This document shows positions 1 to 64,000 of a stretch of 64,000 bases of DNA, piece by piece. The translations under genes were made by a program, and so were the position numbers. The stretch covers positions 24,494,545 to 24,558,544 of the forward strand of contig NC_088790.1 of the NCBI RefSeq assembly GCF_949628265.1. Reading direction: 5' to 3'. The notes under the pieces were generated by a model. The model saw only the letters and a program-made list of their open reading frames with translations, had not been told where the DNA came from and searched no databases. Numbering within the stretch: the stretch's first letter is position 1; each line of letters opens with the position of its first letter. Source of the DNA: Cloeon dipterum (taxonomy: Eukaryota > Arthropoda > Insecta > Ephemeroptera > Baetidae).

Positions 1-3000
1 TCCAGCCGAGATTTTAATTTGTTGATGTCTGAGTCCTATTGAAATATAAAAAATAAATTAAAATGTGACCTGGAGTAGAAAGGTGGAAAATGGATTTTAT
101 ATCACCTGATTCTTCATCAGCTCTCCTACGACTTTCTGCAATTCATCCTTTTATAATAAAGAGAAAATTGAATTTAGCGGGAAAATAAGAAATAAATAAA
201 TCACCTGCTTATTTTCCAGGGTTCCGAACTCAGTTTGCAACGTGTTGATCTGGGAGTGAAGAAAAATAATGAAATATTTTTTTCAGCACTGACAATTGTA
301 ATATTACATTTGATTTGGTCGCTTCTCGGTCTGAATCCAACTGAGATTTTAAGTCCTTTATGTCTGATACAGATTTCACGCCCTGATGAATTAAAAAAAG
401 GATAATTTGGAGTTGAAAGATAGAAAATGGATACTATATAAAAATCACCTGATTTTTCAGCTCTCCTTCGAATTTCAGCAATGCAACCTTTCAAAATAAA
501 GAGAAAATTGAATTGGGTGAGAAAATAGGAAATAAATCGATCACCTTCAAATGATACTGATCATTTTCCAGGGATCCAAACACATTTCGCAACGTGGTTA
601 TCTGAGAGTGAAGGAAAATTTTAAATATTGATTTCAGCACTGATACTTGAAATGTTACTACATTTGAATTGGCCACTTCCCGGTCAGAGTCCTGCCGAGA
701 TTTTAATTGGTTGAGGTCTGAATTTGATTTTACGTCCTAATGAATTATATGAATTAAATGAAAATATGATCTGGAGTTGGAAGTTGGAAAATTTATTTTA
801 TCACCTGATTCCTCAGCTCATCTCTTACGAATTTCTGCAAGTCAGCATTTTGTAAAAAACAATTAAGAGAAAATTAGATTGGGCAGGAAAATAATAAATA
901 AATCGATCACCTTCAAATTATCCTGCTTATTATTTAGGGTTCCAAACTCATTTCGCAACATGGTGATCTGAGAGTGAAGAAAAAATTAATATAATGATTT
1001 CAGCATTGACAGTTAAAAAAATTTTACATTTGACATGGTCGCTTCCCAGTCAGAGTCCAGTTGAGATTTTAAGTGTTGGATGTCCGATGTAGATTTCGAG
1101 TCCTATTTAATCATATAAATAAATTAAATTAAAATACTTCGAGTTGAAAGTTGGAAAATGGATATTATCACCTGATTCTTTAGCTCTCCTGCGACTTTTT
1201 GCAATTCATCCTTTCAAAATGAAGTGAATATTAGATTTTGGAGGAAAATAAGAAATATATCAATCACCTTCAAATAAAACTGCTCATTGTCTAGGGCTCT
1301 AAAATCACTTTGCAACATATTGATCTGTGAGTGTAAAGATAAACTTGAAATATATTGATTTCAGAATTGACAAAGTATTTACGTTTGAGTTGGTCGCTTC
1401 TTGGTCTGAATCCAGCTGAGATTTTAATTTGTTGATCCTCGTTCTAATAAATTATATTTAAATATTATGGAGTTGAAATTCGAAAAATGGATGTTATCAC
1501 CTGATTCTTCAGCTCTCCTTTGACTTTTTGCAGTTCGTCCTTTCATAATAAAGAGAAAATTTAATATTACGGGAAAATAAGAAATAAATAAATCACACAC
1601 CTCTAAATAAGTCTGCTCAATTTTTAGGGTTCCTATCTCATTTTGCAACATTTTGATCTGTGAGAGTAAAGAAAAAATTGAAATTTTGTTTCTGAAATGA
1701 CACTAATATTACATTTGATTTGGTCGTTTTTCGGTCTGAGTCCAGCTGGTATTTTAATTTGTTCAGGTCTGATTTAGATGTCTCGTCCTTTTATAAATTA
1801 TATGAATTAAGTAAAATTTATGATTTATAGGGGTGAAATTTGGAAAATTGATAGAACATCACCTGCTTTTGAAGCTCTCCTACGACTTTCTGCAATTCAT
1901 CCTTTCATAATAGAGTGAAATTTGAATTTTTCGTGAAAATAAGAAATAAATTAATTACCTTAAAATCAGTTTGCTCATTTTTAAGGGTTCCAAACACAAT
2001 TTGCAACGCGGTGATCTGAGAGGGAAGAAAAAAATTTAAAACATTGATTTCTGAATTGACAAAATATTACACTTGAGTTGGTTGCTTCTCGGTCTGAATC
2101 CAGCTGGGATTTTAATTTTTTGATGTCTGATTTAGATATCACGTCCTATTAATGAATTAAATGAAAATATGGTCTGAAGTAGAAATGTGGAAATTGGATA
2201 TTATATCACCTGATACTTCAGCTCTCCTACGAATTTCGGTAATGCAGCCTTTCATAACAACGAGAAAATTGAATTTGTCGGGAAAATAGGAAATAAATCG
2301 ATTACCTTCAAATTATCCTGATCAATTTTCAAGGCTTCAAACTTATTTTGCAACGTAGTGATCTGAGAGTGAAGAAAAATTAATTTTAAAAACTGATTTC
2401 AGCATTGATAATTAAAATATTACATTTGAATTGGTCGCTTCCCAGTCAGAGTTCAGCTGAAATTTCAATTTGTCGAGGTCTAAAGTTGATTTTGCGTCCT
2501 GTTGAATATATAAATTAAATATAAATATTACTGGAGTTGAAAGTTGGAAAATGGAAAATGGATGTAATCACCTGATTTCTCAGCTCATCTTTTACGAATT
2601 TCTGCAAGCCAGCCTTTCGTAATATAGAGAAAATTTATTTGGGCGGTAGAAGAAGAAAAAATGAATCACCTTCAAATATTTTTGCTCATTTTGCAGGGTT
2701 CCAAACGCATTTCGCAACGTGGTAATCTGAGAGTGAAGAAAAAACTTGAAATATTTATTGGTTTCTGAATTGACAAAATATTACATTTGATTTGGTCGCT
2801 TTCCGGTCTGAATCCAGCTGAGATTTTAATTTGTTGATGTCTGAATTTGATTTTACGTCCTGATGAATTATATGAATTAAATAAAAATATTATTGGAGTT
2901 GAAAGTTGGAAAATGGATATTGTTACCTGTTTCTTTATCGTTTCTATGACTCTCTGCAATTCATCCTTTTATAATAAAGTGACAATTAAATTTAGCGGGA

Positions 3001-3340
3001 AATTTTGAAATTTGCCAATCACCTTGAAATAAGTCTGCTCATTTTTTAGGGATCCAAACTCATTTTGCAACATGTTGATCTGTGAGGATAAAGAAAAACT
3101 TAAAAAAATGTTAATATCTGAATTGACAAAATATTACATTTGATTTGGTTGCTTCTCGTTCCGAATTTCGTTGAGATATAATTTTGTTGATGTCTGGTTT
3201 CAATTTCACGAGCTAATAATTAATAATATGAAAATATAATCTGGAGTTAAAAGGTGGGAAATGGATATTATCACCTGATTATTCAGCTCTCCCAAGAATT
3301 TCTGGAATTCAGACTTTCATAATAAAAAGAAAACTGAATC
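1..3340 (-). repeat. Tandem array of about 355-bp three-exon coiled-coil modules
   Basis: A block related to 'tggtcgcttctcggtctgaa' recurs near 317, 671, 1036, 1390, 1720, 2078, 2431, 2791 and 3146, and a partial copy is cut by the window start. Spacing is 330-365 bp. Each unit holds, in minus-strand order, an exon of about 63-75 nt (DxN-LKSQLDSDRE type), one of about 45-57 nt (ITTLRNEFGTLEN type) and one of 39 nt (DELQKVVGELKNQ type), with introns of 50-120 bp. All exons are phase 0, so adding or losing a unit keeps the frame and changes rod length by about 53 residues. Confidence 0.85.
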
Positions 3341-4325
3341 TAGAATTGAATCTAGATATTTACAAATCCTACAAACCTTTGATATTAAAAGGACGAATTT
3401 TTCTGTGTGTTCCTGCACAAGTTTCTTTGTCTTCTGCATCACCTGATCCTTTTGAAATAAAAAATATACGAGTAAAAGATCGATACATTTTTATTTGATC
3501 TCACCTCCATACTAATCTGGCGGTTATTAATCAGCTCCATTTCGTGCCACAGAGTTTGGAACTAAATTTAAATGTTAATCTTAGATCGAAATGGAAAACA
3601 AAATACAAACATTTGATTCGGTGTTTTTCCGGTGAGTTTTCAGTTCTAAATTTAACTCCCAAATGGTAGGTTGATATTCAATCTACACAGAAAATGATAA
3701 TTTAACAAAAATCTAAAGGTTTTTTAAGAATAATAAATCACCAAAGGCGCCGGGAAGTTCTTCGCAGCTTGGCTTCTTGCCTCTCCATTGTACCTTGATT
3801 CGTAGTTTTTTTGTTGAGGCTTGAGCACGTCTTGACTGATCGAGATAATTTAGATATATGTTATTATAGGGAATGAAAGTGGTTTGTGCTAAAAGTCATG
3901 CTACTTTTTCCGAGAAAATGGAAATGAGCTGAGAGTTAATTACTCGAAAAGAATAGTAATATTGCAGATAAGCGTTAATAATTGCAGAATAGTCCCAAAG
4001 ATGAGAAAAAACATTAATTAATTATGGGTGAATTATATTTCTTGACTCTATCAGAATATTTTTAATTAGTTTATAATGTTGAAGAGAAAAACTTATTAAA
4101 CATATTGCGCTTTTTCGAGTGTAAAAAACAGACATCTCGAAGACATCAAAGGACACCATTGTGAATGTTCGGCAATATCGTACGTGCTTAATTATATGCT
4201 ACGTAATATGAACATTGAAATAATACTCACAGATCTGGGTAGTACGGCGGGTTATACTGGTTGTATTGAGCAGAGCAAGTCGCGAAGAACAAGCAGACGA
4301 GTATCAGAATAAAACGAGGAAGCAT
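1..4325 (-). CDS. Coiled-coil C-type lectin paralogue A (5' part; gene runs off the left edge)
   Basis: Secreted coiled-coil protein, paralogous to the two complete lectin genes to its right. The first exon (4231-4325) starts with ATG at 4323-4325 and encodes a clear signal peptide (MLPRFILILVCLFFATCSA, then QYNQYN). It ends in phase 2 at a GTGAGT donor and joins exon 2 (3742-3835), which completes the codon and stays open. Exons 3611-3682, 3505-3561 and 3377-3448 follow, all phase 0 and rich in heptad-like Leu, Ile and Lys. Below 3340 come repeated exons reading like DELQKVVGELKNQ, ITTLRNVFGSLENDQ and LKSQLDSDREATKSN. The lectin domain expected at the C-terminus would lie left of position 1, so it is inferred only from paralogues B and C. 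Splice sites in some inner repeats are degraded, so the exact exon set is uncertain. Confidence 0.8.
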
Positions 4326-4432
4326 TTTTCTGATTAATTGCAAAAAACCACCTACTTCAATTTTAAATTAAAGTAATGTGGGTTAGTATAAGAGGACCAG
4401 AAAGCACTCGACTGCGTTACATAGCAGATCAA

Positions 4433-4470
4433 GACTGATTGTGAGAGGAGGAGGAGAAAACATTTAAATA
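4433..4470 (-). promoter_or_regulatory. Core promoter of lectin A (TATA box plus initiator)
   Basis: On the minus strand, TATTTAAA (4463-4470) lies 34 bases upstream of the A of an arthropod-type TCAGTC initiator (4433-4438, +1 near 4436). The predicted start is about 110 bp before the ATG. The same pair in the same spacing is found in front of the other two lectin genes. Confidence 0.6.
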
Positions 4471-4907
4471 CTATGCGTCCGTGTATGATTCATAGGGTTG
4501 TGCAAAACCGACTAGCGATTATATTTTATTTAGCCCTTATGGTGTTTGGACTATCAAATGAGTAAAAATAATCAATGTTTAAGTATTTCGATAGATTTTT
4601 AAAATGGATTTTATTTTTTATCATTTCATGCAAACCTACTGTTTTTTGATTATCTTAGTTCCATTTAAAACGCGATTATTATGACTATTTTTTTTAAATC
4701 GGTATGTCCTGTTATGTTATTGAATATTGGCGAAATCCATGAAGGCATAGCAGTGCTATTATAGCAGCAGTATTATGTTTTCCAAGTCAGTTTAACAGAG
4801 GGAATCTTGTAAAAAACGTGATACAAACAATAACTCAAGAAAAATAGATCAAATTTTAACATTGATTGTTCGTTGATTTTTCTTTTAACAGTTTTTTTTG
4901 TCATCTT

Positions 4908-5527
4908 TTTATCCCTGTCCTCGGACCAGGAAGGGCGCGCACTGCACTAGCACGAATGCTAAAACCCGGGTCCCAATAACACCGCGAACGGATAACATGG
5001 GCGCACCAGGCCGCACAGGGACCCAGCCCACTCAAGGGCCACTTGCCTCCGCACCGAGGACTGCATTGAAACGCTAGACATTCGTACCGTGATGCCAAAT
5101 CACGCATGCTGGAAAGGTGCAAACCATATATAGGAGCAGATTTTCACAAAAAATGTAAACGGCAAACAGGAAATATTTAAGCTCATAATTTGCAAACCAT
5201 TGGATAAATTTGGACTAAAGTGATCGAAATCCAGATAAAATCCTTGACAGATATCGTTTAATTTTTAGAGCAATTTGGCAAAATAAGAAATTTAACTGTT
5301 TTTTGGTCCTGCGATTTCATTATTTCACATCGTAAAGGTTATAACTAACTGTTGCTAAATTCCACAAACAGTTAACTCGATGAACCACTTGCTAAAGCCA
5401 ACCATACAAAATGTTGGATTGTATTCCATGTTATCCGTTCGCGGTGTTATTGGGACCCGGGTTTCAGCATTCGTGCTAGTGCAGTGCGCGCCCTTCCCGG
5501 TCCTCCGGTCCTCGGACAGGGATAAAA
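4908..5527. repeat. Inverted repeat with arms of about 92 bp around a 430-bp centre
   Basis: The reverse complement of 4908-4999 matches 5428-5527 almost base for base. Both arms contain 'gttattgggacccgggttt' and 'gtgcagtgcgcgccctt', with the outer end at 'cctgtcc'. The arms are GC-rich within AT-rich DNA. The centre shows no coding capacity. This looks like a non-autonomous element with terminal inverted repeats, but I see no clear target-site duplication. Confidence 0.6.
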
Positions 5528-6266
5528 AGAGCAAAAAAAAAGCTCTTAACTTCCAATCTCTCTCTCTGCAGGAGCCACCTTTCCCCCTACACCTGAGTCT
5601 AACTCTCGACCCCTATTGCGCTAGCGAGCGGGGATATAGATCATCAGGGAAGAGCACAGAACTCAATCAGTGATTTTGACTTCCCACTGCGACTTTGTTT
5701 AAATTTTTAAGTGTGTCTATACTTAAACCGAACACTTATCAAACATTCCACAAAAGATTATTTCTATGAAAAATCAGATAAAAATGGTTTTTGCAAAAAA
5801 ATGACATTCTTAACCTGCAATCGATTTTTTTAAATGCCAAAAATAAAGAACAATGTTGTAACATAACACCGATTAGATACTTGCTTTTAGGAACCAATTT
5901 TAAAACATATTATTAGCTACTCGATTGCTGATTATAATAATCGATTATTTATTTGACCAATTGATGTATCATGATTCATGTTACAAGACAACGTAATTAA
6001 TTAGAAAAAAACGCAAGCGTCACATCCTTTGAATGTATAGTATTACTGAGTCATACCACCGCTCTTGTCAACTGCAAGCCATTTTCCCATATTTTTTAAT
6101 ACGGATGCCACACTGATACAATGAAAATACGGACATAATTATGTATCCTTTGTCGCAACACTCGATTCCTCTGCTTCTCAGCCTGAGAACTGAGATGAGA
6201 GAAAGCCCCCCGCGTTATGCAAACCCTCCAACTTGACCCTCCCCAAACTAATTACTTGTTCGCGTC

Positions 6267-6269
<3 letters not shown>

Positions 6270-6357
<88 letters not shown>
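6270..6357. repeat. (CT)n microsatellite
   Basis: Uninterrupted CT dinucleotides over about 88 bp. It produces artificial Ser-Leu and Arg-Glu open frames. The equivalent tract between genes B and C is shorter. Confidence 0.97.
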
Positions 6358-6359
<2 letters not shown>

Positions 6360-7421
6360 CCCCTCCAGTGCCGCATTCTTTTAAGACAACCAGAGTCTCG
6401 CTCTCATGCACGCATTCCCTCACATTAATTATTTCGTTGATTTCCGGCTTAATCATCGTTTCTTTTGGCATCCTTGCGAAAATAAACTATATGGGCGTCA
6501 GGATTGAAATAGACCTTTCAAATAAATAGTTATTGAACGAGAATAACTACGAGTTGTCTCCCTGCTTCTGCTAATTCTGCTTGATCCAAGCAGTGCGATG
6601 TTTGGGGGTCAGAATTGTAAGAGATGACCTTTCTTATAAATGGTGTTTGCAGAACGAGAAAGGCTATATACGTGCGGCTCCCTGCTTCTGCTTGATCCAA
6701 ACGGCGCGATGTGCTTGCAATAATCAGAGTGTTTGCTCGCTGTGTGTTGCGCCAGCAGCAATCAGTGTGTCCACTGCGCCGAAGAGAAGTCTTTTTACGC
6801 TTTTTACAAAAAAAAAAACGGATATTAAATTCTAGTTTCAGAAACAGATATTTTGCTAAAAACTAACATAATACTGGACAAGTATATCAAGCATTTTTTT
6901 ATTAAACTTTTGCTCTGGAATAAAAAAAGAAAGTTAAATAATTTTGGCCCTGATTATTTTTTGTCCTCAGAATTAGGGCTCTAGAAATTTAATACACTTA
7001 AATCAAGGAAATTAACTATGCAAATTAAAACTTCGGTCTCAGTCTGAAACAAAATACCATAATTCACCGCCTCTGACGTCCGTAGAGGCCAATCGAAAAT
7101 TCAAATTATCGACCGAAACTTTGTTGATTTAGTGCAGGAGCTATTGACACTGCTGCCCTATTGACAAGCATTTGATTTCCTTCCGAACACCAATCTGCAT
7201 CACATTTGAATGTTCCACTTTTTTCTTACCATCCTCTAGACTCGAGACAAAACGTCGGCGTGCTTCTCCCCTGACGCTGTATCAATAACTTTAATGAGCA
7301 TAACCCCCATAGATACGGTCAGCTCGAACTAGGTTGCCTGCGCACGAAGAAAATAAACACTATAAGAGGGTAGAATCAGTTTATGTTACAGATTTTCAAA
7401 TAAATTCAGTGAAAAATAAGA

Positions 7422-10400
7422 TTATTGCATCTCGCAAATGATATAGGCAAAGTGGGTGCATTTATCCTTGTACAATTTAACTTCATGAATTTTCCTGATA
7501 TAACCGCAGAATGCAGAACCCTTTCCGTCGTCGTCTGGTAACCTTTCCTTTCCCCACAAGGTACTGTTGAGCACCTCTCCATCCAGCCACTGATATTCGA
7601 CGCCTTTGTTTGCCGCATCAGACGCAGAAAGCCAAAAAGCATCATCTGACAACAACAGATTTATAAAAACAATATAGTGCTTTTTTACTTCAAATTTACC
7701 TGGCTCCAGCTCCGTCAGTTTTTTATGCAAAAGACTGATTTCTTCCTGAGTTTTCGGACTAGCAAGACGCATTCCTTTCTCCTCGCAGATCGTCTTCGCC
7801 ATGTCCCATGTATACTACGCAAAATGATTTTAGAATTTTCTAAATTGTTCATTTATATCCAAAGTTTATACTTTTTGCAACGAAAAATGATACGTTTTTC
7901 CATTTGCCAGCGTAGACACGACCCATCCTGAAAGATTAATGAAAATAAAATTTCCCTTCTCAGTTAAAATAATTTGCAACTCACGCTTTTGCTTGCATAG
8001 CTCCACCACCTAAGAAAAATAAAAATACAAACATTTATTTTCAATCAAGACAGCAGGTAATAGGAAAGCTTATTTTTTTATATTTTTTACGATTCCGTAA
8101 AACGATTTTTACCTTTGCATTCAATTGCTGCAGCTGGTTCCTAAACTGTTGCTTTGCGTCGCTAACTTCACTCTGAAATCAAAATAAAACTATTTAAATA
8201 TAAAAACTGCAGAAAAACTCACCTTTAAGGTGGCCTGGTCGTTTATCAGTGTTTTTATTGCGATTCGTGTCCCATCAATCTGCCGTAAAAATTGCTCAAA
8301 TAAATTTAGATTTCCGTCGAATTTGTTATACCTTTGAAGTCAAACTATTTTGGTTAGCCTCTAAACGGTTTTCCGACTCACGAATGTCCCTTCTACAAGA
8401 TGAGTCCTGAAAAATCAAAATTTCAAAATATTAGGTGAAGTTGAAAAAGGTGTGAAATGGATATTATCACCTGATTCATCAGGTCTCCTACGAATTTCTG
8501 CAGATCATCCTTTCAAAATAGAGAGCAAATTGAATTTCGCTGGAAAATCGGAATTAAATCGATCTCACCTTCAAATTATCCTGCTCATTTTTCATGGTTC
8601 CAAATTCATTTCGCAACGCGGTGATCTGAAAGTGAAGAAAAAATTCTAAACATTTGATTTCAGCACTGATAATTAAAATATAACGTTTGAATATGTCGCT
8701 TCCCAGTCAGAGTCCAGCCGAGATTTTAATTTGTTGATGTCTGAGTCCTATTGAAATATAAAAAATAAATTAAAATGTGACCTGGAGTAGAAAGGTGGAA
8801 AATGGATTTTATATCACCTGATTCTTCAGCTCTCCTACGACTTTCTGCAATTCATCCTTTTATAATAAAGAGAAAATTGAATTTAGCGGGAAAATAAGAA
8901 ATAAATAAATCACCTGCTTATTTTCCAGGGTTCCGAACTCAGTTTGCAACGTGGTGATCTGGAGTGAAGAATAAAATTGAAATATTTTTTTCAGCACTGG
9001 CAATTGTAATATTACTTTTGATTTGGTCGCTTCTCGGTCTGAATCCAGCTGAGATTTTAATTCCTTTGTGTTTGAATTAGATTTTACGTCCTAATGAATT
9101 ATATGAAAATATGATCTGGAGTTGAAAGTTGGAAAATTTATTTTATCACCTGATTCCTCAGCTCATCTCTTACGAATTTCTGCAAATCAGCATTTTGTAA
9201 TAAATATTGGGCGGGAAAATAAGAAATAAATCGATCACCTTTAAATTATCCTGCTTATTATTTAGGGTTCCAAACTCATTTTGCAACATTTTGATCTGTG
9301 AGAGTAAAGAAAAAATTGAAATTTTGTGTTCAGGACTAACAGTTAAAATATTACATTTGATTTGGTCGCTTCCCGGTCCGAATCCAGCTGAGATTTTAAT
9401 TTGTAGATGTTTGAATTGGATTTCTCGTCCTAATGAATTAAATTAACAAAACGGAATTCAAATTTGAAAAATGGATATTATCACCTGATTGTTCAGCTCT
9501 CCGACGACTTTCTGCAGTTCAGCCTTTCATGATAAAAAGAAAATTGAATTTTATATTGAATATTTTCAAATGTCTACAAACCTTTGTTACTAAATAGTTG
9601 ACTTTTGCTGTGAGTTCCTGCACAAGTTGCATTGTCCCCCTCAATTCATTCTTTTAAAAGCAAAAATATGAGTAAAATACTGATAAATGTGTTTCTTTGA
9701 TTTCACCTCCACGCTTGTCTGACGATTACGAATTAACTCCATATTATCATGCCCTACTTCTTGGAGCTAAATTTAAATGTTTATCTTACAATTAGATCGG
9801 AAAGGAAAACATAATACAAACTCTTGTTTTGGTGCATTCATGGAGTTTGTCCAGAGAATCATTCAACTGTCCAATGGTAAGTTCATGCAACAAAGAAAAT
9901 GTTATTTTTTTAACAAATCTAAAGGGTTTATTAAATATAATAACTTACCCAAACATGCGGGTAATTTGCCGGTGCATGGTTCACCGTCCCTCCATAGCAC
10001 CTGGATTTACAAATTTTTTGTAGAAGCTTGAATGAGGACGTTTCGACTGATCGAGATAATTCTGATTGTACATATGATATTAAGGTATGAAAGTGTTTTC
10101 TGCTAAAATTCATGCTACTTTTCGGAAAAAAAAATGGAAATGAGTTGAAAGATAATTTACTCTAAAAAGAGTAATATTGCAGATAAGAGTTAATTGTCGA
10201 ATAGTTCCAAAGATGACAAAAAATAACATAATAATCAATTAGGGGTGAATTCAACATCGTGTTTCTATCTGGATATTTTGAAGCATTTTATAACTTCATA
10301 ATGTTGAGTTGAAACAAATTGCGCTTTTTCGAGTTAAATTAACAGAGATATCTCGAAAACAACGAAGCACACCATTGTTAATTTTTAGGCAATATTATAC

Positions 10401-10537
10401 GTGCCTAATTATGCTACGTAATATGAACATTGAAATAATACTCACACACATGGGTTGTACGGGCCATATTGGCAGTATTGAGCAGAGCAAGTCGCGAAGA
10501 ACAAGCAGACGAGTATCAGAATAAAACGAGAAAGCAT
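7422..10537 (-). CDS. Coiled-coil C-type lectin paralogue B (complete)
   Basis: Secreted lectin with an N-terminal coiled-coil rod and a C-terminal C-type lectin domain. ATG is at 10535-10537 (MLSRFILILVCLFFATCSA signal peptide). Exon 2 is 9949-10046, reached in frame if exon 1 uses a donor at 10449 rather than the one four bases downstream. Coiled-coil exons follow (about 9822-9886, 9707-9766, 9582-9650, then three copies of the repeated module, including 9016-9090, 8914-8958, 8818-8856, 8569-8625 and 8471-8509). Next come 8332-8406, 8223-8279, 8113-8172 and 7985-8009, then lectin exons 7872-7927, 7700-7814 and 7422-7645 (TAA at 7422-7424). The lectin domain has its four disulfide cysteines (TICEEKG, AFCGY, KDKC, IICEMQ), but LPDDD where EPN or QPD is usual and no WND, so classical calcium-dependent sugar binding is doubtful. 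Confidence 0.85.
8471..9540 (-). repeat. Three copies of the coiled-coil exon module in lectin B
   Basis: The 'tggtcgcttc' exon recurs near 8695, 9027 and 9365, each with the two companion exons, in the same order as in gene A. The stretch 8711-9020 is nearly identical to 1-310 of gene A, introns included. In the copy near 9150-9190 the expected AG acceptor before the 39-nt exon is missing; an in-frame AG inside the exon (TTTGCAG) could replace it. Confidence 0.8.
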
Positions 10538-10643
10538 TTTGCTGATTAATTGTTAAAAAAACCTACTTCAATTTTAAATCGAAGTAATGTGGGTTAGTAT
10601 AAGAGGACCAGAAAGCAATCGACTGCGTTACATAGCAGATCAA

Positions 10644-10681
10644 GACTGATTGTGAGAGGAGGAGGAGCAAACATTTAAATA
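10644..10681 (-). promoter_or_regulatory. Core promoter of lectin B (TATA box plus initiator)
   Basis: Minus-strand TATTTAAA (10674-10681) and TCAGTC (10644-10649, +1 near 10647), with the spacing and flanking purine-rich tract found in front of lectin A. Confidence 0.6.
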
Positions 10682-11551
10682 CTGAGTCCGCGTATGATTT
10701 TAGGGTTGTGCAAAACCGACTATACCGATTAAATTTTCTGTAACCTTAACGATGTCAGGCCGGACTATCAAATAAGTATAACTCATCAATGTTTAAGAAT
10801 TTCGACTGATTTTAAGAAAAAATATTATTATATTTGTTATTTCATGCAAACCAACTATTTTTCGATTGTCTTCCATTAAAAGCGATTATTATATATGACT
10901 GATTTTTTAAAATCGATATTTCTTGTTATATAATTGAAATTTCACGTAATCCACGAACGCACAGCAGTGTATTTGGTTCTGATTTCAATTTTTAACATCG
11001 TTAAGCTAAATTGCACAAACAATTAACTCGATGAACCACTTGCTAAAAACAACAATACAAAATTGTGGATTGTAATTGCTGCATGTGTGTACTTTAACTT
11101 TAAATCTCTCTCAGTCAACCAGTGATTTTGAATTATCATTTGATTATATTTTAAGTGTATGTCTACTTAAACTAAACACTTATTAAACATTCCACAAAAG
11201 ATTACTGTGAAATTTTTTATATTCTTAACCTGACAATATTAATTTTTTTAAATATAAAAGTAAAAAAGGAAAATGTTGTAACATTACATCGATTAAATAT
11301 AGACTATTTGCTTAGGAACCAAATTTAAACTTATTATTTGCTACTCATTAGCCGATATTATAATCGATTATTTATTTGACTTATTGGTGTATCATGATTC
11401 ATGATACAAAAACAACGTAATTAATTAGGTTAAACTTGAAGTGTCAAATCCTTTGCATGTATTACTGAGTAATACCACCGCTCTCGTCAACCGCAAGCCA
11501 TGTTTCCCATTTTTAAAAATACTTTTTCCACTCTGGTACAATGAAAATACG

Positions 11552-11605
<54 letters not shown>

Positions 11606-12180
11606 CTCTCTCACAACCTCCTTGGGCCTCCAGTGCCACGTTTCTTTTAATAAGACCATCGTTTATCTCTCATGTACGTATTTTCCTCAACATAAATTAG
11701 TTCGTCGAATTCTGGCTTTATCATCAGTTCTTTTAGCTCGCTTGCGTAAATAAACCACGGGGGTCAAGATGGAAAGAGATGTCGACCTTTCATATAAATG
11801 ATTATTGAACAAGAAAGATTACGTGTCTCCCTGGCTTCTGCTTATTCTGCTTGGTCCAAACGGCGCGACGTTTGGCAGCCGCCGGCGTGCTTGCAATCAG
11901 AATGTTAGCTCGCTTTGTGTTGCACCAGCAGCAATCAAAGCGTTTCTTCTTGGCCTTTGGCTCAATCTTCAGCTCTTTTGTGCCTCCAGTCGTAGAATGA
12001 ATATCGCAGAACTTTCTCCCTCGTATATATTTCAAATTAACAATCAATGAGAATAGCACTACAAAGATCAAAATAAATTTGACGTAAAGATTAAAATATA
12101 CTGCTTTTTACTCTAGGAAAATATATGATCTTGAGTTGAGAGTGAAAAAGTTCAGGCTTTTTTCTAAAATAATGTCTGTT
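10682..12180. other. Intergenic region upstream of lectin B
   Basis: No gene supported. The left part resembles the DNA upstream of lectin A (4471 onward) but lacks the GC-rich inverted repeat found there at 4908-5527, so that element either inserted after the duplication or was lost here. It contains a CT tract at 11553-11612. Confidence 0.6.
11553..11612. repeat. (CT)n microsatellite
   Basis: CT dinucleotides over about 60 bp with one GCT interruption, in the position equivalent to the longer tract at 6270-6357. Confidence 0.95.
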
Positions 12181-12600
12181 AGGTAGCAGCTTTATTAAAT
12201 TCACGAGTGCAACAATCAGCGAGTGAACGTGTTTGCATATCAAGTGGCATTTCCACTATACTCTCAATTGAATTTCATCTCACTCTATGTGCACGCCGGG
12301 CGTCAAGAAGGAGCTCAATAAATTTCCATTCTGACTCAGCTCCACTGAGATACAAGATGCTGCAACCTTAATTGAATTTTTGCTGTGTTTCTCGGGATTA
12401 TTCAAAATTATTGCTCGACCAGAAAATGTTATTTTGATCTTCACTCCTTCACTGATGACCAAGAAGATTGGTAAAAACGGGATACGTTTATACAATTTAC
12501 TTAAAATTAATGTTTTAAAATAAACAGACTGCATTGCCCAAGATGAAATTGTTGGTTGGAGACTCCAGAAGCATCTTCACTAATGTGGTAAAATAATTAT
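12181..12600 (+). pseudogene. Broken copy of the sulfatase gene 5' end (upstream region, exons 1 and 2)
   Basis: This segment aligns with 15900-16330, the start of the intact sulfatase gene: 'gtttgcatatcaagtggcat' occurs in both, and the exon-2 text 'aaacagactgc-ttgccca' is shared. The ATG at 12357-12359 is followed by CTG CAA CCT TAA, a stop at codon 5 where the intact gene reads TTA. Further indels disrupt the frame around the TDDQD motif, and no later exons follow. It is a truncated, dead duplicate that travelled with a lectin duplication. Confidence 0.85.
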
Positions 12601-12966
12601 CTCTAATTTCATGTCGGAAATTCAAATGATCTACCGAAACGAAAAAAACTTTTTCTTGTTTTATCGCAGGAAATACATATGCTATTGGCACTGCTGCCCT
12701 ATTGACACGCATTTGATTCCAAACACCAATCTGCATCGCATTTGAATATCCCATTTTTTTTCTTACCACCCTCGAGACTCGAGACAAAACGTCGTGCTAT
12801 TCCCCTGACGCTGTTTCAATAACTTTAATGAGCATAACCCCCATAGATACGGTCAGCTCGAACTAGGTTGCCTGCGCACGAAGAAAATAAACACTATAAG
12901 AGTTTTCTCAGGGTAGAATCAGTTTATATGTTGAAGTTTTTCAAATAAATTCAGTGAATAATAAAA
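12601..12966. other. Spacer between sulfatase fragment and lectin C
   Basis: No gene seen. It includes a block with 'cactgctgccctattgaca' shared with 7150-7170 and a nearly identical stretch shared with 7290-7370, so it is the duplicated 3' flank of the lectin genes. Confidence 0.6.
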
Positions 12967-15495
12967 TTATTGCATCTCGCAAATGAAATTGGTAAAGTCG
13001 GTGCATTTTTCCTTGTACAATTTATCTTCAAGCACTTTCCTGATGAAAACACAGGATGCAGAGCCCCTTCCGACGTCGTCTGCTAACCTTTCCTTTTCCC
13101 ACAAGGAACTGTTGAGCGGCAGCACCTCTCCGTCCAGCCACTGATATTCTACGCCTTTGTTTGCCGCATCAGACGCAGAAAGCCAAAAACCAGATTCTAA
13201 CAACAGGTTTATTATAAAAAATAGCGTGGTTTTTTACTTCAAATTTACCTGGCTCCAGCTCTGTCAGTTTCTGATGCAAAAGACTGATTTCTTCCTGAGT
13301 TTTCGGACTAGCAAGACGCATTCCTTTCTCCTCGCAGATTTTCTTCGCCATGTCCCATGTATTCTACGCAAAATGATTTTAGAATTTACTGAATTGTTCA
13401 TTTATATCCAAAGTTTATACTTTTTGCAACGAAAAATGATACGTTTTTCCATTTTCCAGCGTAAACACGGCCCACCCTGAAGGATCAATGAGATTAAATT
13501 TTCCCTTCTTTCAAAATAATATGCAACTCACGTTTTTGCTTCATTAACTCCAGCAACTAAGAAAAACAAAAATACAAACATTTTTTCAACCAAGACAGAA
13601 GGTAAGAGGAAAGCTAAATCTTTTATTTTTACGTATTCGTTAACGATTTTTACCTTTGCATTCAATTGCTGGAGCTGGTTCCTAAACTGTTGCTTTGCGT
13701 CGCTAACTTCACCCTAAATTCGAAATAAAAATATTTTAAAATAGACAAACTACAGAAAATTTCACCTTTAATGTGTCCTGCTCGTTTTTTAGTGTTTTTA
13801 TTGCGATTCGTGTCCCATCAATCTGCCGTAAAAATTGCTCAAATAAATTTAGATTTAATTCGTCGAATTTGTTATACCTTTGAAGTCAAACTATTTTGGT
13901 TAGCCAGCAATCGGTTTGCCAACTCACGAATACGGCTATTAGTAGGTGAGTTCTGAAATCAAAATTTCAAAATATGATCTGAAGTTGAGAGGTGGAAAAT
14001 TGATATTATCACCGGATGCGTCAGCTCTCTTTCGAATTTCTCCAAGTCGTCCTTTCAACAAAGAGAACATTGAATTTGGAAGGAAATTGGAAATATTTTA
14101 TCTCACCTTCAAATTAGTCTGCTCTTTTTTCAGGGTTCCAAACTCATTTCGCAACAAGTGGATCTGAGGGTGATGAAAATTTTTAAATATATTTGATATA
14201 TATAAGCACTGACAAAATATTGAATATGATTTGATCGCTTCCCGGACTGAGCCCAGCTGAGATTTTAATTCTTTGATGTCAGATTTAGATTTCCCGTCCT
14301 TAAGAAATATACATTCTGTAAGAAATTCAAAGCACATTTACAAATGGCTACAAACCTCTGTTATTGAAAGGTTGACTTTTGCTGCAAGCTCCTGCACAAG
14401 TTGCTTTGTCCCTCTCAACTCATTCTATTGAGAGCAAAAATATGAGTAAAATATTGGTAAATTTGTTTCTTGACCTCACCTTTATACTGATCCCAGATTT
14501 ATAAACCATCTCCAAATTTTTCCGTACTTCTCGGAACTAAATTAAAATTTTAGTTTTATATTCAAAAAGAAAACATAAAAACTACATTTGAGTTGGTGTT
14601 TTTCCGGTCTTCATCCAGTTGAGATGTTAACTTTTGAATGGTAGATTCAAGCTAAGCAGGAAAAAATATTATTTTGTAACAAGTCTAAAGGTTCTTGAAT
14701 AAAATTACTTCCGAAGGTGATTCCAAGTTCAAGCCCGTCCGTACAAATTTTTTCGTTGAAGCTTGAATGAGGGAGGACGTTTCGAGTGAACGAGATATAT
14801 TCAGATATGTTATTAGGGTATGAAAGAGGTAGCTGCTAAAACGGAAATGAGCTGAAAGTTACTCTATAGGATTGTCAGATTAAAGACAAGCGTTGTCGAA
14901 TAGTCCAAAGGATGAAAAAAAAATTAGAGATGGAAGGGTATTCCAAACTTCTTGATTCTATCAGGATATTTTTAAAGACAGAGATAACTTGAAAACAAAC
15001 AACGGACGCACCAACGTAAATTTTTCTAGGCTTTATTTACGTGCCTAATTAGGCTTCATTTTCCCTATACTATAATAATCCAGCAAATAATATTCTATTT
15101 TTTTGAATTTTTTTTCCAAAAATGTATAATTACAGAAATTCAGAATTTTTAACGATTCAGGTGTCAACATATTTTTTTTGCATAATAATCACCTGGTCAA
15201 AATGGTTTATCTCCACTATAGGAGTCAATATTTAAAAAATGTTTTCTAAAATTCAGTTTTTGCGGAAAATTTAGTTTACAATTTAATTACATACCCTAAA
15301 ATCATATCTGACAATCACGATTTGGCCATTTCAAGTAACATTATTTAAAACAATAATTCATTATTGTGTTTAAACGTGGGAAGGCCCAGATAGGATATAA
15401 GAAGTATAAAATAACACTCACCCATATTTATTGTATTGAGCAGAGGAAGTCGCGAAGAACACGCAGACAAGTAATAGAACCGAACGAGAAAGCAT
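12967..15495 (-). CDS. Coiled-coil C-type lectin paralogue C (complete)
   Basis: Shortest of the three tandem lectins. ATG is at 15493-15495 (exon 15422-15495, signal peptide MLSRSVLLLVCVFFATSSA). Coiled-coil exons are recognisable at about 14590-14665 (LESTIQKLTSQLDEDRKN), 14472-14530 (FREVRKNLEMVYKSG), 14356-14424, 14240-14298, 14107-14163, 14013-14051, 13878-13952, 13766-13822, 13654-13713 and 13532-13556. The lectin domain is encoded by 13421-13476, 13249-13363 and 12967-13196, with the stop at 12967. It has only one copy of the repeated coiled-coil module. The four lectin cysteines are kept; EPN/QPD and WND are absent, as in B. The exon-2 acceptor found in A and B is changed from CAG to CAC here, and one donor (near 14240) is missing, so the start of the protein is less certain than its end. 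Confidence 0.8.
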
Positions 15496-15598
15496 TTTCC
15501 TGATTAATTGTAGAAACCCTTACGTCAATTTAAACTCGAAGAAATATGGATTGGTAATAGAACCGGGAAACAACCGACTGCGTTTTATAGCAGACCAA

Positions 15599-15630
15599 GA
15601 CTGAGAGGAGGAGAAGGAAGCATTTAAATA
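15599..15630 (-). promoter_or_regulatory. Core promoter of lectin C (TATA box plus initiator)
   Basis: Minus-strand TATTTAAA (15623-15630) and TCAGTC (15599-15604). The spacing is about six bases shorter than in genes A and B because the C-rich tract between them is contracted. Confidence 0.55.
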
Positions 15631-16082
15631 ATTCCTGTGTAAATGGAGAAATAAAACCACCAGCGCCACATCCTTTGAACATTATTTCGTTAAATGTCAG
15701 CATTATCACGGTTTCTTTTGGCTTGCTTAAAATTAAAATTAAATTTGACAAATAGTACAAAATAAATTCTGCTTTTTATTCTAGGAAAACGTCATGGTAG
15801 CGGAAAATATGGTCATTCGCATATTTATTTAGCACATGAAATTTAGTTGAGTAAGAAAAATTCAGGTTATATGATTTTTAAAATTTGATGTCAGTATGTA
15901 GCAACTTTATTAAATTCATGAGCGCAACAATCGGCGAGTGAACGTGTTTGCATATCAAGTGGCATTTCCACGTCACGCAACTCTCAATTGAATTTTATCG
16001 CGCCACTCTGTATACACGCCGGGAGTCAACAAGGAGCTGATGGATAAATTTCCATTCCGACTCAGCTCCTCTGCGTGACAAG
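15631..16082. other. Divergent spacer between lectin C and the sulfatase gene
   Basis: About 450 bp separating two divergent genes, so it probably holds the sulfatase promoter and 5' UTR. The part from 15900 is the parent of the broken copy at 12181-12600. I see no TATA box or TCAGT initiator for the sulfatase. Confidence 0.5.
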
Positions 16083-18890
16083 ATGCTGCAACCTTTATTG
16101 ATTTCTTTGCTGTTTGTCTCGGGATTCATCCAAATTTTTGCTCGACCAGAAAATATAATTTTGATCCTCACCGATGACCAAGATTTGGTGAAAACGGGAT
16201 ACGTATACACAATTTACTTTAAGTTTTGACTCAAAATTAATTTTTTCAAATAAACAGACTGCTTTGCCCAAGACGAAATTGTTGCTGGGAGATTCCGGAA
16301 GCACCTTCACCAATGCGGTAAAATAATTATCTTAAATTTAATGTGTTTTTTTTAAATTTTAATTTCAGTTTGCAACGACGCCAGTGTGTTGTCCAAGCCG
16401 TTCTTCCATTCTGACAGGCCGCTATTTGCACAATCACAGAGTGTTGAACAACTCTATTTCCGGAGGATGCGCCAGCGATAAGTGGAGAGAAGACTTTGAA
16501 AACAACGCAACGTTCGCGACGCACCTCAAGAAGCAGGGGTACAAAACGTTTTACGCAGGCAAATATTTAAATCAGGTAAAACACAATTTTTCAATGGAGG
16601 AATGTGATAACATGCGACAAGGAATATTTATTGTGACATAAATGAAAATCTGTTGCAAGCTTGGAGACAAGGAATTTTCCTAATGCAACAGTTTTTTTTA
16701 ATAAAAATTTCATAAATAAAAATATAATTTTTATAGCGTGTTTTTGATTAAACGCAAATATGAAGTTGATTAGAATTGTAGACTCTTTTAGGACCAATTA
16801 AAAATAAAATTTCAGAATTTGTCAAAATTAAACTCTTTTTGTCAATGATTTTTCACTTGATTTAAATTCCTCTAGTCGTGATCTATCCAACGGTGAACGA
16901 ATTTTGAGGAAAATTTCACCAAATTGTTTAACAAATCGTGATTTTTAATAAGGAGATATTGCTCGCCGCTTGATTAGCACGCAAACATCAATCACACTTT
17001 CTCGCAAAATTTAACGGCAGCCTGGGAAAAAATAAGGCTCTCTCCAAATTGTTTAAGATAATAAATATAAGGTAAAAAGGTCTTAACATCCACTTTAAAT
17101 TACATTTTTTATTTAAGATTTTTTAAATTAATATTTAAAAATAACTTTTAGTACGGCAAGAAAAATGCTGATGTGCCGAAAGGGTGGGACTGGTGGTTCG
17201 GCCTGCAGGGAAACTCTCGCTACCAGAATTACACGCTCTCCGAAAACGGCACCTGGCGCAGTTACGGCGATCGTCCTGAGGACTACCTGACTGATGTCAT
17301 TGCCGAGCGAGCGCTCGAGTTCCTGAACCAGGGCCAACTGCAAAACACACCCTTCCTGATGGTACTCGCCACCCCTGCGGCGCACGACCCTTTCACCCCT
17401 GCCGAAAAATACAAAGGGCGCTTTGCTAGGAGCCAATTGCCGAAAGGAGCCGATTTCAACGCTTTTAATCAGGTGCAAAAATGATTAATTTTGTTGAGTT
17501 TTTTTTCCATTAATAACGAAACAAAACAAATTCTAAAAATTTAATTTACAATGTTTTCGTGTATAAAGTAAAATTGATCATATTTCTATAAATTGAAATT
17601 TTCAGTCAAAAACTTTACCAAAATTTGAGCTTATAATTTAAATAATTTTGTAAATATTAAAATCAAGAATTTTAATCAAGTTTTATGTAGATTTTAATAA
17701 GTTCGAATATTGCAGGGAAAGCATTGGCTAGTGCAAATGCCTCCGCTCACCTTGTCAAACGAGACTATCTCGAAAATTGAAGAGATTTACAGGCACAGAT
17801 TGGAAACCCTGCTCTCAGTGGACGATCTCGTGGAGCAGATTGTCTCGAAATTGGAGCAGTTGCAGCTTTTGGAAAGGACCAATTTGGTGTTCACCTCAGA
17901 CCATGGATACCACTTGGGTGCAGTTTAATTTAGTTTATTTAAATCCTCAAAAATTTGTATTTTAAATAATATAAAAGATTTGATTTTTGTAAGGCGATTT
18001 TTTGCTGCAAATTAATTTGAGTTTTATCTGCGTCCATGAATAATAATTCACTTTTATTTATATTAATTTTTTCTAATATATATATGTGCTTAATGACGCA
18101 ATTTCACGGGCCAGAGGACAAAATTGGCACGATTTTAGAATTTTTTTGATCTTGTTTTAGGCCAGTTTGCGATGCCGTGGGACAAACGCCAGCCGTACGA
18201 CTTCGACATTCGAGTTCCATTTTTGATCCGCGGCCCTCGCATCCCCAAGAAGAAGACTTTTGAGCAGCCCATTCTGCTGACTGACCTGGCGCCGACCTTT
18301 TTGCAAATCGCCGGAATCGAGGATGACAGTGGCATGGACGGAATTTCCTTATTTAAATCGATCGAGTTGGAAAAGATGAACAGGTCGTTTCTCATTGAAT
18401 TCAACGGCGAGTCGCACGAGGATTCTGTTTCTCCAGACTGCCCTGAGGAATTCCGAGAAAAAGGGCAGTTCTTTGTAGGATTTGCAGTATTGATATATGC
18501 TTTTCGATTTTATTTCATGCTATTTTTAAGGAGTGCAATCTGGATAACGCCTGCAAATGCCAGGACGTGCGGAATAACACTTACGCTTGCGTCCGGCACA
18601 TTTCAAACAAATGCAGTTTTATTTTCTGTCACTTTGATGATGATGAGGTTTTAATTTTCAGGCTAAATATAGTATTTTATTTTTGATTTAAAAATGTTTT
18701 CCAGGACTTTGAGGAGTTTTATGATCTGAATTCGGACGCCCTTCAGTTGAGAAACGTCGCTGATAATCTTCAACCGCATTTTCTGCAGTTTTATCGGAAG
18801 TCTCTTAAGAAATTGCAGTTGTGTTCAGGGAAGGAATGCAAAGAGAGCGGATGGAAGAAAGTCTTGTGTCCTGACTTCGGAACAGATTAA
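16083..18890 (+). CDS. Gns: N-acetylglucosamine-6-sulfatase (lysosomal, heparan/keratan sulfate degradation)
   Basis: Removes the 6-sulfate from N-acetylglucosamine during glycosaminoglycan breakdown. Eight phase-consistent exons: 16083-16187, 16258-16317, 16369-16575, 17152-17472, 17716-17917, 18161-18474, 18531-18647 and 18705-18890, giving 503 aa (human GNS is somewhat over 550). A hydrophobic signal peptide comes first, then the metal-binding LILTDDQD motif near residue 32. Next is the sulfatase signature CCPSRSSILTG, whose first cysteine is the residue converted to formylglycine. FTSDHGYHLG supplies further metal and catalytic residues, and the family's C-terminal CKC-NNTYACVR segment is present. 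AATAAA follows 57 bp after the stop. The gene is intact, unlike the truncated copy at 12181-12600. Confidence 0.95.
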
Positions 18891-18946
18891 AACTAGAATT
18901 AGTCTCGGACAGAAATTTGCAGTATTTGTATTGTTCACCGACGTTT

Positions 18947-18952
18947 AATAAA
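18947..18952 (+). terminator. Polyadenylation signal of the sulfatase gene
   Basis: Canonical AATAAA, 57 bp after the TAA stop, in 'acgtttaataaagcgg'. Confidence 0.75.
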
Positions 18953-20330
18953 GCGGATAGTGAATTCTAGTTTAAAAAAACTGATTTCTCGCTGATACCC
19001 TATAAAATATAGGAAAATAAAAAGCAAGTGTTTTCTTTTAAATCTTGATTTTGCTCCTAAAAGCGGTCAACATTTGTTCTCTAGAAAAAAAAAATGAAAA
19101 TCAAATAATATTTTTTTGACTGTTTAATTGTCCTTGGAATAATATGGTGCTAGAAATTCAAAAAAATCAAAACAAGCAAATTCACTTTACGCAATCTTAA
19201 TTTAGGTTTCAAAGAATATTGTCTGACATAGAAACTTAATAAATAAAAAATAGCTTGAAAATATCAACTTTAAAAATTGCTTGATAAGAAAATGACAACG
19301 TTAAAATTAAATAAACAAAAATACATAGAATAAATTAACTGTAGCTTTTGTAATGTGAACATCTATTCGAAATTATCGCAGAACTGACAATGAGAAAATA
19401 TGGCTCAGAATTCAAAAAGAGGCCAATCCTAGTAAAATATATTTGATTTATAATAAATTTTACCACAAGAGGCGAAGTTTATATGATTGTATTTTTCTGG
19501 GTTCTAAAAATCTGCAGTAATTATAAACAAAAGACAGCACTCCATCCTAAAATCTAATCAAATTTCAAAATCATCCTTAATCTGCGAGTTAGGCGTCGTT
19601 TTACAGGTTTCCGAACATGTAAAACTCAAATTTAATGTCAGAATTGATAATGTTTTACAACACCTAAAGTTAGGGCCAAAATTAAAAGTTTCACGTCGAC
19701 ATCTCAACTTGAACAAAAGTTACAGTCATTTTCTGAGATTTTTAAAATAATTTAAACAGAAAAACCACGCGCTTTTTTATCTTCAAGCTCCGACTCCCAT
19801 CACCTCTCTAGCTAGTTTGAAGTTTTTTACCCTCTTTAATAATAAAATATGAAAAAATATAATGGAAAACGACGCTTTTTCTTGATAGAGATTTTCAAGG
19901 ACAAAACTAAAGCGACATTGGATTAATAATGAAAAAGAGAAGCCAATTATACACGCGGTTTTTCATTGCCAGAGCTGCCCATTATGACTTATCATTTTGT
20001 CCCATCTGGTTTTTCCTGATCCCAATCTGCACGTTAACCTTGCTCCACTGACATTGTGCCACTTGAGAATCGCACGCGAAACATTTGCCACTCCATCAAA
20101 AAAATAAAGCACAGAGTAAGAAAGAAAATAAATTTTCTGCAATGCTCGCGGCTTTCTTTTCGCATGCACAAATTGGCAGTTAACGATATTTTCCCATTCT
20201 CACCTCGTAATAACACATTGTCATGCGTGACATTACCCGGCCACCGCCATGACGTCACCCCTAATTCATACTTCCTGGTAAAAAATCGATTGAAATAAGA
20301 GAATGAATTTACAAATCGATGCAAACAAAA
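18953..20330. other. Convergent intergenic spacer between sulfatase and BET1
   Basis: About 1.4 kb of AT-rich DNA between two 3' ends. No coding exon, clear repeat or RNA gene was seen. A minus-strand ATTAAA at 20331-20336, just past the BET1 stop, may be the BET1 poly(A) signal. Confidence 0.5.
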
Positions 20331-20351
20331 TTTAATAGAACGCCATGCTAA

Positions 20352-20886
20352 TCATCTGAACTTGAGGATGATCCACAGCAGGAAAAACACGAAAATACAG
20401 AAGAGGAAAAGGTAAACAAGATGGTAGTTGTGGCTGCCCTTGCCCAGGCGAAGCACTCTGTCCATCGTTTTGCCGAGGAAGCCCCGAGAATGCTCCATGT
20501 CGTCGTTCTGGAAACGACAAGTTTAGCTTCTCTTCTTTAAAAATCTCATAAAAAATAAACTCACTATATCAGTCAGCAGTTTGTTGTGGTATTTCACTTC
20601 TGTGCCCATTTCTATGCAGAGCTGTAAAAATGATAAATTTTAATATTTAAAACATCATTTTTAATAATTAATTATTACCGATCGAAGTGCCCCAATTTTG
20701 TCTTGCAGCTGGTCCGTCATCTGCTCATTTTCCTCCTCGACGGGCGAATGGGGTTGGAATGAATAGGATTGGTCTGAAATAATAAAAAAAAACATTATAA
20801 ATGATTTATCTGTTAAGATTTCCTTTAAATTTCATTAACTTCCTAAATTAATTAAAATCCTACTTACTAGCATGAGCTCTCCTCAT
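20352..20886 (-). CDS. Bet1: BET1 homologue, Qc-type ER-Golgi v-SNARE
   Basis: Tail-anchored SNARE of ER-to-Golgi vesicle fusion. Exons on the minus strand are 20868-20886, 20679-20773, 20565-20621 and 20352-20507, giving 108 aa, close to the 118 aa of human BET1. The N-terminus MRRAHA resembles the vertebrate MRRAG start. An acidic EEENEQMTDQLQDKIGALRS segment leads into the SNARE helix, then the conserved RGFLGKTMDRVLRLGKGS and a C-terminal membrane anchor (YLFLFCIFVFFLLWIILKFR). In the helix EVKYHNKLLTDI, histidine stands where the central-layer glutamine of Qc SNAREs is expected. It is head to head with the mosaic protease, 834 bp apart. Confidence 0.95.
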
Positions 20887-21720
20887 TTTGGCAACGTTTC
20901 AGTCACTTCGGCTGCTGGTTAATTAAATTGTGTGCATTATACCTGAAAAGGGGAAAGTAGAAAATTAAAAGAGACGTGGCATTTCTAAACTTGATTATAA
21001 AAACGATAGTAAAATTGTTTAAAGGCTTTTTATGATTTGCCAGAAACGAGAAAGAAATTTAAGTTGTAAAAACTCGCCTGTCAAGCCGCAAATACTGAAG
21101 TAAAATGGACAAAAGTCACGAAATTAAGGGCATCATTCTTTTGAGCTGGACTTTCTCTGTTTTTGTGTTGAATCAACAGCAGATCCATATGTTTTGTACC
21201 ACCTGGTGTCTGATTAGAGAAACACGTTGAGTTGGAGCGCTCTGATTGGTCGATTTTCACTTTTTGATGCAAATTGGCGCCAAAGAAGCGTGCAATAGGA
21301 CCGATGCTAATGTAAAAAGTGGTGTCAAAACAATTATTATTTTCAATTTAATTTTAAGAAAATATAATTTATTTTTGTGGCTTTTATTTTTTATAAAAAT
21401 ATTTTGAGTGACAACAGTTGAATAATTATTTTCCTTGGATATTAATAATAAATTTTCCTCGTCTCTTTGGTCTTGTCAAAGACAATTTTCTTGAAAGAGG
21501 AACTTTTTCCATGCAGTATTTAAATTAATTAATAATTATTGCACGCGCAAAATAAACACGAGATAGATTTTAACCCAAAATTGAGAAGAGAGGCTCCGCT
21601 TTGTCCTTGGCACGTAACCCTTGCCGTCACGGTGTCAGAGGTCAGTGTGACGCATCTCCTCTCAACTGATAACAATTTGATCTCGATTGTCCAGCGTCCA
21701 GTAGCAACGGCACAATCAAC
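20887..21720. other. Divergent promoter region between BET1 and the mosaic protease
   Basis: About 830 bp that must hold both 5' UTRs and promoters. No TATA/initiator pair as clear as those of the lectins was seen. An ORF-like stretch at 21539-21727 runs into the protease start but has no support. Confidence 0.45.
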
Positions 21721-24700
21721 ATGTTAATATCGGATGCTCTGTTTTTCTCCCTTGTTTATGCCACAGTGATCGCAGATCCTGTAAGTAAAAAAATATTTTC
21801 TATTTATTGCAAAACTAGTTGTATTTTTCTCTATAGTTAAATATCTTTTCTACGCGGTAGATTTTTATTTAATCCTCAAAATTGAATGTTTTTGGGAGCA
21901 ACCAGCAAGAGGAAGTCGATTATTTGAAAGTTTTCTCTCAAATGTTTCTGCGAATTAATTAATGAATTTAATTCTTTTGAACGGACTTATTGTTAAATGT
22001 TGAATTGTTTCGACACTCTTTGTCTCTGGTGTGCTTTAAAAAAATTCTTCCTTTCCTCTAATGTTTTCCTTAAAGGTCTCAAAAGAGCACCAAATTCCCA
22101 GAATTGAAAATATTCAACCACCCTTAAAACTGTATTTCCTCGCCTAAAAAATTAAATCTCTAGATTTTCTCAAAAGGAGACAACGACAAAAACTTAGTTT
22201 AAATTTTAGAAGAAAAATCATTTTTTGGCCCGCCTATTCTTAAAGATATTATTGTAAATATATTTTACAGATCATGATGTTTTTTTCTTAAAAGGGGAAG
22301 AAGTAATTCTAAATGAAAATTCTGCATATATTTAAGAAACCAATATTGAATTATTTTAAATTTAAATCGGTCTGAACAACCTAGAAATAATTGTATTAGC
22401 CTACATAAATTAATTATCTCATAATTTTTTTTAAATAATAAATTCTCCAGATTGTCTACCGGGGCGAGCAACAGTCGCAAAAGCCGCCGAAGCGATTTGA
22501 GCTGGCCAGAAACTGGCAGCAGTCGTCTGAAATTCAGCAGATTCCCCAGCAGTCCGAATACGACTACCAGCAACCCCTCGTGGTGGTGCATTCGTACAAA
22601 AAGCCCAGCCAGTACCAGTACTACTACGAAGGGCCGACCCTGCAGAATGTGCTCGAGCCACCAGTGCAACAGCCCGAAAGGCCGAGATCCAAGAGCAGCG
22701 TCATCCAGCAGATCAATGCATTCTGTCTCGAGGAAAACGGCCAGTTTCCGTTTCCGCAGGACTGCAGAAAATTCGTCAATTGCTGGAAGGTAAAAATTAA
22801 AAAGACTTATTGGCATATTGCGCAACAACAAAAATTAATTTGAATTGTTCACCTCAATTATCAGTTGATAAAATTGTGGGGAAAAGTTTAGTACTTGACA
22901 AATTTAAAGGAATATTTTATGTTAAGTTAAAATCCAGTTTTCACAAATTTTCAGTACAACTCAACTTCTTTCAATTTAAAATATCTTATTTGCTATTCGC
23001 ACAAAAAATTGTTTTTAAAATATTTTGAATCTTTAGGGTCGAGGAACGGTTCAGGTGTGTGCTGCTGGAACCTTATTCGATCCAGAAATGCGAATCTGCA
23101 ATCACGCCAATCGGGTGAGCTGTACAGACACAGACGTGGAGCAACCGCAGATTTTTCACGGCTTCGTCAGGGCAGGAGGTCGCCGCCTCGAAGAGCAGCA
23201 CGAATTCTCGGAATTCGACGAAGATAACACAGGACAACAGGTAATAAATAATTGCTTTTTTTAAATTATTTTTTTTATCAAAACTGTTGGGAATAAAGAG
23301 GATTTATTGCATCCTCTGATTTAATTTGCCTCTAATATTTAAAATAGTTATAAATTAAAAAAAAATACTCAGAGGCAAAGAAAACATCGTCTTGGTATAA
23401 AAAGGGAAAATTCAAACTTATTTCCGTATAATGATGTTTCCCCCATTTTAATTTAATTTAATTTTTCGTAAGATGGTTTGTAAATTCTTATTTGGTGCAT
23501 GAACTTTGCTACAAACTTGATGCGCTGAAATCACAAATCCTTTTTTGGTTATTTTGTGACTGCAAAAATTCAATTTTTAATCATAATTTCAATTTAGGGG
23601 TAGCTATCCTGTTTTAATTTAATATAAAAGCAAATTGAAAAATATAACTATAGTTTCCCAATTGTCTCGGAGCACTAGCTGCTTTGCATTTCCATTTTAA
23701 TTTTGATTTACAAAGAAAACTACATCCATAAATTTTATTTAGAATAGAAGATCTCACCCTTGGTAAATTTCGATGAAAATTTTCGTTCCTTTTTTTTTAT
23801 TTCAAATCCAAATTAACACGACCTTTTTAAATTTTCCCTCATGAAAATTCAAAATATACGTTTTCGCTAAGTTAATTTCTGGTTATAGGTTGGGCTGGAG
23901 CAGAACTACAACCGGGAGTGCGAGTACCCTGACAGGCCATGCCCGATTCCGCAGCCGCCGAGCCAGCAGGAGCCGCAGGCCCTGAGCTGCCCTGAGCCGT
24001 CGGGGATGTGGCGCCACCCTTACGACTGCACCAAGTTCATCCAGTGCGCACACAACCGCCTCTTCGAAATGCCGTGCGGCCCTGGCACGCTTTTCAACCC
24101 TCTGCACATGGTCTGCGACTGGCCCCAAAACGTCGATTGCCAGGTCGGCGGCGGCGAGTTGGTCCCTGAGCAAAGCCAGACGGCCGGACATATCGAAGAT
24201 AGGATTGCGGTGGAAGGGCAGGAGTCGCAATACTTTGGTCCGCCGATCGCCTCAACCCCAACAACCACGACGACGACAACCACTACAACAACGACAACCA
24301 CGACGAAACGTCCAACCACCACGCAGAGGAAATACCAAACCATGTCCAGGTCCATTTTGGCATATATATTTTTTTAAGGCAACACAACACCTCCATCATT
24401 TTTTTTTTAATAATTCACCAGTTGCATAAACTCGTAGTGTTCGAAACCGCCAAAAGATGGCGCCACCGTATACTTTCGTAATAAATTTAATTTTAAGACA
24501 CTTCCGCTGCGATTTCAGACTCAATCCTGCCACTGTGCGTTCTTCGCTTAATATGCTTTCTTTTGACGTTCTGAAACCCAAAATCGGTCCAGCCATTCGC
24601 CGTAGGAACGTTGGGAAAGATTTTTTTTTTAAAAAATAGCTTTTCGCGATTCTACTGCGATTGGCTTAACCGATTTTGGTTTTCAGAACGTCAAAAGAAA

Positions 24701-27700
24701 GCATATTAAGTGAAGAATGCACAGTGCCAGGATTGAGTCTGAAATCGCAGCCGAAGTTAATTAAAATCAAAATTATACGGAAATATATGGCGGCGCCATC
24801 TGTTCGCGGCTTCAAACACTGAGGGTTTATAAAACTACTGTTGAATTGGAAAAATAAATATTTTTTAGGACCAGACCACCTGCAACCACACCAACTCGGC
24901 CCACGACCACCCCAACCACCCCACCTCCAACAACCACCCCCGAGCTCTTGCCGGAAACCACGCCCCCCGTGTTTGTTCCCGAGGAAATTCCGGATGAGTC
25001 GAGCATCATTCCCAACGACCTAAAGTCGCCCCCGGCGGGACAGGTGCCTCAGCCGCAGCCCAAAAATGGGCAGAGGGTGCGTCTGCGCAACGGCCCTGAA
25101 CCCTGGGAGGGTCTGGTGCAGGTCTTTCTCGGCGACAACTTCGGCTGGGGATTCCTGTGCGACGTCAGTGGCAACTGGACCATCAGCGAGGCCAACGTCG
25201 TCTGCAATCAACTCGGATATGAAAAGTAATAATAATAATTCGAATAATTCTTTTTTGTGTTGCTGGAACTTTTAGTTATGGTGCGATTGCTTGAGAATTA
25301 TCCTTTTAAATACTCTTGACAAAACTTGTTGAAAACAAAAGTAAAATTCTTTTAAGTATTAATTTAAATTCATATTTTTTTCTATGAATGATTTTTTTGA
25401 ATAGTTTTTTCATACACGATTTTTTTAATTTATCTTATTATTTTTTTATTTTTTATCCAAAGAGTACAAGCTACGCAGTTTTCAGACTTTTGAGTCGCTC
25501 TTAGAATTATGAAAAACCGTCTAAATTGCTTCTGAGCTCTTCAAATTACATTTAAAACTCACGAATAAAATACATGTCACAGATTTAAAGATGATTTTCC
25601 TGCCATGATGTTTTTTTTCCAATTTGGTTTCAAGAGATATATAATTTAATATATTTTAAATTAAAATAAATTTTTAAATTAATCTAGCTGTCAAAAATAA
25701 CAAAAATTAAGTACAGTAAAAAAATTAAAAAAAGTAAACCTAAAATGCAATAAATTAAAAATCATGTTAAATCAATAAAAAGTCTAAAAATATTCTTACT
25801 TATAGGCTCTTAGTCTGCCTCAAAATATTTGTTTTCTTTTAAAAAAGTAATATTTAGTTTTATGTTTAGATATATTTCAATCTGAATTTTGTAAAAAATT
25901 CAAAGATTCATCAATTCGAATTAAAATCTCTTAATTATAACTGTTTTAGCGGTGCAGAATTAGCGTGGCAAGGGTCGCGATTCGGCTTGGCCAAAGCGCT
26001 GTGGCCTCGACTCTCTCTGGCGTGTTCGGGCCAAGAACGGTCGCTGCTCGAATGCAGGGCGAAAGACGTGTCCTCGCTGGGCTCGTGCGACCTCGCCAGG
26101 CACGGGGCCGCCGTCCGGTGCGTGCGGCCGTCCAGGTCCCTGTGCGGCCCGTTGGAGGTCGCGTGGGGCGGCAAATGCTACAAGCTGACCAAGGAAATGA
26201 CCTCCAGGGAACAAGCCAAAACTCAGTGCGGCGAAAACGGAAATCTGCTCACCATCGAGTCACAGGTAAAAATTTTGCAAATTGAGATTTTTTAATTATT
26301 TTTGTTTTTAACAACGGCAGGCTGAGAACGATTTTATTTCCGAGTGGCTTCTCATCAAGTATCCGTCCGTGGGCAAGGTTTTCACCGCCGGAGTGGGCGT
26401 CAAGCTGTTTAAAAATCCAGTTTGGATATGGCAGGGCAGCAGCTCGCCCTTCGTCTACAGCAACTGGTGGTCAGGTAGGCAGAATACTGGATTTAATTTT
26501 AAGATTTTATCACCGTTTGCAATCTAAAACTTACAAGCCTCAATTAAAACTGTCTAAAAATGAAAACAACCCATCCAGAACAATTAATAAACTCATTTAA
26601 AATTAAAAAACTTAAAAGCTGACTAAATTTATCGTTGTAAATGTTTTACAAAAATAAATTATTTTTGTGTTGGTTATTAATTTTAGTAATTTTTTTAAAT
26701 TTATTTATTATAAATTTTTGCTGTTTCAAAGTTTTTATTGTAAAACTTAGTATTTCTTCAGTAATTTTAATGCATCCGTTGGCAATTTTAATAATATAAT
26801 ATGATTTAAAATGATCTTTTCTCGAGTTATACCAATATATTTTGTGCTGTAAATGTAAATTTGGCATCATAAAATTTATTATCATTCTTTATAGAAGAAA
26901 TTAACAAAATTTACATATTATTAAACCATCTGAATTAGAATTTAAATCTGAAAAGTTTTCATGCACAATAGATATAGCTAAGTCCTTGAAAATTTGATAT
27001 TACAGTAACGAGAAAAATATATATAAAAGCATCTAAAATCAGACAAAATTTTCAACTAATTGCGTTATTGGCCGATGGAAACATCTAAATATATTTTAAA
27101 CGCAAAAAAATGTAATTAATAACAGTTAAAATGGTGAAATTAGGGCAAAACTATTAACTTAATTATAAATAAAAGTCGATTTCAAAAAATGAACAGTCCA
27201 GAAAGATTTTTTATAATATTTTTTACGTTTCCACGGTGATTGACTGAACCGATGTTGGTTTTTAGCGCTTCAAAAAAATCATTTCATGAGGGCTGAATGC
27301 ACAGCAGCAGGATAGAGTCTTTAATCACTTAAAATCAGAAGAAAATCCGGGGGATGTATTAAGAATATTTTTTTAGTAGCAAAAATGGAGCTGAACGACC
27401 TGGAAGCCAGCTTATAAAGCTTTAAAACGCTATCTAGTACCATAAATGAGCTTTTTGCAAATTTCCTGGCCAATGTATAAAATTAAGGCTTTCCGGAAAG
27501 TCAAAAATGACCCAAAGATCGATTATTATAGTTTTTACCTATTAAATATCACCACTAGCTTCAAAATTCTAATATGTATTATTGTTTCCAGGGTCTACAA
27601 AATCCCGTATTTTCCCCCAGAAAAACCTACTGCATTGCAAACAGAAACTGCTTTTGCGGTTTTTTGTGCAATTTTGTGAATTTTTCTGAAACACGTGCAT

Positions 27701-30700
27701 TTTTATTGAAGATAAATATTTCCATGATGGATTAACAAAAAAGGCTCCTAACAAAATCAGTATAAAAGCCATTGGTTTCACCAAAAGACCAAAAATTTTA
27801 ACACTCATCGTAATTTTCCAAAACTTCCGACTTTTTTGGCGCGAAATGTGACCTTAAATCCGGAAAAATACGGTAGTTTTTTCCAGCTGGTTTCTGCGCA
27901 AAAAACCAGTTGTTAATTTTTGTACATTGCAAAATTGGCGAACCCATAAAGATTTTTAACCTCTTTGGAGCTCCTTAAATAGAAAACTGAGTCGAATCAA
28001 AAATAAAATACGAGATTGTCGAATATCCCAAGAGTTTCCATGTAAGAAAAATAAATAAATTATTTGTAGAATCGACTGGCGACGACGGTTGGCCCGAGTT
28101 GAAAGCAGACAGGATTCCAAAGTGCGTGATCGGCTCGCGTTTCTTCCCGTGCAAGGATTCGCGCAAAGGCGAGCTGTGCGACCAAGGCTACCTCTTCTGG
28201 GAGGCGGCCGAGTGCTCGGACAGGAGCTGGGCAGTGTGCGAGCGGCCGCAGGACGAGGTTGCGTGCCGCGAACCTGGCGTCAGGTACAAGGGCAACGCGA
28301 GCATCGGCATCAGCGGCCTCGAGTGCCAGCCGTGGGATTTGAAGGAGCCGCTGCTCCGGCTGCTCAGCATCGCCGAGAAAGCCGACCTGCAGAGCCACAA
28401 CTACTGCAGGGAACTGCCCCTGGCCAACCAGAAGGTCGATATAAACGGACCCTGGTGCTTCGTCGCCCCAAACTGGCCTGAGGAGTGCGATGTGCCCAGC
28501 TGCAACGCCAGTGTTGGTAATTTGACTGATTTTTTTATTTAGGAACATCATAAAAGGGGATCGAACGAAATTAAAATAATTTTTTTGCATCAGCTTGTTG
28601 ATTTTGATGAATTTAGAATAAAATGACCAATGGAAATTTTTATATGTAGCACAAAAGGTGAGCTAGGGAGGCTGTAAAGTCTTAAATATTTCAAAATATA
28701 TTTAAAAATACAGTTTTAAATAAAATTTTATGAGACAAAACTATTTATGGGTAATTTTAGACATTCCGAGACAAATTAAAATTTTCTCTCAAGAGTCTGT
28801 CAATTTTAAAAAAATAATTGGAGCAAAAACTCCACAAAATTTTGAAAGCTGAAGAATTATACATATTTTCATGCTTGTTTTAGGGGGATTCTGGTTTGAA
28901 AGCATTATTTAGTGAGACACAAATTGATTAATTCAGCAAAAACCTACTAAATCTAAAAGCTTACAAATTTTCTTGCATTTTTCTATTTAAATATCCAGTA
29001 AAATAAAATTGATTGTAAAGTTATGGGGATTTTTCCATGTTAATTTTTGCAAATTTAAATTTTTTTGGTAAAACAATGTTTTTTAATTTTATTTAAATAA
29101 TTAATTCATTTTAGAAGCTCGATCTAGCACTTTAAACGTGCAGTGCAAAACGAACGAACGGCGGTGCGAGAGCGGCGGTTGCATCTCGACAGACTGGATT
29201 TGCGACGGAGAGAAAGACTGTCCTGAAGGCGAGGATGAAAGAGGGTTTGAGCCGAATTTTCCTGAGCTTATTTTTCAAATTACGATCATAATTAATCAGA
29301 TGCAAGGATCTGCTATCCGGATTCACGGTGAAGCTGTTCAACCACCTGGTGGCGAGGGACCGAGAAAAGTATTTGGGGGTGAAAGTGGAGAAGTGCGCCA
29401 AGCTGTGCATCGAGAGCCACTCGTTCGTCTGCAAGTCTTTCAGCTACCAGTAAATAAAAAATCACATTTATTTCTTTTTTAAATAGTTTTTAGATGGTTT
29501 AGTAATTTTTCTGATTGCGAGCTTTAATTACTTTTTTACTTAATTTTTTTCTGATGCAAAACCAATTTGAAATTGGAATAATTTGAGACTTTTATAGAAA
29601 AACTCATTAAATGTCTTGATCATGAGATAATAAAGGTCCAAATCATGCATTTAAAAACATTGCAAAAACACCATAAACTATTTAAAAAAAAACTAGCTAA
29701 AATTCACAGCCATTTGGATTTTTTTTTTAAAAATTATTATTTTAATTTTTAGTTCAACCAACAAAACATGCATTTTAAGCGAAGACAATATCGGAACGTC
29801 TGGAGGTTTGAAAATGAACGAAGCGTGGGATTATTACGAGCGGAAAGCGCTGACGGTCGACTGCTCCAACATGTTTAATTGCGGCAACAAAAAATGCATT
29901 CCTAAGCGATCTGTAATTAATTTTCTAAATCAAAAACCATTTTCTTAAACCGATTTTGAAGGTTTGTGACGGAAGAAATGACTGCGGAGACAGGACTGAC
30001 GAGAAAAACTGCTCGCCGGACGCACTGAATTTCGGTCTCAGGTTGATCGGCGGTGCGACAGAAAACGAAGGCCGAGTGGAAGTTAGAGGTATATTTCTAT
30101 TAATTAGAGGGGTTTTGATTTTGATATTTTTTAAAAAAAAAATCAAGCTTTCAACAAGTGGGGACTGGTGTGCGACGACAAGTTTGACATTTTGGACGCC
30201 CACGTGATTTGCAAGGAATTGGGCTACACGCTCGGCGCCGCAGCGGTTGTGCGAGCTTCAGAATACGCACTTCTTCTAAACAGTAAGTTTTAATTTTTTG
30301 CAGGGTTTGGAAAAGGGTAGATAATTTCTTAAAATATATTAAAATGAATTAAAAAATTAGAAAATCAGCAAAACCTGAAACAATATATTTAATCATGCGG
30401 GGAAGTTGTACATTTGGTCAATTAAAAAAATTTCAGGCACGAAAAAACTTCCGTTCTTCATGGACGACCTGCAGTGCAACGGAAGTGAATCGACAATCAG
30501 CGAATGCAACTTCAGTGGCTGGGGCGAACACGACTGCAGACAAGATGAGGTATTTTTCTAAAATTATTTTAAATAATAATTTAAAAAAAAATTATCAGGC
30601 TGCTGCCGTATCTTGTCGCGTGCCTGGCCAAGAATGCAACCCTTACGAGTTCAAATGCGACAGCGGCGAGTGCCTGCTTTTGAAATACCTCTGCGACGAG

Positions 30701-33700
30701 TTTGACGACTGTCAAGACATGAGCGACAGTTTTCCGGAAAAGTGTCAGGTAATTTTCAGGGATTTAAACTTATTTCAGCTGGGCGTTAATGATTTCTAGT
30801 CAAAATGTCAGCAAAATTGTGAATTTGCATAGCGTAAAAAAGACAATATCAAACTATTTATCTCGTGAGTGTCAAACAAAAAATCTAAGATAACAAAAGT
30901 TCGTTAAATTTTACAAGAAATTTGATTCTAAAACCTTTTCCCAAAAATATTTAAGATTGACCAGTTGCATAAACCCTTAGCTATTGAAACCGCCAACAGA
31001 TGGCGCAACCACAGACTTTCTTTAAAATTTTGTTTTAAGCGGTTTTCAGGCATTTTTGCTGCGATCTCAGACTCTATCTAGCTATTTTGCTTTTTTTAAT
31101 TAATTTGCTAATTTTTAACGTGCTGAAAACCAAAATCGGTTCAGCCATTCGCCGTAGAAACGTTCGAAAAGATTTTTTTATTTCAAAAAAAGTTTTTCAC
31201 GATTCTACGGCGATTGGCTGAACCGATTTTGGTTTTCAGCACGTCAAAAATTAGCAAATTAATTGAAGAATGCACAGTAGCTAGATTGAGTCTGAAATCG
31301 CAGCGGAAGTGCCTTAAAATCGAAAGTCTACGGTGGTGCCATCTGTTGGCGGCTTGGAACACTTAGGGTTTATGCAACTGGTGATTCACCTAATGGTTAA
31401 CTAAAATAAACCATTTAAATGAAACCCTTGGTGCAGGGTACCCCAATAGTAGGCTAGAAAATAAAAAATTAGTTCCCCATTTTCCCGTTTAAATTAATCA
31501 GTTTTTTCCTTTCCTTTTGAGGCTCCGCTGGAGGTTCGGCTTGCCGGTGGCGAGAACGAGTTGGAGGGGCGCGTGGAAATTCGCTACAAGGGCACCTGGG
31601 GCAGCGTGTGCGACGACAGTTTCGAGCAGCCCGACGCGCAGGTCATCTGCAGGATGCTGGGCTACTGGGGCCCGGCCAAGGCGCTCAAGGCGGCCACCTT
31701 CGGCGCCGGCTCGGGGCCCATCTGGCTGGACGAGGTGCAGTGCCTGGGACAGGAGACGGACATCGCAAAGTGCGGACTGCTGCCCTGGGGCGAAAACAAC
31801 TGCGGACACAACGAGGACGTCGGCGTCCGATGCTCGTTGGGAAACTTTACCTTTGGCCAAAGACACAAGGTGATTTATTTAATAACTGTAATTAATTAAT
31901 TTTTTTATGTATTTTCTGTGCTAAATGAAATTAAAAATCTGGCCTGTTTATTGTTGAGATTTTATTATCAAATTTTAGTATCTAAGATGACAGAAAAAAT
32001 GTGAAAATTTAGCAATAACCATAACTAAAGCGTTGATCCAAAGTTTCAAAAATTAATTTTTAAATTTCTAATTATTATTACTTCATCAGAATGATTTAAT
32101 GTTTTTTTGCAGTTATTCCACTCCACATAATTTTTTCTTATTTAATTACTTCTGTGTCTTGAAGGAGCCGGAGCCAAAGATCAAAGCCCAGCCGCAGGTG
32201 CTGACCGAGTTTTTCCCCGCGCAGTGCGGCTCCATCCAGCTTCCAGAACCGTTGCTGAAGGGCAGTAGGTTCACTCCGAAGGTGATTGGAGGGTTAGAGG
32301 TGGAAAAAGGTTCCCATCCCTGGCAGGTAAACCCGCTTAAACCCTCTTGAAGGGTTTTTTATAATTTATTTAATATTTTATCTCGTGATCAGGGCAGTTT
32401 GCGGGTGCGAGGTCCTAGCGGCTTGTCAGTGCACTGGTGCGGCGCGATTTTGATCTCGAATCTGCACGCGCTGACCGCGGGTCACTGTGTCATCGACCAT
32501 CAAAAGTCGCAGTTCATCCTCAGATTTGGAGACCATGACACGCACGTGAGCGCCTGTTTTGATTAAAAAATTATTTTTATGCTGTTGATTTTTCGATTTA
32601 AATTTTTGTATGAAAATTTTAAAATTATAATTTTAAGAGACAACTTAACTTTTGAGAACTTGAGACATTTCGAGACAAATAATAATTTTTTCTCAAGTCT
32701 CTGAAAATTTAAAAAAAAAATAATTTGGAATAAAAAATCAAACAATTTCTGAAAGCTGATAAATTGTCTTCAATTTTATTTTAATTTCCATTAAAATTAA
32801 ATTGTGATAAAAATTTAATTAAATCATTTTTAGACTGCCGAGGAGAGCGAGCGCGACGTGCAAATCGACGACATTATCCAGCACGAGGAGTTCAACATTG
32901 GTCCCAGACTGAACAACGATATCGCCATCATCCGAATCCGCTCGCCAGGCATCGAGTTCACCGATTTCATCCAGCCGGTGTGCGTGGCGGCCCGAGACGC
33001 GGTGTACTCGCCCGAAATGAACTGCACCATTTCCGGCTGGGGTGCGAAAGGGGCCTCGTCCAGCGGGCCGTCAAGGTTCCTCAGGGCCGGCGTCGTTCAT
33101 CCCATTCCGGACCAGACGTGCAGAAGCAATCAGGTATTATTCTAAATTTACTTGGTAATCTTATAATAAAAGGCCTGCGACTGTCTACTAACAAATAAAA
33201 AAACCGTTTCTAAAAAAATAGATTTTATGCAGCCGGTGCGACACTCGTGTTGTCCCGGTTGCCTGTGCATTAAAGAGGAATGATGGTGAATTTCCCCGCC
33301 AAATCCTTTAACACACATACAGATTGGGTCCTAAAAATCATGTAAAGCTAAAAAAATACATAGGCAGCACTGTAAATTTTCGAGAAAATCGGCCTCAAAC
33401 TTAGCATTGTTTTAAATGGAGAATTTTCAAAGGAATTGTGTAATCACGATTTTTTCTGAAATTCCGCATTTCCCCAAAAAAAGACTCTGGCTGTCCGATA
33501 GATCTCGATGAGAGGATTCCAAATCATGTGAGAAAACAAAGTCAAGCAATGTAAATTTCGGAGAAAATTGGCAAAAACAATCTGATTGGTCAGCGCCCAG
33601 CGCTGCTGGCCAAGAGAGGGGGGCGTTTCACGCCGTCGATTCTGGTTGCATTACAGAAGGTGGCCGGCGCGCAACTCAATTATCATTTTAATTACGTTTT

Positions 33701-35031
33701 CATTATCAGAAAAATTGGAAATTTTCGCACATGGTAGCCAATGAATCTGTCCTTGAAAATCAATAAAAAAATTATTTATATTATACGCAGTCTCTGATAG
33801 CCATAAGGGTCCGAGTTTGCCTCTGAAAATCATTAAAATTATTAAAATGAAAGAAACATTTTTTCTGAGATGATTCTTGAATAAATTAACTTAATTTTGG
33901 GTATTTTGATTTTTCCCAAAAAAAATTTAAACGTTCTTTAACGGACATCTGAAATTTTCGGACGAATTTTTTTCGAAAATTTTAAATTTTAGAAAATGTT
34001 GCTGAGCGAGGGAAAACTGGAAATTTAATCAGCTTTCTGAATTTAGGCAGTATTTAACGCTACTATGAACTGGTGAATTTTAATGAAGCCAAACATAGAC
34101 CCCTTTTGAAAATCTGCAATTTTTGAAAAAATAAAAAAATTTCTTTCAAGACTCAAAAGCACTTTTTTTATCTTCTCACTATTAAATTTTCTTAATTTTT
34201 CTCACCCCAGAAGGAATTAATTTCCTATGCTAAAAAAAGAGGGCGTAACCGGTAAAAATCGAAAAATTGGATTTTGAGGCACTTTTGGTCAGATGTACAT
34301 GGAAAAAATAGGTCAGTTAGGGTTAACTTTACACGAAATTTCATTTTTTAAAATAAAAAAATCACTATCATTCCACTTTAAAGTGGATCGATAAAGGATG
34401 ACATTAAAAAATTATTTGAAAGGACCTTTTGCTCAAGTAAAAATTCAAATTTTCTCCCAAATTTCGAGCGCTTGACAACATTTTCTTGGCAGATTTCTAT
34501 TCCTCTCATCGAGATCTGTCCAACGGCGTGTGAAACCTTTTAGGGAAACTCTTTGTTGTGAAATAAAAATATAATTTCAAGTAAGGAGACAGTCCTCACA
34601 TTTGAAAAGCGTAACTTTGCAGCCACTTTTCTAAAAAATGTACAGTCAATTTTGGCTTCAAATTATTCCGAAGGAATGAATTCATGCATTATGGCAACAA
34701 GAATTTTCCAGGAAATTTTCAGTATGAATCCTCTTTAATTTTGTTTCAGGTTTACGGGGGGCAGGCGTTAAGCGCGGGCATGGTTTGCGCCGGCGACCTG
34801 CAGGGCAGCGTCGACTCGTGCAACGGCGACTCCGGGGGTCCGTTGGTGTGCCCTGACGAGGGTCGTTTCACGCTGTACGGCATCACGAGCTGGGGTCGCG
34901 GCTGCGGCACGTCCAACAAGCCCGGCGTCTACGTCCGGATGAGCGCCTACAGGGATTGGCTCGAGAAGAAAATCAGGCAGATTGAACTGACCGATATCGA
35001 CCTCGAGAACTTGCTCGAGGCTCGACAGTGA
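21721..35031 (+). CDS. Tequila: Tequila/neurotrypsin-type mosaic serine protease
   Basis: Secreted multidomain trypsin-like protease; the symbol is by similarity to the insect Tequila family. Twenty phase-consistent exons give 1515 aa: 21721-21780, 22451-22789, 23037-23240, 23889-24349, 24869-25225, 25950-26265, 26321-26474, 28070-28516, 29115-29244, 29300-29449, 29753-29912, 29962-30088, 30148-30282, 30437-30549, 30599-30748, 31522-31869, 32165-32326, 32393-32545, 32834-33133 and 34750-35031. Order by residue: signal peptide; peritrophin-A chitin-binding domains (about 110-165 and 236-280); Thr/Pro linker (300-400); SRCR (415-520); C-type lectin (535-690); kringle (697-774, ending CDVPSC); LDLa (788-822); PAN (823-905); LDLa (907-943); SRCR (951-1058); LDLa (1062-1100); SRCR (1104-1205); trypsin from VIGG at 1257. 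The triad is intact: TAGHC His about 1302, NNDIAII Asp about 1351, GDSGGP Ser about 1450. Asp six residues before Ser predicts cleavage after Lys/Arg. Introns longer than 300 bp contain only AT-rich DNA and the repeats listed separately. Confidence 0.93.
24418..24840. mobile_element. Fold-back MITE, copy 1 (intron 4 of the protease)
   Basis: A 423-bp near-palindrome. The left arm, starting 'ccagttgcataaac', is matched by the reverse complement of the right arm ending 'gggtttataaaactactg'. Shared inner words are 'agatggcgcc', 'tttcagactcaatcctg', 'gcttaatatgctttc' and 'accaaaatcggt'. Arms are about 200 bp with an AT-rich centre. It makes up most of a 519-bp intron and has no coding capacity. 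Confidence 0.85.
27218..27330. mobile_element. Degenerate half copy of the fold-back MITE (intron 7 of the protease)
   Basis: Resembles the right arm of the full copies: 'acggtgattgactgaaccga', then 'tggttttt', 'gaatgcacagcagcaggat' and 'gagtct'. The left arm was not recognised. Confidence 0.5.
30961..31381. mobile_element. Fold-back MITE, copy 2 (intron 15 of the protease)
   Basis: A 421-bp element, same length and layout as copy 1. The ends 'ccagttgcataaaccc' and 'gggtttatgcaactgg' are perfect inverse complements. Inner arms share 'accaaaatcggttcagcca' and 'agatggcgc'. TGA flanks both ends and may be a 3-bp target duplication. Confidence 0.88.
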
Positions 35032-35062
35032 GCAAATAATTTTACTGTGTAGTGTTTTTGAT

Positions 35063-35068
35063 AATAAA
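35063..35068 (+). terminator. Polyadenylation signal of the mosaic protease
   Basis: AATAAA 32 bp after the TGA stop at 35029-35031. Confidence 0.7.
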
Positions 35069-35467
35069 TGTAGATACAAAATAATAGAAACTTCTGGTTT
35101 TCATTTATTGAAACAAGGTAAATTTTAAATTGTTTTGATAGCACATCGAGTTGTGATTAAATTTACAAGGATTCGTTTCTGTAAATTTTGGAAGGAAATT
35201 TTTAAGTTAAATTGCGCTGAATGCTCGAAAGATCAAATTTCAATAAAAAATCCCTTGATAAAAACATTTAAGCAGATTTCTACCCCTAAAAAATTATTTC
35301 ATCGAAAATTAGAAAAACTGTTAAATATTTTTTACAATCAGCAAAAATAGAGCTGCATTTTCTGGTAAAATTTAGTGATTTTCCCAGATTAAAAATAAAT
35401 TAAAATCGAACGGGGCAACAGGGTAAAATTAGATTTTTATAAAAACATAAGTTAAAATTAAATAAAA
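35069..35467. other. Convergent spacer
   Basis: AT-rich spacer of about 400 bp between the protease 3' end and the small membrane-protein gene. No feature seen. Confidence 0.5.
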
Positions 35468-36157
35468 TTATTTATTTCGACGTAAAATTTTAACTAAGAA
35501 ATTCTTAAATGCCGCCAAAAGCCACAGCTGTATTACGCGGTCGATGATTTCCTTCAATTCTCCCAGCGTTTTCGGCTTTCGAAACGCGAGCAAAATCAAA
35601 AAATGAATGAAAGCTAGGACCACGACCAGCAGTAAGCAATTAACAAGTGAATTCGTGCAGTACGCCCAGAGCGACTCCTCAGGAAGATGCGCGTCCTCGG
35701 CATTTTTTGGAGTCTTTGTCCTGGCGATGACACCAGCAAAAGTCAAAACGGCCGAGACCAAATCAAGACTCTCCTGCACGCAGTTACTGGCTACCGAGCA
35801 AATCTAAGTAAGAGACGAGTGTTTTTTTAATCTTAATATAGATAAAAAATTGATTTAAAAATACAATTTAGGTCAAATTCAAAAAATTAAAGCCTTGTAT
35901 TTTCGTGAAGGATTAAATGTATTTTTTTTACAGGAAATGTGGTTTGAATTTTAAATATTAACTTAGCAGGATGAAGGTGAGCCCCTAAAACAAACCCTTA
36001 GGAAAAAACGTCTGTTGATTTTTTAAATGCAATAATTATTTTTTAATTAAAAAAAGGCCAGATAATTTTTTAAATTAATTTTCAAAACAATTTAAATTAT
36101 TGGATGAATTAATAAATTTTCCAAAAGCACACTACTTACTGTATCGACCAAGGACAT
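35468..36157 (-). CDS. Small single-pass membrane protein, family not recognised
   Basis: Two exons joined in phase 0: 36140-36157 (MSLVDT, with a GTAAGT donor) and 35468-35803 (AG acceptor, starting ICSVASNCVQ), giving 117 aa. The N-terminal third is mildly hydrophobic (LDLVSAVLTFAGVIA), then a polar loop with TKTPKNAED. A strong membrane segment follows (NCLLLVVVLAFIHFLILLAF), then a basic amphipathic tail ending FLVKILRRNK. The basic tail would be expected to face the cytosol. The good splice signals, single frame and membrane segment favour a real gene, but I assign no function. It lies between the protease and the Imp 3' UTR. Confidence 0.6.
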
Positions 36158-36400
36158 GATGCCTTTTCACATCCTCACAAAAGAAACGCAAGTGAGCAAA
36201 AGTTTGTACAAGGACAAAATGAAATCGTAAAGAAACCTGAGCGAAAAGCCTGCCATTGAGAGGAAGGATTCGACTCGGTTGCTCTCGAGGAAGTGGCTTC
36301 TGGCTTGCTTGCCCGACCAGCGACCACCGAGTTCCTTTTTGCAATCAAGAGGCGCCGGGAAGTGGGGAGCTTCGATTTTGCGAGAGAAATAAAAGTTTTA
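36158..36400. other. Spacer between the small membrane gene and the Imp 3' end
   Basis: About 240 bp holding the promoter/5' UTR of the small gene. An initiator or TATA box could not be identified. Confidence 0.4.
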
Positions 36401-36418
36401 GCCTTTTAACTAGAATAA

Positions 36419-36424
36419 TTTATT
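36419..36424 (-). terminator. Likely distal polyadenylation signal of Imp
   Basis: Minus-strand AATAAA (plus strand tttatt), the last clear signal before the small membrane-protein gene. Confidence 0.5.
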
Positions 36425-37308
36425 TTTCATTCATGGTAGAAAAAGGAGAATGCATACACAGTCTCAATAATATAATCAGCTCGTGTCTTACAATATTTCA
36501 TCGTCATATAAATACAATAATAAGTAAACAACATTTTCATCATCATTATCTCTCTTTTGTTATTATTTTTCATGTTTTTCCTTTTACTGTTTCGTAGGAC
36601 AATAATAAATTCAATCAATAAGAATCAACGGGCGTTTCTTTATTGTTTCACGGCGGAGTAAAAAGAGTTCGTTTTGCGACCGGTTATGGTTGTAGTTCGC
36701 ACAGAGTCCTTCTCACTGTGTACTCGGCTCTCCTTGCGGCGGAAGAAAGACATTTTTTTCTCGCAAATTGCACTGGATTTTATTTTTTTTCGAGGTTGGC
36801 GGCCGAATGGATTTTTTTTTGTATAAATGGGTCGGTGATTACTCGTAGTGTATGAGGGACGTTGAATATGAAGCAACTTTGAAACCGAGTATAGCAGACA
36901 TACTCTCTACCATGGATTATTTTACGTACAATCAGCGTTTTTCATTACCATATTATTTCTTATTTAATGCTTGCAATATAGAAGTACATAGAGAAGGAGT
37001 AGAATACATAATTAGTTGCGCTTTTCAGTGTGTATGTATGTTGCGAGTGTAACAGCAAAAAAAGGTTATACAAACATGAACGATTTGCATTTTGATATTG
37101 TTGGACCGGCCAGCGCCGGCACGCCGCCGCGGCAACAACTGTAAATAGAAATCTCCAATCCGCGGCGGCGCGAGCGACGCCGGCCAATCGGCGAGCGCTG
37201 TCGGAAGGACTTGGCCCCCCACCCGCCGTTCCCGACCAATCACGCGCAGCAACAATTATTATTATAATCAAAAATTGCGGCGGGAAGGGCGGCTGGGCGG
37301 CCCGGTCC

Positions 37309-37315
37309 GAGGTAG
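37309..37315 (-). promoter_or_regulatory. let-7 seed match (7-mer) in Imp 3' UTR
   Basis: The mRNA sense reads CTACCTC, the complement of let-7 nucleotides 2-8, without the A opposite position 1. Confidence 0.45.
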
Positions 37316-37418
37316 AAAACGGTAAATAGTAGTAGTTTCTTCTTCGTCTGTTTCAGAGTGTGTAAACGTTATTTTAAAAAAATACGTCTGTAAATAATGG
37401 TCTCGATCACGTATGTAC

Positions 37419-37426
37419 TGAGGTAG
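37419..37426 (-). promoter_or_regulatory. let-7 seed match (8-mer) in Imp 3' UTR
   Basis: The mRNA sense reads CTACCTCA, a full 8-mer let-7 site; pairing extends to nucleotide 9. Confidence 0.6.
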
Positions 37427-38436
37427 TGATTACAAATCGTTCATTTGATTTTTTGTTTTATTTTATTTTAAATCGGATACGGGAAAATCGTACCCCGGCG
37501 TCGGCTGGTGTGTGTAGTTGTGTTTCAAGAATGGAAATAAAATACAAATATAAATTCTAATAATTAATTGTTGAACGAGAATTACTTTTAAAATATAAAA
37601 GGCGGCAAAAATGTACAGCATCTTATCGAGGTGTGTGCGAGGAAATAATAACAGATTAATTATTAAGCTCAGCTGCGTGAAATTTCGAGTTGTAGTTCTG
37701 TCTCTGTTTTTCCGTCTCTCATTTTTTTTTTGTATTTACTGGCTCTTGTCTATCAACATCGGTTATTATTATATTGTGTGGGGTGCTTTGCGTTCGTGAG
37801 TGGGATCAATTTTCCTACTGGTTTCATTACGCTATAGTAGTTTAGAGAATATAGATGAAAAGAAAGTCAACAAATGCGCCCCGCGAGGCTTACAGTTGAG
37901 AACAAAAAATCTAGATAAGCATCCTAAAAGGTGAAACATATATAGTGACGACGCGAAATTAATCAATTATATAGCCACAGTAATCTACCAATAGTCAAAA
38001 AGCTACCTTATTAGATTTCCTTCAACTCATGCGCTGCTGCTGTGAGTGTCAAGGCAAAAATCATGATCTGCGTTTGCGCCTCAAAAACCAAAGGGCGATG
38101 ATTTCTGCCTGCAATGTCCCAAGTACAATGTGTGTGTGTATGTGTGTGTCGTGGTAGTTTTATATTCACTTAATTACGTTTAAACGTTCACCTATTGTTA
38201 CCCATTGTTGCACATCATCTTATCTGCTAGAGGGTTACTAAAGAAAAGAAAGTAACATAATTATCGTATTAATTATTTCTATCGTAGCCTTTTCTTTGAA
38301 ACACGACTGCTTCCAAAGTGCGTGTGTAGCGAATTAAAAAAAGAAAAGATGGCGCCCAGCTGGACGCTCGAAATCAACTGAGGTAAACCGGTGTGATTCT
38401 GCTCCGTGGTGTGTGTTTGTTTATTTGTGTGTTGCA

Positions 38437-38463
38437 TTTGTTTGTTTGTTTGTTTGTTTGTTT
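38437..38463. repeat. (TTTG)n microsatellite
   Basis: About six tandem TTTG units inside the Imp 3' UTR. Confidence 0.85.
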
Positions 38464-38633
38464 TTTTCTCCTACAGAGACTTGACATGAAAATCAGAGCC
38501 CGTGAAAGGGTAAAACGAATGGGTTGTGATGTAGTTCGCCGCCTGGTATGAATAGTGTCCCATTAGAATTGTTTAGACATTTTCTTCGCAACTGCGTCGC
38601 GTGCGAATTTATATTGAAACAGAACTCTTGTGT

Positions 38634-38641
38634 TGAGGTAG
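38634..38641 (-). promoter_or_regulatory. let-7 seed match (8-mer) in Imp 3' UTR
   Basis: A second CTACCTCA in the mRNA sense, about 1.2 kb from the first 8-mer. Confidence 0.6.
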
Positions 38642-39042
38642 CGTTTGTTTCTTTAATTTGTCGTTTTTCGCAAATTATGAATGCGTAACTTGTTGGTCAG
38701 AGATTCGGATCTCCTCTCGAGGTTTGCGAAAAATTATAAACTCCGGAATGGCAGAGTGTGAAAAAGGAAGTTAGTGTGTCGCGTTTGGTGGCAAGCAATT
38801 TCGCTTGTTTTTCTTTTGTTTGGAGTGTGAAGGTTGTAGTTTAGCTCTCCGCGTCAGTTTGGTCTGGAAGTTGTGAGTGTGTAGCTAGTTTTCCGACTTC
38901 CGGCCCGCCGCCTTGGGCCCAGACTGTGTACGTGTGTGTGTATATCACAAGGCAAACGCACCATTCGACCGAAAATTTCTTGTTTACTTTCACCCAGATG
39001 ATAGTTTTCTTAGCTTCGAGGCGAATTCCTTGATATATATGC

Positions 39043-39168
39043 GTGGTCATAAAGCGATCTATTTTCTCACGGCGGAGGTCGTGGACGTTCTGATTGGTTT
39101 ACGTATTGGTTGGCCAATCAGAACGCCCGCGGTCCTCCGCCAAGTGAAATAGATCGCTTTTCGACCAC
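39043..39168. repeat. Hairpin-forming inverted repeat in the Imp 3' UTR
   Basis: The left arm (39043-39098, with 'agcgatctattt', 'ggcggagg' and 'cgttctgattgg') is matched by the reverse complement of 39112-39168, leaving a loop of about 13 nt. Either a small fold-back element or a structured RNA element. Confidence 0.75.
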
Positions 39169-40048
39169 TCACAACGCGGAATTTGCTTTGGAGGGAAGGA
39201 ACTTCTACTTTTAAACCATCATCTTGAAATTCTTGGTCAAATTAATGAGCTTCCCTTGCAAGAAAAGGCGGATTTGAGTCGACTTTTCGAGTTTGCTTGA
39301 ACAAAGAGGTCTGTTGTGTGTTGGTTGGCTTTCTTCTTTTCTTCAAATTGTGTGTGGTTTGTTTCGTTTGTTTGTTGGATCGTTTTCGAACATCGTGTTA
39401 TTTTTGACTGAGAAATACGTATTCGGATGTAAAATCGATTGATTTTCGACAGGTTGGCCGAGAGTGTTTTGGTACCGTATTAGTTTCGTGTTTTATTTAA
39501 CTCAGAGGGGAAGGCTTCATGAAATATGGTGTAGTTTCTGCTTTTTCGAGTCTGCGTTTAAATGAACAAATGATGTGTTTGCTGTTTTCTTTTTCGTTTA
39601 ATGCGTGCAGCTCCGTTCTCCCCAGCATTCATTAGCCTTATTTCTCAAAAACAAAATACGAACAGTGGGCCCGGTGGCGAGACAAAAGTCTAAACAACTT
39701 TTAAGAACACAAAAGAAACAAAACCACCGGCGCCGCTACCAATCGAAAAGTTTCTTTCTCTCGCAAGGAAAGAAATCAATGTTCGCTCAACTTTTTTTTT
39801 AAAAAAGAGATTTCTCTCGTCATTTCGTCGCTTTTTTACCCAACAATGTATCAAAAATAAATTTCATTTCATTTTTGTTTAAAACATCTTCATCATTATC
39901 AATAATGACTGTTTCACCACACAACAATGATGGTCTCATTTTACTTTGTACTGAGATAGAGTGTGTTAGTCGGCGCGGCGCGGGGCCGTCCGAGCCCGCG
40001 CCCCCGCCGGCGGCCGCTTTTAAAAATATATACCGTTATATTTTTATA

Positions 40049-40055
40049 CCCTGAG
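40049..40055 (-). promoter_or_regulatory. miR-125/lin-4 seed match (7-mer) in Imp 3' UTR
   Basis: The mRNA sense reads CTCAGGG, complementary to miR-125 nucleotides 2-8. Confidence 0.45.
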
Positions 40056-40795
40056 AAACAATTCGATCGGCGGCCACCTTTCGCGAGGGAAGCAAGGGCG
40101 GCCCGCGAGTGCGTGCGCGCCGCTGCACAGAGAAACCCGTCTGCGTGCAGCGTTCTCATTTAATAAGCCACTTTTTTCTCTTAAAAAATAATATTATAGT
40201 TGCAGTCTTATCAAAACATAAGACATTCCTCGCGTCTCCTCTCGTAAACCTCAAATATTATGGCAAACTTTTTCAATTTTTCTTCCGTAAAAAATCACTC
40301 CATCCACATTTGTCTTCAGTAAAAACCATCGTAGCTCTGCAGTTTCTAACCACAATCTCTTATTTTTTTCCTTGCAGCTAACCTCTTTCTTTTTTTTCTC
40401 TCTCTCTCTCTCTCCCTCATGTACAATTAAATCCTTAATTTTTAATCGTCCCAGCCTCGCGTATCACCACTAGCGTAAAATATTATCCGTTTCGGAGGCG
40501 GGGACGAATTCCTTTCCATTCCTTGTCGCGCGAATCGTGTAATGACTAAAGCACCAAAGCTACGCATCGTCTTCAATGCCCACACCTTCTGTCCTCGTCT
40601 CATAATTTAAATTGAGCAAATATGCACTGTACTCAACCACTCAGACGGTGTGCACCTTAATTACTTCAACTTACTTCTCGTTAACGTGTTCCACGAAAAA
40701 GCAAAGAGAGACAACGAGGAAAGGGCCAGCCTCGACTGCTCCACAAAAATAGTACAACTCTGGCTCTCGGCTGCCCCGTTCTTCGCGTCCCTGGA

Positions 40796-40803
40796 TCCCT
40801 GAG
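40796..40803 (-). promoter_or_regulatory. miR-125/lin-4 seed match (8-mer) in Imp 3' UTR
   Basis: The mRNA sense reads CTCAGGGA, a full 8-mer for miR-125, about 360 nt after the stop codon. Confidence 0.55.
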
Positions 40804-41158
40804 TAAGGTTGCTTGCGTACCTTACCTTTCTTTTAACTGTGTGAGTTTACTTTTAAACAATCTCCTCTGTTTATATAATCAACTCTGATCTAACAAAAAA
40901 TTCTTGCACGTGTTTGTGTGTATGTATGTGTGTGTGTATTTATTTCTTTTTTTTAGCCTCCCAAAGAGAAGGCCTGCTTCTCCGTTGTAGTTCTCCTATA
41001 GCGTTGTCTTCTCTTTGGTATTTTGCCTGTTTAAAAAGTACGAGGTATTTCGGTTGCACCATTTTTAACACCCCCACCCCCTCCCCGCCCGTGTCACCCC
41101 TTAACACTTAATTTTGTTTGTTTGTTTCATTCTTGAGTTACTACTGGCCGTGCATGTG

Positions 41159-45882
<4,724 letters not shown>

Positions 45883-48800
45883 CTGAAACAGAGCCAAAAG
45901 CACTCGTTTTACGATCCGAGAAAGGGAAAGAACAAGTCATGCAAAATTTCGAGCAGGAAAAGCGCCGATTTCCGAGAAGCGGTGTGCTTCCCCGAACCGA
46001 GTAATTGCGCACATGTTGCTACCGAGTAATGCAGGTCTCATTACGGCTGCGGGCATGCAAAGTACTGACTGACGCGGCCCCGCACTCGGCACACACACAC
46101 ACTCACTCACTCTCTTTCTCTGTGTGTGTGTGTGTCGACTTACGCCAAAACGCAGCACGACGCCCACCCAGGCAAAAAATCGATAGCAAGAAAAGTCGAG
46201 TGGCCTGCAGCGGCTCATGAATGGAGCCTCCTGCCTACTGCTCACTCAGTTCGCTTCATCAAATAGTAATATGCGAGAGGAGGAAGTCACTGCCTTTACA
46301 GCTAATCGGCTGCTTTCCGAGAAAAGTAATAATAATGCTCAGCGAGGAAATTCAGTAATAGTCCCCGTTCCTTGTACGCTTGTAGTAAAAGGTGGAATGT
46401 TGGTTTGTATTGATCGTCAATGCTAGCAGCGCAAGACAAGAAAGCCGGCTTCAATTATCTCGCACACCTTTCTTTGCTCACGTTGCCCAAATGATAATTT
46501 TAATTTTAAACGGGCCCAAATTTGATAATGACAAATTTAATTGATTCTCGGAACCTTGAAGAAAATCTAGATGAACGTGATTTATTAAAAAAATGGAAAA
46601 TTCTTAAAGGTATCAAACTGAAAAACTCCTTAATTCCATTTTGACCTATTGATCGTGTTTCTTTCCAAATTAAAAAGTGTAGCATATAAAAATCAGCAGT
46701 GACAGACATATCGGTCACGTTGCTTATTAAATAAAACTAATTTCAAACTTAAAGGGTCCAAAGGAAGTTTTTTTATTAATAACTTTGAGGAGCATTAACG
46801 TACAGGAAATTACATTCGCTTTAAGAATATGTAGATTTTTTAATATAATTATAAAAAAGTAACAGAAAATGAGCCTCAAACAAATTTTTTTCAGAATGAT
46901 GAGAATGGCAATATAATTGATTAACTTATATTAAATTTTGCTTACAAACCAAAATTCACCAAAGTTGAACAAGAACTGTGATATATAAATAATTTTAAAA
47001 TATCCGGCAAATCGATAAAAACTTAAAACTTAAAAATTATTACTCCTTAAATTCCATTAAATTTAATGCTTTTAATTTTATGAACTTCTAGCTTTTGATT
47101 CTAGTTTTCTCATTAGTCAAAATTTATTTTTCCCTTGGTCTAGCAAATGCATTAAATTCCAAAATGAAATAAATTAGACCAATTATGTAGCCTGTAAAGT
47201 ATAGAAGTAAAAACAAAAATTTAAAGCAAATTTCAAAATTTATTTTATTTACATCTTTGATTAAAAAGTGATATTAATTCTCTGTATCAATAAAGGGTAT
47301 ATTTTTAAAGTAAATTTTAGAAAATGTTATCAGCTTGTTAATTTTTTTCGTTTTATTCCTGTTTTAGGAAGTTAAATGAAAGAGACACTACAACCCTCAA
47401 GTATTTTTTGACAAGTCAAAAATAACCAAAAATCGATTGTCTCATCAATAATTGTTTACAAAACGAATTTCCCCAAAATCTGCATTTTAATAATTTTCTG
47501 CCTCAGTAAATCCCTAAATTCGGGAATCAATTTCAAACTAGGCATATCTAATCAATTTTAATTTCATTCAAATTTGTTTTTTATATCATATAGGCACACA
47601 AACTATAAAAAAACATATTTTTTTCATTATTCTTACACAAATTTCAGCCGGTAAAGATCAAGAAACTGCAACCATTAGTGTAAAACCAGGTCATATATTA
47701 ACCCTTTTCCCGCATTAAATAACTTTAACCTCTCCTAATCGCATTCATATCTTAAACCGCAATGGAATTCGTGTTCACAGAAGTATGTAGTATTGTGCGT
47801 GCTCAACATCATCATTTCATAAGGCGGGCACATTCCATCTGCTCTCGAGCGAAACGCAAATTACGCACACCTCGTTTACAAGCAGCAGACAAAATCTGTG
47901 TGCGAATTCCGCGATTTCGTTTTTTCCTCTTCCCTTCCGCAGCTTGATAAAAAAAATTTAAATAAAAACTCGATGAGAAGAGCTTTGGCGCGGCTAGCTG
48001 GATGCTTGGCTTCTTATCGCCGCGATGATTAATGATGCGCACTCGTCTGCTTCAAGGTGTATTCACCTTGTCCAAAAAACATACATGATAATCAAATATT
48101 GGCAGCAAGCAACGCCGGCATTGCTCTCTTTGCCACGCTAATGCTGACAAATTGCGCTCCAGCCTGTCGTAAATCATGCAAACTCGCTCCCAGGGGACAA
48201 AAAATTAAGCAGTATAGATGGCACAAAAAGGATTCTTTGATTATAAGCTGGCAAAATCCCATATTTTGTTGCCAAATTATCGATTATGGCTGAAAGATAT
48301 TTTACTCCAGTCAAACTTTAGCCCTTAGACACTTTTTATTAATTTAATGTGGCTAAAAAATAATTATTTGAAACTTTACAAAGGAAATTAGCAAAATTAA
48401 GTTTTCTATAAATTGAAATTTATTTAATTTCTTCCACCCTTGACCAAAATTGCTCATTTTGACCAATTTTTAATGTTTTTTATAGTTTATTTGGAACACT
48501 TTTTTGGATTTAAACCTTATCCGTATCCAGCTGAAGTATAAATGAATTTAACAAATATTCAAAAGGTTTTCTTGAGTTCAACATTTAAAGAAAATCCAGA
48601 GTCGTAAATTTAATGCACTTGGCAAGTAAAACGAGCTGAAAATCTTCCACTCCAAGGTTCACAGACGCCTAACCAAGCAGATAAAGTGTCAAGTAATCTG
48701 GCGAATTTCCTTTCTCAGTGCACGCAGTCGCTTGGGAGCGATAAAAAGCGCGGCGTCATCAAGGAATTTGGCCAAGAAGGAGGCAATTCAGGCCATGCAA

Positions 48801-49850
48801 ATTTATTAATCACAAAATAATTACGCCGGCCGCACGCTGAGAGGCGTAGCGAATTATCTAAACAGCGTATAACTCGGAAATTTATTCCTTTACATTACCC
48901 ATGTCATTTTTAGCGATTAATCATATTTCACGACCAAAATAAAAATATACTTTTTACTGTTTCTTGAATAGACTACAAATAATTCAATACATAAAAAACT
49001 TTTTAAACTGTAGGAAATTGAGCCTGAATTCTTTTAGATATTTGAACGAAAAACTTTACAGTTTAAATAGGACTATTACAGGAAAATTAGCAATATAATG
49101 CATTTTTTGATATTACAGGCTCTAGAAAGCTGCCCATTGAATCTAATGTTTGTGTAATAAATCATCAAGCAAACTCTAAAATGTGCATAATTAAATCAGT
49201 ACAGAGAGAATGTCTGATTTTTTTTAAGGAATTAAACGATTTTTCGTTTTTTCTACGTTTTTTTCACCAGATTTCGACTTCTTTCATCAAGATCTATGAG
49301 CTAAAATGAACAAATTTTGCGGGAAATGTTCCTGATTGTGAAATAAAGTGATTTTACAACAGGGAAACTGGGCTCAATTTTTCTCAAAATTTTTAACGGC
49401 ACCCTGGATTAACTTTTAATTAATATTTTAGGTTAAATAATTGTTTTTCAGATTTTTTAAGCAAATAACCAATCAAAAGACCAGCCAAATCACCTGATAA
49501 ATTAAATATGTTTTTATCGGAATTAAATCACCTTTTTACTAATTTTATGTGAAAATTTTTTTGTTTTTTTTAAATAAAATTTTTTTTAATTGAGTGTTGT
49601 AGTGTTCTGATTGGTTAAATAGTTTTCCATCAAGTACATTGGCTGTTCAGCTGGAAACACATTTTTTGTTGTCATTAAATAAATATTAAAATCAAAAAGA
49701 AAACACACACATAAACATGACAGCTGACGAAGCAGCGAACGGTCAGCTGCGTCGGTTCCGAACGAAAAAAGGACCAATAATTTTATCGCTATCAGCGGGC
49801 CCCAGATAAGAAGCGGATCGATGCCCCTCTTCGGAGACGGCGTTGCCGAA
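45883..49850. other. Probable Imp intron, no coding exon recognised
   Basis: Mostly AT-rich DNA. A CA/GT-rich low-complexity patch lies at 46090-46135. A strong minus-strand donor (GGC|GTAAGT near 46138) follows a short open frame, but its phase does not fit the next Imp exon, so it is at best a non-coding alternative first exon. A GC-richer patch at 47760-48190 shows nothing recognisable. Confidence 0.45.
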
Positions 49851-49858
49851 GGGCTTAC

Positions 49859-50170
49859 CTTTGGCGAGGGTGGTGCTCAGGTCGGCGGCCTGGCTGCAAC
49901 TGATTGCGAGCCCGGGGCCCGCTCGCCACGTGGCTGCACACGCACTCGCGTCTTTTTATCGATCGAGTGCGTGGACGCGGATTGTGCGTCTCCGAGTCGC
50001 CGCCGCCACCGCCACCGCCGCCGCAGCTGCGTGAGTAGTACAAACTGCTCGATAAAATGCGTACTACACCATTGTGGACGCGGCCCCCCAGGCGCCACTC
50101 CGTTTGCACAGTCGCAAAAGCCGGCCGCCGGCAAAGCCGACCTGATACCGCCTTTCAGGTACCCCAACCT
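49859..50170 (-). other. Candidate non-coding 5' exon or promoter of Imp
   Basis: GC-rich patch with many CpGs, ending on the minus strand in CCAAAG|GTAAGC, a good donor facing the Imp coding exons. The frame that would join Imp in phase is open back to a TGA near 50155 but contains no ATG, so if used it would be 5' UTR. No initiator was identified. Confidence 0.3.
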
Positions 50171-50200
50171 GCACCCCTGCTGCTTTTACGAAACAACGTG

Positions 50201-53200
50201 AGGCTTATGCCAATGTTTAATGTGTGCTGAGGATTAAGATGGCGCCACTGCGGAATTCGATTTTTCTTTGGTTGGGAAATTACTGCGATGATGAGCACTA
50301 CGGCTGTGAATTTTAATAGGTTTTCGGCTTTTAGACACTTTAACGTACAAATTAAATGGTTTATAGAGACATTGTTACAGTATTTTTACAGTAAAAATCT
50401 CCAGTTCTTATTTAAATGTCAAGATATTCGTTATTTTTTTAAGAAGAATTTGTAAATATGCACGAATATTACTTGATTTGTACTTTTCTGTCTGAAACTG
50501 AAAAAGAGTGTAACAAATAAATTGAAAGGCGAATTTATTTCTTTTGAGAGCGTAATTTACCATTTTAAAATCATACCTACACCTAAATAAATAAATACAA
50601 TCTTGCATTACAACGAAAACAATTAAGACATGTTTTATTCCATGTTCAAAGATGTGTGAATGATGCGAAAATATTAAAAAAATCTGAGCTGGAAAATTGA
50701 AATGAACATTCAGTCTAGAAAATTGCAACAAAGTGGAAAATCGGTTTTGACTGAAATCTGAGAAAATATTCATTTGACTAAATAAATATTCCACTATGAA
50801 ATTAAATCATGAGAAATAGTTTTAATATTAAATTTGCACTTATCCTTCAATTTTGGCCGGTTTTTACCGTTTTCAACCGTTTTTTAGACGCCTGTAATAT
50901 GCTTTCTGACGGTTTTGGCAATATTAGCCGGTTTTTAGACAACTTTAAGTATGTATAGCAGCCACTTGCCCTAATTTTTATAATTTTAATTAACAAAGGT
51001 CAAGACAAGTACAACGGTGAGTACAATTTGTAGTTCAGGTAAATATAGAAGCAGAGATAAGGGCTGAAAATATTTGCATACATAAAAAGTATATCATTTC
51101 GTTTTTGTGTTTTCAAATTTTAAGTTAAATAGGGTTAGTAAAAAAAGAGCAATTCTGACATTCAGAACCAACAGTTGTCGCAAAAATCAATTACAAAAAT
51201 CGAAATGTTTGGTTTTTTAGTTTCAAATTGGAATTTCTCGAAAAAATCCGTCTGAAATTTTCGTACAAGTTCACACGTGCATAGAGACTAGTTTTGAAGG
51301 AGTTTTCAGATTTAAAAAAAATAGTAATAGTTGCAACAGTTACGAAAAACGTTCTAAATATTGAGAAAATGACCCTTATGACCTTTGACCTAAACCGATG
51401 GCCTAAAATTTGGTGTTCATTCGCTTTGAATTGACGAGAACAATTCAATGTATACTTCCTTTTTTTAAAAATTGAACAAATATATTGCTGTCTGAAAATC
51501 TAAAAAAATCACAACTAATATGAATTAAAAATGTTAAAAATGAGACATATTAATAACTCTAGTTACCAATCAAATAGAAATCATTTCTATTAAAGCTGTT
51601 CTTTATCGGTATTTCAATTCACGGTAAAATTTAGAAGATTTTTGCCGCACAGGATAAGAGAATTTATTTTAACGACTTCAGTCCAAACACAGACTATCAC
51701 AAAAATTCAAAATATTTAGTCTTAAATATTATGCAAATTTGTAAAATGACAACTGTAAATAGAGAAATCAATAAAAATGTAAAAATAAATTTTATGAATT
51801 TTGAATTCCCTGCCATGAAAAGAATTCCAAGAAAAGACAACTTTTCCAGCCTTTTTCAATGTTATAATTTTCCATTCCTATTTCTCACCCAGTTCAAGAG
51901 AGCCCAGGGCCGCACCTTCATCGATCCCAGTACAAATAATAGTAGAAATTTCCATTTGCACCGGTGCCAAAGAGAATTAGCAGGCATAGTTGAAGGGGAG
52001 CAGAGAGAAGGAATTATATTTGTTGCGTTTGCATTGCCACACACGCGCATAATTGATCATCATTGTTTGCGTAAGGGCCCGATCTGCATAAGACACACTA
52101 CACACTACCTTGAGATGCGCCACGGTGCATTGAACCGCAGCAAAGCAAAAGCAAAGCTGGATGGATGGATAAATGCCTTATTGGGACTGCGCGCGCGGGG
52201 CAGCTGGCCTTCCACTCGCTTTTATACATTATTCAAGGGCCGGCGCGAGCGAGCGAGCGAGCGAAGGAAGTCGCTCTTTGTGTGTGCATACACGCTCCAT
52301 CATTGTTTTCGTGCCTTAATCTAGCTCGTCGTGCAGATTAATTGACTCATTTGCATTAATTTCAACTGAAGGAAAACAAAACTCGATTTATTTATTTATT
52401 AGACAAAAAATTGTTTGTTCAGTACTAAAGTGAATGGTTTCTTTAAAATTGCTGATGATGTAGCCAAATTTGTTCGATAAATCTAACGATTTTTCTATTT
52501 TTGGGAGCGTAAAAGACGGGAAAAAATTTGCTCAACATTAGATTTCAGAATAAATGTGGAGGTTCTGCTCTTCAAAAATTTTTTAAAAATATTACAGAGC
52601 ATCTGAACCAAACAGGAAATGTTTAATTGTTTTCGGAATGTCCATTAATACCTATCAATTGATTTTTCTAGAGCCAAAGTAAAAAAATTCAAATATTTTC
52701 GAACCAGCGAAAAATAAAAATTTTACAAGGAGAACAGCCGAATTGTTACAAATAAATTATTTCAAGGGAGAAAATATTTACATTTATGCAAAACAAAAAA
52801 ACTGCTCTCCGCCGGAGCAAACTTTGTCGGCTGGAATTAAAAAAAAATAGATCACAACGGAAAAGCGTTGGACGCGTCGCAACGAATTTTTGCGTGTGCG
52901 GCCGCGCAAATAGAGCAAAAGTTTCCGCGAAACTGCCGAGTAGAGGCTTTTATAGGCAAGAAGAAAAAGAAACAGCTTCGGATTTCACTGTTGCATTGTG
53001 CACGGGGCGAGTTTGAGTTGTTTCGTTAGTAGGCCCATTCAATTTCCTCGCTGGTAGGCCGTGTCGCACACTACACCAAATGCACTCGGGGAAAAAATAA
53101 CAGCTGGCCCGAGGCACGCACGCATTGTTCTTTTGGCGAAAAGCAGCTCGCTCTGAAAGGATGTGCGCGTATATTCTTTTTGCTCTCTTTGCCGATATTG

Positions 53201-54019
53201 ACGCATCGCTTGCTCGCCGCTGCCTGGCTGGCTGGCTCTCGAGTCTTTTGTGCGAATATACGCAGATGCCTTCTGCACGCACAGTCCGCGCATGTATCCG
53301 TTGATACGTGTTTCGGATAATTTATGCGTGCAGCCCGATGTGTGCACGCGTCTCTGGTCTATTAATAGAGCCGATTATTTATTATTGCCATTCAAATTGG
53401 CTACAACCGTGAATGCGAAAAGGGAGCAAAACGAGCAGACGCTTGCTCGCTCGCTCGCTCGCTTCTTCTTCTTCTTGTTGTGCCTGCCTGCTGTCCAGCG
53501 CGTGCAAATCGCCACTCCATTATCCGCGCGCGGCGCAAATCGCATTTCGCGGCCGCCACCGGGTTCATCGACCATCGGGCACGCCGCGGTAATGCACACA
53601 CCCGACCCAAAACACCAAAACGCCGACAGGCCGACGTGCAAATTGCACTTTGATTGCTCCTCCAGGCTGCAAACCACTATTTTTCAGTCAATGCCGGCTT
53701 CAAATTTTAGAGTTCTTAGAAGGAAAGCAATAAATTGACTTCTTGGGAGACTGAAAAATTTCAATTAGTCTTTTTAACATTTTTATACCTTTTAAAGTAT
53801 TTTAAATCATTAATTTTGATGATAAATTAAAAAAAAACAATCTTTGGAGGTTTTTAATTTAATTTATATGAGAGACTAGCCAGAAAATTCGAAAGATTAA
53901 TTTTTAATAAATTAAAATTTTCGTAGTTTCTCTTTAGTTAATTTTGCTAATTATTTTGAGTAAGCTCTGCAGTGTGAAAATTAATTTCTTAAACCCAACT
54001 AAATCGATGCCTTTATTTT
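50201..54019. other. Probable intron or upstream region of Imp
   Basis: AT-rich DNA with GC-richer patches at 51890-52320 and 52850-53700. The latter contains short GCGA and TCGC repeats (52240-52264, 53438-53462). Open frames here overlap others on the opposite strand and match no family I know. Confidence 0.4.
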
Positions 54020-54250
54020 ATTAGTTCGATCTACAAGATCTGCACATCGTTGGAACGGCCAAGTCTTTGAGCATATGTGTAATTCGACCTTTTGGCAGCC
54101 ATTAGGGCGCTCAGGAACGAGATTCGGAGCCCATCAGGATGTTTCCTGAGCACCCTGATGGCTTCCGAAGGGTCAAATTGCACATATTCTGAAAGCTCTC
54201 GACTCGGCCATTCCAACGGTGTGCAGATCGCACAATTGGAACTATTACAG
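54020..54250. repeat. Palindromic (fold-back) element of about 230 bp
   Basis: The left arm (to about 54115, with 'gatctgcac', 'cgttggaacggcc' and 'gcgctcagga') is matched by the reverse complement of the right arm (about 54143-54250, 'tcctgagcaccctgatggc' to 'gtgcagatc'). A spacer of about 27 bp separates them. The two opposite-strand open frames here resemble each other only because of the palindrome. Confidence 0.75.
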
Positions 54251-57200
54251 AGTCCGTCAGGCGTCGTTGAAGTGGCTACACGTAGGAATTATTAAAAATA
54301 TTCAAAAATATCAATCGCTTGAGGGCTACCCTGACGTCAGGGTTCGATTTCTTACTCGATCAGATGATATTGTATGGTCTTAAGGGTGACACGAAGCATG
54401 TTCCGAGGGTAAATTTGCAGATTTGTTTTACCTGAACTCAAAAACACCCGTTTTTAACCTTTGACCCTCTGTATCTCTCATGGAAATTTAAATTTTCGAT
54501 TTACCTGAATTCCTTAAATCTCAATTTTTAAATTTAATCACTTGTCAAGCACTTCTTGCCAAAGTAAACATTTCAAACCAAATATTTGAGCTGTTCCCTG
54601 CAGAGATATGAAAGTAACGCAGTGGTAGATTTTAATCAATTCTGCTGCTGGATGGATGGATGGATGATGCTTGGCATCATGGAGGAGAGGCGTGCGCCCC
54701 TCGCCGCACATAAGCGTACCAAACAAGCAGCATTATTAAATGGCGAGTATATTTCGGGAATCGAACACTTTTTGCTCGGACCAACACGCGACCAAAATTA
54801 CCTCTCGCTCTCTCTCTCTCGCGCACCGTAGCTTCTTTTTCTTTCTTATGCGGTCTGTCTGGCAACATGTTCTTGAATTAGAAACACAGGCCCGCAAACA
54901 CTGGCCAAGCAGACGCAAAAAAAATCGCGCGCCGCGGACAAAAAAATATATAACTGCGTCCGTTTGATGCGAAAAGCAAGCACTGTGCCCGAATTGGTGT
55001 GGAGGGGTGCGTAGATCCGACGCTAGGAAGAGGATTTTCAGACAGAAAATTGAATGTGAAAATTAAATAGGCAAGTAAAAAGTTACAGTTCACCTAGAAT
55101 GATTTTTAAATAATTAATTTTGTTCAGGAAAAATTCTCTGACCCTCAATTTATTTTTTTACCCCCAGAATGAATTAAGTTCCTAGAAAACTCACAATTTT
55201 AACTGAATAAGTTTAATTCTCTCCCCAAAAACAGTAAAATTGGCCTATTCATCGCTGATAACGAATATTTAGCAATTTTGGACAGATTTTTATATTTATT
55301 TTGATAAAAAATTATCTAAACATCCCTCAGCTCCTAAGAAAATATTATTTCAGGTTTCAAAATCAATAACGTTGAAGGCCGAACGTCAATCTCGCTTCTC
55401 GAATCGTATCGCATGACAAAAGAGAGAAAACGTTAAAATGTTCTGAGGGTGTGAAGCTCAAAAGGCACACAGATGTGACCGCGAGCGAGTGGAGGATCCC
55501 ACGTGCTGCTTGCCGAAAACTCGAAAAGGCAGTAAAAATAGAACACTTGGCGTGCACATGCATTTAATGGGCGCCGGAAGTGCACCCTGCAGAGCGGAGG
55601 AAAAGGTGCAAATGCGCGGCACATGGGTGAGCACGAACGCGCTCGACGAAAGAGAAAGAAAAAAGTGGCCACTGCGAGTGCAATTAGGTAAGTACCTCAC
55701 TCAGACAGTCGGGAGTAATTAATACCTGTGGCCCGGGCAGTAATTGCGTGCGAAAGTAATGATAATAAAAAAAAAAAAACGCCTCCGTGCAGTGAGCGCA
55801 CGCGCGCAATTGTAATTCAATATTCATCCCATCGGCCCTTTCAACGCTGCTAATGAGCGCGTTTACTTTGTAGTGGAACGTGTTATTTTAATGCCAAATC
55901 GCTTGATTTTTTTATTTCTTATCTTACGAAATGCAGAATGAATTAATTAGAAAATAGAGAAAGATCATGTTCGAGTTTTGTTTGATCAGCGGACAGGGTA
56001 AAAAGGTTTTTTAGCAATTGTTTTTGAAAAAAGGAGAAAATTAGGAATAAAAACGTCCTTTACGCAAAATTGTTCATTAATTTAGAAATTTTGACTGGTT
56101 CAAAGAGGAAGAAATTAACTGTTAATATAAAAACTGCTTTTAATTAGTGATCTAATTTTTCGTTTGGTGTTTGAATTATTAAAAGAAAACCCAAAATTTA
56201 TAACTTACGGCGAAATGAAAACGTTTTTATGATTTTCCAAGCGTAGGATGGTGAGATTCCTGTTTACATTTATTTAAAAACTAGTAAAGAAAAGTAATTA
56301 TTTCTAGAAAGCTCCACTGGACAATTTTCCACCCGGTTTTTGACTTCAATTTTTTAGTCAAACATTTAAGGTGACGATACTGATGATAATAAAAGAAACT
56401 CTGCGTAGTTTTGTCAGTTTGTCTGTTAGCAAGAGGGCCAATTTCGCTAATTTTTAACTAAATCGCGTGTTTTTGGGGAAAAACTCACAACGTATCAAAA
56501 ACTGACTTGAAAAATGATTAATTTTTATTTTAACCGTTTCACGAGAAATTTGTAAAAGATTAATAAAGAAATAAATCTGCTTGAAATATTCATCTAACGT
56601 AACCATCAACCCTTTTTTCACCCTTGAATCAACACAGAAAAAAATTACCCTTTAGAAGCTTTGAATTTATATTTCTAAACATCATTCACGGTTTTTTACT
56701 TGGCGTAGAATTAAATCCGCGCAAATAGTATCAAATGAAGCAATCTTTTTGACTGCTTCTGCTCGTCTTTTTGAGAAATGGCAGATGCAGACGCAGAATT
56801 TCGCTCTCACGAGAAGCAGGGGGGCAAACGCAAATTATCAAAGGGGGAAACAATCGGAATCTCGGCCATTTTCTCTCATCCTCCGGTGCCGGCCGCGGCG
56901 GCGGCGGCCGAGGAAACAAAAACTAGTTTCGATGCGCGCGCGTTTTTTCCTCCACGCAACGCACGTAAGTGGCGAAAAGCAAAGCAAGCAAGCGAGTGAG
57001 CAGCCGAGCAAACTCGCTCTTATTTTCAACCAGTTTGTTGTCCATCACGGACAAACCGAGCAACAAACCGTGCACAATGCATACGCGCGATGCCTCATTG
57101 TTATCAAGATCGCGGCGACGCAAGGGGGAAGCATTTATTTTGTGCAGCAAAAGCACCAAAAGTGCAGCCGAGGAAAAAATCCTGTGCGTGCGAGAGCCAG

Positions 57201-60200
57201 AACAGGCGTGCAACTTTTGTGCAACTACTCCCCTCTTTTTGCACGCATTGTTCCTGAAAAAAAATATATATACGTATGTGCCAGAGGAGGCAGCTGTGAG
57301 ACGCAGAGCAAAGAAACCAACAACCTCCCGTGTGTGTGTGTGTGAAGGGAGATTATTTCCTTTTCCAATGTGCTCCCGCTTCGCAGCAATAATGTTGTGC
57401 GTGCCATTATTTTTAGTGTGAGCGGCACGGCATCGCTCTCTCGCGCTTCATTAGCCATTTTGGCGCTCAAGGCAGCGACTTTTTGTGCCAAGACAACAAC
57501 TTTGCAGCCCCGGGCCAGCATTTTAATCAAGCAAAATGAGTGGTGCTTCCCTCATTCCGGCCAGAAATTGAGGGTGAAAATGTTCCAACTGATTATTTTC
57601 TTACTGACGTTCAAATCAGTATGATATGCACTGAACTTACTATTTTTAAAATTTCCTTAGTTTCTTAAGCCGTGAACTCTCAAATATTTAATTTAACATT
57701 TAAATTTGAATCTAATCATCTGAATCTAAACATAAATAAATAATATCTGAAAGCCAAATTTAGATTAAACAATTTTTAGTTTTCCAGCATGAAAACAGTC
57801 GAATTATTTCATTAGCAAATGCCACCAATTATAAATTACATTAATTTTATATATTTAACGAGTAATTTCAAATTGAACGTTCCAAAAAATGCTCTTAGGA
57901 GCCATTTATGCCTATTTTAAATATTATTATTGCTGGAAAATAGCAGCTTGTCCGAAAAATCTAAAATCTTCACATGTTTCAAACTGCTCACAGAGGTTTT
58001 GGTAGATTCAAGTTAAGATAATAGCACCAATCAGCGTAATTTCTATATATAAAAGATAAAAATCCAAGTGGGAGGAATTACATAATGCATAATACTGTTA
58101 TAAAAACCAGACAGTCACAACCTTGATCGGATCGATTAAAACGGAGGCAGTGATAACAGGCCGAGAGAGAAAAAAGTCAATCAAAAACAACAGCTCGCAA
58201 ATTCTATTTTTTCCATGCACGGCTAACTGACAAGGAGGCGCTCCTTTTAATGCGAAAATTATGATTCATCGCTATCACACTATAGTGTTTGATAACTAAT
58301 GTAAATTTGCCAAAGAAAAAAATAATTTACGCCTCCGTTATTTAAAATTTTAAGAAATTTCAATGTCTTGAAAGGTGATCACATTGCAATAAACTTTATA
58401 CTTTTAGGACCTGCTCAGCGAGACGAATCAAACGATGTTCGTGACTTTTCCAAAAATCAAGTTTTAAGACAATTTACATAAACCAAGCCTTTTTGGCTTT
58501 TTCAAATTATTTTGCTGCTTAACTTGCTGGTAAAATACCAGTCAATTATTAAAACGGCTTTTCCGGATTTTTTTCTTTTGCAGAATTCGAAATATAAACG
58601 TACCTACAATATATTAATTTAATTTAAAACACTGGAAGAAAAAAATCAGTTTATCGCTCTCGTTGCGAGTGAGGCGACAAACGAGCGGGGTGCTTGCCTG
58701 CTTGCTCCATAACAATAAAATTGAATTTCATAAATTTTATTGCATCTGGTACGCCGGTCGGTCGGTCGAGGCTGCTCTTTCTTTCAGAGCAGATCAGAAG
58801 GAGCGAGAGCCGCCGCGCTGGAGCAAAGAGAATGGGACCTTTATGGAACACCGAGTGTGTTTTTCAAACCTGCTTTTGTCGCTCTTTCCTGGAATTTTAT
58901 TTGCAGCAACTTTACTACTACTCACACTGCCCAAATGAGGCCGCAGCGCGCAGGTATAAAACTTACTCTTTTTTATTCTGGCCTGCCTTATTTATTTCTG
59001 TGTGTGTGTGCAGCAGCCGAGCGAGAGAGCCGCTGCGCGTCCTGTGAGAAAATTTTGATCATCCGCGCGCGCAGTCATGACTCCTCTCCGCCCGGCAAAT
59101 AGAGCTATTTATCTCCGAAATTTAAATCGCCTGTCACGCCTGAATTCAATTTCGCCGCATCGACACTGACGTATCGCACGCAAACACACATAAATATTAA
59201 TCTGATTTAATTGAAAAAATTTCTAATTTTGATTTATTTTGAATATTTTGTTAGAAATAGGTCAAAATTTCTAGGTTAAATTTGAATTTCTGGTATTGTT
59301 TATAAAGAAGAAAGGGGTTTGACGCTGTTTAAAAATGTGTTTTGCTGTGATTGATACAATTGGAATTCCTAAAATGCTTAAATGCATTTAATAATAAAAA
59401 ATGTGCATACTTTTGTTAGGGGGCTGAAGATCTTGATGAATTTTTTACTATAATTAGCTCGACATGACCGAAAATGCCATTGGGAAAACTCAAATTTCCA
59501 CATCTCCACATCGGTTCAAATTGCTCGTGTAACGAAACAGTTTTGAAATCTTCAATTCAAGAGGAAAAATTTTCCTCTTGACCTCAAAGAGGTAGGTCAC
59601 TAAAATCAAAATTTCAAAATGGAGCTCTAATTTTAAAATTAATGCATTGAAAAAAAATTTAATTCGATATTTTCAACTTGTAAAGTGCAAGAAATTGGGC
59701 TGGAATTTCTCCTTTTTAATAAAAAAATTTAAAAATTGTTTTTATAGGTTTTCAATAAATGCTTTCACGCTAAAATCTCAGCTTCTAACTGTCATATTTT
59801 CAAAAACCGCTCACTGCTATTCTCAACCTCCCCTAGGATAAGGGTTCCAACGCTTCAACCCCCTCTTTGCACCCTAAAAAACGTAGATTATATAATTTTT
59901 GTTGCTGTTTGCAACTCACTGCGCAATGGGATTAAGTGTTTATCACCCTGAAACTACTTCAGTTCATCATGGGACATGAAGACGAGTCGAGCGGTATGCA
60001 GTTTTTGTTAATGCGACTCTTGGAACCTGACACACTGTCTTTTATTATGCCGGTCTCAAACAGAAAACGAGTTTTTCCCCCAAATCATCAGATTTCAAAA
60101 AATGCACACACTTCGACTCTCCTCTACGAACTACATGAAATTCCTGTAAACCATATATATTAAATACACCAACGAAAAATTAAAATTTACGTTTTTAAAC

Positions 60201-63090
60201 CCGTAGAATCAGAGCGGTAATTCCAATAAAATTCCTGTAAAGGAGGGCAAGAATAACTGAAATTTCTCATTGCACGGCGAACGGATCCGGTTGCAGCAAT
60301 TTACAAATTGCGCACGTGCTTGATTGTTTATTGCCGCTATTTTCACCTGCAGAAGGCCGAGCGTAAGTAATACTCGCCGCTTGCGAATTCTCGTCGCGCG
60401 CTTCCGGCCCCCAGACCGAGTCTGGGATTGCGAAGCGATGAAGTCATGCAAATACGATCTCATGTAAAGTCAAATCTGCGCTGGTGAATATAAAAATGCA
60501 TCCAATTTGCATCTGGTAAAAGCAACAATGTCGAGCGAGAGTGATAAATATTGATCGCAAGCAGCTTAGTGCTGGTGGCCTTTAAGAAGAAACCGTGTCA
60601 TTTCTTGCCAGTCGATTGCCTTTCTGCAGCTGCCTGCGTAACTGTGAAATGCAATCCGGTTACCTTGTCAAAGCGCCTTGCCTCCCAATGCTGAGTTAAA
60701 TTACGCATTTCACACTGGAAATAATTTTAATCCTGTCGGGAGATTCTTCACAGTGTTTTTATCAGCGTCAATATTTATTATTGCTCAAGAAACAAACTAA
60801 ATTTTTTACTGACAATAGGATGTTAATTCATTAGACAGTTGAATGCTTTCCCTCGTTTAGCTAAATTAGCTCTGAACTAGTGACAAAATTTCCAGGAACG
60901 CATTAAAATTTACGTGCTTGAGTAACAACACTCGAGCAGTTTACTGTTTCAGCTCAGTGGCTATGCTATGAGAACTCTCTAAACACGAGTGTGTGTGACA
61001 CATTGGAACAGGTATTGAGTTTCATTAAGTAGCTGTGGAATAATAGCCGAGCCAATCAGACGTTTTCAAGCTGAATCGAACACCGAATAACCGCAAGACA
61101 ATGATTTTGCAAAGATGGCGTGCGTGCTGCGGCAGCGAAACCACAAATTTGTGCGGGCAGGCGGAATTTCCATGTTTCGACCCTTTGGGCCGCGTCAAAT
61201 GGGATTATTATTTGTAGAATTTTAAAATTTTGATTTTAAGTGGACAGAAATGAATAATATTTTGATTTTTTTTTATAAAATACACAATTAAATTTTAGTT
61301 TTTGTCTATTTTCTTGAATAATTACAAAGCTTGACCAAGTTTTTAGGCTTTTTGAAGGCTATTTTCCTCACCGCTTGATAAGCATTAAAATTTTACAGCC
61401 AATAATATAAGAAATTTTAACGGCAAGCTGGGAAAATTTTAGCTTTCCCAATTTTTTAAATAAAAATCATAGAGATTTTATTTTATTAAAAATGATCCAA
61501 ACACCGCCGTTTAAAAATTTACAAAAAAAAAGAGAAATATTTTCTCCCTTAGGTGCGTGCTCCTCTGTTTACAGAAAAAAAGTGAAAACCCTGAGGCACC
61601 GGTCAAGTAGGACACACGTGGCGGTTGCGGCGGAGAACGTGCGGTGGCCGGGCAGACTGTTCGGCGGTGTCTGGTCCCACGAGACGATCTGGTTTGTCCC
61701 GCCTTTCGAATTAGCTCGATCAAACGATGACGAGCGAGAGGATGACACGGACGTTTCGCCGGCCGGCCGGTCGGCCGACGAGACCCATACCGGTGAATTA
61801 ATTAGCTGGATTGAATCGAGGTGCGCACCGCGCGCCGCGGCATTCCAGCGCAAGGTGTGTGTGTGTGTGTGAGGCTAAGTAAGTAAGAAGAAGAAGAAGA
61901 AGAAGAAGCGGCAACATTAACCAGCCTTCGGGGAATGTTTGATGGCTGCGTTCGTTCGTTCGTTCGTTCCACTCGCTCTCAAGCAACGAGCAGAAAATCT
62001 TATCGGGATTCCTGCTACTGTGACGCAAATTCGCCGACCTCTTCCTGCACTCGCTCGGCACTCGCCCAGGTTGCATGCAGATCAATCATTTTACCGCTGC
62101 GCCGTGTACATTCCAGGCTTTCGATTTTTCCGGAATGTTGAGTTGCAACTGGTTTTCGTATTTTTATTTTCCATCTTTTGAATGAGTGCAAAGAAGAGGA
62201 GGAGGAGGAAGAGGTGAATAAGCCACTTCTACGGAGCCGCATGAAACTGTTTGTTTAACCTTGGTGGTTATAAATAAAAATCTTAAAATAGGCTCGTTTT
62301 CTAGAGGAAGTGCCGAAAATAATTATTTAAACTGGATCATTACAGGACAATTATTGTGATTTTTTTTGTTTGTGGAATGTAACACAAATTTGCTAACAAT
62401 TAAAATTCAGATTTTGGAATTGATTAAAATGCAAAGTTTGAAGTTCCATTATTTTGAATATTTAAACAGCGCACTCTTGGAAAGTGCTCTTTACCAATTT
62501 TATTTTTTATGGTGGGCAGAAAAAAAGATTTTTCACAATGTTTAGGTTGAAAAAACAAACTAAAAATATGAAGTAAACGATCATTTTCATTGATTGGGCA
62601 GTTTTTCCCTCAAAAATATTTGGTTAAAGTTGCAAAGAGACTGGAATTTTGGGAAAAAGCAAGAGAGTAGAATTAATTAAGAAAAAACAATATTTATATA
62701 ACAAATTTCAAGACAAATAATTTCTTTTGCAATTTCTTTCTCAAACACAACCTGTTTGCGAATAGGACACCCTCTATGTATTCCAAACGAATATTGTTTC
62801 CGATATTGCATGCTTGGGCCTGTTCGCAAATTGGAGGTTGTCACGCCGTGTAAGGGTTCTGCCGTCCGGGGGCAATCCAGTCGCGTGGTTCCGTCCGAAT
62901 TAGCAGCGAGCATCCCACAATTTTCTGCAATGCCAACCAAAACCGAAAATTCGGACGCGGCTTTTCACAAAAAATATCTCTCAGGTCGCAGGGCACTTTT
63001 TAAGAGGTTTGAGAGAATAAAAACCGGTAACGGTTTACGATGTCACGCGTAGCATCACCGGTTTTTAGGACCGATTGTGTTTGCGAGTAG
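54251..63090. other. Probable intron or upstream region of Imp, no gene recognised
   Basis: Alternating AT-rich stretches and GC-richer patches (54580-55020, 55440-55740, 56740-57560, 58640-59110, 60240-60470, 61560-62200). The patches have long accidental open frames on both strands. No splice-consistent coding exon, RRM1 motif or RNA gene was seen. A block at 62750-63060 contains short palindromes (TTTGCGAATAGG with CCTGTTCGCAAAT; GTCCGAATT with AATTCGGAC) and may be an old transposon remnant. Confidence 0.4.
61854..61910. repeat. Compound (GT)n-(AAG)n microsatellite
   Basis: GT dinucleotides, then AAGT, then about seven AAG units. A TTCG tract follows at about 61950. Confidence 0.9.
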
Positions 63091-63099
63091 GATTACTCA

Positions 63100-63850
63100 G
63101 AAGAAAAACATGCTAGGAAATTTTCAATTATATTTTTTCATAATATCAGGAATTTTTCTCTTGGATCGAATTCAGATAACCCGGAATCTTTGGCAGTTAC
63201 GAAAAGACACCCTTGAGCGCAACACGCGTCTGTTTTCAGCCCCGAATATTCTTCCATTTTTGCTGCGTAAATTAAAAAAACAATTATGTAATAAATTTTA
63301 AGCGAGAAATCTGCTGCAGAAAAATTCAGTTTGGAACCTGTCGTTTTAACTGTTAATTTATTAATTCAAAAACTCCCAAAATAGTTTTAAATCCTTCAAA
63401 CTGAGCCGTTTTTGTTTCAGGAATTTCTCTTGTTACGAAATCATACAATAATCAGATTCCAAGAATTTGATTAAAAAGCCCAGACACTTTTGCATTTACC
63501 CTGATATCGGTTTCAGGCAGACGCGTCTATTTTGGGTCTCTTTGCTGAACTCGTTAAGAATTTCCACCTCCACTCAAGGAATTTTTCTCGTTTTTTTTTC
63601 AATATCCGTTCAAGCGAGAAGTTTGTGAGAAAAAATTCTGCTTTGAGCTTGTAATTTAAATCTTTGATATTAAAAAAACTAAAATTAAAATGTATTTTCT
63701 GCCAAAAAGAGCCGATTTTCCAGGAATTTCTTGTGAAACGAGACCATCTAATGATCAGATTCGATACCCCGGAAACTTCAGCATTCCCCCTGATATCGGT
63801 TTCGGACAGACACCCTCGAGAGCAGCGCGTCTATTTTCGGCCCCGATAAC
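63100..63850. repeat. Diverged tandem repeat with period about 300 bp (three units)
   Basis: Related segments recur near 63150-63250, 63440-63540 and 63740-63840. Each contains a form of 'ataatcagattc', then 'gatatcggtttc' or its relic, then 'acgcgtct(a/g)ttt'. Copies are diverged. Confidence 0.55.
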
Positions 63851-64000
63851 AGGAGATAAGTGCTAGTGCGTCGGCCGGGTTGGGGCGTGCTCAGCACGCA
63901 CGCTCTCGGGTCGTGCCGAGTGCGTAAAAAGTGCGTTGGAAATTTCGAACAAAAGCCGGCCGGCCGGCCGGCCGGCTGGCTTGGCGGCGGCGGCGGCCAT
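63850..64000. other. GC-rich right edge with GGCC and GGC tracts
   Basis: Switches abruptly to GC-rich DNA with (GGCC)n at about 63957-63976 and (GGC)n to the end. A minus-strand ATG falls on the last three bases, followed by an Ala-rich frame (MAAAAAKPAG). It could be part of a first exon or promoter, possibly Imp's, but the window ends here. Confidence 0.3.

Follow-up and report, generated by a model that had tools for sequence, protein, structure and literature searches.

We analysed a 64-kb window of genomic DNA (contig C5:24494545-24558544). Coordinates below are positions in this window, with negative numbers lying to its left; a further 10 kb on that side was taken in as locus L008, in which a position equals the window position plus 10000. 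Near the left window end, the minus strand carries three tandem paralogues, A, B and C, whose exons were curated by hand. Judged from their sequence, all three genes consist of a signal-like first exon, a predicted coiled-coil stalk and a C-type-lectin-like domain. The features are as follows.

4325 to -1295, minus strand: gene A, from its ATG to the end of its stop codon (in L008), hand-built exon model
4231..4325, minus strand: gene A exon 1, with a hydrophobic, signal-peptide-like start (MLPRFILILVCLFFATCSA), by inspection
3377..3682, minus strand: gene A stalk exons b0, c0 and a0, which probably represent unit 0 in diverged form
1..3313, minus strand: gene A module array (lone a1 at 3313-3275, units 1-9 from 3212 to 36), from TRF, exons and the unit alignment
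1383..1443, minus strand: exon b6 of unit A6, 61 nt long, out of frame after losing 14 nt
805..846, minus strand: exon a of unit A7, with its acceptor lost (AAAT for AAAG)
35 to -305, minus strand: gene A unit 10, starting inside the window with the rest in L008
7422..10537, minus strand: gene B, hand-built model of 22 exons and 516 aa, complete reading frame
8407..9523, minus strand: gene B array (a1 9523-9485, B1 9429-9091, B2 9090-8748, B3 8747-8407)
7422..7927, minus strand: gene B C-type-lectin-like domain, exons L1-L3, by likeness to the gene A domain
12967..15495, minus strand: gene C, hand-built model of 15 exons and 393 aa, counting a donor-less b exon
13953..14298, minus strand: gene C single unit (b 14298-14224, donor lost; c 14163-14107; a 14051-14013)
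17155-18480, plus strand: sulfatase-domain gene adjoining gene C (PF00884 and PF16347 SGSH_C, from Pfam)

With exon b6 skipped, the gene A model has 42 exons and encodes 882 aa with a single terminal stop. The gene runs ~1.3 kb past the left window edge, with unit 10 lying partly and the lectin domain wholly outside. For gene C, leaving out the b exon gives an alternative reading of 14 exons and 368 aa. Read in the direction of transcription, the modelled stalk consists of b0, c0 and a0, followed in A and B by a1 on its own, then the repeated b, c and a exons and b11, c11, S1 and S2; the head exons L1-L3 come last. The acceptor of the N-terminal exon E2 differs among the three genes, and E2 is uncertain. 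Since exon ends were picked by hand with an open frame in mind and the E2 acceptor varies, open frames there are partly by construction. A hydrophobic start was seen by eye in A, B and C, and their proteins are probably secreted.

Several other elements surround these genes. Between A and B, at 4885-5549, are inverted repeats that begin ~560 bp upstream of the gene A ATG (78-nt arms, 97% complementary and 425 nt apart, with outer 43-nt arms at 84%); by impression, this stretch looks like a small, MITE-like DNA transposon. CT runs are found at 6271-6357 (43.5 copies), ~1.9 kb upstream of the gene A ATG, and at 11554-11612 (29.5 copies), 1.0 kb upstream of the gene B ATG. The 5' stretch of the sulfatase gene is present twice, at 12125-12614 and 15836-16344 (80% identity), and the former copy, which stands apart from the gene, may be a remnant left when tandem duplication produced B and C. 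Of three neighbouring stretches scanned against Pfam, the two sulfatase stretches matched and 22452-22790 gave no match.

Tandem Repeats Finder (TRF) reported two arrays: 54-3339, with a period of 353, 9.3 copies, 71% matches and a score of 2378, and 8446-9543, with a period of 339 and 3.3 copies. Counting exon b, exon c and exon a as one unit, a single alignment gave 10, 3 and 1 copies in A, B and C, each of 339-366 bp, so the 10 : 3 : 1 ratio proposed in the initial annotation holds exactly. The usual exons measure 75 nt (b), 57 nt (c) and 39 nt (a), encoding 25, 19 and 13 residues, and the unit introns span 47-75 nt. The proposed three-exon, phase-0 unit of about 355 bp was also borne out, except at b6: the other 41 of the 42 unit exons each span a whole number of codons and have an open phase-0 frame. 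Its suggested size of about 53 residues applies to A10, B2 and B3, whereas the commonest size is 57, seen in 6 of the 13 units without a frameshift (A1, A3, A4, A5, A8 and C1). Unit A9 has 54 residues, and A2, A7 and B1 have 58, the last two coming to 54 if an internal acceptor is used. Twelve nucleotides are missing from exon b of A10 and B3 and from exon c of A9 and B2, and, b6 aside, unit exons differ in length by multiples of 3 throughout.

Splice signals are largely intact, with 41 of the 42 unit introns starting with GT and 40 of the 42 ending with AG. The exception at the donor side is the b exon of gene C. For exon a of A7, an in-frame AG 12 nt inside yields a 30-nt exon (834-805); in B1, the usual acceptor of exon a is lost as well, and an AG 12 nt inside preserves the frame. 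Including b6 introduces 39 stops into gene A and leaving it out restores a frame with the terminal stop only. As it is out of frame, b6 must be skipped for gene A to keep its frame.

We then considered whether the modules are coding. With b6 set aside and exon a of A7 and B1 taken in its 42-nt form, the 41 unit exons hold no in-frame stops, whereas the two alternative frames contain 71 and 59. When each of these exons was shuffled, the stops averaged 53 and never fell below 34 (1000 trials). We also simulated drift without selection from a 57-codon consensus, applying the observed divergence of each of the 14 units; this produced a mean of 17.1 stops with uniform composition and 23.1 with intron-like composition, values that are slightly overstated as the simulation counts full-length units and includes b6. 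None of the 500 trials in either setting was free of stops. A chance repeat or non-coding debris is ruled out by the stop-codon and simulation tests. Stops in the inner modules had been named beforehand as the sign of such debris; there are none in 41 of the 42 exons, and the frameshifted b6 can be skipped in frame.

Constraint on the encoded residues is less evident. Pooled over the A units, pN/pS is 0.70, and exon identity (0.773) is barely higher than intron identity (0.757); by these sequence comparisons, amino-acid selection on the modules is weak. Between A and B, stalk exons b11, c11 and S1 show dN of 0.121 against dS of 0.109, and S2 plus the head shows dN of 0.025 against dS of 0.011, on 9 changes only. 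No excess of silent changes was found in A-B divergence, either in the head or in b11, c11 and S1. Between the heads of A and C, dN is 0.102 and dS 0.160. The b6 frameshift, the donor loss in C and the two lost exon a acceptors make slow decay of the array possible.

The exons flanking the array had been described as single copy, which is partly right: of 11 tested against the b or c profiles, 9 exceed shuffled controls. We used a full shuffle and a stricter shuffle that keeps the hydrophobic pattern. Exons b11 and c11 stand out in all three genes (p 0.0006 or less with the full shuffle, 0.0002-0.022 with the hydrophobic pattern kept). For b0, none of 5000 full shuffles, the one control applied, scored as high in any of the three genes (19 residues each; in gene B, four of the 19 fall outside the exon as later modelled). 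Exon c0 of gene A reaches p 0.0006 with the full shuffle but fails the stricter control (p 0.063), and c0 of gene B, its 20 residues cut to 19 and compared ungapped, fails both controls (p 0.36). At the DNA level, a unit profile found unit 0 in C (E 6e-9) and A (2e-4), with B not among the matches listed, and unit 11 in C (6e-4), B (0.0012) and A (0.013). It therefore seems that the majority of the flanking exons compared go back to the exon types found in the units.

The heptad-like coiled coil proposed for the stalk is supported by its periodicity. Over the 549 stalk residues of A, hydrophobicity is most strongly periodic at 3.5 (z 10.5) and 3.6 (z 10.7), against z 4.4 at 3.667, as expected of a hydrophobic core spaced at 3-4 residues along a coiled coil, and the proline fraction is 0.004. 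We read the 57-residue unit as probably seven heptads plus two 4-residue stutters (two successive 4-4 steps); 57/16 = 3.56 matches the observed periods of 3.5 and 3.6. Eleven core columns are hydrophobic in 146 of 149 cells compared with 74 of 612 elsewhere, a contrast that is partly by construction since the columns were chosen after viewing the alignment. Amino-acid identity among the A units, a contrast less affected by the choice of columns, is 0.75 in the core and 0.54 outside it. A Pfam scan of the modules, considering the best 25 of 36 families, gave a marginal hit of four gene A modules to DUF892 (PF05974; 23.9 bits, cut-off 23.7), in our view a match of composition, with the remaining 24 under their cut-offs. 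If each stalk formed one continuous helix, the rods of A, B and C would be ~102, 45 and 29 nm long.

The assignment as a lectin stands for the fold and is doubtful for the activity. The gene A head matches PF00059 (Lectin_C) over profile positions 2-107 of 107 (E 1.3e-13, 52 bits, cut-off 22.6), and 58 PDB sequences matched this domain at E up to 0.001. Sugar-binding C-type lectins carry canonical calcium and sugar ligand motifs, EPN or QPD, and WND. In one pairwise alignment to the sugar-binding collectin CL-P1 (2ox9), the canonical ligands are mostly missing from the gene A head, which reads LPD at the place of QPD and LYK at that of WND; gene C reads LAD at the QPD place by inspection. As these ligands are mostly missing, ordinary calcium-dependent sugar binding is doubtful. 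The gene B head with S2 is 94.2% identical to that of gene A over 139 residues. Between these stretches (-1295 to -708 and 7422-8009), 8 changes alter an amino acid and 1 is silent, too few to test, hinting at a possible fast change of the head domain between A and B.

Relatives were sought across the genome, whose 190 Mb are spread over 10 contigs, with five measuring 33-43 Mb. The lectin domain gave at least 59 matches. Among those listed, the top-scoring paralogue outside the cluster lies on contig C3, with 50 and 58% identity in two pieces. On reading, it shows a signal-like start and a head together with two short exons that are candidates for a stalk, and no array; the last 19 residues of its 21-aa exon do not resemble exon c (p 0.50). 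Searched with the 57-aa module at E up to 1, the genome gave 18 matches, all 18 within genes A and B. The unit of gene C was itself not recovered by this query, so other diverged arrays could likewise have escaped it. We also screened six 10-kb stretches near lectin relatives (L057, L058 on both strands, and L060-L063, leaving out L059) under strict splice-score limits and found no array, and at most a few short coiled-coil-like, phase-0 candidate exons in each. The same limits applied to gene A caught mainly c and missed most a and b exons, so single stalk exons were possibly overlooked.

For the origin of the 10:3:1 series, we compared whole units including introns. Within A, these are 70-82% identical, and no A-A pair exceeds 82%. 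Similarity is unrelated to separation along the array (Spearman 0.01, permutation p 0.50), with no neighbour effect. A young array is ruled out by the unit identities and the absent distance effect. Closer relationships run between the genes: A9/B2 (96%), A10/B3 (98%) and A7/B1 (86%) have bootstrap values of 99-100 and are the sole starred groups in the unit tree, in which A1-A6 and A8 are without a B partner. A7 and B1 also have in common the lost acceptor of exon a. The margin between A7/B1 at 86% and the closest A-A pair at 82% is small. Unit B1 is mosaic-like, with a start like A2 or A9, a middle like A5 and an end mostly like A7, and the unit of gene C is at most 77% identical to any A or B unit.

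Judged by identity, divergence among the A units preceded that within the A/B pairs, which makes the array old. As three A units are paired with B in an old array, we read the contrast between the two genes as a loss of units from B. The simplest history is a many-unit ancestor, and it is more likely that B lost units than that A gained them. Identity between A and B is uneven, at 90% upstream of the ATG, 81% in the first long intron stretch and 74% over b0-a0 in the 5' part, and 96 and 98% in the last two units, 91% over b11-S2 and 97% in the head in the 3' part. This suggests a later A-B exchange over the 3' part, which may mask an older split and distort the pair identities.

Taken together, we consider this locus most likely (probability roughly 0.72) to comprise three tandem paralogues, each bearing a lectin-like head on a coiled-coil stalk built from old, phase-0, three-exon units. 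The repeating element of the stalk would be a ~350-bp unit in which three phase-0 exons alternate with three short introns. As unit exon boundaries fall between codons, stalk length can change without touching the head, in support of the proposal that unit gain or loss preserves the frame; such changes would come about when units recombine unequally or when a damaged exon is skipped. The 10:3 contrast would have arisen by loss of interior units in B followed by A-B exchange over the 3' parts. Rod length would in turn set the spacing or valency of the head domains; secretion, oligomerisation and the functional weight of length are what we infer for these proteins.

Three other accounts were weighed against this one. 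The initial annotation likened the array to a minisatellite, that is, an active coding array whose unit number is still changing often, differs between individuals and tunes rod length. Its tandem layout, phase-0 units and unequal counts among paralogues fit, and the mosaic B1 is a trace of recombination inside the array. However, a hypervariable coding minisatellite is expected to contain near-identical recent units, and in this one assembly the best A-A pair reaches 82%, with no distance effect and no young duplicate unit; together with the A-B unit pairs, this makes minisatellite behaviour improbable, and that part of the annotation was set aside. We give a marginally better, still low chance to a decaying array in which most inner modules are skipped relics and the 3' modules and head alone are used. 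Such decay would account for the b6 frameshift, the acceptors lost in A7 and B1, the donor lost in C, the pN/pS of 0.70 and the near-equal identity of exons and introns, but it sits poorly with the absence of stops from 41 exons, for which neutral drift predicts about 17-23, with a hydrophobic core retained across units and with exon length differences that, b6 apart, come in multiples of 3.

Somewhat less improbable, and compatible with the old-array reading, is a rod selected by splicing, in which symmetric exons are alternatively included to give several rod lengths. All 41 intact unit exons are divisible by 3, and the lesions in A b6 and C b1 need skipping or another splice site, although the exons of any phase-0 array should be skippable in frame and the argument draws on genomic sequence. 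As a tentative extension, rod length might be set both by gain and loss of units in the DNA and by in-frame skipping in the RNA, with splice or frame lesions being absorbed. Coiled coils naturally shift register by 3 or 4 residues, which is why the 4-residue changes seen here (exon b of A10/B3, exon c of A9/B2 and the acceptor shift of A7/B1) would be tolerated.

The old-array reading can be set beside three known systems. CD23, the low-affinity IgE receptor, is likewise a C-type lectin whose coiled-coil stalk is encoded by repeated short exons. It is a membrane protein with few copies of a 21-aa repeat, one exon each, whereas the unit described here has three exons, occurs in 10, 3 and 1 copies and belongs to probably secreted proteins.

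CLEC4M (DC-SIGNR/L-SIGN) and CD209 also place a C-type lectin head on a helical neck of tandem repeats, described as 23-aa (69-bp) units numbering 4-9 in human alleles (PMC2971551, PMC3261175, PMC5275740). For CLEC4M, work on the repeat region used a PCR fragment from exon 4 (PMC3261175) and the neck units form 8 haplotypes (PMC2971551), while CLEC4M/DC-SIGNR necks are reported to be helical bundles with the helices kinked at a proline in most units (PMC2971551; PMC5275740). By contrast with these descriptions, the unit here spans three exons with introns, is usually 57 aa, is almost proline-free and is 70-82% alike in A, so the marks of a DC-SIGNR-type VNTR neck (one-exon repeats, a 23-aa unit and a helix-breaking proline) are absent. 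The human proteins project from the membrane, whereas A, B and C look secreted.

The third system is the Rlecs of the prawn Macrobrachium nipponense, invertebrate multigene C-type lectins with a variable number (1-9) of tandem coding repeats before the lectin domain (PMC7536079). These repeats, of 30/33 bp, are reported to lie inside exon 2 and are ascribed to slip mispairing; in one type, a higher repeat number is reported to increase function in immunity, and an EPN motif is given for one Rlec (PMC7536079). The word 'coiled' is absent from the main text of that paper. The present genes differ in their unit of three exons with introns, and no EPN motif was seen here. Among the matches listed, open-access titles and abstract openings named no lectin with a multi-exon repeat unit, which is weak evidence of absence.

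By analogy with CLEC4M and the Rlecs, the stalks of A, B and C could serve a neck-like function; having a unit of three exons with introns, they are built differently from either neck. Variable-length lectin necks are already known, with the CLEC4M and Rlec repeats described as sitting inside one exon. With a three-exon unit that includes introns, recombination of the DNA could instead alter rod length, as in principle could splicing. Rods of 10, 3 and 1 units, with the heads of A and B nearly the same, offer a natural series for testing the effect of rod length.
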